The position numbers and the translations under genes were made by a program. From NCBI GenBank assembly GCA_027292925.1, contig JAPUGI010000012.1, positions 1 through 40,750 on the forward strand: a stretch of 40,750 nucleotides of DNA, given 5' to 3'. Below are positions 1-40,750 of the stretch, one piece after another (the first letter of the stretch is position 1; every line of letters starts with the position of its first letter). This stretch comes from Gammaproteobacteria bacterium. GTDB taxonomy: Bacteria > Pseudomonadota > Gammaproteobacteria > Pseudomonadales > Azotimanducaceae. Under the pieces are notes generated by a model. It searched no databases. It saw only the letters and a list, made by a program, of their open reading frames with translations, and was not told the DNA's origin.

Positions 1-704
1 TCAAATTGGGAATAGTTTCCCCTGAATAGTTCGATCCTCTTATTGTGCAGGTAGGCGATATCCTCGACACATTCATCAAGAAATTCACGGTCATGTGAAA
101 TCAGCAGTAGTGCACCGTGATAATGTTTAATCCAGTTTGCCAACCACAAGATGGCGTCCAGATCCAGGTGGTTAGTTGGTTCATCCAGTAACAATAATTC
201 GGACGGTTGCATTAAGGTGCGCCCGAGATTTAATCGAACACGCAATCCGCCTGAAAACATTGCCATTGGCTTGTCAAAATCGCCCTGGTCAAATCCCAAT
301 CCAACCAAAAGTTGTTCAGCCCTGGCACGGGCCGAGTAACCATCTGCGGAATCAAGCTGTTCGTGTAAATCTGCTAGCTGGTGGTACTTTTCTTCAAGTT
401 CTACACTTTCAATTTGTGCATTTATTTTGGCAAGTACTGTGTCTCCGGCAAGAACATAGTCCACTGCTGATTGGCTCGAAGCTGAAACCTCTTGCGCCAT
501 ATACGCGATGCGCAGATGGGAGGGGTAGTCGAGGCTGCCAAGGTCCGCTTCTAGTTCACCTGTGATTAGCTGGAACAGGCTTGTTTTGCCGGTGCCATTG
601 GCTCCGATCAATCCAACCTTTCGTCCTCGGTGGATGGTGAAGGAAACCTGTTCGAACAGCAGTAGTGCGCCGCGTCTCAAGGCGAGGTTTGTAAATGACA
701 GCAT
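1..704 (-). CDS. ABC-F family ATP-binding protein (YheS/Uup-like), partial; C-terminal part lies beyond the window start
   Basis: Reverse-strand translation begins MLSFTNLALRRGALLLFEQVSFTIHRGRKVGLIGANGTGKTSLFQLITGEL (Walker A) and contains FSGGLRVRLNLGRTLMQPSELLLLDEPTNHLDLDAILWL (signature, Walker B). It stays open to base 1. Confidence 0.92.
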   Translation of the reverse strand, partial: MLSFTNLALRRGALLLFEQVSFTIHRGRKVGLIGANGTGKTSLFQLITGELEADLGSLDYPSHLRIAYMAQEVSASSQSAVDYVLAGDTVLAKINAQIESVELEEKYHQLADLHEQLDSADGYSARARAEQLLVGLGFDQGDFDKPMAMFSGGLRVRLNLGRTLMQPSELLLLDEPTNHLDLDAILWLANWIKHYHGALLLISHDREFLDECVEDIAYLHNKRIELFRGNYSQF

Positions 705-814
705 TAGAATGGGTAATGACGTACAAACAGCTATTGTAGCAAAGGGAGCAGCTTGACTTTCATCCTCAGGCGCGGGTTAACTGGTTTAGTGCCAGAACAA
801 GGTGGGCGAGTCTC

Positions 815-1269
815 ATGTTTATTAAGTTGATGATTTTCGTGGTCATTCTTGCATGTGCTGGTCTCTTTTTTGTTAAGGGATGTGATGGCAAACCACTGAT
901 GACGGTAGAAAAGTTGTTAGAAGGTCTGCCCAGCTCACCATCTGACCTCCTGTCAAGGGAAGCTGAAACTCCAGCAACTCCGCAGTAACCAGGGTTTACA
1001 AGTGGAAAGACGAGAACGGAGTGTGGCAGTTTTCAAATTCGCCGCTTGACGAGGAAGGTGCAGAGGTCATAGAACTTGATGGCCAGATCAACATCGTTCC
1101 GGCGTTTAACCCTCCCGAGGGAGTAGATAAGAAAACGGCTCCGGTGGCGATACCTGGCGTAATGACAGTTTCACCTCAAGAGGCGGGCACCATGTTGGAT
1201 ACAGTTGACAACCTTCAGGAAACTGTGGACCAGCGCAAAGCTGATATGGACGCGATTAGTAACAACTAG
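815..1269 (+). pseudogene. DUF4124-like small protein, apparently split by a -1 frameshift (815..988 membrane/signal segment; ~985..1269 DUF4124-like segment)
   Basis: ORF 815..988 = MFIKLMIFVVILACAGLFFVKGCDGKPLMTVEKLLEGLPSSPSDLLSREAETPATPQ*. The adjacent frame reads VTRVYKWKDENGVWQFSNSPLDEEGAEVIELDGQ..., with a YKWKDENGVW motif but no start codon after the in-frame TGA at 964. Confidence 0.6.
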
Positions 1270-1299
1270 AGAAATCTCTCCGCAGCTGCTGTGGATCGC

Positions 1300-1800
1300 T
1301 CAGGGCTGCCGACGCGGCCTGATGATCTGGAACACTCCGATAAGGATAAGCCCCGCGAATCCCACCAGGGTCCAACCTGGAATGCTAAGACCTAAGAAAG
1401 TCCAGGCTATCTCGGCGCAGGCGCCGTCTCCGACAAGCACCATGTTGAGGACATCGGCCAGCGGGAAAACTTCCAGCATATAATCAAGGCTTGCACCACA
1501 GGCTGGTACCTCGTCCGCGGGCAAACTTTGCAGCCATAGCTGGCGTGAGGATATTCCACCGCCAATAGCGGCGGAAACAACAACGAGACCACCATACACC
1601 TTGATACCCGGTTCACGAGGATGATGGATAGCCGCGATCAGGGCAATGATGCCCGTCGTAATCACCATGATCCTTTGCAGGATACAAAGCGGGCAGGGTT
1701 CAAGGTTCATTTGATGTTCCATAAACAAAGCGACTGCCATTAGGAAGCTGCATCCGAAAAAGAGTAGTCCGAATATGATTCGTGAACTGGGTATTGTCAT
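1300..1800 (-). CDS. dsbB: Disulfide bond formation protein B
   Basis: 166 aa, four predicted TM segments, CPLC motif after the first periplasmic turn and a second Cys pair (PACG...GACAE). Confidence 0.93.
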   Translation of the reverse strand: MTIPSSRIIFGLLFFGCSFLMAVALFMEHQMNLEPCPLCILQRIMVITTGIIALIAAIHHPREPGIKVYGGLVVVSAAIGGGISSRQLWLQSLPADEVPACGASLDYMLEVFPLADVLNMVLVGDGACAEIAWTFLGLSIPGWTLVGFAGLILIGVFQIIRPRRQP

Positions 1801-2414
1801 TTTCTCTCCACGTTCGTGCCTGGCTGCCTGTTCAGATTTCCGATCCAGTTCTTGGCGAATCGAGTTACCTCAGGGAAAAATTCGCTGAAATCGGCATCAA
1901 GTTCATCCCTGTTGGCTAGAAATTGTCCATACCCTTCGGCGAGTGGATTGTCCCGGCGCAGCCGGCCCGATAGGTAGTTAAAAGACCTGTCAATGAATTT
2001 TGGGTCACGATAATTTAGCAGCGCGTTCGAGCAGCGCATCCCTTCACAGGCTTTGATTGCCAGGTTTGGCAAATGTTCCTTGTTAGCTAACAGAATTCCA
2101 AAGGTAGTGTCCGAAAAGGTTTGCAAGTCGTCCCGGTGATACTTTTGCCAGTGCACAGCGAGGAAATGATCAAAGATGATGTCTGTCATGATTCCTGAAA
2201 AACGGCGAAATCTATTCTCAAAGCGTCGCTGGCTTGATCGAGTGATCGCGTGCTTGTCAGTGTATGCATCAATTACCCGATGTAATTTAATGCCGTCTTC
2301 AACCGCAGCGATTCTTTCGCCTTTCAAGCGGCCTTTGACAAAGTCGCCAAGAAAACCACCAATGAGGAGATTGCTGTCATCTCCGGCAAGGAAGAAGTGT
2401 GCCAGGTGATTCAT
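1797..2414 (-). CDS. acpH: ACP phosphodiesterase (AcpH/DUF479 family)
   Basis: MNHLAHFFLAGDDSNLLIGGFLGDFVKGRLKG N-terminus and IDAYTDKHAITRSSQRRF motif; 4-bp overlap with dsbB. Confidence 0.88.
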   Translation of the reverse strand: MNHLAHFFLAGDDSNLLIGGFLGDFVKGRLKGERIAAVEDGIKLHRVIDAYTDKHAITRSSQRRFENRFRRFSGIMTDIIFDHFLAVHWQKYHRDDLQTFSDTTFGILLANKEHLPNLAIKACEGMRCSNALLNYRDPKFIDRSFNYLSGRLRRDNPLAEGYGQFLANRDELDADFSEFFPEVTRFAKNWIGNLNRQPGTNVERK

Positions 2415-3991
2415 CCAGGTTGTTCATACTCTTTTTGCAACTCAGCGAGGTATTCATCAAAAGATAAGGTATCCATGTTTTCGACGGCGAGTTGGTCTTT
2501 TACTGATTGTTCACTCATTGTTTTAAACTCGTCCTGTTCCTGTCGGTTCAAAGGTTCAGACAAAAATGATTGCCGATGACTAATTGCCTGGTTCATGGCG
2601 AATTGGAAAAACGGAATGGCCTGCTCCCGCATATCACCAAGTATGCGGGCACTTGGTGTGTTATCAGGATCTTCCACTTTGGCGTCTTGTGCTGCAAGGC
2701 ATTCGGAATGTTTTCGGGTTGATGATGCTCCATCCAGTATTTCTGCAATCGGCAACATGCCAGCCAGGATTTCCTTTCCCCATTGTCGTAATGACTTGTC
2801 CTTGCCATTGTCCTGCAAAAGAAGGCCATCCCGTCGACCCTGGTGTACGGTTTTGAGGACATTCTCGCTAACTGCAGCGCACATGCTGTCATCATGGGTA
2901 GGACTGCCTTTGAGCAGGCAATACAGAAGGTAAGTATCAAGAAAGCGTATTTCAGCCGCATCGATACCCAGGGGTAGGTATGGATTAATATCCAGTAGTC
3001 GCACCTCAAGATACTCGACGCCTTGCCCGGACAAGCAAGTCAGGAAATTCTCTCCTTTGGGAGGTACGCGTTTTGCCCTGATGGTCGTATAAAACTCTGC
3101 TTCCGATTGCAGTATGTTCCCGTTGACCTGGGGATGTGTGTCGCCCTCTGTGTCAAATCCATGGTAGACAGGGTGCGGCGTGCAAATCGCCTCCCTCAGG
3201 GTATCCACGTAGTTATCCAGGCCGTTGTAACAGATATTAAGCAGTCCTGACTGGGTAGTACTCTGGTATCCCAGGTTGCCATTACGCAGGGAAGTCGCAC
3301 CGGGAAGATATGCGCTGGCATCATCAAATTTTTGCAGGTGATGCTTTTGACCGGTTATGAATGAATTACACACCGCTGGAGAGGCACCAAACAAGTAGAC
3401 AAGCAACCAGGAATACCGACGAAAATTCCGCATCAGATCGAAGTATCGACCCGACTTGAAGTCTTTGAGTGGAACTTGTGAATTTTCCAGATCGGCCAAT
3501 TTCAGCCAGAAATCGTTAGAAAATGAAAAGTTGTAGTGAATGGCACAAATAGTCTGCATGACGCGACCGTAGCGATGACCGAGTCCATTACGATAAGTTG
3601 TTTTGAGTCTCCCGAGGTTTGATGATCCATATTGCGCCAGTGGGATTTTGTCAGTGTCTGGGACCACGCACGGCATACTGGCGGACCACAACAATTCCTC
3701 CTGTAATCCCGAGTAAACAAATCGATGGATACGATGAAGCGTCGAAAGTGAATCTTCTATGGAGTTGGATACTGGAGTTATCAACTCCAGCTGTGCCTCG
3801 GAGAAGTCAGTTGTGATCATCGGATGACACAATTTGGATCCGAGAAAATCTGGGTGCTGGGTTTGTGCCAGATCCCCATTCAAGTCGACTCGTAATGCTT
3901 CTCTCTCAATGCCCCTGTAAAATTTCAGTATTTGTGGAGAGCGGGCAAGATGTTTTAGCTTGTTGTTAATGCTATCTACCATTCGGGCCAA
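2411..3991 (-). CDS. gshA: Glutamate-cysteine ligase
   Basis: IEREALRVDLNGDLAQTQHPDFLGSKLCHPMITTDFSEAQLELITP and FEVRLLDINPYLPLGID-type motifs; 526 aa; 4-bp overlap with acpH. Confidence 0.95.
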   Translation of the reverse strand: MARMVDSINNKLKHLARSPQILKFYRGIEREALRVDLNGDLAQTQHPDFLGSKLCHPMITTDFSEAQLELITPVSNSIEDSLSTLHRIHRFVYSGLQEELLWSASMPCVVPDTDKIPLAQYGSSNLGRLKTTYRNGLGHRYGRVMQTICAIHYNFSFSNDFWLKLADLENSQVPLKDFKSGRYFDLMRNFRRYSWLLVYLFGASPAVCNSFITGQKHHLQKFDDASAYLPGATSLRNGNLGYQSTTQSGLLNICYNGLDNYVDTLREAICTPHPVYHGFDTEGDTHPQVNGNILQSEAEFYTTIRAKRVPPKGENFLTCLSGQGVEYLEVRLLDINPYLPLGIDAAEIRFLDTYLLYCLLKGSPTHDDSMCAAVSENVLKTVHQGRRDGLLLQDNGKDKSLRQWGKEILAGMLPIAEILDGASSTRKHSECLAAQDAKVEDPDNTPSARILGDMREQAIPFFQFAMNQAISHRQSFLSEPLNRQEQDEFKTMSEQSVKDQLAVENMDTLSFDEYLAELQKEYEQPG

Positions 3992-4063
3992 TAAATATCA
4001 GACAATTATGCCAAAGAAGCGGTTTTGAGGGGAATGACCCGATACAAACGGATGGACGGAGTA

Positions 4064-4441
4064 CTAGTTCTTGTTTCGGAATTCGTGTATCAGACGTCGG
4101 TCGCGTTTGTTAGGCCGACCTTTGGAGGCCACGTGTTGTCCTGCTGCGCGGCGTTGCTCTGCCGTCATCTGCCTTTTGGCGATGCTTTCAACTGTCTCCT
4201 CATAGAGAAGCTGAGCTTCAGGTGCGCCTTTGCGTTGATCTGACAATGCCTTGACGATAATGGTCTTCTCATCGAATCCCTGACGAATCTTTAGCTGGTC
4301 GTTCAGGTCAAGTTCCTTACTCGGCTTGGTGCGTCGTCCATTGACGTGAACCTTACCACCGTCGATGGCTTGCCGAGATTTAGCTCGCGTCTTGAAGAAT
4401 CTGGCTGCCCATAGCCATTTATCGACCCGAACTTTTGACAT
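4064..4441 (-). CDS. hslR: Heat shock protein 15, S4-domain ribosome-associated protein
   Basis: MSKVRVDKWLWAARFFKTRAKSRQAIDGGKVHVNGRRTKPSKELDLNDQLKI S4 domain; internal ATG preferred over the upstream in-frame start at 4480. Confidence 0.9.
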   Translation of the reverse strand: MSKVRVDKWLWAARFFKTRAKSRQAIDGGKVHVNGRRTKPSKELDLNDQLKIRQGFDEKTIIVKALSDQRKGAPEAQLLYEETVESIAKRQMTAEQRRAAGQHVASKGRPNKRDRRLIHEFRNKN

Positions 4442-4586
4442 CCATCGGTACCTGGTTTGAAGGGTTATTGATAGTAGCAAATTCGTTGCGGCAGTTTACC
4501 TGCTAACTGGAATTACAATTTGATCGTGAGTGGTTGTTCCATTGAATGTCTTGTTGTTCAATGCCATTTTGTCAGATGGATGTGTC

Positions 4587-5426
4587 ATGACGGAACAGCT
4601 GGAAAGTATCATCGGGATTGCGAAAAAAGCAGGTGCTGCAATCCTCGAAGTATATGGAAAAGAAGATTTTGGAGTCGAGACCAAGGCTGACAGTTCGCCA
4701 CTTACAAAGGCTGACCTCGCTGCTCATGAAATTATCGTTTCAGGTTTAAGCGAACTGGCTCCTGGTGTACCAATTTTGTCCGAAGAGTCTGATGAGATCC
4801 CATATAACGTGCGAAAGAAGTGGCCGCGCTATTTTCTGGTTGATCCGCTCGATGGCACGAAAGAGTTCATCAGTCGGAACGGAGAATTTACCGTCAATAT
4901 TGCGTTGATTGAGGAAGGCATTGCGGTACTCGGAGTTGTGTTTGTGCCGGTAAAGGATGTGACCTATGCGGGACAGCAGCTTGATACAACTATTGCTTTT
5001 GTAGAGCGGGCTGGGTTGCGTCGCGACATCACTACCCGAAATCTTCCGCGGCGTTTGCGCAATAATGAAGCGCTGACGGTTGTAGCAAGCAGGCGACATG
5101 GAGGGGAAGCTTTGCAACACTGTCTTGACGTACTCCAGAAAAAGTTTACTCACATTGAATCAACCAATATGGGTAGTTCACTGAAATTATGCCTGGTTGC
5201 TGAAGGTAAAGCGGATTTCTATCCCAGACTTGCACCGACCTCTGAATGGGATACAGCTGCGGCACAAGCCGTAGTCGAGGCCGCAGGAGGCAGTGTAGTG
5301 GATACCGCCTTAAGGCCGCTTCACTACAACAGCAAAGAAAGTATCCTAAATCCTTTTTTTTATGTTATCGGAGACAAGTCATTTGCCTGGGCCGACGTAC
5401 TCAAAGAAGTTCAGATCTCAGGTTAG
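4587..5426 (+). CDS. cysQ: 3'(2'),5'-bisphosphate nucleotidase, inositol monophosphatase family
   Basis: MTEQLESIIGIAKKAGAAILEVY...LSEESDEIPYNVRKKWPRYFLVDPLDGTKEFISRNGEFTVNIALI; DPLDGTKEF motif. Confidence 0.93.
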   Translation: MTEQLESIIGIAKKAGAAILEVYGKEDFGVETKADSSPLTKADLAAHEIIVSGLSELAPGVPILSEESDEIPYNVRKKWPRYFLVDPLDGTKEFISRNGEFTVNIALIEEGIAVLGVVFVPVKDVTYAGQQLDTTIAFVERAGLRRDITTRNLPRRLRNNEALTVVASRRHGGEALQHCLDVLQKKFTHIESTNMGSSLKLCLVAEGKADFYPRLAPTSEWDTAAAQAVVEAAGGSVVDTALRPLHYNSKESILNPFFYVIGDKSFAWADVLKEVQISG

Positions 5427-5470
5427 TTCCGGGCCAAGAAGAAATCTGCCTTCCGGCCGGTCTTAATTCA

Positions 5471-5508
5471 GGAACTTTTTATGGAAGGAACCGCTGAAGG
5501 CTCTTTTG
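5471..5508 (+). repeat. Copy A of the ~24-25 bp hairpin repeat family (one full and one partial unit)
   Basis: GGAACTTTTTATGGAAGGAACCGCTGAAGGCTCTTTTG; same core (GAACCGCTGAnGGCTCTTT) as 8297-8364 and the reverse strand of 10053-10112. Confidence 0.7.
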
Positions 5509-5588
5509 AATTAAATATCGGTTGCAAGGGTGGCTTAAACGGGCGAACAAAGGGGCGAATAAAAGGGGGACTAAAATAATTGGTCTCG

Positions 5589-5657
5589 GCTAGCCAAGCT
5601 GTATGCGCATCCATCCTGCCGAGGAGAATACTGTATATTCATACAGCTTAGGCTAGC
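5589..5657. repeat. Long inverted repeat, 17/18-bp arms with a ~34-nt loop, containing a LexA-like box
   Basis: Left arm GCTAGCCAAGCTGTATG (5589-5605). Right arm CATACAGCTTAGGCTAGC (5640-5657), reverse complement GCTAGCCTAAGCTGTATG; one extra base is the only difference. Confidence 0.85.
5631..5646. promoter_or_regulatory. LexA (SOS) box candidate
   Basis: CTGTATATTCATACAG versus the E. coli LexA consensus CTGTATATATATACAG: 14 of 16 positions match, including both CTG/CAG ends. Confidence 0.65.
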
Positions 5658-6266
5658 GAGGTGATCAATATAACCGCTAACAAAGTCAAAGAAAAGAGTT
5701 CAAAAATGGAGATTCCTACCTAGCTTATAGCTTGACATTTAGGAAAAGAATATAAGGTCATGAATTCATGAAAGAAAAGGTTCTGAATATAATTGAGTAA
5801 GGCATGAAAAAATTTTTGGCCCAAAACTGTCCACATCTTTTCCACAATTTTATACAACGGGTAGACGCTGTTGATCGAAATTTTTGATTCCATGTAAAAC
5901 GATGTCGAATTCAACTCTCTTATTGAGAGCATCTATTTAGTCAAAAATTCGGATGAACGGCAGACAACAAGGTGTAGGCGGAGTGAATTTTTCCTTTTTT
6001 ATGAAATAGTTATAGACAATGACTAGGTTGGAAACGGATAATACGCAATCGGATCTGAGAGGACCCTGGGCATAGCTGTTCGCTTAAAAATTATAAAGAC
6101 TGGAACAGCAGATGTACACACCAAGTGGCCGTGAAAGATCCACTTTGCTCTTTATTTTTTAGTATTTGTCACCATATTGATTTCTGCAAAGGAGGTCACT
6201 TTTCCGACTGTTACACACTTTCTATGCCAACCCAAACTACTGCCACGAACACGGAGCCCGCGCCCT

Positions 6267-8186
6267 ATGACTAACCACGCAACCGAAGGAGATTTTGACT
6301 CTATACTGGATGATGATTCCCTTGAGAATGCGACGGAAGATCTCGATGCACTTGATGTGCTCTCAAATCGCGAAGTTTCAGCAGAGGATGATGGCGATGA
6401 TGCGGAGTCTGAAGAATCCAAGCTAAAAATACTGATCGCTAAGGGTAAAGAGCAAGGATATCTTACATACGAACAACTCACTGAAGCCCTGCCCGAGCGA
6501 ATCGAAGAATCTGATGACTTTGAAAATGTCGTGCAGGTATTTGAAGAGATGGGTATTTCAGTCTACGAGGTCGCACCACAAAACCAGCAGCTGAAAGAAA
6601 ACGTTGAAGAGCAGATCAATGCTGATGCGGCAGCAATAGCTGCGTTGGATTCTGTGGTAGGAAAAACCATTGACCCGGTTCGGATGTATATGCGGGAAAT
6701 GGGTACGGTCCCCTTATTGACTCGCGCAGGTGAAATCGTAATCGCGAAAAGAATGGAGGAAGGTATCAGAGAAACGATGATCAATATGGCTCGCTACCCG
6801 GGTACCGTTGAAAGAGTGCTACAGGAATATGACCAGATCGTGGCTGAAGAGGGTGACGTACGTGTCATCATAAGTGGCTTCCTTGATCCTGAAGATGTCA
6901 TCCCGGACATGTCTAAAGTGGCGGAAGCGAAATCCAGTGGTAACTATGAGGCCGATGATTCTGAAGAAGTAAAAGGTCCCGATCTCCAATTGACCTATAG
7001 CCGATTCAAGGATATTCAAAAAGCTCACGTTGCCGCACAGAAAGCTCTCAGCAAGAATGGACGCGGTTCCCCCAAGACAGCCAAAGCGCTGAACCGGCTG
7101 GGAGAAGCGTTTGGGCTAATAAAACTGGTGCCTGCGCAGATGGATCCAATCATGGATATCGTCAAGTCAGATACGCAAAAAATCCGCGATCAGGAGAAAC
7201 TGGTGCGGGATTTGTGTGTCGACAAGTCGAAGATGCCTAAGGATGAATTTATTGAAGCCTTCAGCGGCAACGAAACTAATGTGGATTGGATCGATGAGCT
7301 TATCTCTCTCGATGCCCCTTATTCCGAAAGTTTGCAGCAATACAGAATATCCATCCGGCATGCGCTGAAGATTGTAAGGCGTATCTCCGATCGCACAGGC
7401 ATGAGTGTTTCGGAAATTAAGGATATTAATCGTCGGATGTTCCTTGCCATTGGTAAAACCCGGGCTGCGAAAAAGGACATGATCGAAGCCAATCTAAGGT
7501 TAGTTATATCCATCGCCAAAAAATATACAAATCGGGGACTGCATTTCCTTGACCTGATCCAGGAAGGAAATATCGGCTTGATGAAAGCGGTGGACAAGTT
7601 TGAATATCGTCGCGGATTCAAGTTTTCAACCTACGCAACCTGGTGGATACGCCAGGCAATTACTCGCTCGATTTCTGACCTGGCTCGTACCATCCGGGTA
7701 CCTGTTCACATGATGGAAACAGTGAATAAATTAAATCGGCTCACCCGGCAACTTATCCAGGAGCTAGGCCGGACGCCGACTATTGAAGAACTAAGCAAAA
7801 AAATGGACTTGCCGGAAGACAAAGTACTCAAAGCACTTGATGTAGCAAAACAACCCATCTCGCTTGAAACGCCAGTCGGTGATGATGACGATTCGACCAT
7901 GTGGAACCTGGTGAGCGACACATCCGTTGAGTCTCCTGTGGACCATGCGACGGATGAAGGACTTAAAGAAACCACGACAAATGTCCTGACAGCGCTTACT
8001 GATCGTGAGGCCAAGGTTTTGCGAATGCGTTTTGGTATTGATATGAATACTGACCACACCTTGGAAGAGGTCGGCCGGCAGTTTTCGGTAACTCGTGAAC
8101 GCATCAGGCAGATTGAAGCCAAAGCATTGCGCAAATTGCGTCATCCTGCCCGCTCAGAACAATTGAGGAGCTTTATCGACAGCTGA
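6267..8186 (+). CDS. rpoD: RNA polymerase sigma-70 factor RpoD
   Basis: Regions 1.1 to 4.2 visible: [134 protein letters not shown]. Start placed at [11 protein letters not shown]; the ORF extends upstream to 6177. Confidence 0.95.
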
Positions 8187-8200
8187 TCCGAGATTACAAT

Positions 8201-8235
8201 AAACCGGTGCGTCCTTTGGGAACACCGGTTTTTTT
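8201..8235 (+). terminator. Rho-independent terminator of rpoD
   Basis: AAACCGGTG-CGTCCTTTGGGAA-CACCGGTTTTTTT: GC-rich stem followed by a T run, 15 bp after the rpoD stop. Confidence 0.85.
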
Positions 8236-8296
8236 GTGCTCCTGTTTTGTGTAAAAGCAGGTGTTGCCTGCTTGAGGACGACCTGAAATAATTTAC

Positions 8297-8364
8297 AAGA
8301 ACCGCTGATGGTTCTTTATGGAAGAACCGCCGATGGCTCTTTATGGCGCTAAAGGCTCTTTTTG
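8297..8364 (+). repeat. Copy B of the hairpin repeat family (three tandem, progressively degenerate units)
   Basis: AAGAACCGCTGATGGTTCTTTATGG / AAGAACCGCCGATGGCTCTTTATGG / CGCTAAAGGCTCTTTTTGG; each unit has complementary ends AAGAACC...GGYTCTT. Confidence 0.85.
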
Positions 8365-8367
8365 GCT

Positions 8368-9615
8368 ATGGAAGTGAAACTTCGATTCCGACCACGACTT
8401 AGATATATCCCTTTTCGTAAACGGGATATCGTTGAAATGTGTCTTGCCAGTGGAGGACTTTCCGGTACGGATCAAATGAAGTTTCGGGATATGTGCCAGG
8501 TGCTGCAAAGTATCGTCCACTTCGAATACCACAAGAAACTTGAAATACTGAAAGACAGCTATGCGCCGCTAAATCCAGACCGCGACACTCGAAAGATTGG
8601 TGTTTTCGCTGATGACGAGGATGGAGAATTTGTCGATGGACTTGACGAACTTCTCGACAAGGCCAACTACGAAAAGCTGTCAGAAGAAGAACTGCAGATG
8701 GCAATAACAGAAGCTTCTTTGTTCAAACTCCGATTGCATATTGATTTTCATGACTTTGAGGAAGTGTTGCTGTACAGCCGGGGTGAAAGTATGCGCACAC
8801 AGGAAGTAAAAAGTTTCTTTGGTTTGCGCAAGCAACAAGTCGAGTTCTCAAATTACGATCGTGTCGTCATCTACATTAAGTTCAGCGGGAAAGTAATTTC
8901 CCGTCAGCGCCGGGAAAAACCGGGATCAACCATGCTGAAGATGTTTCAAAATGTGCCTCGTGCAGATGTTGAAATGCTATTTCCCAACACCCGGCTCGGC
9001 ATGCTTTTTATAGACAAACTGTTGATTGGTGTACCCGCGTTGATCGGTGGTGGGGCTATTCTGACAACAAAGGTTGGAACCTCACTGCTTTTATTAGGTG
9101 CGCTGGTGGGTTTCTGGATGGGTTTGGTTTCTGAGCCCGTTGGCCTTGACAAGATAACAATCCTTGGATTGGTTGTCGGGATCGGCGGGCTGGGCAGCTA
9201 CATCTGGAAACAGTTCATCAATTTCAAGAACAGGAAGTTGGCATTTATGCAGGCGTTGACTGAAAGCCTGTATTTTAAGAATCTTGATAACAACGCAGGC
9301 GTTTTCCATCGACTGATCGATGATGCGGAGGAGGAAGAATGCAAAGAAGCGATAGTCGCTTACTACTTTCTATCGGTACATCCGTCACTTGAATCTGCGT
9401 CACAACTCGATGAAACAATTGAAGACTGGTTCTCTGAAAGGTGGGATTGCCAGGTTGATTTTGAAGTAGAAGATGCCCTGGACAAGTTGCTCAAATTGGG
9501 GCTGGTCATCGATTCTGGTGAAGAGCAGCGTGAAGTGATGGCCGCAGTTCCAATTGATAAAGCATGCGAGTTGCTGGATCAAATATGGGATGGCTATTTC
9601 ACATACAATGACTAG
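8368..9615 (+). CDS. DUF3754 (TMEM143-like) membrane protein
   Basis: MEVKLRFRPRLRYIPFRKRDIVEMC...; two hydrophobic segments (LLIGVPALIGGGAILTTK; LLLLGALVGFWMGLV) plus conserved-looking ...KLRLHIDFHDFEEVLLYSRG. Confidence 0.75.
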   Translation: MEVKLRFRPRLRYIPFRKRDIVEMCLASGGLSGTDQMKFRDMCQVLQSIVHFEYHKKLEILKDSYAPLNPDRDTRKIGVFADDEDGEFVDGLDELLDKANYEKLSEEELQMAITEASLFKLRLHIDFHDFEEVLLYSRGESMRTQEVKSFFGLRKQQVEFSNYDRVVIYIKFSGKVISRQRREKPGSTMLKMFQNVPRADVEMLFPNTRLGMLFIDKLLIGVPALIGGGAILTTKVGTSLLLLGALVGFWMGLVSEPVGLDKITILGLVVGIGGLGSYIWKQFINFKNRKLAFMQALTESLYFKNLDNNAGVFHRLIDDAEEEECKEAIVAYYFLSVHPSLESASQLDETIEDWFSERWDCQVDFEVEDALDKLLKLGLVIDSGEEQREVMAAVPIDKACELLDQIWDGYFTYND

Positions 9616-9649
9616 CTAATTCTGAACCTAAGATTTCGTAGGTACGACC

Positions 9650-10171
9650 ATGGAAAAAATTAAAGATCTGTTCTCTGGGAGGCCGCTGTGGATGAATGCG
9701 GTAATGCTGTTTTGTGCTTACATGACGTTCATCTATATGCCTTTTGATATGTTTATCAAACCAGTGGATAAGGACCAGGAAGTCTGGTTTGGCTTCACGC
9801 TGACTGGTTGGCAGGCCAAGGCCACGGAACCTCTTCACTGGCTTATTTATGGATTTGGCCTGTTTGGTTTCCTGAAGATGAAATCCTGGATGTGGCCCTG
9901 GGCTTCGTTGTATGTAATGCAGGTGGCGATTGGAATGCTTGTCTGGACACTATTGAATGACAATGGGCCGGGCGTACTGGTCGGAATTGCGTTTGCCTCA
10001 CCGTTTGTCGCGTTGGCGATAGCATTGTTTATGGCAAAGGACAGGTTTAGGGAAGAGCCCTCAGCGGTTCTTAACAAAGAGCCCTCAGCGGTGCTTAACA
10101 AAGAGCCCTCAACGCAAATAAGAACAACCAACGGCGAAGAAGAGCAAGAGTTAACGCCGGATAGTGAATAA
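9650..10171 (+). CDS. Hypothetical membrane protein with a repetitive C-terminal tail
   Basis: Several TM segments, then (EPSAVLNK)2-EPS tail encoded by 24-bp DNA repeats. Confidence 0.75.
   Translation: MEKIKDLFSGRPLWMNAVMLFCAYMTFIYMPFDMFIKPVDKDQEVWFGFTLTGWQAKATEPLHWLIYGFGLFGFLKMKSWMWPWASLYVMQVAIGMLVWTLLNDNGPGVLVGIAFASPFVALAIALFMAKDRFREEPSAVLNKEPSAVLNKEPSTQIRTTNGEEEQELTPDSE
10053..10112 (-). repeat. Copy C of the hairpin repeat family, in reverse orientation inside a CDS
   Basis: Tandem 24-bp units AAGAGCCCTCAGCGGTTCTTAACA and AAGAGCCCTCAGCGGTGCTTAACA, then partial AAGAGCCCTCAACG. The reverse complement gives AAGAACCGCTGAGGGCTCTT. Confidence 0.88.
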
Positions 10172-10208
10172 ATTATTTCACAAATAACGAGATGAAAAAG
10201 AGAAAGGG

Positions 10209-11171
10209 ATGAAGAATTTCAGCGATAAAGTAGCAGTCGTGACAGGTGGTGGCACGGGTATGGGCAGGGAACTTTGCAGGCAGCTTAGCCAGGATGGCTG
10301 TCATGTCGCCATGTGTGATGTGTCGTCTGAGAATATGGCTGAAACCAAATCCCTATGTGAATCGGAAGCGCCTCCGGGAATTACAATCACAACACACAAT
10401 TGTGATGTATCTGTTGAAAGTGAAGTAATCCGGTTTCGTACCGAAGTGGAAGCTGGACACGGTCCAGTTGTTAATCTTCTTTTTAACAATGCCGGTATTG
10501 GAGGAGGTGGCAGCTTTCTCATTGATGAGCGTGAGGACTGGGAGAAAACATTCGGCGTTTGTTGGTATGGCGTTTATTATGTCTGTCGCGCTTTTGTTCC
10601 TATGTTAGTTGCCAGCGAAGAAGGACATATTATCAACACGAGTAGCGTCAACGGATTTTGGGCCTCTCTTGGACCATTGATACCTCACACCGCATACAGT
10701 GCCGCCAAATTTGCAGTAAAAGGCTTCTCTGAAGCGCTGATAAATGACTTGAGAATCAATGCGCCCCACGTTGGTGTATCAGTGGTTATGCCGGGCCACA
10801 TTGGAACTTCCATCGCCATTAATTCCGGCAAGGTACTGGGTAAAAAACCTCCGCTGGAGATGGGCGAGCAGGAAGTGCGAGAACTGCGAGAACGCATGAT
10901 GCGAACCGGGGGTCCGATGACTGAGGCGATGATGAACATGAGCGATGAACAAATCAAACAGGCCATGCATGATCGGCAAATCCAGTTTCGTGACAATGCT
11001 CCGTTAACTGCTGCCCAGGCTTCCACCATTATTCTCGATGGAGTTCGTAGTAACAGCTGGAGAATCCTTGTGGGTGAAGATGCCCATCGCCTTGATAATC
11101 AGGTTAGGGCCAACCCGGAGGCGGCCTATGAACCTGACTTTGCGGGGCTTTCCATTGGTTTGGAAGACTAA
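10209..11171 (+). CDS. SDR family NAD(P)-dependent oxidoreductase
   Basis: VAVVTGGGTGMGREL (TGxxxGxG), NNAG, Ser...YSAAK (HTAYSAAKFAVKGFSEAL). Confidence 0.92.
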   Translation: MKNFSDKVAVVTGGGTGMGRELCRQLSQDGCHVAMCDVSSENMAETKSLCESEAPPGITITTHNCDVSVESEVIRFRTEVEAGHGPVVNLLFNNAGIGGGGSFLIDEREDWEKTFGVCWYGVYYVCRAFVPMLVASEEGHIINTSSVNGFWASLGPLIPHTAYSAAKFAVKGFSEALINDLRINAPHVGVSVVMPGHIGTSIAINSGKVLGKKPPLEMGEQEVRELRERMMRTGGPMTEAMMNMSDEQIKQAMHDRQIQFRDNAPLTAAQASTIILDGVRSNSWRILVGEDAHRLDNQVRANPEAAYEPDFAGLSIGLED

Positions 11172-11195
11172 GGAGCCTCGGAAACCGGATTAGTT

Positions 11196-12056
11196 TCAAA
11201 GATCATCCAGTGAATCTTCAATTAGCCCCCTGATTTGTTTGTTGGGGTAAGAAGACAAAGCCCTGTCTAAATTCTCTTTCGCCAGATCTGTGTTGCCCAG
11301 GTTGGCATGAATACTACCTAGAAAATAAAATGCAATCGCGTCACCTGGATCGTGCCAGATTTTTTTTGCCTGTTGGTAGCGTTCGAGTGCAGCCAGGGAT
11401 TTTTCGAACTTTTCATTTTGAAAATAAAATTGTGCGATGGCAAAGAAAGGTGAGGCGCGATCGGTGATCATTTCTGTCGCCTTGAGGTAGTGCTTTTCGG
11501 CCTCGGTGAAGTTCTCCAGCTTTGAGTTTAGTACACCATTTGCTAGTTCCGCATAAGGTGGACTGATGGATTCCAACGTCTTTAATATATCGAGAGCTTT
11601 GTCCATGTCGCCGCCAACAATTCCCGGTGCATTCAGGTAGAAGCTGAACACAGCATAGTTAGCTAGTACATGCTCAGCATCCAATTCGACAACCTTTTTC
11701 CAGGATTTAAGGGCGGACTTAACCATACCCAACTTCCTGAACAGGTTAACCTCACCAAGCAGGCCCATATAGACGATCCCAGCCAGATAGTGCGCGTCCA
11801 GATGAGCAGGATCCAGTTCAATTAACTGATCAATGGTTGACCTGGCATCCTTGTATTTAGCAACCTTGTATTGACTCCTGGCAAGGTAAAACAACAGATC
11901 AACATCTTTGCTATTCTTGCTGTAGAGCGTTTCAAATTTGCTGGCTGCGTTTTGATAGTCTCGATTGTCAAAATCGGATATCGCGTCTGCGAAATTATCG
12001 CCTCGTACGATCGAATGCCAACAAAGTAGCAGTGTGAAAATTAAAACCCTGGACAT
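11196..12056 (-). CDS. TPR-repeat protein with signal peptide
   Basis: MSRVLIFTLLLCWHSIVRG leader; repeated A...Y..A...F helices typical of tetratricopeptide repeats. Confidence 0.8.
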   Translation of the reverse strand: MSRVLIFTLLLCWHSIVRGDNFADAISDFDNRDYQNAASKFETLYSKNSKDVDLLFYLARSQYKVAKYKDARSTIDQLIELDPAHLDAHYLAGIVYMGLLGEVNLFRKLGMVKSALKSWKKVVELDAEHVLANYAVFSFYLNAPGIVGGDMDKALDILKTLESISPPYAELANGVLNSKLENFTEAEKHYLKATEMITDRASPFFAIAQFYFQNEKFEKSLAALERYQQAKKIWHDPGDAIAFYFLGSIHANLGNTDLAKENLDRALSSYPNKQIRGLIEDSLDDL

Positions 12057-12135
12057 TGAATCGTTCCTTCATACAGAGGTAGCTTAGAGCTACTAAAGCA
12101 CAAAATAGTTTCGAGAGAGAAATGTAGGAGTAGAG

Positions 12136-13089
12136 GTGTTACTAACACTGCAAGAAATTGAAGAAGCGGCCGATAGTGTATACAAGGTTATCCAACCCAC
12201 ATCACAGATATCCTGGCCCCTGTTAAATCAGCGCTGTGGCTGTGAAGTGTGGGTGAAACACGAAAATCACAATCCCACAGGTGCGTTTAAAGTGCGCGGT
12301 GGTTTGATTTATCTGGGGAATCTCAGGCAACGTGAGCCCAATATTCGGGGAGTATGCGCCGCCACCCGTGGCAATCATGGTCAAAGTATCGCGTTCGCGG
12401 CCGCACGTAATGATCTAAATGCAGTGATTGTTGTCCCTGAAGGTAACAGTCCCGAGAAGAATGCTGCCATGGAAGCGCTGGGGGCGGAACTCGTAATTTA
12501 TGGTCGAGACTTTGATGAATCGGTGGAGCGTTCCGTTGAATTGGCGCAGGAAAGGGATTTACACCTGTTACCATCATTCCACATGGATCTCGTAAAAGGT
12601 GTGAGCACCTATGCACTTGAGTTGTTTCGTGCTGTTTCTGATCTTGATCGGTTGTATGTGCCGATTGGCCTGGGATCGGGTGCATCGGGCGTGATATGCG
12701 CCAGGAACGCACTCGGATTAGATACAGAAGTGATAGGGGTTGTCTCTGAAAATGCGAATACCTATCAACTATCCTTTGCGGCGGGAAAGTGCATCAGCAC
12801 CAACTCCGCCGATACGATTGCAGATGGCCTGGCAGTAAGGAATCCCAGCCGAAAAGCACTGGATATGATGCTAGGTCAGCTGGAACGTATAGTCGATATT
12901 AGTGAGCAGGAAATTTTGGACGCCATTGCGCATTACTTCACCGATACACACAATGTGGCAGAAGGTGCAGGTGCGGCGGCTCTAGCAGCCTTGCTAAAGG
13001 AAAAGGAAATCAACAAAGGTAAAAAGGTAGGCGTCATTTTTTCCGGTGGGAACATCGACAAGGATCTGTTCAAACAAGCACTCGGGTAG
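12136..13089 (+). CDS. PLP-dependent threonine/serine dehydratase-like protein
   Basis: VWVKHENHNPTGAFKVRGGL (PLP lysine region), SGGNID near the C-terminus; GTG start. Confidence 0.87.
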   Translation: MLLTLQEIEEAADSVYKVIQPTSQISWPLLNQRCGCEVWVKHENHNPTGAFKVRGGLIYLGNLRQREPNIRGVCAATRGNHGQSIAFAAARNDLNAVIVVPEGNSPEKNAAMEALGAELVIYGRDFDESVERSVELAQERDLHLLPSFHMDLVKGVSTYALELFRAVSDLDRLYVPIGLGSGASGVICARNALGLDTEVIGVVSENANTYQLSFAAGKCISTNSADTIADGLAVRNPSRKALDMMLGQLERIVDISEQEILDAIAHYFTDTHNVAEGAGAAALAALLKEKEINKGKKVGVIFSGGNIDKDLFKQALG

Positions 13090-13104
13090 CATCCCAGATA
13101 AAAA

Positions 13105-14415
13105 TTATGAAAGATCGGCAGTAGCTCCCTGGCTGCTCTCCTTGTAAACATCGAGTTTCTCGTGGCCACGAAAAAATGCATTGTCTCCCCACCTCGGGTT
13201 TTCATCGACCAGTGCCATATGAGGGAATTTTTCCAACAATGTTTCAAAGGCGACTTTTGCCTCCATCCTCGCCAGCGAAGCGCCAATACATAGGTGAATC
13301 CCGTATCCGAAAGAAACCTGGTTTACTTTTTCACGCCAGATGTCGAACACATCAGGATTATCACTGGTATTTGGATCGCGATTTCCTGCGGCGATGCCGA
13401 TAAGAATGACATCTCCTCTTTTCAGCTTCTTGCCATGGAATTCCATATCTTGTGTAACGAAACGTTGAGTCGCCTGCACAGGTGGCTCAAAGCGCAGCAT
13501 CTCTTCCACTGCGTTCGGGATCTTCGAAGGATCTTCCCTTAGTTGCGCCCACAAATCAGGAGACTGCAGTAACAAATACACACCATTACCAATCAGCCGG
13601 GTGGTTGTTTCATGCCCAGCCACTAACAACAGGTTGCATGTATTGTAGAGTTCCATTTCTGTGAGCTTATCTCCTGCATCTTCGGCAAGAATAAGTTGGC
13701 CAATCAGGTCACTTCCCGGATTTCCACGCCGTTCTTTAATTATCTTGCGGAAGTAGTTGATGAGTTGTCGAGCGGCGAGCTGGCCTTTTTCAATTTTCTC
13801 AGTTTCTCGCGTGCTGGTAGCGACAATCAAGTCTTCGGACCAGGCCTGGAATTGTTCGTGGTCAGATGCGGGAAGACCCATCATTTCTGCTATAACGATG
13901 GCCGGTAAAGGTTTTGCCAGGCTTTCCACGATATCAAACATGGGACCGTTGTCGATTCGTTGCAGGCAAAAATCCACTATATCTTTAATTCTTGGTTCCA
14001 GTGACTGGATGTACTTGTGTAAGAATCCCTTTGATGCAAGGCGCCGAATACGGGAGTGATCCGGCGGGTCAAGACCTAACATGCTGGGGTTATCAAACCT
14101 CTCTCTTCGTTCCTCATCGAGATTTGCCAGAATTTTTTTCCAGCGCTTTTCGTACCTGCGTACATCGACACCAAATCGCTTATCTACGAGCACTTCCTGT
14201 ACCAGGTCGAAACTCGTCACCCACCAGGCCCTGATGGCCATTGAGTAGTAGAGGGGTGCTTTGTTTCTCACACGGTTGTAGTAGGGGTAGGGATCAGCGA
14301 TCAAATCCTTCGACAAAACGTTGAGGCTAACGCCATGAATGCCCTGCTCTACAACGGATAGGCTAGTGAGTAGAAACTGGTTCATCTTAAATTGAATCTT
14401 CTCTTTTAGCCGCAT
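13105..14415 (-). CDS. Cytochrome P450
   Basis: LLVAGHETTTRLIGNGVYLL I-helix, EEMLRFEPPVQ (ExxR region), FGYGIHLCIGASLARMEAKVAFETLL heme-binding loop. Confidence 0.95.
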   Translation of the reverse strand: MRLKEKIQFKMNQFLLTSLSVVEQGIHGVSLNVLSKDLIADPYPYYNRVRNKAPLYYSMAIRAWWVTSFDLVQEVLVDKRFGVDVRRYEKRWKKILANLDEERRERFDNPSMLGLDPPDHSRIRRLASKGFLHKYIQSLEPRIKDIVDFCLQRIDNGPMFDIVESLAKPLPAIVIAEMMGLPASDHEQFQAWSEDLIVATSTRETEKIEKGQLAARQLINYFRKIIKERRGNPGSDLIGQLILAEDAGDKLTEMELYNTCNLLLVAGHETTTRLIGNGVYLLLQSPDLWAQLREDPSKIPNAVEEMLRFEPPVQATQRFVTQDMEFHGKKLKRGDVILIGIAAGNRDPNTSDNPDVFDIWREKVNQVSFGYGIHLCIGASLARMEAKVAFETLLEKFPHMALVDENPRWGDNAFFRGHEKLDVYKESSQGATADLS

Positions 14416-14547
14416 CCTGGAGAACCCTGGATAGGTGAGTTCAATATCCTAGCACGGCCAGTCTCGAGGACATTGATTACTTGATCAGAGGCTCCCTAAG
14501 GTCAGATAATGAGATAATTATAGGAATCAAATTAAGAGGGTTGTGAG

Positions 14548-15684
14548 ATGAAATCGCCTATCTGTGATTTACTGGGTATTGAATTTCCACTAGTCGCATT
14601 CACCCATTGTCGCGATGTAGTTTGCGAGGTTTCTAAAGCGGGTGGCATGGGGGTGCTCGGTGCCGCCGGGTTTGGACCGGAGCAATTAGAAATCGAACTC
14701 AACTGGATTGATGAACATATCGCCGGAAAACCCTATGGCGTGGATCTCATAGTCCCCACCACCATGGCCAACCAGGATGAATCAGCCAGTCCGGAAGAAA
14801 TTCGCGCCATGATCCCGGACGAACACAAACAATTTGCCACTAACATACTTGCACAACACAATGTAGATACCAAAGACATTTATGAGTACCAGGCTACTGG
14901 TGGTGGTGGCGGATTTCTTGGGGAAGGCAAGGCAGCCAATATTTTAGATGTTGTTTTTGCTCACCCCATCAAACTTGTCGCCAATGCACTTGGCGTGCCT
15001 CCAAAATATATGCTTGAACTGGGTAAGCAATACAATGTCCCAGTTGCAGCATTGGTCGGCGCCAAACATCACGCGGTGAAACAGGCAGAAGCGGGCGTCG
15101 ACATACTTGTAGTGGCGGGAACAGAAGCTGGTGGTCATTGTGGCGAGGTATCGACCATGGTTCTCGTGCCAGAGGTATGCGATGCAGTAAAAGGATATGA
15201 AAATGTTTCCGTTTTGGCGGCAGGTGGTATTGTCACCGGAAGGCAAATGGCAGCATCAATGGCAATTGGAGCACACGGTGTTTGGACAGGATCAGTCTGG
15301 CTGACAACAATTGAAGCCGAAACGTCGCCGGTTATAAAGGAAAAACTTTTGTCAGCAGCATCAAGCCATACGGTTCGATCTAAGAGCCGAACAGGTAAAT
15401 ATTCAAGACAAGTCAGGTCCCCCTGGACCGATGCCTGGGAAGGAGAAGATGCACCCGAACCCCTGCCCATGCCCCTGCAATCTCTCGTTAGCGAACCCGC
15501 GCTCGGCAAAGTGGTGAAACTCGCAGAAGCGGGGCACCAGGGAGCGAAGCAGCTTGCAACCTACTGGGTTGGCCAGGGCGTAGGGTTGATGACTCAAACC
15601 TTGTCATCACGTCAGGTCGTCTATGATTTTATGGAAGACTTTCTCGAAGCTAATGAACGACTAAAAGCGTTTGTTGACGAATAG
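14548..15684 (+). CDS. Nitronate monooxygenase / NPD-like FMN enzyme
   Basis: VCEVSKAGGMGVLGAAGFGPEQL, VVAGTEAGGHCGEVSTMVLVPEV, VLAAGGIVTGRQMAASMAIGAHGVWTGSVWL. Confidence 0.88.
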   Translation: MKSPICDLLGIEFPLVAFTHCRDVVCEVSKAGGMGVLGAAGFGPEQLEIELNWIDEHIAGKPYGVDLIVPTTMANQDESASPEEIRAMIPDEHKQFATNILAQHNVDTKDIYEYQATGGGGGFLGEGKAANILDVVFAHPIKLVANALGVPPKYMLELGKQYNVPVAALVGAKHHAVKQAEAGVDILVVAGTEAGGHCGEVSTMVLVPEVCDAVKGYENVSVLAAGGIVTGRQMAASMAIGAHGVWTGSVWLTTIEAETSPVIKEKLLSAASSHTVRSKSRTGKYSRQVRSPWTDAWEGEDAPEPLPMPLQSLVSEPALGKVVKLAEAGHQGAKQLATYWVGQGVGLMTQTLSSRQVVYDFMEDFLEANERLKAFVDE

Positions 15685-15716
15685 GGATCAGAAGTTCCCC
15701 AGGTTAGAAGTCCACG

Positions 15717-16478
15717 TTACAGATTCGACATAACCAGGAACACATATCCATAGTAGTCCGGGAACCGCTCGTAGAAATCGATTTCTGCGCTGCACTCGTC
15801 GATTACTGACATCGCTTCGCCGTCGTCTTTATATCTGGTGGCTAGTGTTTGTAGTCGTGATTTCATTGGCAGGTAATAGTCAGCCCACCAGGCAGTCTCT
15901 GGCAGTATGAAATTTCCCTTAAGCTTGTAGCCGCATTCCTTGACTATCTGCTGTCGACTTTCAACATTGTTCATGTCCGGATAGGCTGTCCAGAATTCAG
16001 CAAGGTCTGGGGGAGGATCCTTTCTTAGCCATACCGCGTCTGTGAGCGCAATAATACCTGCCGGTTTCAGCATTCGCTTCCAGTTTCTAATTGCTCGCTC
16101 AACACCTATGTTGTAGGCAGCGCCCTCGCACCAGATAACATCAAAGGTTGCATCAGAATAGGCGAGTGAGGCCATATCGCCGAGCTCAACAGTGATGCGT
16201 TCTGACATTCCCGCCGACGCAATCCTGCGTCTTGCTTCGTCTGCCATCGACTTGTTTAAGTCCACAGCGATAATCGTGGCATCAGGCAACAGTTCTGCCA
16301 GGTGGATGGTTTGCATGCCGGGACCACAGGCGATGTCGAGAATTGAAGGCGCTTCCGGCAGTTGGCCTGCGAGTGAAAGCGCCCTGGCAGTACAATCCTT
16401 ATTGCCGGGACCTTCACGGGGTAACTCACTATGCACTTCAAAGAATACGTCGCGTTGTTTAGGATTGCTGAAATCCAT
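15717..16478 (-). CDS. Class I SAM-dependent methyltransferase
   Basis: SILDIACGPGMQTIHLAELLPDATIIAVDLNKSM; DVIWCEGAAYNIG. Confidence 0.88.
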   Translation of the reverse strand: MDFSNPKQRDVFFEVHSELPREGPGNKDCTARALSLAGQLPEAPSILDIACGPGMQTIHLAELLPDATIIAVDLNKSMADEARRRIASAGMSERITVELGDMASLAYSDATFDVIWCEGAAYNIGVERAIRNWKRMLKPAGIIALTDAVWLRKDPPPDLAEFWTAYPDMNNVESRQQIVKECGYKLKGNFILPETAWWADYYLPMKSRLQTLATRYKDDGEAMSVIDECSAEIDFYERFPDYYGYVFLVMSNL

Positions 16479-16582
16479 CCCCTTTGCATTTCTCCCGAGT
16501 CCGCGATCTTGTAGGTAGGCTTGAATTCAGTATAACGTAGGACCCCTTGACCAGGTCCTATTCGACTTAACAGGATCAATAC

Positions 16583-16684
16583 ATGGCAAAACTCTACGCA
16601 ATTGGCACCTCAGTCTATGTGCGTCAAGATGGTAAAATACTCACCCTAAAACGCGCAGTTGGAGCAGCAAAAGGGTTCACATAA
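16583..16684 (+). pseudogene. N-terminal remnant of a Nudix hydrolase gene
   Basis: MAKLYAIGTSVYVRQDGKILTLKRAVGAAKGFT*: looks like the first ~30 aa of a Nudix fold just before where the Nudix box should begin; no Nudix box follows in any frame read. Confidence 0.5.
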
Positions 16685-16818
16685 AGAACAGATCAGTTGT
16701 TTTCAATTCATTTTTAGATCGTTTAGAAATAAGTAACCCGGGTTTTTTAGTGCAATAAAGTCTTTTACGGTTTTTCCAGGTAGGAGGAAACTGTTGGTTA
16801 AAACAATAGAGGTGCCAG

Positions 16819-17271
16819 ATGTCCAAAATCAAAGATTTGTTGGCAACCAAGGGAAATGAAGTCTGGTCTATCGGACCTGCTCACTCTGTCTATCAGGCGA
16901 TTGAAATGATGGCGTTGAAGGGAGTTGGTGCACTAACTGTACTGTCCGATGAAGGCCAGTTGGTTGGGATCATTTCGGAAAGGGACTATGCCAGAAAAGT
17001 CATCCTGCAGGGTAAGTCTTCAAAAAGTACACCGGTCTCTGAAATCATGACTCAAAACGTAGTCTTCATTGAGCCTACCTATCGCGTGGAAGAGGCCATG
17101 GCGTTGATGACCGCGAAGCGGGTTCGTCATTTACCGGTCATGACGGATGGAAACCTTGTAGGCATGATATCGGTGGGTGACCTGGTCAAATCCATTATTG
17201 ATGAGCAATCACATGTTATCGAACAGCTGGAGCGCTACATCAAGGGTGAAACTGCTGGAATTGATCACTAG
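16819..17271 (+). CDS. CBS-domain protein (two CBS repeats)
   Basis: MALKGVGALTVLSDEGQLVGIISERDYARKVI and MTAKRVRHLPVMTDGNLVGMISVGDLVKSII. Confidence 0.9.
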   Translation: MSKIKDLLATKGNEVWSIGPAHSVYQAIEMMALKGVGALTVLSDEGQLVGIISERDYARKVILQGKSSKSTPVSEIMTQNVVFIEPTYRVEEAMALMTAKRVRHLPVMTDGNLVGMISVGDLVKSIIDEQSHVIEQLERYIKGETAGIDH

Positions 17272-17280
17272 CCGCTGTTC

Positions 17281-17344
17281 TGAGTGCCTGTCCTGAGCGA
17301 AGTCCAAGAAACTGCGAATCGAAGGATCTCCTTCACGGCACTCA
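17281..17344. repeat. REP-like palindromic intergenic element
   Basis: TGAGTGCC (17281-17288) and GGCACTCA (17337-17344) perfect 8-bp terminal arms flanking TGTCCTGAGCGAAGTC...CGAAGGATC; lies just 3' of the CBS gene. Confidence 0.6.
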
Positions 17345-17541
17345 ATAAGAAGTCCTATCAACGATACTTCCATTATCGATTGCATCGTCGATAGGCTACT
17401 GCCTACCCATCTCACCAACAACCGATAATGCTCGACCCTGTTCTGTTCATTTCGTGACCCAATTCTGTCTGGCGCGCATCGATGAGTACTTTACAGATTT
17501 TTTTTCTCTTGCATACTGGGAACAGCGAAACGGGAAGCGCC

Positions 17542-18780
17542 ATGGAAATTCAGGTAGGAATAAAAAACGGCTTCATTAAGGGGCGATGTGACGAAAAATT
17601 TCAACCTGTATTGGATGAATTTGTCCGAAACTTTAATGCGCGAAACGAGCTAGGTGCTTCAGTGTGCATCAATGTTGCTGGCGAAACATTGGTAGATCTG
17701 TGGGGCGGGATGAAGTCGCCGGGAAAGGAAGCCGCCTCCTGGGAAGAAGATACAATTTCTGTGGTTTTCTCCTGCACTAAAGCGGCCACAGCCCTTTGTG
17801 CCCATATGTTGATAGACCAGGGAAAGTTGGAGTTAAATGCGCCTGTGGCTGAGTACTGGCCGGAGTTTGCGTCACACGGGAAGGAGCAGGCGACGGTAGC
17901 AATGATGCTGAATCACTCTGTTGGTGTACCCGCGCTGCGAGAACCGGTAAAAGAAGGAGGTTTCCTTGACTGGGACTATATGAGTGATCGCCTGGCCCAG
18001 GAAGAGCCATTCTGGAAGCCTGGCACCCGGAACGGGTACCACATGATGACTTTCGGCTGGACAGTGGGTGAACTTGTGCGCAGGGTTTCAGGCCAGAGCC
18101 TGGGAACCTTTTTCAGGAATAACATTGCGAAACCTTTACATCTCGATTTTTGGATCGGGTTACCCGAATCTGAATTCGGCCGCGTTTCGCGAACATTGCG
18201 ATGGAGGCCGGAGAAAGGACAAAAACCTGCGCCATTCACAATGGCGTTGCTCAATGATCCGAATTCGCTGCAGTATCTGGCATTTCTCAACAATGGCCGA
18301 CACAAAACAGATTCGCCGGATAGTTATCGCACAGAATATGGTGCAGGTGGTGGAATCGGTAATGGAAGATCACTGGCTGCCATGTATACGCCGTTAGCCA
18401 ATGGCGGACTGCATAATGACGTAAAGTTGTTGTCCAATGACCATATTGAACGAATGCGGGCAGTTTCGGTTGCCACATCGGAAGATGCGACACTATTGAT
18501 GCCCAGCAGATTTGGCCTCGGATTCATGTTATCCATGGACAACCGAAACCGCGAAAGCGGCTATATGGAGACGCTTATATTAGGTCAACAGGCTTTTGGC
18601 CATGCAGGTGCTGGCGGAAGTGATGGTTTTGCGGATACGGAAGCAAACCTGGCGTTCGGCTATTCGATGAACCGAATGGGCGCGGGGATCCTTCTAAACG
18701 AAAGAGGACAGTCACTGGTTGATGCCGTTTATCGATGTCTCGGCTATCGAACCGATAGTCCGGGCTTCTGGATAAAGTGA
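17542..18780 (+). CDS. Serine hydrolase, class C beta-lactamase / esterase family
   Basis: VVFSCTKAATALCAHMLIDQGKL (SxxK: SCTK), YHMMTFGWTVGELVRRVSG (Y-x-x motif), FGHAGAGGSDGFADTE. Confidence 0.9.
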   Translation: MEIQVGIKNGFIKGRCDEKFQPVLDEFVRNFNARNELGASVCINVAGETLVDLWGGMKSPGKEAASWEEDTISVVFSCTKAATALCAHMLIDQGKLELNAPVAEYWPEFASHGKEQATVAMMLNHSVGVPALREPVKEGGFLDWDYMSDRLAQEEPFWKPGTRNGYHMMTFGWTVGELVRRVSGQSLGTFFRNNIAKPLHLDFWIGLPESEFGRVSRTLRWRPEKGQKPAPFTMALLNDPNSLQYLAFLNNGRHKTDSPDSYRTEYGAGGGIGNGRSLAAMYTPLANGGLHNDVKLLSNDHIERMRAVSVATSEDATLLMPSRFGLGFMLSMDNRNRESGYMETLILGQQAFGHAGAGGSDGFADTEANLAFGYSMNRMGAGILLNERGQSLVDAVYRCLGYRTDSPGFWIK

Positions 18781-18882
18781 GGTGACTCTTCGACCAGCGA
18801 AATGTATTAGGCAATACCGGGGGTTATTTGCGCTTGACTCTAACAAGAACATAATGGGAGAAATGTTGAAGAGGAAACTACT

Positions 18883-19317
18883 ATGTTAGATATGCTGGAA
18901 CCTGCACCTATTTTGTTACCTGTCATTGGACTCGTTATTTGGACATTGGTAATGCAAGGCTGGATGGTAGTCACGAGAGTACCTGCCATCAGTGCTGCAA
19001 AACTTGGTCCTGAAGCTGGCCAGCGCACCGCGGAGCTTGCGGCTATGTTGCCCAAAGAAGTGCAGTGGAAGGCAGATAACTACAATCACCTCATGGAACA
19101 GCCGACCATATTTTATGCGGTGGCGCTCGCGCTAGCTATCGCCGGAATGGGCGATGGTCTTAATATGATGCTGGCATGGTTTTATCTGGGTTCAAGAGTC
19201 GTCCACAGCTTTGTTCAGTCCACCACTAACAATGTAACGATTCGCTTTAGCCTATTCCTGCTGGGGACCATTGCAGTGTTGGCCATGGCCATTAATGGCG
19301 TCATCTCTCTCCTGTAA
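18883..19317 (+). CDS. MAPEG family membrane protein
   Basis: 144 aa, four TM; NYNHLMEQPTIFYAVALALAIAG...WFYLGSRVVHSFVQSTTNNVTIRF. Confidence 0.88.
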   Translation: MLDMLEPAPILLPVIGLVIWTLVMQGWMVVTRVPAISAAKLGPEAGQRTAELAAMLPKEVQWKADNYNHLMEQPTIFYAVALALAIAGMGDGLNMMLAWFYLGSRVVHSFVQSTTNNVTIRFSLFLLGTIAVLAMAINGVISLL

Positions 19318-19425
19318 TATTCGCTGTTCGCCATGTGCGAGCGCCAGGGAAGGTTGGAAGGACATGCGGTCTAGACACCCTGACGCCGACGGCTACTTGT
19401 AAATGGAGGTAAAAGCAGGGTTCGT

Positions 19426-20517
19426 TTAGATATTATCCCCGGCTTCCGCCTTGTCCACAAAAAAAGACTTATGGCACCAGCCATTAATCTTCCTTTTGAC
19501 TCGTTTCGGGTTGTTGATTAAGCGATAAAACTTTTCGATATATTGAATTTTCCTCCTTTTTTGATCGTTGCGAAGATATTCGGTGTCCTCAAATAGGGAC
19601 AAGATTTCTGATTGCTTTGAGTTCAGCATCGCGATGTTGTCAGCCAGCATGCCTTCGTTTCGGCAATAACCCCGATACCGTCGTTCCCTGATATTGTCGA
19701 GTTTTAGTGCCTTATCCACAGCTGCATATTCCGGATTCACCAGGCCAGTCATGTCAAAATCATATGGAATGTAGAGGTTGTCCGTCGCACCATCTTGGCC
19801 AAAAAGCTTGCCGTTATGACAACAATCGTCATCGCCCAAAACATGGGTGGCGGACCAGTCGGTATTTCCCAGCATCATTTGAAACAGGCTGACTAAATTA
19901 AGGTGTTTGCTATCAAGCTGGTCAGCAGATGTTTCGTTCAGTTTTAACCTTTCTTTTTCGATGCGCCTGGCGAGGCGTTTATTGGGTTCTAAAAAAAAGC
20001 CATAGGTTGTATTAAGCGTTTTATTGGTTTGGCTATCGACATAGGTAATCCGGGCAAGCCGAACGAGAAAACTATTGTTCGTCAGCAGGTTGAGGATTTT
20101 GTATGCCAGATACTCGGTAATGACATAGCCCTCATACTTCTTCACCTCCGGATGACACTGGACAACCAGTTTCAGTTTCTTCTGCTTGGCGAAGGTAGTG
20201 TCTTTGGTATCCTTTTTATCAAACAGTACCCGGATGGGGGGAAAACTGCAGGTCCTTCGACTCAAGCGCTTGATGCCTCTTGAGCGCAATCGAACGTCGA
20301 TTGAAACGAGGTTTCCATCGGCGTCACTATAGGTAAGGCTGGCAGGCTCATATTCTAAGCCCCTGTCGCGATCCTTAACCAGCCTGCTGATTGGTCCGTT
20401 AATGGTGATTTGCATCAGTTCGTCAGAACGAAAAAGAAGATCAGCCTTTTTTGCCACTGCCATGGGAGCGGACAGGATAAGCAATAGTCCGGTTATCCAG
20501 GAGATCGGAGAATTCAT
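19426..20517 (-). CDS. Secreted/periplasmic protein, possibly distantly CotH/atypical-kinase-like
   Basis: Signal peptide MNSPISWITGLLLILSAPMAVA; RLRSRGIKRL...FPPIRVLF; FQMMLGNTDWSATH; YIPYDFDMTGLVNPEYA. Confidence 0.55.
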   Translation of the reverse strand: MNSPISWITGLLLILSAPMAVAKKADLLFRSDELMQITINGPISRLVKDRDRGLEYEPASLTYSDADGNLVSIDVRLRSRGIKRLSRRTCSFPPIRVLFDKKDTKDTTFAKQKKLKLVVQCHPEVKKYEGYVITEYLAYKILNLLTNNSFLVRLARITYVDSQTNKTLNTTYGFFLEPNKRLARRIEKERLKLNETSADQLDSKHLNLVSLFQMMLGNTDWSATHVLGDDDCCHNGKLFGQDGATDNLYIPYDFDMTGLVNPEYAAVDKALKLDNIRERRYRGYCRNEGMLADNIAMLNSKQSEILSLFEDTEYLRNDQKRRKIQYIEKFYRLINNPKRVKRKINGWCHKSFFVDKAEAGDNI

Positions 20518-20666
20518 GTTGGTTTAGCGGTTGAACTACATTCTTTGATATGGGGATGGATTGGGCTTTCTACAAGTACCCCGGGATATTTCATGATGGC
20601 GAAGGGTTGGTTTGCCGTCGGCAGTTTTAGCGAGGTATGCTCAACGCTTCGCGAGAGGGGAAAATC

Positions 20667-21803
20667 ATGCAATTTACGTTTACCGGGGAGCAGCATCAAT
20701 TTCGGGATGTGGTTAAGCGATTCCTCAGAGACAAATCTCCTGCCACGGAAGTACGCCGTTTGATGGAAACTGATGAAGGGTTCGATCCTGTAGTCTGGAA
20801 GCAGCTAAGTGAAGAGCTTGCACTTCCTGCGTTGCCTGTTCCAGAGATCTTCGGCGGTGCTGGATTTGGTTTCGTAGAGTTATCGATCGTGATGGAGGAG
20901 ATGGGCCGTTCTCTTTTATGCGCGCCATATTTTTCAAGTGCGGTGCTGGCGGTCAGCGCAATTTTAAATGCAGGAACGGAAAACCAGAAACAAAGTCTGT
21001 TACCACAGATTGCATCAGGAAGTATTAGAGCCACACTGGCGATGACGGAATCCAACGGGCGGTGGGATGCCTCGGCAGTCGAACTCGTTGCGCAAGTGGA
21101 AAAGGATCACTTTGTTCTGCGAGGTGAAAAGAGTTTCGTGGTTGACGGTCATACTGCAGACCTGCTCATTGTTGTTGCCAGGCTTGAAGGTAGCGAGGGA
21201 GACAATGGAATCTCGTTTTGTTCCGTGGATGGGGATGCGCCTGGCATAGAAAAAACCCTCCTGAGAACCATGGACCCGACTCGAAAGCTCGCCCGGCTTG
21301 ATTTTAACGGCGTTCGCGCGCAACCATTGGGAGAACCGGGCGCAGGATTTCACGCCTTGAATAAAACGTTAGATCAGGCTGCGATCGCCCTGTCCAATGA
21401 GATGGTCGGCGGTGCGCAGTTTCTAATGGATTCAGCCATTGAATACTCAAAAATTCGCGTGCAGTTTGGACGAGTTATCGGGTCTTTCCAGGCGATCAAA
21501 CACAAATGTGCAGACATGCTGATTCAGCTTGAGTTGGCAAAATCTGCTGCCTATTACGCGGCAGCGGCGGTAGATGCCGGTGATAGCTGCCTACCGGCAC
21601 TTGCCAGCATGGCGAAGAGTGCGGCATCAGATGCCTATATGCAGATCGCGGCAGAGTGCATACAAATTCATGGTGGTATTGGATTTACCTGGGACCAGGA
21701 CACACATCTGTGGTTTAAACGGGCGAAAAGTTCTGAGGTCTTTCTAGGCGATCCGGCCTATCACCGTGAACTGGTGATGCAGCGATGGGAGGAAGGGATA
21801 TGA
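20667..21803 (+). CDS. Acyl-CoA dehydrogenase (short subunit type)
   Basis: MQFTFTGEQHQFRDVVKRFLRD...RVQFGRVIGSFQAIKHKCADML...IQIHGGIGFTWDQDTHLWFKRAK. Confidence 0.92.
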   Translation: MQFTFTGEQHQFRDVVKRFLRDKSPATEVRRLMETDEGFDPVVWKQLSEELALPALPVPEIFGGAGFGFVELSIVMEEMGRSLLCAPYFSSAVLAVSAILNAGTENQKQSLLPQIASGSIRATLAMTESNGRWDASAVELVAQVEKDHFVLRGEKSFVVDGHTADLLIVVARLEGSEGDNGISFCSVDGDAPGIEKTLLRTMDPTRKLARLDFNGVRAQPLGEPGAGFHALNKTLDQAAIALSNEMVGGAQFLMDSAIEYSKIRVQFGRVIGSFQAIKHKCADMLIQLELAKSAAYYAAAAVDAGDSCLPALASMAKSAASDAYMQIAAECIQIHGGIGFTWDQDTHLWFKRAKSSEVFLGDPAYHRELVMQRWEEGI

Positions 21804-23050
21804 ATGACCCGACAGAAGGATCGGTAAGAGAGGAAGTCAGGACCTGGCTGGCAGATAACTGGGACCCCAATCTCTCACTGGTGGATTGGCGCAATAAGTT
21901 GGCAGATTCCGGTTGGGGAGTCCCAGGCTGGCCGAAACAATGGTATGGGCGTGACCTGCATGCCGTGCTTGCGTCTACCGTGGAAGAAGAATTCGCCGCC
22001 ATCAATGCGGTTGGTGTCGCCAGGACCGGCATCAGAATGTTGGCAGCAGCGACCATCCTTGAACATGGCACGGATGTGCATAAAAAGAAATTCCTGCGTC
22101 GGATACTCACCGGGGAAGATACCTGGTGCCAGTTGTTCAGTGAACCGGGCAGCGGCAGTGACCTGGCGGGTGCAACCACGCGGGCGGACTATGACGGAGA
22201 GAAATGGATCATCAATGGGCAGAAGGTATGGACCACCAGTGCCCATCATGCGGACTATGGTTTGTTGCTGGCGAGAACAGACTGGGATTTACCGAAACAC
22301 CAGGGACTAACCTACTTTATATTGAACATGAAGCAACCGGGTGTAGATGTTCATCAGCTAAGGCAGATGAATGGTCATGCCTCTTTCAACCAGGTGTTTT
22401 TTACTGATGCCCAGATTGCGCCACAATACCAGGTGGATGAAAAAGGCGCTGGCTGGAAGGTCGCAATGACGACACTCGCCCATGAACGACGTGGTGCTGG
22501 TGGGTTGGGTCGGGCAAATCATGATTCCGGATTAACCGGCCCTATTTATGAAGAAGAGCGCAAAGAAATCGCCACGGTCATGGAGCCCTACAAGTGGTAT
22601 CCCCAAAGGGCTGGCCGGGTTGATCTCGCGCTGCCAAGAGCACGGGAGACCGGGCGAATAGAGGATGCCAATGTGCGCCAGGAAATTGCCAAACTGCTTA
22701 TCATGTCTAAATCTGCCGGGTGGACAGCGCAACGGGCCCGGGCAGCGCAGGAACAAGGTATGCCCCAGGGTCCGGAAGGATCCTTAAGTAAGCTTGCAGC
22801 AAGCAATGTAGCAAGGCAGGCATCCCGGGTGCATACGTTGATATCAGGCGCGGATGCCTTGCTCACCGGAAGTGATGGTGCAATGGACGGGGTCATCGCG
22901 GAAATCCTGGTCTCGGTTCCTGCGACTTCCATCGCTGGCGGCACCGATGAGATACAGCGCAACATTATTGCCGAGCGGGTTCTTGGCATGGAAAAGGAAC
23001 CACGGTTCGATACCGGACCGTTCAAAGACGTACCGAAAAACGTCACCTGA
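21800..23050 (+). CDS. Acyl-CoA dehydrogenase (long subunit type)
   Basis: WCQLFSEPGSGSDLAGATTRADYDGEKWIINGQKVWTTSAHHADYGLLLARTD...SIAGGTDEIQRNIIAERVLGMEKEP; ATGA overlap with the previous gene. Confidence 0.93.
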   Translation: MNDPTEGSVREEVRTWLADNWDPNLSLVDWRNKLADSGWGVPGWPKQWYGRDLHAVLASTVEEEFAAINAVGVARTGIRMLAAATILEHGTDVHKKKFLRRILTGEDTWCQLFSEPGSGSDLAGATTRADYDGEKWIINGQKVWTTSAHHADYGLLLARTDWDLPKHQGLTYFILNMKQPGVDVHQLRQMNGHASFNQVFFTDAQIAPQYQVDEKGAGWKVAMTTLAHERRGAGGLGRANHDSGLTGPIYEEERKEIATVMEPYKWYPQRAGRVDLALPRARETGRIEDANVRQEIAKLLIMSKSAGWTAQRARAAQEQGMPQGPEGSLSKLAASNVARQASRVHTLISGADALLTGSDGAMDGVIAEILVSVPATSIAGGTDEIQRNIIAERVLGMEKEPRFDTGPFKDVPKNVT

Positions 23051-23130
23051 ACGGTGCCAATGGTGTTAATTCCACCATCGTGGTAGTTTTCCCGTTCGAA
23101 ACTCTACGTTCAATTCGAAAATGTAACTTT

Positions 23131-23136
23131 TATAAT
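23131..23136 (+). promoter_or_regulatory. Possible -10 element (TATAAT) upstream of the second acyl-CoA dehydrogenase pair
   Basis: TATAAT in the 149-bp gap before 23200; the -35 is poor (GTTCAA at the right spacing). Confidence 0.3.
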
Positions 23137-23199
23137 ATCCAATATGAGCGTAAACATAATGGTTTCATTTCTGGACGGTACTAGTGGGAGGAGTAATAG

Positions 23200-24318
23200 A
23201 TGAACTTCGAATTTTCTGAGGAACAAAATCTGCTGCGCGAGCAGGCGGGGGGGTTTCTCGGCGATCATTGTTCAACCAAGGTTGTTCGCAAGATTCTCGA
23301 TGGCGAGGAGTCCTACGATCAGGAACTATGGGCGAAAGTGGTGGAAATGGGCTGGACCGCAACGGTTATCCCCGAAGAATTCGACGGCCTCGGACTGTCC
23401 TACCTCGAGCTTAGTGTCATTGCGGAAGAACTGGGTCGCGCTTTTGCGCCATTGCCATTCTCTTCATCGGTATATCTGGCCACAGAGGCATTGATAGCGG
23501 CTGGCTCAAACGGACAAAAAGAGGAATGGTTGCCGAAATTGGCGGCGGGCTCTGCCATTGGTTGTTTTGCGGTTGGCGAAGGAACCGGCCAGGCAACTCC
23601 CAAATCCCTTACAACCTCAGCCGATGGTAACGGTGTCAGTGGAAGTAAGATTCCGGTAGCCGACGGTGATATCGCTGACTTTGTCGTGGTCATTGCAGCA
23701 TGCGCTAGTGGTGATGGCGCCAGTGCCTATCTTGTTGATTTGAACCAGGCTTCAGTTTCCAGGGAAAAAGTGAACACCATTGACCCAAGTCGTTCCCATG
23801 CAAAATTGGACTTCAGTAGCGCCAGCGCAGAATTGTTGGGTAACGAAGGAGAAGGATGGGCACTACTGCAAAAAATATATGATCGTGCAGCGGTGTTGTT
23901 TGCCTGGGAACAGGTAGGCGGAGCAGAGGCCGCGCTGGAAATGGCAAAAGAATATGCCATGGGAAGGTTCGCATTCGGCAGGCCTATTGCCACCTACCAG
24001 GCGATCAAACATAAGCTGGCCAACATGTATGTAAAGAATACGCTGGCAAAGTCCAACTGTTACTACGGCGCATGGGCGCTTTCTACAGATGCAGCGGAGC
24101 TGCCGATTGCCGCGGCAACCGCCAGGGTTGCTGCTATCCAGGCCTATTACTTTGCATCAAAAGAAAATATCCAGACCCATGGCGGGATGGGATTTACCTG
24201 GGAGTTTGACTGCCAGTTTCCTTATCGCCGTTCGAAACTACTGTCAGTAAATATCGGCAGTGAAGCCACGTGGCAGGAAAAACTGATTAAGGCAATTGAA
24301 GAAGACCAGGCTGCGTAG
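23200..24318 (+). CDS. Acyl-CoA dehydrogenase (short subunit type)
   Basis: MNFEFSEEQNLLREQAGGFL...GRFAFGRPIATYQAIKHKLANMYV...IQTHGGMGFTWEFDCQFPYRRSKLL. Confidence 0.92.
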   Translation: MNFEFSEEQNLLREQAGGFLGDHCSTKVVRKILDGEESYDQELWAKVVEMGWTATVIPEEFDGLGLSYLELSVIAEELGRAFAPLPFSSSVYLATEALIAAGSNGQKEEWLPKLAAGSAIGCFAVGEGTGQATPKSLTTSADGNGVSGSKIPVADGDIADFVVVIAACASGDGASAYLVDLNQASVSREKVNTIDPSRSHAKLDFSSASAELLGNEGEGWALLQKIYDRAAVLFAWEQVGGAEAALEMAKEYAMGRFAFGRPIATYQAIKHKLANMYVKNTLAKSNCYYGAWALSTDAAELPIAAATARVAAIQAYYFASKENIQTHGGMGFTWEFDCQFPYRRSKLLSVNIGSEATWQEKLIKAIEEDQAA

Positions 24319-24338
24319 CCGGGTCTCCAGGAGACATT

Positions 24339-25550
24339 ATGGATTTTAACGATTCCACAGAAGAAGCAACATTCAGGCAGGAAGCCCGCGACTGGTTGAA
24401 AGCCAACGAGCCAACTGAGGCTGAATTGGAAGGTCTCGATGGTATTGAAGCTGCCAAATTGTGGCAGAAACGAAAGTATGATGCCGGTTGGGCATGCATT
24501 CGCTGGCCAAAAGAGCATGGTGGACGCGGAGCGTCCGCCATTGAACAGGTTATTTTTGGCCAGGAAGAATCAAAGTTTGATACTCCAGAAGGTCTTTTTA
24601 CAATCGGCCATGGTATGTGTGCCCCGACCATGATGGCCTGGGCAACGGAAGAGCAGAACAAGCGTTACTTGCCAAAACTCGCCAGTGGTGAAGAAATCTG
24701 GTGCCAGATGTTTAGTGAGACCGCCGGGGGTTCTGACCTGGCGGCACTTCGTACACGGGCGGAAAAAGACGGAGATGACTGGATTATCAATGGCCAGAAG
24801 ATTTGGACCTCGGGGGCACATTATTCTGACTATGGCGTAATTGTCCTTAGAACTGATCCCACAGCACCAAAACATCAGGGCCTGACCTATTTCTTCATCG
24901 ACATGAAATCACCTGGTATTGAGACCAAGCCCATCAAGCAGATTTCAGGTGGTGCCAACTTTAATGAAGTGTATTTTACCGATGTGCGTGTTCCTGATGC
25001 GCATCGCCTTGGCGCTGTTGGCCAGGGCTGGCAGGTCGCCATAACCACCTTGATGAATGAGCGGGCCTCCATCGGTGGTGGTGGTGGTGGCGTCAACTTC
25101 AAGTCTGTATTCAAGCTGGCGCAGACCGTTAATATTGATGATGAACCGGCGATCAAGGACAAGTCCGTGAGAAGAAGACTGGCGGATTGGTACATTCAGG
25201 AGTCCGGCCTGAAATTCACTGGGTATCGCTCAATGACGGCCTTGTCCCGCGGTGAAATTCCGGGTCCGGAGAATTCGATTGGTAAATTGGTTGGCGCACC
25301 AAAACAGCAGGATATGGCGTCATTCGCGCTGGATCTCCTTGAATCCAGCGGTGCTATCTGGGATCCCGAACTGTCCCAGGAAGCCGGAATGTTCCAGGCG
25401 ACCTATATGGCATCCCCGGGAATACGAATTGCCGGGGGTACCGATGAAATCATGGCGAATATTATCGCCGAACGGGTTCTTGGTATGCCTCAGGATATTC
25501 GCGTCGACAAGGGTATCCCGTTTAACGAGATACCGACTTCAAATTCCTGA
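24339..25550 (+). CDS. Acyl-CoA dehydrogenase (long subunit type)
   Basis: WCQMFSETAGGSDLAALRTRAEKDGDDWIINGQKIWTSGAHYSDYGVIVLRTD...RIAGGTDEIMANIIAERVLGMPQD. Confidence 0.93.
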   Translation: MDFNDSTEEATFRQEARDWLKANEPTEAELEGLDGIEAAKLWQKRKYDAGWACIRWPKEHGGRGASAIEQVIFGQEESKFDTPEGLFTIGHGMCAPTMMAWATEEQNKRYLPKLASGEEIWCQMFSETAGGSDLAALRTRAEKDGDDWIINGQKIWTSGAHYSDYGVIVLRTDPTAPKHQGLTYFFIDMKSPGIETKPIKQISGGANFNEVYFTDVRVPDAHRLGAVGQGWQVAITTLMNERASIGGGGGGVNFKSVFKLAQTVNIDDEPAIKDKSVRRRLADWYIQESGLKFTGYRSMTALSRGEIPGPENSIGKLVGAPKQQDMASFALDLLESSGAIWDPELSQEAGMFQATYMASPGIRIAGGTDEIMANIIAERVLGMPQDIRVDKGIPFNEIPTSNS

Positions 25551-25571
25551 CCCGCGGTGGGCGAGGCAACA

Positions 25572-26345
25572 ATGTCCAGCAAAATTGAATGGACAGATGC
25601 GACTGATGATAAAGATGCAACCACCAGTGAATTCAGGATAACCCGGGAAGGAAAACGAGATATAACGGGCGCTTTGTGGCTGCCTGAATCAATGTCTCCT
25701 GGTGCGACTCTAGTCTGCTTCGGTCATGGCGCATCTGGCAACCGATACCAGGCGCCAATCTGTTACCTTGCCGCTCGATTTACCGGCGAAGCGAATTTGC
25801 CGGTGCTGTCCATCGATGGACCCGTACATGGATTACGCCAGGTAGGAGAAGGTGGTCGCACTGCATTTTTCCCGGAGTTCCAAAGACAGGGCTGCATTAA
25901 AGACATGACTGATGATTGGACCTGTGCAGTTTCGCTAGTCCAGTCGTTAGCTGAGGTAGGCGCTGGACAACTGGCTTACTTCGGACTTTCTATGGGCTCT
26001 TTGTTCGGTATTCCGTTTGTGGCCTCCCGCGACGACGTGATCGTGGCAACCCTGGGGCTGGTGGGGGTTGCATCCAATTTCCCTCACGATGAGGAACTGC
26101 TCGATGCTGTTTCGAAAATCAGCTGTCCGCTTTTATTCCTGATGCAGTTGGAAGATGAGCTATTTGTACGGGAGGGCTATCTGAAAGTCTTTGATGCGTT
26201 TGCATCGATTGATAAACGACTACATGCAAACCCCGGCTTGCATCCGGAAATACCGGCCGAGGAAATCGACTTTGCTTTTGAATTTCTGAGCGGACATATC
26301 AACGGCACCATAAAACGCCGAATAATTAATCCGCTTGCGGAATAG
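25572..26345 (+). CDS. Alpha/beta hydrolase (dienelactone hydrolase-like)
   Basis: LVCFGHGASGNRYQAP; GLSMGS nucleophile elbow (YFGLSMGSLFG); HPEIPAEEIDFAFEFL. Confidence 0.85.
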   Translation: MSSKIEWTDATDDKDATTSEFRITREGKRDITGALWLPESMSPGATLVCFGHGASGNRYQAPICYLAARFTGEANLPVLSIDGPVHGLRQVGEGGRTAFFPEFQRQGCIKDMTDDWTCAVSLVQSLAEVGAGQLAYFGLSMGSLFGIPFVASRDDVIVATLGLVGVASNFPHDEELLDAVSKISCPLLFLMQLEDELFVREGYLKVFDAFASIDKRLHANPGLHPEIPAEEIDFAFEFLSGHINGTIKRRIINPLAE

Positions 26346-26390
26346 TCGTTAGAAATTGATGTGAGAGCGGCTCATCGCGGAACGCCTGGG

Positions 26391-27875
26391 TTATTCACCG
26401 AATGCGGAACGTCGGTAGCGCAGCATCTTGCCGGACCCGACGCCGCTATGGCTGCCGCCTCTGCAGGCGATCTCGCCATTGACAACCACCAGGTCAATGC
26501 CTTCGGGTTCCCTTTTTGGATCGTCATAAGTAGCCGTATCTTTGATTGTATCGGGATCGAACAAAACAAGGTCCGCCCAGTAACCTTCACGAATCTGCCC
26601 CCGGTCCGTTAATCCAAAAGTAGCCGCTGACAGGGAAGTCATACGCCTGACGGCTTCACGCAGGGACAGGATGTTTCTATCACGAACATAATGACTCAAT
26701 ACTCGCGGGAAGGTGCCGAACAACCTGGGGTGAGGTTGCCCGTTTAGATCCGGGATGCCATCAGAGCCGATCATCATGTCCTTGTGTGCGAGGTTGGTTT
26801 CGATGTCAGCCTCGTCAATGATGAAATGGATACAGAGGGTGCGGTCTCCTTTCGGTGCTGTCAGGATTTCCAGAACCAGGTCGGTTAATTCCACATTTTT
26901 TTCCGCTGCTACATCCACCAGCATGCGTCCCTCATATTCGCGGAATGCAGGACAACTGGCGATACGTATGACTTCTGCCAGGGAGCGATTGATATTGTCC
27001 AGGTTAAAATATTCGATCATGCGCCCACTACCGGCGGTATAGGGATAGACATCCAGGGTGACTCGCTGCCCGGCTGCCAGTGCCTTATCTACCCGCTGAA
27101 GAGACTCGTTCACCTTGCCCCAGTTAGGTTGCCCTGCTGATTTGTGATGTGAAATATGCACGTGAACATCTGATTCCCGGCCAATAAGTAGCGTCTCTTC
27201 AACAGCTTCCAGCAGGTGTTCCCCTTCATTTCGCATATGGGTGGTATAAAGTGCGTCAAAGGGTCTGGCAGTGGCGGCCAGTTGGATAACTTCCTCGGTT
27301 TCGCTCCAACGACCGGGTCGATAGATAAGGCCGGTTGAAAATCCACAGGCACCCTGTTCCATGGCGCCCTCAACATATCCCTTCATTTTCGCTAATTCAT
27401 TTGTATTGGGAGCGCGGCGTTCCATACCCATCGCCAATGTGCGCACGGTGTTGTGACCCACCAGCATCATATTGTTAATAGCAGGTTTTCGTTCTAGTGC
27501 GGCTGCGAAGTAGCCTTCGAGATCATGAAAGTCACCTTCGATTCCAGCGAGAATACCGCCACTAGCTGCGACCGTATCTTTAGTTGGGTCGAGAGGGATA
27601 GCACTGAATCCACAGTTGCCGCTCACCACAGTCGTCACTCCCTGGGCCAATTTAAACTCCATTCCCGGATGCCTGAAAAATGCGCCGTCATCGTGAGCAT
27701 GGGTATCGATAAACCCCGGCGCCAGGTATTTGCCTTCACCGTCGATTTCGGTTTTGGCTGGTCCCGCGTTACCGATGGACTTAATGCGTCCATCCTCCAC
27801 CTCCACATCGGCCTTGTATTCAGCAGAGCCGGTACCATCGAGAATATTAACGTTGCGAATCGTCAGATCAGTCAT
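26391..27875 (-). CDS. N-acyl-D-amino-acid deacylase family amidohydrolase
   Basis: APGFIDTHAHDDGAFFRHPGMEFKLAQGVTTVVSGNCGFSAIP; YTTHMRNEGEHLLEAVEETLLIG; MIGSDGIPD. Confidence 0.92.
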   Translation of the reverse strand: MTDLTIRNVNILDGTGSAEYKADVEVEDGRIKSIGNAGPAKTEIDGEGKYLAPGFIDTHAHDDGAFFRHPGMEFKLAQGVTTVVSGNCGFSAIPLDPTKDTVAASGGILAGIEGDFHDLEGYFAAALERKPAINNMMLVGHNTVRTLAMGMERRAPNTNELAKMKGYVEGAMEQGACGFSTGLIYRPGRWSETEEVIQLAATARPFDALYTTHMRNEGEHLLEAVEETLLIGRESDVHVHISHHKSAGQPNWGKVNESLQRVDKALAAGQRVTLDVYPYTAGSGRMIEYFNLDNINRSLAEVIRIASCPAFREYEGRMLVDVAAEKNVELTDLVLEILTAPKGDRTLCIHFIIDEADIETNLAHKDMMIGSDGIPDLNGQPHPRLFGTFPRVLSHYVRDRNILSLREAVRRMTSLSAATFGLTDRGQIREGYWADLVLFDPDTIKDTATYDDPKREPEGIDLVVVNGEIACRGGSHSGVGSGKMLRYRRSAFGE

Positions 27876-27901
27876 TGGTGGTCCCTGTTAAACATTAGTT
27901 G

Positions 27902-29431
27902 TTATAGCCCGTAACGGCTGGGCTGTGTTCGTATCCATTCGCCGATTTTCTCGCCGATCATGATACTTGTCAGGTTGATATTTGCCCTCGGCACAAACGG
28001 CATGATCGATGCGTCAGCTACCACCAGATTATCAATCCTGTGGCTGCAACCGAATTGATCTACCACCGCTTGCCTGTCCTGCCTGGGACCCATTTTGACA
28101 GTACCGCAGGGATGGTAACCACTAGCAGCCAGTTTCCTGCAAAGCACGGCAATGTCATCGTCCGTCAGTGGTCGTTTGGGATCGGGGAAAGTGACGACTT
28201 CAATCATATCTGCCAGCGGCCCGGTTTGAGAAAAAGCCAGTGTATCCCTGAACGCTTTTACCAGCCGCGATGTATCCCTGTCATCTTCACAGAACCTGCA
28301 GTCTACAATGGGATTATCAAAGGGGTCTGCCGAGCGAAGCCGAATTTCACCCCGCCCATACTGATATTCGAGACAGGCGGCGATAGCAAACAGGGGTGGA
28401 CCACCGTGGCCTCCTACATAGCTTAGTTGTTCAATTTGCATATCGTTGCGCTTATCTGAGCCTTGTGTTGTATAGCGCAGAATGGTCTGAATCAAGGGTG
28501 AATCGAAGTTGATGATTGCACCATCTTTGACCTGGCACACCACCGAAATGGCCGGGTGATCACAAAGATTGCTGCCGACACCGGGTTCATCCTGTATCAC
28601 CTCAATACCGAATGATTCCAGTTGCTTTTGCGGACCGATGCCGGAACGCATCAGGATGGGTGGCGACATGAGCGACCCGGCGCTCAACACGACAAGTTTG
28701 GCGGCAATGGTATCAATGGTGCCATCCGCATTTTCCACTTCAACGCCGGTGCATTGATGGTCCTTCAGTAGAAGTCTTCGGACAAAAGTATTTCCGCGAA
28801 TCGTCAGGTTTGGGCGAATCCGTGCGGGCGCGAGGTAACCCACTGCGCATGAAATTCGCAAACGACCCAGTTTGTTCATCGGTTGCGGGCCTGCCCCCCA
28901 TCCCGAGGGGTCATTTGCATCAATGCACTCGGGGTAATCAAGAAGTCTGGCGGATTCCAGGAATGCCTGGTGTTGCGGAAGAAGTTCTTCATCCGGATAA
29001 CGGCGAATCGTTATTGGTCCGGCATCACCGTGGTAATTTTCATCGCCAAAATCCAGGTCACGTTCCAGGCGCTTGAATGCGGGTAACACCTTGTCCCAGC
29101 TCCACTGGCAGTTGCCGAGATCTGCCCATTCATCGTAGTCCTCAGGCATGCCCCTTAATGCAATTGTTGTGTTGACCGCGCTGGATCCGCCCGTTACCCG
29201 ACCACGAGGAAAATCTATATCCCGACCCCGGGTGGGCTCGTATTTGAAACCCCAATCATGGTCTTTCATGGAGTTTTGGTGACTGTTCAGCAGGTCAAAC
29301 GGTGTTTTTTCAATATCAGAATAGTCCGGACCTGCTTCCAGAAGCAACACGGTCTTGTTCGGATCCTCTGATCCTCGGCTGGCAATCACCGACCCCGTAC
29401 TACCCGCACCAACCACAACAATGTCGTACAC
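27902..29431 (-). CDS. GMC family oxidoreductase (choline dehydrogenase-like)
   Basis: YDIVVVGAGSTGSVIASR (FAD), PRGRVTGGSSAVNTTIALRG, GYHPCGTVKMGP...VVADASIMPFVPRANINLTSIMIGEKI. Confidence 0.93.
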   Translation of the reverse strand: MYDIVVVGAGSTGSVIASRGSEDPNKTVLLLEAGPDYSDIEKTPFDLLNSHQNSMKDHDWGFKYEPTRGRDIDFPRGRVTGGSSAVNTTIALRGMPEDYDEWADLGNCQWSWDKVLPAFKRLERDLDFGDENYHGDAGPITIRRYPDEELLPQHQAFLESARLLDYPECIDANDPSGWGAGPQPMNKLGRLRISCAVGYLAPARIRPNLTIRGNTFVRRLLLKDHQCTGVEVENADGTIDTIAAKLVVLSAGSLMSPPILMRSGIGPQKQLESFGIEVIQDEPGVGSNLCDHPAISVVCQVKDGAIINFDSPLIQTILRYTTQGSDKRNDMQIEQLSYVGGHGGPPLFAIAACLEYQYGRGEIRLRSADPFDNPIVDCRFCEDDRDTSRLVKAFRDTLAFSQTGPLADMIEVVTFPDPKRPLTDDDIAVLCRKLAASGYHPCGTVKMGPRQDRQAVVDQFGCSHRIDNLVVADASIMPFVPRANINLTSIMIGEKIGEWIRTQPSRYGL

Positions 29432-29548
29432 AATACTCTCCTGAAAAAGTCAGTTTACAGAAGAAAAGCCTGGCAGAATAATAGCACCAGGAATTTGTAA
29501 CATATCGGTGCTCGTTGCATCTGGTATGAAAATATAAGGGCAAAAAGG

Positions 29549-29998
29549 GTGACTAAGTTGAAAACAATACTGATCATGGCAACGATGTTGATAACGCTCA
29601 ATGTTTATGCAAAAACCGACCCCATCTACACGAGTTTTTTCTCCAGTGTCGCAGCTGGAGGCTCTGATGTGGTGGCGTATTTCACAGACGAAAATGCAGT
29701 CGAGGGAGATTCGAACTACAGTTTCGAATATAAGGACGTCGAGTGGAGATTCAGCAACGAAGAAAACCTCGAGGCTTTTAAAGTGAACCCCGCGAAATTC
29801 GCTCCCCAATATGGAGGCTATTGTGCCTGGGCTGTCAGCCAGGGATATACCGCTAAGGGAAATCCTGAGATCTGGCGAGTCGTGGACGGCAAGTTATATC
29901 TCAACTACAACGATGAAGTGCAGGCAGACTGGCTAAAGGACATTCCGGGATTTATCAGTGCCGCCAACACGAACTGGCCGAAGCTTCTAGCCGAATAG
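29549..29998 (+). CDS. YHS-domain protein with signal peptide
   Basis: ILIMATMLITLNVYA leader; GGSDVVAYFTDENAVEGDSNYSFEYKDVEWRFSNEENLEAFKVNPAKFAPQYGGYCAWAVS. Confidence 0.9.
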   Translation: MTKLKTILIMATMLITLNVYAKTDPIYTSFFSSVAAGGSDVVAYFTDENAVEGDSNYSFEYKDVEWRFSNEENLEAFKVNPAKFAPQYGGYCAWAVSQGYTAKGNPEIWRVVDGKLYLNYNDEVQADWLKDIPGFISAANTNWPKLLAE

Positions 29999-30131
29999 TA
30001 GCTAGTTCCTGTCGAAAAACTGACTGATTCGAACAGTAATCATAGAACTCCGAAATTATTTGATCGTGAAAACGACCACTTACGAAGGAACTAGCCTCTT
30101 CGATGTCCCAAATCTTGACAAGAACTAGCTA
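29999..30131. mobile_element. Candidate 133-bp MITE-like element with 17-bp imperfect terminal inverted repeats
   Basis: TAGCTAGTTCCTGTCGA (29999-30015) and TTGACAAGAACTAGCTA (30115-30131); the reverse complement of the latter, TAGCTAGTTCTTGTCAA, matches 15/17. An internal GCTAGTTCCT / AGGAACTAGC pair is also present (30001-30010, 30086-30095). Confidence 0.45.
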
Positions 30132-30333
30132 TTTGAGCCGGGTCCTTGCGTCCTCGCAGATATCTTCAATAACGTTTGCCACTGACTGAATTCGGGTTAT
30201 TGAATCCACTGATTCGCCAGACCTTCGCAAGGCTATTAGATTGGCAAGGGCGGTTCGACGTCTCGGTGGCCAATCCGTACCATGGACGGTTCGCCTGGAG
30301 AATGGAAGGTCCCTCCGCCAGGCGCAAGTGATG
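30129..30333 (-). pseudogene. Unidentified coding remnant downstream of isocitrate lyase
   Basis: Reverse frame reads ...RRRTALANLIALRRSGESVDSITRIQSVANVIEDICEDARTRLK* with coding-like composition but no ATG; its stop is supplied by the end of the 29999-30131 inverted repeat. Confidence 0.3.
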
Positions 30334-30342
30334 ACGTTAACC

Positions 30343-31947
30343 CTAAAACTGGTTCATCGTATTGTCGCCACCCCCGGCCAGCAACGCATTCTCACCGGAA
30401 AAGTACTCCTTATGATCATCACCGATGTTGGAACCCGCCATGTCCTGGTGTTTTACCGACGCCATATCACGGCGAATCTCTCGACGCTGAACATCTCGCA
30501 CATAGGCCAACATGCCCAGATCACCAAAATACCCCTCAGACAAAACGTCAGTTCCTAACGCCGTTTCATGATAAGTAGGTAGCGTTATCAGGTGGTGAAA
30601 GATACCTGCTTCCCGGGAAGCATCTTTTTGGAATCGTTGTACCAGAGCATCTGCCTCCACTGCAAGTTCCGAATCATCGAGTTCTTCACTCATCAAGCCT
30701 TTTTCTTCCGTGCCCGGGTCAGGATAGCCGGAAACATCTTTACCCGCCTCAACCCATTCGTTGTAAACCTGTTCCCGAAAAGCTAGCGTCCAGTTAAAAG
30801 AAGGTGAATTGTTGTAAACGAGCTTTGCGTTTGGGATGTGCTTTCGTACCTCGTCTACCATCTCGGCAATCTGCGCAACATTTGGCTTTTCAGTTTCGAT
30901 CCATAGAAGGTCGGCTCCGTGCGTCAGGCTGGTAACACAGTCAAGAATCACTCGATCAAAACCGGTACCTTCCTTAAAGGAATAAAGGCCGTTGTCGAGT
31001 CGTACCGGCTTCACCAGACTACCGCCCTGGTGAATCGTGATGTCATTCTCGCGAAGCTCTGACAGGTCGTGAATTTCCTCAGTCTCAAGGAATTCATTAT
31101 ATTGGCTGGCAAGATCACCAGGTCCTTGTGATACAGGCACTTTCTGCGTCAGGCTTGCACCTAAAGAGTCGGTGCGGGCCACGATAATGCCATTTTCAAT
31201 ACCCAGTTCCAGGAATGCATAACGGATGGCGTTGATCTTCGACAGGAAATCTTCATGGGGGACAGTGACCTTACCCGCCTGGTGCCCGCACTGCTTGGCG
31301 TCAGACACCTGGTTTTCCACCTGGATAGCACAAGCGCCTGCTTCTATCATTTTCTTGGCCAGCAGGTAGGTTGCTTCCTCGTTGCCGAATCCGGCATCAA
31401 TATCTGCAATGATCGGAACAACATGAGTCTGAAAATTATCGATGCGTTCTATAATGGCATCCACGTCACCGCCATTTTCTCTCGCTTCGTCCAGTTCGAC
31501 AAAGATATGCCGAAGTTCCCTCGCATCAGCCTGTTTCAGGAATGAATAAATTTCCTCAATGAGTTTTGGAACGGCTGTTTTCTCGTGCATGCTCTGGTCA
31601 GGCAATGGACCAAATTGTGATCGAAGGGCGGCAACCATCCAGCCACTCAAGTAAATGTAGCTCTTGTCCATGGTGCCTTGATGTTTCTTCACCGATATCG
31701 CCAGTTGCTGGGCTGTAAACCCGTGCCAACAGCCCAGTGATTGGGTGTAGGCGCTGGAATCAAGGTCATAGTCAGCCATGTCCTTGCGCATGATGTCTGC
31801 GGTGTACTGTGCAATATCAAGGCCTGTCGTAAACCTGTTCTGCGATCGCATTCGCGTTGCATACTCGGCATTGATTCCTTTCCAGGTATCCTTGTTACAT
31901 TTTTTTAACAAACTCAGGTTGTTGACTTCTTTAAGGTAGGCTGACAT
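30343..31947 (-). CDS. aceA: Isocitrate lyase
   Basis: VPIIADIDAGFGNEEATYLLAKKMIEAGACAIQVENQVSDAKQCGHQAGKVTVPHEDFLSKINAIRYAF; 534 aa; catalytic KQCGH. Confidence 0.96.
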   Translation of the reverse strand: MSAYLKEVNNLSLLKKCNKDTWKGINAEYATRMRSQNRFTTGLDIAQYTADIMRKDMADYDLDSSAYTQSLGCWHGFTAQQLAISVKKHQGTMDKSYIYLSGWMVAALRSQFGPLPDQSMHEKTAVPKLIEEIYSFLKQADARELRHIFVELDEARENGGDVDAIIERIDNFQTHVVPIIADIDAGFGNEEATYLLAKKMIEAGACAIQVENQVSDAKQCGHQAGKVTVPHEDFLSKINAIRYAFLELGIENGIIVARTDSLGASLTQKVPVSQGPGDLASQYNEFLETEEIHDLSELRENDITIHQGGSLVKPVRLDNGLYSFKEGTGFDRVILDCVTSLTHGADLLWIETEKPNVAQIAEMVDEVRKHIPNAKLVYNNSPSFNWTLAFREQVYNEWVEAGKDVSGYPDPGTEEKGLMSEELDDSELAVEADALVQRFQKDASREAGIFHHLITLPTYHETALGTDVLSEGYFGDLGMLAYVRDVQRREIRRDMASVKHQDMAGSNIGDDHKEYFSGENALLAGGGDNTMNQF

Positions 31948-32133
31948 GGCGCGTCCTCACGATTAGCGAATTCAATACCGGAGACAGTAATCTCCAGTCT
32001 GGGTCGGCCAATGTAGCAGTGTCTGATGAAGAAAATAAAGGAATAATTGGACTCCATTATATTCCAATTCTTCACCTATTCAATTTGCCACCTGTTAAGT
32101 ATTTCAACACGGTTCTGCTAGTCTGGAAGTTCA

Positions 32134-33315
32134 GTGATTTTGGATGACCCGATGTCTGTTGCACTAGATCGTCCATCAGCTATTTGTGCCATGGTGGTCC
32201 TGGCTGTAGTGGGTGCGATGTTTTTCCTGCTAATGCCGATGTATATCGGAGCGCTGACTGACTATGCTGGTTTTGACGTTGAACAAATTGGCAACCTCAC
32301 TTTTTTCGAACTCATTGGTGTTGCACTGGTGTCTCTTTCCAGCCTTGCGTGGATTCGCCGGGTTGACTGGCGTCTGGCGGTTGGCGGTGCCTGTAGCGGA
32401 CTAGTGATAGCCAATGGCCTCGCCATAATGAATCATGATTACGACTGGCTGGTGGCTGTCCGTATTCTTGCAGGTTTCAGCGAAGGTGCCTTGCTCTGCA
32501 TTGCCTACGCATCACTTGGAGATACTGAAAAGGTAGACAGAAATTTCAGCTTCGCTGTGATTGGGCAAATCCTTGCACCAGGAATATTCTTTGTGATGTT
32601 GCCCGGTTGGCTTGCAAATTCTGGGCTTAGTGCAATTTTTTACGTTCAACTAGTTTGTGCCGCTCTAGCCCTTCTGACAGTTCTTGTTTTTCCTTCGACA
32701 GGTAAATCACTGCACACTAATGTTTCCCTCCTTGACGCTGGTCGCTTCCCCCTGTTGGGCTTGTTAGGTTCTGCTTTATTTTTCATCGGCGTAACCGCCG
32801 TTTGGGGATTTATAGAGCGAATGGGAGTTGAGGAGGGGTTTTCTGTACAGGACATCGCTAATATTCTGGCATTCTCTCTAATCGCCTCCGTGTCCGGTGC
32901 GTTACTCGCCTCCTACATGGGTGATCGGTATACGAGGTTCTGGCCAATGGTGGTATCCCTCATTGTGCAACTGGTTGCGCTGACGCTGTTGGTTGATGGA
33001 ATGTCAATGGTGACTTATGCCGTTGCTATCATTGTGTATTCACTGGGCTGGAATCTCTGGATGCCTTACCAGTTAAGCGCCATCTCCCAGGTTGATAACA
33101 GTGGCAGGATTATGGGAATCGTGCCTCTGGCCCAGGCCTTCGGCGTGTCGCTAGGTCCTTTGATCGCAGGACAGCTGCTAACAGGAGCTGGATTCCTGGT
33201 CATTAATTGGATGGGCGCAATATTTGGGATATTGGCACTTATCGTGTTTATCCCGGTTTGTCTCGCGGGTCAAAAGTCCAAGGATGAGTTCCCTGCAGCC
33301 CCGTCGCCTGAATGA
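32134..33315 (+). CDS. MFS transporter
   Basis: ~12 hydrophobic segments over 393 aa; possible alternative start ATG at 32152. Confidence 0.8.
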   Translation: MILDDPMSVALDRPSAICAMVVLAVVGAMFFLLMPMYIGALTDYAGFDVEQIGNLTFFELIGVALVSLSSLAWIRRVDWRLAVGGACSGLVIANGLAIMNHDYDWLVAVRILAGFSEGALLCIAYASLGDTEKVDRNFSFAVIGQILAPGIFFVMLPGWLANSGLSAIFYVQLVCAALALLTVLVFPSTGKSLHTNVSLLDAGRFPLLGLLGSALFFIGVTAVWGFIERMGVEEGFSVQDIANILAFSLIASVSGALLASYMGDRYTRFWPMVVSLIVQLVALTLLVDGMSMVTYAVAIIVYSLGWNLWMPYQLSAISQVDNSGRIMGIVPLAQAFGVSLGPLIAGQLLTGAGFLVINWMGAIFGILALIVFIPVCLAGQKSKDEFPAAPSPE

Positions 33316-33374
33316 TGTGGGCTTACGCTCCGGTATAATGCCCCGCTCATTCGAAACAAGGCTTAGTGAAGTAG

Positions 33375-33476
33375 ATGATCACAGTAACCAGCGTGAACGT
33401 TGGCAGATATCTCGAGCTGCCGATAGCTATTCGTTCCAGAACAGATCTGGAGAAGCGGCTGGAAAAATTCCAGTAA
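33375..33476 (+). CDS. Small ORF of unknown function (33 aa)
   Basis: MITVTSVNVGRYLELPIAIRSRTDLEKRLEKFQ*: coding-like composition in the gap between two MFS genes. Confidence 0.25.
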   Translation: MITVTSVNVGRYLELPIAIRSRTDLEKRLEKFQ

Positions 33477-33492
33477 TGCCGCCACCCGAGCC

Positions 33493-34713
33493 ATGAACAA
33501 AGGCCTGCGCTGGTATCTCACCAGCACCGCTTTCTATCTCGTCCCGGGGGGAATACAAATGGTCCTGTTCCCATGGCTGGTGGCCGTTTATCTTCTTGAG
33601 TCGCCGATGCGCTTGGGTGTTGCGCAAATGGCAGGACAGTTACCCATGCTGTTTCTTATCTTGTGGGGAGGCCTGCTGGGTGATCGTGTTGACCAAAGGC
33701 GATTGTTGATATTTCTGCATATGCTGATGGTTGTGCCACCCCTGCTGATGGCGCTGGCGATTGGATTGGGTTTGGTTGTTTATGAATTGCTGATCATCTG
33801 GGCAATTGTCGGTGGGATTCTAGGCGCATTTATGCAACCCGCACGAGATGCAATGTTGGCTCGAGTGGCTGGGTCCAATATCCAACGCATTGTTACCATG
33901 GTCGTCGGCGTCCAGTTTGGAATCCAGATACTGGGCTTTGCCATGGGCTCCGCGGCAGACCGGGTTGGCCCCATTGTCATACTGTTAGCCCAGGCTGGAT
34001 TCATGCTGGCCGCTGCCATTGCGACTGCGAAACTGCCGGATACGCCGATGGCGACAGATACATCGGGTGTCAAAAGGAATGCGTTCAGAGATATCGCCGA
34101 AGGGTTGTCTATTGCCTGGAAATCAGAGTCCATTCGACCTGCCATCATTCTCGTTTTTGCGGTCGGGGTGTTTTTTGCGGGCGCCTATATGGTAGTTCTA
34201 CCACTTATGGTGCGAGATATTTATAACGGCGGGGCGACCGGTATAGCAGGTGCATTTGCCGCAAATATGGTGGGTACCTGCACCGTTGTTTATTTTCTTA
34301 TGCGTTTTGGTGGCCTGGATCACCCGGGAAGAGCAATGATACTTACGGGGTTTACGAGTTGCATGGTGTTGTCGATTTTACACCTGGACCTGCCGGAATG
34401 GGGGTTCTACACAGTCTTGTACTTTTGGGGCATGTGCGGTGGAATCAGCATGACGATGAGCAGGGCCATCGTCCAGGAAGCTTCACCGGCGTCCCATCGT
34501 GCTCGAATCATGTCGGTATACTCGCTTGGTATCATGGGTGGTCTGCCGATCGGATCCATCCTCCTTGGTTGGAGCGTAGGTCTGTTTGGCGCGAGAAATG
34601 CGGTGCTGATTCCAGCGATTGGGATGGCTTGTGTGCTGGCCTACCTGTCCATTGGAACAAATTTGTGGCAAGTTAAACGACGATTAATCGAAGTAGGTAA
34701 AGGAGGGGAGTGA
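33493..34713 (+). CDS. MFS transporter
   Basis: 12 hydrophobic segments; LWGGLLGDRVDQRRLLIFLHMLM loop 2-3 motif; ASPASHRARIMSVYSLGIMGGLPIGSILLG. Confidence 0.9.
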   Translation: MNKGLRWYLTSTAFYLVPGGIQMVLFPWLVAVYLLESPMRLGVAQMAGQLPMLFLILWGGLLGDRVDQRRLLIFLHMLMVVPPLLMALAIGLGLVVYELLIIWAIVGGILGAFMQPARDAMLARVAGSNIQRIVTMVVGVQFGIQILGFAMGSAADRVGPIVILLAQAGFMLAAAIATAKLPDTPMATDTSGVKRNAFRDIAEGLSIAWKSESIRPAIILVFAVGVFFAGAYMVVLPLMVRDIYNGGATGIAGAFAANMVGTCTVVYFLMRFGGLDHPGRAMILTGFTSCMVLSILHLDLPEWGFYTVLYFWGMCGGISMTMSRAIVQEASPASHRARIMSVYSLGIMGGLPIGSILLGWSVGLFGARNAVLIPAIGMACVLAYLSIGTNLWQVKRRLIEVGKGGE

Positions 34714-34714
34714 C

Positions 34715-35086
34715 ATGGGAGATAAAAGACCTGATATCTGGATTGGTCATACTTCACTCAAGACAAATAATTTGAAAGGTTCCGATGAGTTCCTTTCAAA
34801 AATCGGTTTGCGTCCGGTTTTCAAGAATGACGAGATTACGATTTTTGAATTACGGGGTGGGACCCACGTGATTATGATTCTTGATGAAGCGGCGGAGGGA
34901 GGTGATGCGGAGTTTGACTTTATGGTTGAAGATATTAATGCAACTTACGCTTCATTCACTTCGTTAGGGCTTGATGTGAGCGAAGTTGATCGGGGTGACA
35001 TTCACGATTCGTTTACAGTGCTTGAGCCCGGCGGCAATCGTATCAAGGTGAATTCAACCCACGTGGAAGATCATAGTATTGTTTGA
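34715..35086 (+). CDS. VOC (glyoxalase/bleomycin resistance) family protein
   Basis: IGHTSLKTNNLKGSDEFLSKIGLRPVFKNDEITIFELRGGTHVIMIL...FTVLEPGGNRIKV. Confidence 0.88.
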   Translation: MGDKRPDIWIGHTSLKTNNLKGSDEFLSKIGLRPVFKNDEITIFELRGGTHVIMILDEAAEGGDAEFDFMVEDINATYASFTSLGLDVSEVDRGDIHDSFTVLEPGGNRIKVNSTHVEDHSIV

Positions 35087-35167
35087 GGCAAGAGGCATCA
35101 TAGAAGGCTAACCGCTGTTGACGTAACAGTCTGTACCCATCCTCATACTGACATCCTCGTTGTTCCA

Positions 35168-36781
35168 TCAGCTCGTGTGATCCGCAAGGATAAAACCGGC
35201 ACCTTTCTCAGCAATCATGACTGTGGGCGCATTGGTATTACCCGAAGTAATTTGCGGCATGATGGAAGCATCTATAACACGCAAACCTGAAATCCCGCGT
35301 AACCTCAAGCGGTCATCAACGACGGCCATGGCGTCATTACCCATCTTACAGGTGCCAACCGGGTGAAAGATCGTAGTACCTAGGTCACCTGCTGCTTTGG
35401 CCAGGTCCTCGTCCGATTGTAGTTCAGCACCCGGTTTCCACTCCTCTGGTTCATATTTTTCAAGGGCTTTAGCTTGCATGATCCTGCGGGTGAACCGGAG
35501 ACCCTTGATCGCAACTTCCCTGTCTTCCTCAGTCGACAGATAGTTAAGTGTAATCGCCGGATAGGTATCTGGATCAGGACTCTTTATTTTGATGTGACCA
35601 CGACTTGAAGGCCTCAAGTTACAAACTGACGGTGTGATTGCATTGAATGAATGCAGCGGGTCACCAAACTTGTCCAGTGATAGGGGTTGCACATGCCATT
35701 CAATGTTAGGTGATGTTTGATTGTCGTCACTCCTGGCAAATGCGCCGAGTTGCGACGGGGGCATGGTGAGCGGTCCGGTTTTAAATAAAAGGTATTCGAG
35801 CCCCATTGCCAATTTACCACGGAGCGAATTTACACGTTGATTCAGCGTGACGGTATTTTTGACTTTGAAAACCGTACGAACCTGTAAATGGTCTTGAAGG
35901 TTTTGGCCGACACCGGGGGAATCATGAACTACCTTTATACCTAGTGGTTGTAATAGATCTGCCGGACCGATGCCGGAAATCTGCAGTATCTGCGGCGAAC
36001 CAATTGAACCGGCGGATAGAATCACCTCACGCCTTGCTGATATGGTTTGAACTGCTTGCTTTTGTGTTCGGACTTGTACGCCCGTTACGCGTTTACTTTT
36101 TTCGGTTGATTCGATATTCAGTTTGAAAACGTGAGTATCTGTAATTACAGTCAGGTTCGCGCGTTTCATTACCGGACGTAAGAATGCTTTTGTTCCGCTC
36201 CAGCGAACACCGCGTTTCTGATTCATCTGGAAATAGGCGTTGCCAAAATTATCACCCCGATTGAACTCGTCGATCTTTGGAATACCGCATTCTTCCGCGG
36301 CGTCTCTCCAGGCATCAAGGATATCCCAATTCACACGGCGTTCTTCTACCCTGAGTTCTCCGTCGCTGCCGTGGTATTCGTTTGACCCATGTTGATAACT
36401 CTCGGAGTGTTTGAAGACTGGCAGTACGTCGTCCCAGGACCAACCTCTATTGCCCAGTTGCGCCCAGTGATCGAAATCGCTTCGTTGTCCGCGCATGTAG
36501 ATCATGGCGTTGATTGATGAGCAACCTCCCAACACCTTTCCTCTGGCATAACCAATCTTTCTTCCGTTTAAGCCCGCGTCGGGTTCGATTTCGTAGCACC
36601 AGTCAGTGCGTGGATTGCCAATAGTGAACAAGTAGCCTACAGGTATATTGATCCAGAAGTAGTTATCCTTTCCGCCTGCCTCCAGCAGCAGGACCTGATT
36701 GTTGGGGTCGGCCGACAGTCGATTGGCGAGAACGCATCCTGCGGTGCCAGCGCCGATGATGATGTAGTCAAAATCCTGCAA
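35168..36781 (-). CDS. GMC family oxidoreductase (choline dehydrogenase-like)
   Basis: [65 protein letters not shown]...[28 protein letters not shown]. Confidence 0.95.
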
Positions 36782-36852
36782 AGGAAAGTAACCTCAGGTG
36801 TGTAACATTGAAAATGCCAGCTTTTTGAAAGTGGGTATATGCCACTTTGAAG

Positions 36853-37443
36853 CTAACTGCTAGCCAGATGTATTGCCCGTTTTGCTTTATCTATCTGTGG
36901 CGGTTCATATGTTTCAAATTGATGTAGTAACCCGGCAGGCGTGTCATCCAGAAGTATCATCGAGTGGTGTTCTTTTTCTACAAATTGCTCGCCAGCAGTA
37001 TGATCAATGAACCCCATAAGCTTGTCAAAATACCCTTTTACGTTTAACAACCCACAAGGTTTCTGGTGGATGCCAAGTTGTCCCCAGGTGAGTACTTCAA
37101 AGAATTCCTCAATCGTTCCCAGTCCACCGGGTAGTGCGATAAACCCTTGTGATAGTTCTACCATCAGCGCTTTTCGGCTATGCATCGAGTCAACTACTCG
37201 CAGGTCAGTGATCTCAGTGAATGCGACTTCTCTTTCCGCCAACGCTTTGGTAATGATTCCGATAACCTCTCCGCCGCTTTGCATGACAGTTTGTGCGATA
37301 GCCCCCATCATCCCAACCCGGCCACCGCCAAACACGAGCCCGATGTTTTTATCCACCAGCGCCCGACCGAGCTGTTGCGCTGCCTCTTTATACTCCGGTA
37401 CTGCGCCAGGACTAGATCCGCAAAACACGCAAATTCGCTTCAT
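36853..37443 (-). CDS. LOG family / TIGR00730 Rossmann-fold protein
   Basis: ICVFCGSSPGAVPEY; LVFGGGRVGMMGAIA; SRKALMVELSQGFIALPGGLGTIEEFFEVLTW (PGGxGTxxE). Confidence 0.94.
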   Translation of the reverse strand: MKRICVFCGSSPGAVPEYKEAAQQLGRALVDKNIGLVFGGGRVGMMGAIAQTVMQSGGEVIGIITKALAEREVAFTEITDLRVVDSMHSRKALMVELSQGFIALPGGLGTIEEFFEVLTWGQLGIHQKPCGLLNVKGYFDKLMGFIDHTAGEQFVEKEHHSMILLDDTPAGLLHQFETYEPPQIDKAKRAIHLASS

Positions 37444-37566
37444 GACGATTTTCTATTTCCCATTACTATTGCTTTTCGAGCAAAATTGACGCCTGCGGGT
37501 TGTCTTTCTCGCCAGGAGTGCTCATAGATATCGACTAAGCCATTTCAGAACATTGAGCCATGCAAT

Positions 37567-38037
37567 TCATGATGGATAAAGGCTGCCATCCTTACCTGCG
37601 GCTTTCCACTCACCACTTTCGTCTACTAGCCACTGAAAATCGTCATCCGGGTAATGGACTTTGTCTCCCTGAATTCTTGAACCCACGACAATGAAAGCAG
37701 CCGACCTGTCAGATTTATTTACCAGGTGATGGCCGTTCTCAACGTTGGCTTTGAAGCCTGCGCACATGCCTGAGCCTAACACCTTTTCGGCTTCGTTCGT
37801 GATCAGGGTTAATTCACCCTCAAGAACAAAGACGAACTCATCTGACTCTGTGTGCCAGTGTCTCAGTGCTGACTGGGCGTTGGGTGAAAGCACCTCCAGG
37901 TTTACGCCAAACTGGCTCAGGCCAAAATAATCGGATAGTCCACGCCATTCAGATTTGCCAAGCATCGTCTTGAAGGGCTCAGGGAACGAATTTTCTGTTT
38001 CTGTGGGTAGTTCTAGTGAATGTATGGGTTGGTTCAT
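37567..38037 (-). CDS. Cupin-domain protein
   Basis: GVNLEVLSPNAQSALRHWHTESDEFVFVLEGELTLITNEAEKVLGSGMCAGFKANVENGHHLVN; start uncertain (ORF extends to 38094). Confidence 0.85.
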   Translation of the reverse strand: MNQPIHSLELPTETENSFPEPFKTMLGKSEWRGLSDYFGLSQFGVNLEVLSPNAQSALRHWHTESDEFVFVLEGELTLITNEAEKVLGSGMCAGFKANVENGHHLVNKSDRSAAFIVVGSRIQGDKVHYPDDDFQWLVDESGEWKAAGKDGSLYPS

Positions 38038-38161
38038 AAAGCGATTCGCCTGATGTTGAAGTTCTACCAGCTTTCTGACTCTGATTCTGATCACAGGGTC
38101 CTGACCCTATGATTCTTCCATAGAGCTGTACCCGCCGTCGAGTCGCAGCTAAAGTGAGTTG

Positions 38162-39160
38162 ATGAGCATCGAGGATCAACTGCTGGAATCGCCTGAACCC
38201 GCTATCCAATGGAAAACCCGTGTTTATGTCCTTGGCGAAAACCCCATCAAGCTTCGTGCGCTGCAAAAGAAGATCAAAACTTCAGAAACCGTACAGCGAT
38301 TACTGTGTGAACTAGGCAAATCCGGGGTAGTTTACCCGCCTCAGGCCTATGCAAAATGGCAGGGTGCCCACTGGATCATGGCAGTACTGGCAGATATCGG
38401 CTACCCAACCGGTGACAAATCCTTAAAACCTGTCCGAGATCAATTGCAGGAAACCTGGCTTCAGCAAAATTTCTATACCGATTTTGAGGCGACTTCAAAG
38501 GTGGAAGCCTATAAACAACAGGGCGTACCAGTGATGCAGGGTCGTCATCGACGATGTGCATCCCAGCAGTCAAACGCGCTCTGGGCGATCTTAAAGTTGG
38601 ATCTTGTGAACGATGAAACCCATAAACTCGTTGAGCGGCTGCTATATTGGCAATGGCCCGATGGGGGTTGGAATTGTGACAAGAACCCGGCCGCCATACA
38701 TTCCTCGTTTATGGAATCGATCCTGCCGATGAGGGCTCTGGCACTCTACGGAAAAGAGTTTAGCAACGACAAGGCAACGGCCGCCAGCAAACGGGCATCG
38801 GAGATCTTCCTGAAGCGTGAAATGTATCTCGGACAGCGATCAGGCTGTGTCATGCGATCCGAATTCACCAGCCTTCATTATCCGCTCTACTGGCACTACG
38901 ACATCCTGCATGGCTTAAAGGTCATCGCGGAAAGCTGCTTGATTCATGATAAGCGATGCACAAGAGCACTCGATCTTCTCGAAGGTAAACAACTACCGGA
39001 CGGTGGCTGGCCTGCTGAGAAGAAATACTACAAATGCACCGATGAAGTAGCTCCGGGTAATGATTATGTCGACTGGGGTGGAACCAGCAAGAAGAAAATG
39101 AACCCATGGATCACTGTCGACGCACTGTATGTGCTGAAGCAAGCCGGGCGTATAACCTGA
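38162..39160 (+). CDS. Prenyltransferase/squalene-oxidase-repeat (terpene cyclase-like) protein
   Basis: QWPDGGWNCDKNPAAIHSSFMESILPMRAL; LLEGKQLPDGGWPAE; NPWITVDALYVLKQAGRIT*. QW-like repeats; the stop codon lies inside the adjacent attC-like site. Confidence 0.75.
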   Translation: MSIEDQLLESPEPAIQWKTRVYVLGENPIKLRALQKKIKTSETVQRLLCELGKSGVVYPPQAYAKWQGAHWIMAVLADIGYPTGDKSLKPVRDQLQETWLQQNFYTDFEATSKVEAYKQQGVPVMQGRHRRCASQQSNALWAILKLDLVNDETHKLVERLLYWQWPDGGWNCDKNPAAIHSSFMESILPMRALALYGKEFSNDKATAASKRASEIFLKREMYLGQRSGCVMRSEFTSLHYPLYWHYDILHGLKVIAESCLIHDKRCTRALDLLEGKQLPDGGWPAEKKYYKCTDEVAPGNDYVDWGGTSKKKMNPWITVDALYVLKQAGRIT

Positions 39161-39230
39161 CAGCGGGCGTCTCGAAAAGCGTACCGTCACAGCATCCGAA
39201 GGCTGTGCATTAAACTTCATGTTATACGCC
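39147..39230 (-). other. attC-like integron recombination site 1
   Basis: GGCGTATAAC (39147-39156) and GTTATACGCC (39221-39230) are perfect 10-bp inverted arms. The reverse strand reads GGCGTATAACATGAAGTTTAATGCACAGCC...GTTATACGCC, with an internal GCACAGC/GCTGTG stem. Confidence 0.8.
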
Positions 39231-39236
39231 TATTCA

Positions 39237-39704
39237 CTAACCTAGCTTGGAATTATCCCATGAGACTACGGTCGATGGCTTAAATACAATCCATCTGCGG
39301 GTCTTGCCAGTGGCAGATGCGGTGTACGGTTTAACCTCTCCTTTTTCTCTTAACCCATGCTTAATCCCTAAGTTCATCTGTGCTTCTCGCAGCCATTCAT
39401 CCGCGTCTTCTTCAGCATTATTTTCCAGCACTTTTGCCCGACCATGCATCATTACGCCTTGAAGTTTTTGCCAACTAGTTCCAACGTCTACTAGAATTGT
39501 TGCAGTAGCATTTTTTCGCAAATTCACGACCTTCTGTCCACGACCGAAGATATAGACCAAACCGTTTGCCCAACCAAAAGTCATTGGCGTTAGGTTAATT
39601 TCTGTACCTGGGCCAATTGTCGCAATTCTAAGACGGGTTTCATTTCGCATGAGTTCATCAGTTTCCGAGGCTGACAATCTCAACGAGTCAGGTATTTTTG
39701 CCAT
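39237..39704 (-). CDS. PNPOx-like / FMN-binding split-barrel protein, predicted cassette gene
   Basis: TRLRIATIGPGTEINLTPMTFGWANGLVYIFGRGQKVVNLRKNATATILVDVG...KTRRWIVFKPSTVVSWD; the attC-like site starts 6 nt after the stop. Confidence 0.85.
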   Translation of the reverse strand: MAKIPDSLRLSASETDELMRNETRLRIATIGPGTEINLTPMTFGWANGLVYIFGRGQKVVNLRKNATATILVDVGTSWQKLQGVMMHGRAKVLENNAEEDADEWLREAQMNLGIKHGLREKGEVKPYTASATGKTRRWIVFKPSTVVSWDNSKLG

Positions 39705-39734
39705 CTCGTTGGTTCTCTGTCGGCTTCGTCGTCA

Positions 39735-40478
39735 TCACTTATTGCGTTTATAGACAGAAACATGGCTGGAACTCGAGGCAGTAAACGGCGATCGATCCCA
39801 TCCCGCCCACCGCTGATGCAAGTCGAGACCTGCAAGTTGCGCCATGAGATCGAATTCACTTGGCCAGACATAACGGACCGGTAGCGGATGTAGCCGCATA
39901 CCATTTTCTGTGAGTTCAATGTATTGGTAGTCAACAGTTTGTAGGGCTGAATTATGGACTGATGCTTCTAAAACCACCCTATCAATCGCAATGTGGACTG
40001 TCTTTAGGCTTTCACCATTCTCGTATTGTGACGGATCGGGTACGTATGCCTCGATCACAAACAAGCCTCCTTCAGAGAGGTGTTTTGAAACATTCTTAAA
40101 ACAACGGACCTGCTCTGCTTGGGAAGTTAGATTAAATAGTGTGTTAAAGACCAGGTAGATTAGATCGAAGGTTCCATCAACACCAACATCTGCCATATCG
40201 CCAATCGTCACATCGATGGCATCACCACCCGGTTTTTCACGGAGTTTGTCAACCATCTTGGCAGACGCTTCAATCCCACTCACTGACAGGCCTTGTGCCG
40301 CAAGTGGCAAGCCTATCCTTCCTGTGCCAATTGCGAGTTCTAGGATTGTTCCACCAGCAGCAAGGTTGGCGAGTACATCTACTGTCTTTTTTGTCTCCGC
40401 ATCCGATGGATTTCCGTATGATCTATCGTATCCATCAGCATTGTATTCGCCGAAACTTTCGGGTCCGAAGTCCTTCAA
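39735..40478 (-). CDS. Class I SAM-dependent methyltransferase, predicted cassette gene (TTG start)
   Basis: GGTILELAIGTGRIGLPLAAQGLSVSGIEASAKMVDKL; AGGAGGG upstream of TTG AAG GAC. Confidence 0.87.
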   Translation of the reverse strand: MKDFGPESFGEYNADGYDRSYGNPSDAETKKTVDVLANLAAGGTILELAIGTGRIGLPLAAQGLSVSGIEASAKMVDKLREKPGGDAIDVTIGDMADVGVDGTFDLIYLVFNTLFNLTSQAEQVRCFKNVSKHLSEGGLFVIEAYVPDPSQYENGESLKTVHIAIDRVVLEASVHNSALQTVDYQYIELTENGMRLHPLPVRYVWPSEFDLMAQLAGLDLHQRWAGWDRSPFTASSSSHVSVYKRNK

Positions 40479-40666
40479 GAAACCCTCCTATTTTGAGTCG
40501 CGGGACGTTTCATATCCATGCTAACAAGGACGCATAACACCCAGTTAGGTTGGCCGCGAGTGATTAATGGGAACGGCTTAAACTTCATGTTAGGTGTAGT
40601 CCTATTCATGCTCATCATTTTTTCGTAAAAACCCCCAAACTCTGCTGCAATAGCTTCCCAGTTCAT
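40475..40666 (-). CDS. Small predicted cassette ORF that reads through attC-like site 2
   Basis: MNWEAIAAEFGGFYEKMMSMNRTTPNMKFKPFPLITRGQPNWVLCVLVSMDMKRPATQNRRVS*; starts ~20 nt after the GTTAGGC of site 3 and ends as a TTGA overlap with the methyltransferase start. Confidence 0.45.
   Translation of the reverse strand: MNWEAIAAEFGGFYEKMMSMNRTTPNMKFKPFPLITRGQPNWVLCVLVSMDMKRPATQNRRVS
40532..40597 (-). other. attC-like integron recombination site 2
   Basis: Reverse strand ACACCTAACATGAAGTTTAAGCCGTTCCCATTAATCACTCGCGGCCAACCTAACTGGGTGTTATGC: R'' CCTAAC, L'' TTTAAGCCG, L' CGGCCAACCTAA, R' GTTATGC. Confidence 0.85.
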
Positions 40667-40683
40667 ACGGATAGCCTCGTGAT

Positions 40684-40750
40684 GCCTAACGCCCAGTTGA
40701 TCGGCCGCCGAAAAGGCGGTCCCGGCCAACCACGGAGTGGCTGGTCCGAC
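40684..40750 (-). other. attC-like integron recombination site 3, truncated by the window end
   Basis: Reverse strand ...GGCCGGGACCGCCTTTTCGGCGGCCGATCAACTGGGCGTTAGGC: R' GTTAGGC, strong internal hairpin CCGCC-TTTTC-GGCGG. Confidence 0.75.

Follow-up and report, generated by a model that had tools for sequence, protein, structure and literature searches.

Chromosomal integrons are bacterial stores that hold captured gene cassettes. The contig described here carries integron features in the last 1.6 kb of its right end, and this raises the question of whether they belong to such a store and how it lies relative to its counterparts in related genomes. The window, the whole stretch of DNA analysed, is an entire contig (C24; 40,750 bases) of the draft genome G000 (3.54 Mb in 401 contigs, with estimates of 89.4% for completeness and 4.2% for contamination). 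Its right end is very probably the worn edge of a chromosomal (sedentary) integron cassette array of the host lineage. The visible part contains one intact attC, one attC truncated where the contig stops, one half-site and one cassette coding for two enzymes; the assembly stops the array at position 40750. The element is of a known, ordinary kind. What stands out is that its array apparently faces the opposite way to those of its relatives at a conserved locus. The features are, from left to right:

35168-36781, minus strand: GMC (choline-dehydrogenase-like) oxidoreductase gene, start of the conserved flank, adjoining intI in relatives
38159-39160, plus strand: squalene-hopene-cyclase-C-like gene of the chromosomal flank (weak PF13243 match, below the cut-off)
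39147-39230, no strand assigned: palindrome read as site A, with 10-bp outer arms GGCGTATAAC and GTTATACGCC, one of which (39147-39156) is formed by the end of the cyclase-like gene
39206-39227, minus strand: left half (R''-L'') belonging to attC site A, GTATAACATGAAGTTTAATGCA; the left-arm matrix gives it 21.7 bits, behind one other place in the window
39237-39704, minus strand: PNPOx-like (PPOX class) enzyme, second gene of the cassette between sites B and A (PF01243, 31.8 bits, cut-off 28.1)
39735-40478, minus strand: class I SAM-dependent methyltransferase, the first of the two genes in this cassette, starting at TTG (PF13649, E=9e-13)
40532-40595, minus strand: complete attC site B, ACCTAAC ATGA AGTT(T)AAG ... 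CCTAACT GGGT GTTATGC (full-length match to model R1)
40538-40689, minus strand: cassette remnant of 152 bp running from the crossover point of site C to that of site B, starting with ATGAACTGGGAAGCTATTGCAGC (MNWEAIAA)
40684-40750, minus strand: attC site C, truncated by the end of the contig, with R' box GTTAGGC, L' arm AACT and a partial hairpin; the left arm is missing

At the end of each cassette stands an attC site. Its bottom strand forms a hairpin, and IntI cuts the R' box. Generic attC features gave no decision at this locus. An Rfam scan of the window, which is uninformative for attC, returned no family match, and among the single-strand DNA folds of the three sites that of site B was weak. 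A directional attC matrix built order-wide from intI-bearing genomes scored site B at 22.5, a level at which about 1.6 matches are expected per shuffled window. Relatives were therefore sought and a family-specific covariance model (R1) was built, which describes the two attC arms with 15 pairs and was trained on 50 attCs from related genomes and none from the window. R1 matches site B over its full length on the minus strand (51.6 bits, E=7e-12 on the window, E=6e-10 across G000), the E-values being approximate since the model is only roughly calibrated for them. The sole other match in G000 is weak (18.5 bits, on contig C27). Pairing of the R''-L'' and L'-R' arms, an unpaired spacer and an extrahelical base are all present at site B, which by its sequence is a full attC and a candidate IntI recombination site.

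Left and right arms were also scored with separate half-site matrices against a background of 10.2 Mb of shuffled sequence, where the maxima were 21.5 bits for the left arm and 18.8 bits for the right. The two best left arms in the window are at 40574-40595 (34.8 bits) and 39206-39227, and the two best right arms at 40684-40705 (22.1 bits) and 40532-40553 (21.5 bits), all four on the minus strand. The top right arm is that of site C, and no score that high occurs in the shuffled sequence; 27 nt of the site C hairpin are 93% identical to L168:6824-6850, within an attC of the relative G295. Site C is a real attC truncated at the contig end, of which the right arm and hairpin are seen. The initial annotation had placed three attC sites at this end of the contig, two of them with the shared arm TAACATGAAGTTTAA, and had named an attC covariance search as the way to check them. 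The strong match of a model trained without the window bears out 40532-40595, and the site at 40684-40750 stands as a contig-cut right arm and hairpin; of the palindrome at 39147-39230 the left arm alone survives. The shared arm is exact in both sites and is found nowhere else in G000.

The left arm of site A, at 21.7 bits, barely exceeds the shuffle maximum. Gapped alignment of its right half to the right arm of the relatives gives a background-level score, with 180 of 627 places equally good. Since the outer arm at 39147-39156 belongs to the terminal part of the cyclase-like gene, the L'-R' half of site A is read as missing or replaced, and the remaining left half as fused to the 3' terminus of this chromosomal gene. 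Homologues of the cyclase-like protein (58-62% identity) terminate at or near the equivalent residue and have no attC behind them. A perfect 10-bp inverted repeat (GGCGTATAAC/GTTATACGCC) links the half-site to the end of this gene; it exceeds the length of an R box and does not amount to a complete attC.

Sites B and C share the minus-strand orientation, as does the left half of site A, with cassette genes between them; B is the only complete site. The two minus-strand genes between B and A are 30 bp apart, so this unit is a two-gene cassette. The stop codon of its PNPOx-like gene precedes the R'' box of site A by 9 nt. GC content of the cassette genes is 45-48%, against 49% for the contig. 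A methyltransferase homologue in G281 (53-55% identical) lies outside any cassette, and chromosomal homologues of the PNPOx-like enzyme reach 66% identity; homologues of the two enzymes were considered as cassette genes elsewhere, and those inspected are ordinary chromosomal genes.

At the beginning of the unit between sites C and B stands ATGAACTGGGAAGCTATTGCAGC, with which a gene (MNWEAI...) in cassettes of relatives starts, and the unit then passes into attC sequence. It is 73% identical over 63 nt to the start of a cassette located after an attC in G295 (L168), and its sole ORF (40475-40729) continues through site B. The unit is, on this reading, a remnant that lost its gene and not an intact cassette gene. 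Minus-strand ORFs with short leaders, as first described for this segment, thus hold for the methyltransferase and the PNPOx-like enzyme and fail for ORF 40475-40729. Cassette circles lead to the expectation that an R'' box is complementary to the preceding R' box. In the relatives the R'' box is the exact complement (7/7) in 61 of 95 neighbours, and in the window complementarity is 6/7 both for C-B and for B-A.

The left arm TAACATGAAGTTTAAGCC, allowing up to two mismatches, is found in 21 of 151 genomes of the family, with many copies on one contig in several of them; several genomes with the motif carry IntI above the TIGR02249 cut-off. The exact motif also occurs in three viral contigs, where the model finds no attC, and was taken there as chance. 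In G337 the motif is repeated over 13 kb, up to intI, on a single 995-kb contig (C17), and in G322 (C15) a motif array likewise adjoins a full intI. G299, of the same genus as the window's host, has intI at the start of one contig and an array at the end of another. These sedentary integrons share the attC consensus RYYTAACATGMAGTTKAAG...CTTAACTGGGTGTTRKRY with the window and have intI, in contrast to the window, where none is visible. In both G337 and G322 the attCs are on the strand opposite intI, which is the normal integron arrangement. It follows from this arrangement and from the minus-strand attCs of the window that the array reads leftward and that intI, if present, would lie right of 40750. 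The cassette orientation had been taken to point there from the outset, and the two relatives with intI on the same contig calibrate that prediction.

The contig would then break off inside a sedentary-integron array whose minus-strand cassettes lead away from attI and intI, expected right of 40750. The visible edge would consist of the last two cassettes, the 152-bp remnant from C to B and the two-gene cassette from B to A. This edge would be decaying: the terminal attC keeps its left half only, the gene of the small cassette is gone, and the integrase is not found in the assembly.

The window contains no integrase, as the initial annotation stated, and no integrase remnant. Across the 401 contigs of this 89% complete genome there is no IntI above the TIGR02249 cut-off. 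The tyrosine recombinases of G000 give matches far below it; two are long (C113 and C371) and are probably XerC/XerD-like. A further one, a fragment lying at a contig edge (C10), was rejected as intI (33.7 bits, cut-off 265). An IntI with its additional domain beside attI, which marks a complete integron, is not found in G000 above that cut-off, and the contig ends inside the array. Contig C27 of the same genome (L193:1320-1393, minus strand) bears a further attC half-site, in which the left arm scores 35.9 bits and the right half breaks off within the L' box. It adjoins the C-terminal remnant of a tyrosine recombinase and a palindrome containing the 15-mer GCTCAACAACGGACA, which is exact at three places in G000 (two on C27, one on C218) and in none of four relatives. 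The order is an integron-rich group, in which 128 of 295 genomes carry IntI above the cut-off. In another genome of the family, G180 (C192:2036-2941, L088), intI has two in-frame stops (TGA and TAG), apparently an independent case of integrase decay.

Leftward from the array the chromosomal flank comprises cyclase-like, cupin and LOG-family genes, then GMC, VOC and MFS genes, and continues with isocitrate lyase, a second GMC, amidohydrolase and acyl-CoA dehydrogenase genes. The first GMC oxidoreductase is 80% identical to its counterpart beside intI in G299 (C108) and 75% identical to one in G337 (C17) about 5 kb from intI. Read in reverse, the order from GMC through acyl-CoA dehydrogenase recurs behind intI in G299, and the GMC-isocitrate lyase-GMC part of it is collinear in G337 as well, so that these two relatives share the chromosomal flank of the window along with its attC type. 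Cassettes of G299 and G337 run away from the conserved flank, whereas those of the window run toward it. Because the window cassettes point toward a flank that sits behind intI in the relatives, the integron, or its visible array part, was probably inverted relative to G299 and G337. The GMC gene on G299 C108 (L196:1441-3126) is itself inverted compared with the same gene in the window and in G337, and the locus has therefore undergone more than one rearrangement.

Compared in register, the collinear flank shows a GC skew of the same sign in both genomes (-0.056 in the reversed window, -0.048 in G299); the skew is near zero across the last 16 kb of the window. The shared sign implies that the window cassettes would be on the lagging strand and that cassettes of the relatives would occupy the leading strand, which is the preferred orientation (PMC11023631). 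This weak skew is suggestive of an array inverted relative to replication too.

The inversion is read from one contig end, which could be misassembled. A chimeric end, in which misassembly or misbinning joined an array piece to an unrelated flank, would explain the orientation conflict with G299 and G337 in a genome with an estimated contamination of 4%. It is nevertheless improbable, given that the attC type is that of the host's own family and that the GC content of the cassette genes is near that of the contig. Still less credible are ordinary palindromic repeats (REP-like) or terminators that have nothing to do with cassettes. Site A does lie between convergent genes, and its inner hairpin could serve as a terminator. 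Against this, the motif is not repeated across G000, where the exact arm occurs at two places and one other weak match is found; in relatives it is largely restricted to arrays, several of them adjoining intI, and a reversed-pattern control gives near zero in the same family genomes. Genome-wide repetition, which had been named as grounds for giving up the cassette reading, is thus not what G000 displays, and for site B the repeat or terminator reading is already refuted. The site B match, the non-repeat status of the sites and the arrays of relatives all support the first assignment of the segment as the edge of an integron cassette array.

For such an array edge two explanations of the missing integrase have to be weighed. 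Chances are about evenly balanced for a complete sedentary integron whose intI, to the right, was simply not assembled. The orientation of the cassettes predicts intI beyond 40750, and the assembly of G299, from the same genus, is split in the same manner. Arrays break assemblies: about one third of the 36 intI contigs fetched from relatives end less than 1.5 kb from intI, so a missing intI is not proof of absence. This explanation has to account for the decay signs at the visible edge and for a genome in which none of the contigs has IntI, though a contig may be missing. A true CALIN, that is a few cassettes in a genome deprived of integrase by loss of intI, is a serious possibility somewhat short of probable. 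It agrees with the absence of IntI above the cut-off, and the half-site, the gutted cassette and the 6/7 R boxes resemble decay; integrase loss was also common after experimental inversion of the Vibrio cholerae integron (PMC11023631). The genome is, however, 89% complete and broken exactly inside the array, about a third of the fetched intI contigs of relatives end close to intI, and draft genomes overstate CALINs (PMC9024848). The window resembles a CALIN in having attC sites in an assembly without integrase, but IntegronFinder 2 requires at least two attC for this class (PMC9024848), and here one is complete, one is cut by the contig end and one is a half.

In V. cholerae the engineered inversion of the integron led to more cassette excision and favoured inactivation of the integrase by selection (PMC11023631). 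The array edge described here is similar to that inverted superintegron in that its cassettes apparently lie against the preferred orientation and its integrase is unseen; the V. cholerae inversion was engineered, whereas that of the window is deduced from synteny and a weak GC skew. The absent integrase and the decay fit the outcome of the experiment, and an unassembled intI fits as well. That a natural array became inverted relative to both the locus of its relatives and replication, and then lost its integrase and decayed as in that experiment, is a rather unlikely course of events.

The analysis documents lineage-specific attCs, intI genes and arrays in a family sampled here mainly as drafts, and provides a comparison of the same locus, with G299 and G337, in which the orientation of the array differs. 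If both the inversion and the integrase loss are true, the locus would be a natural test of whether replication orientation controls integron stability.
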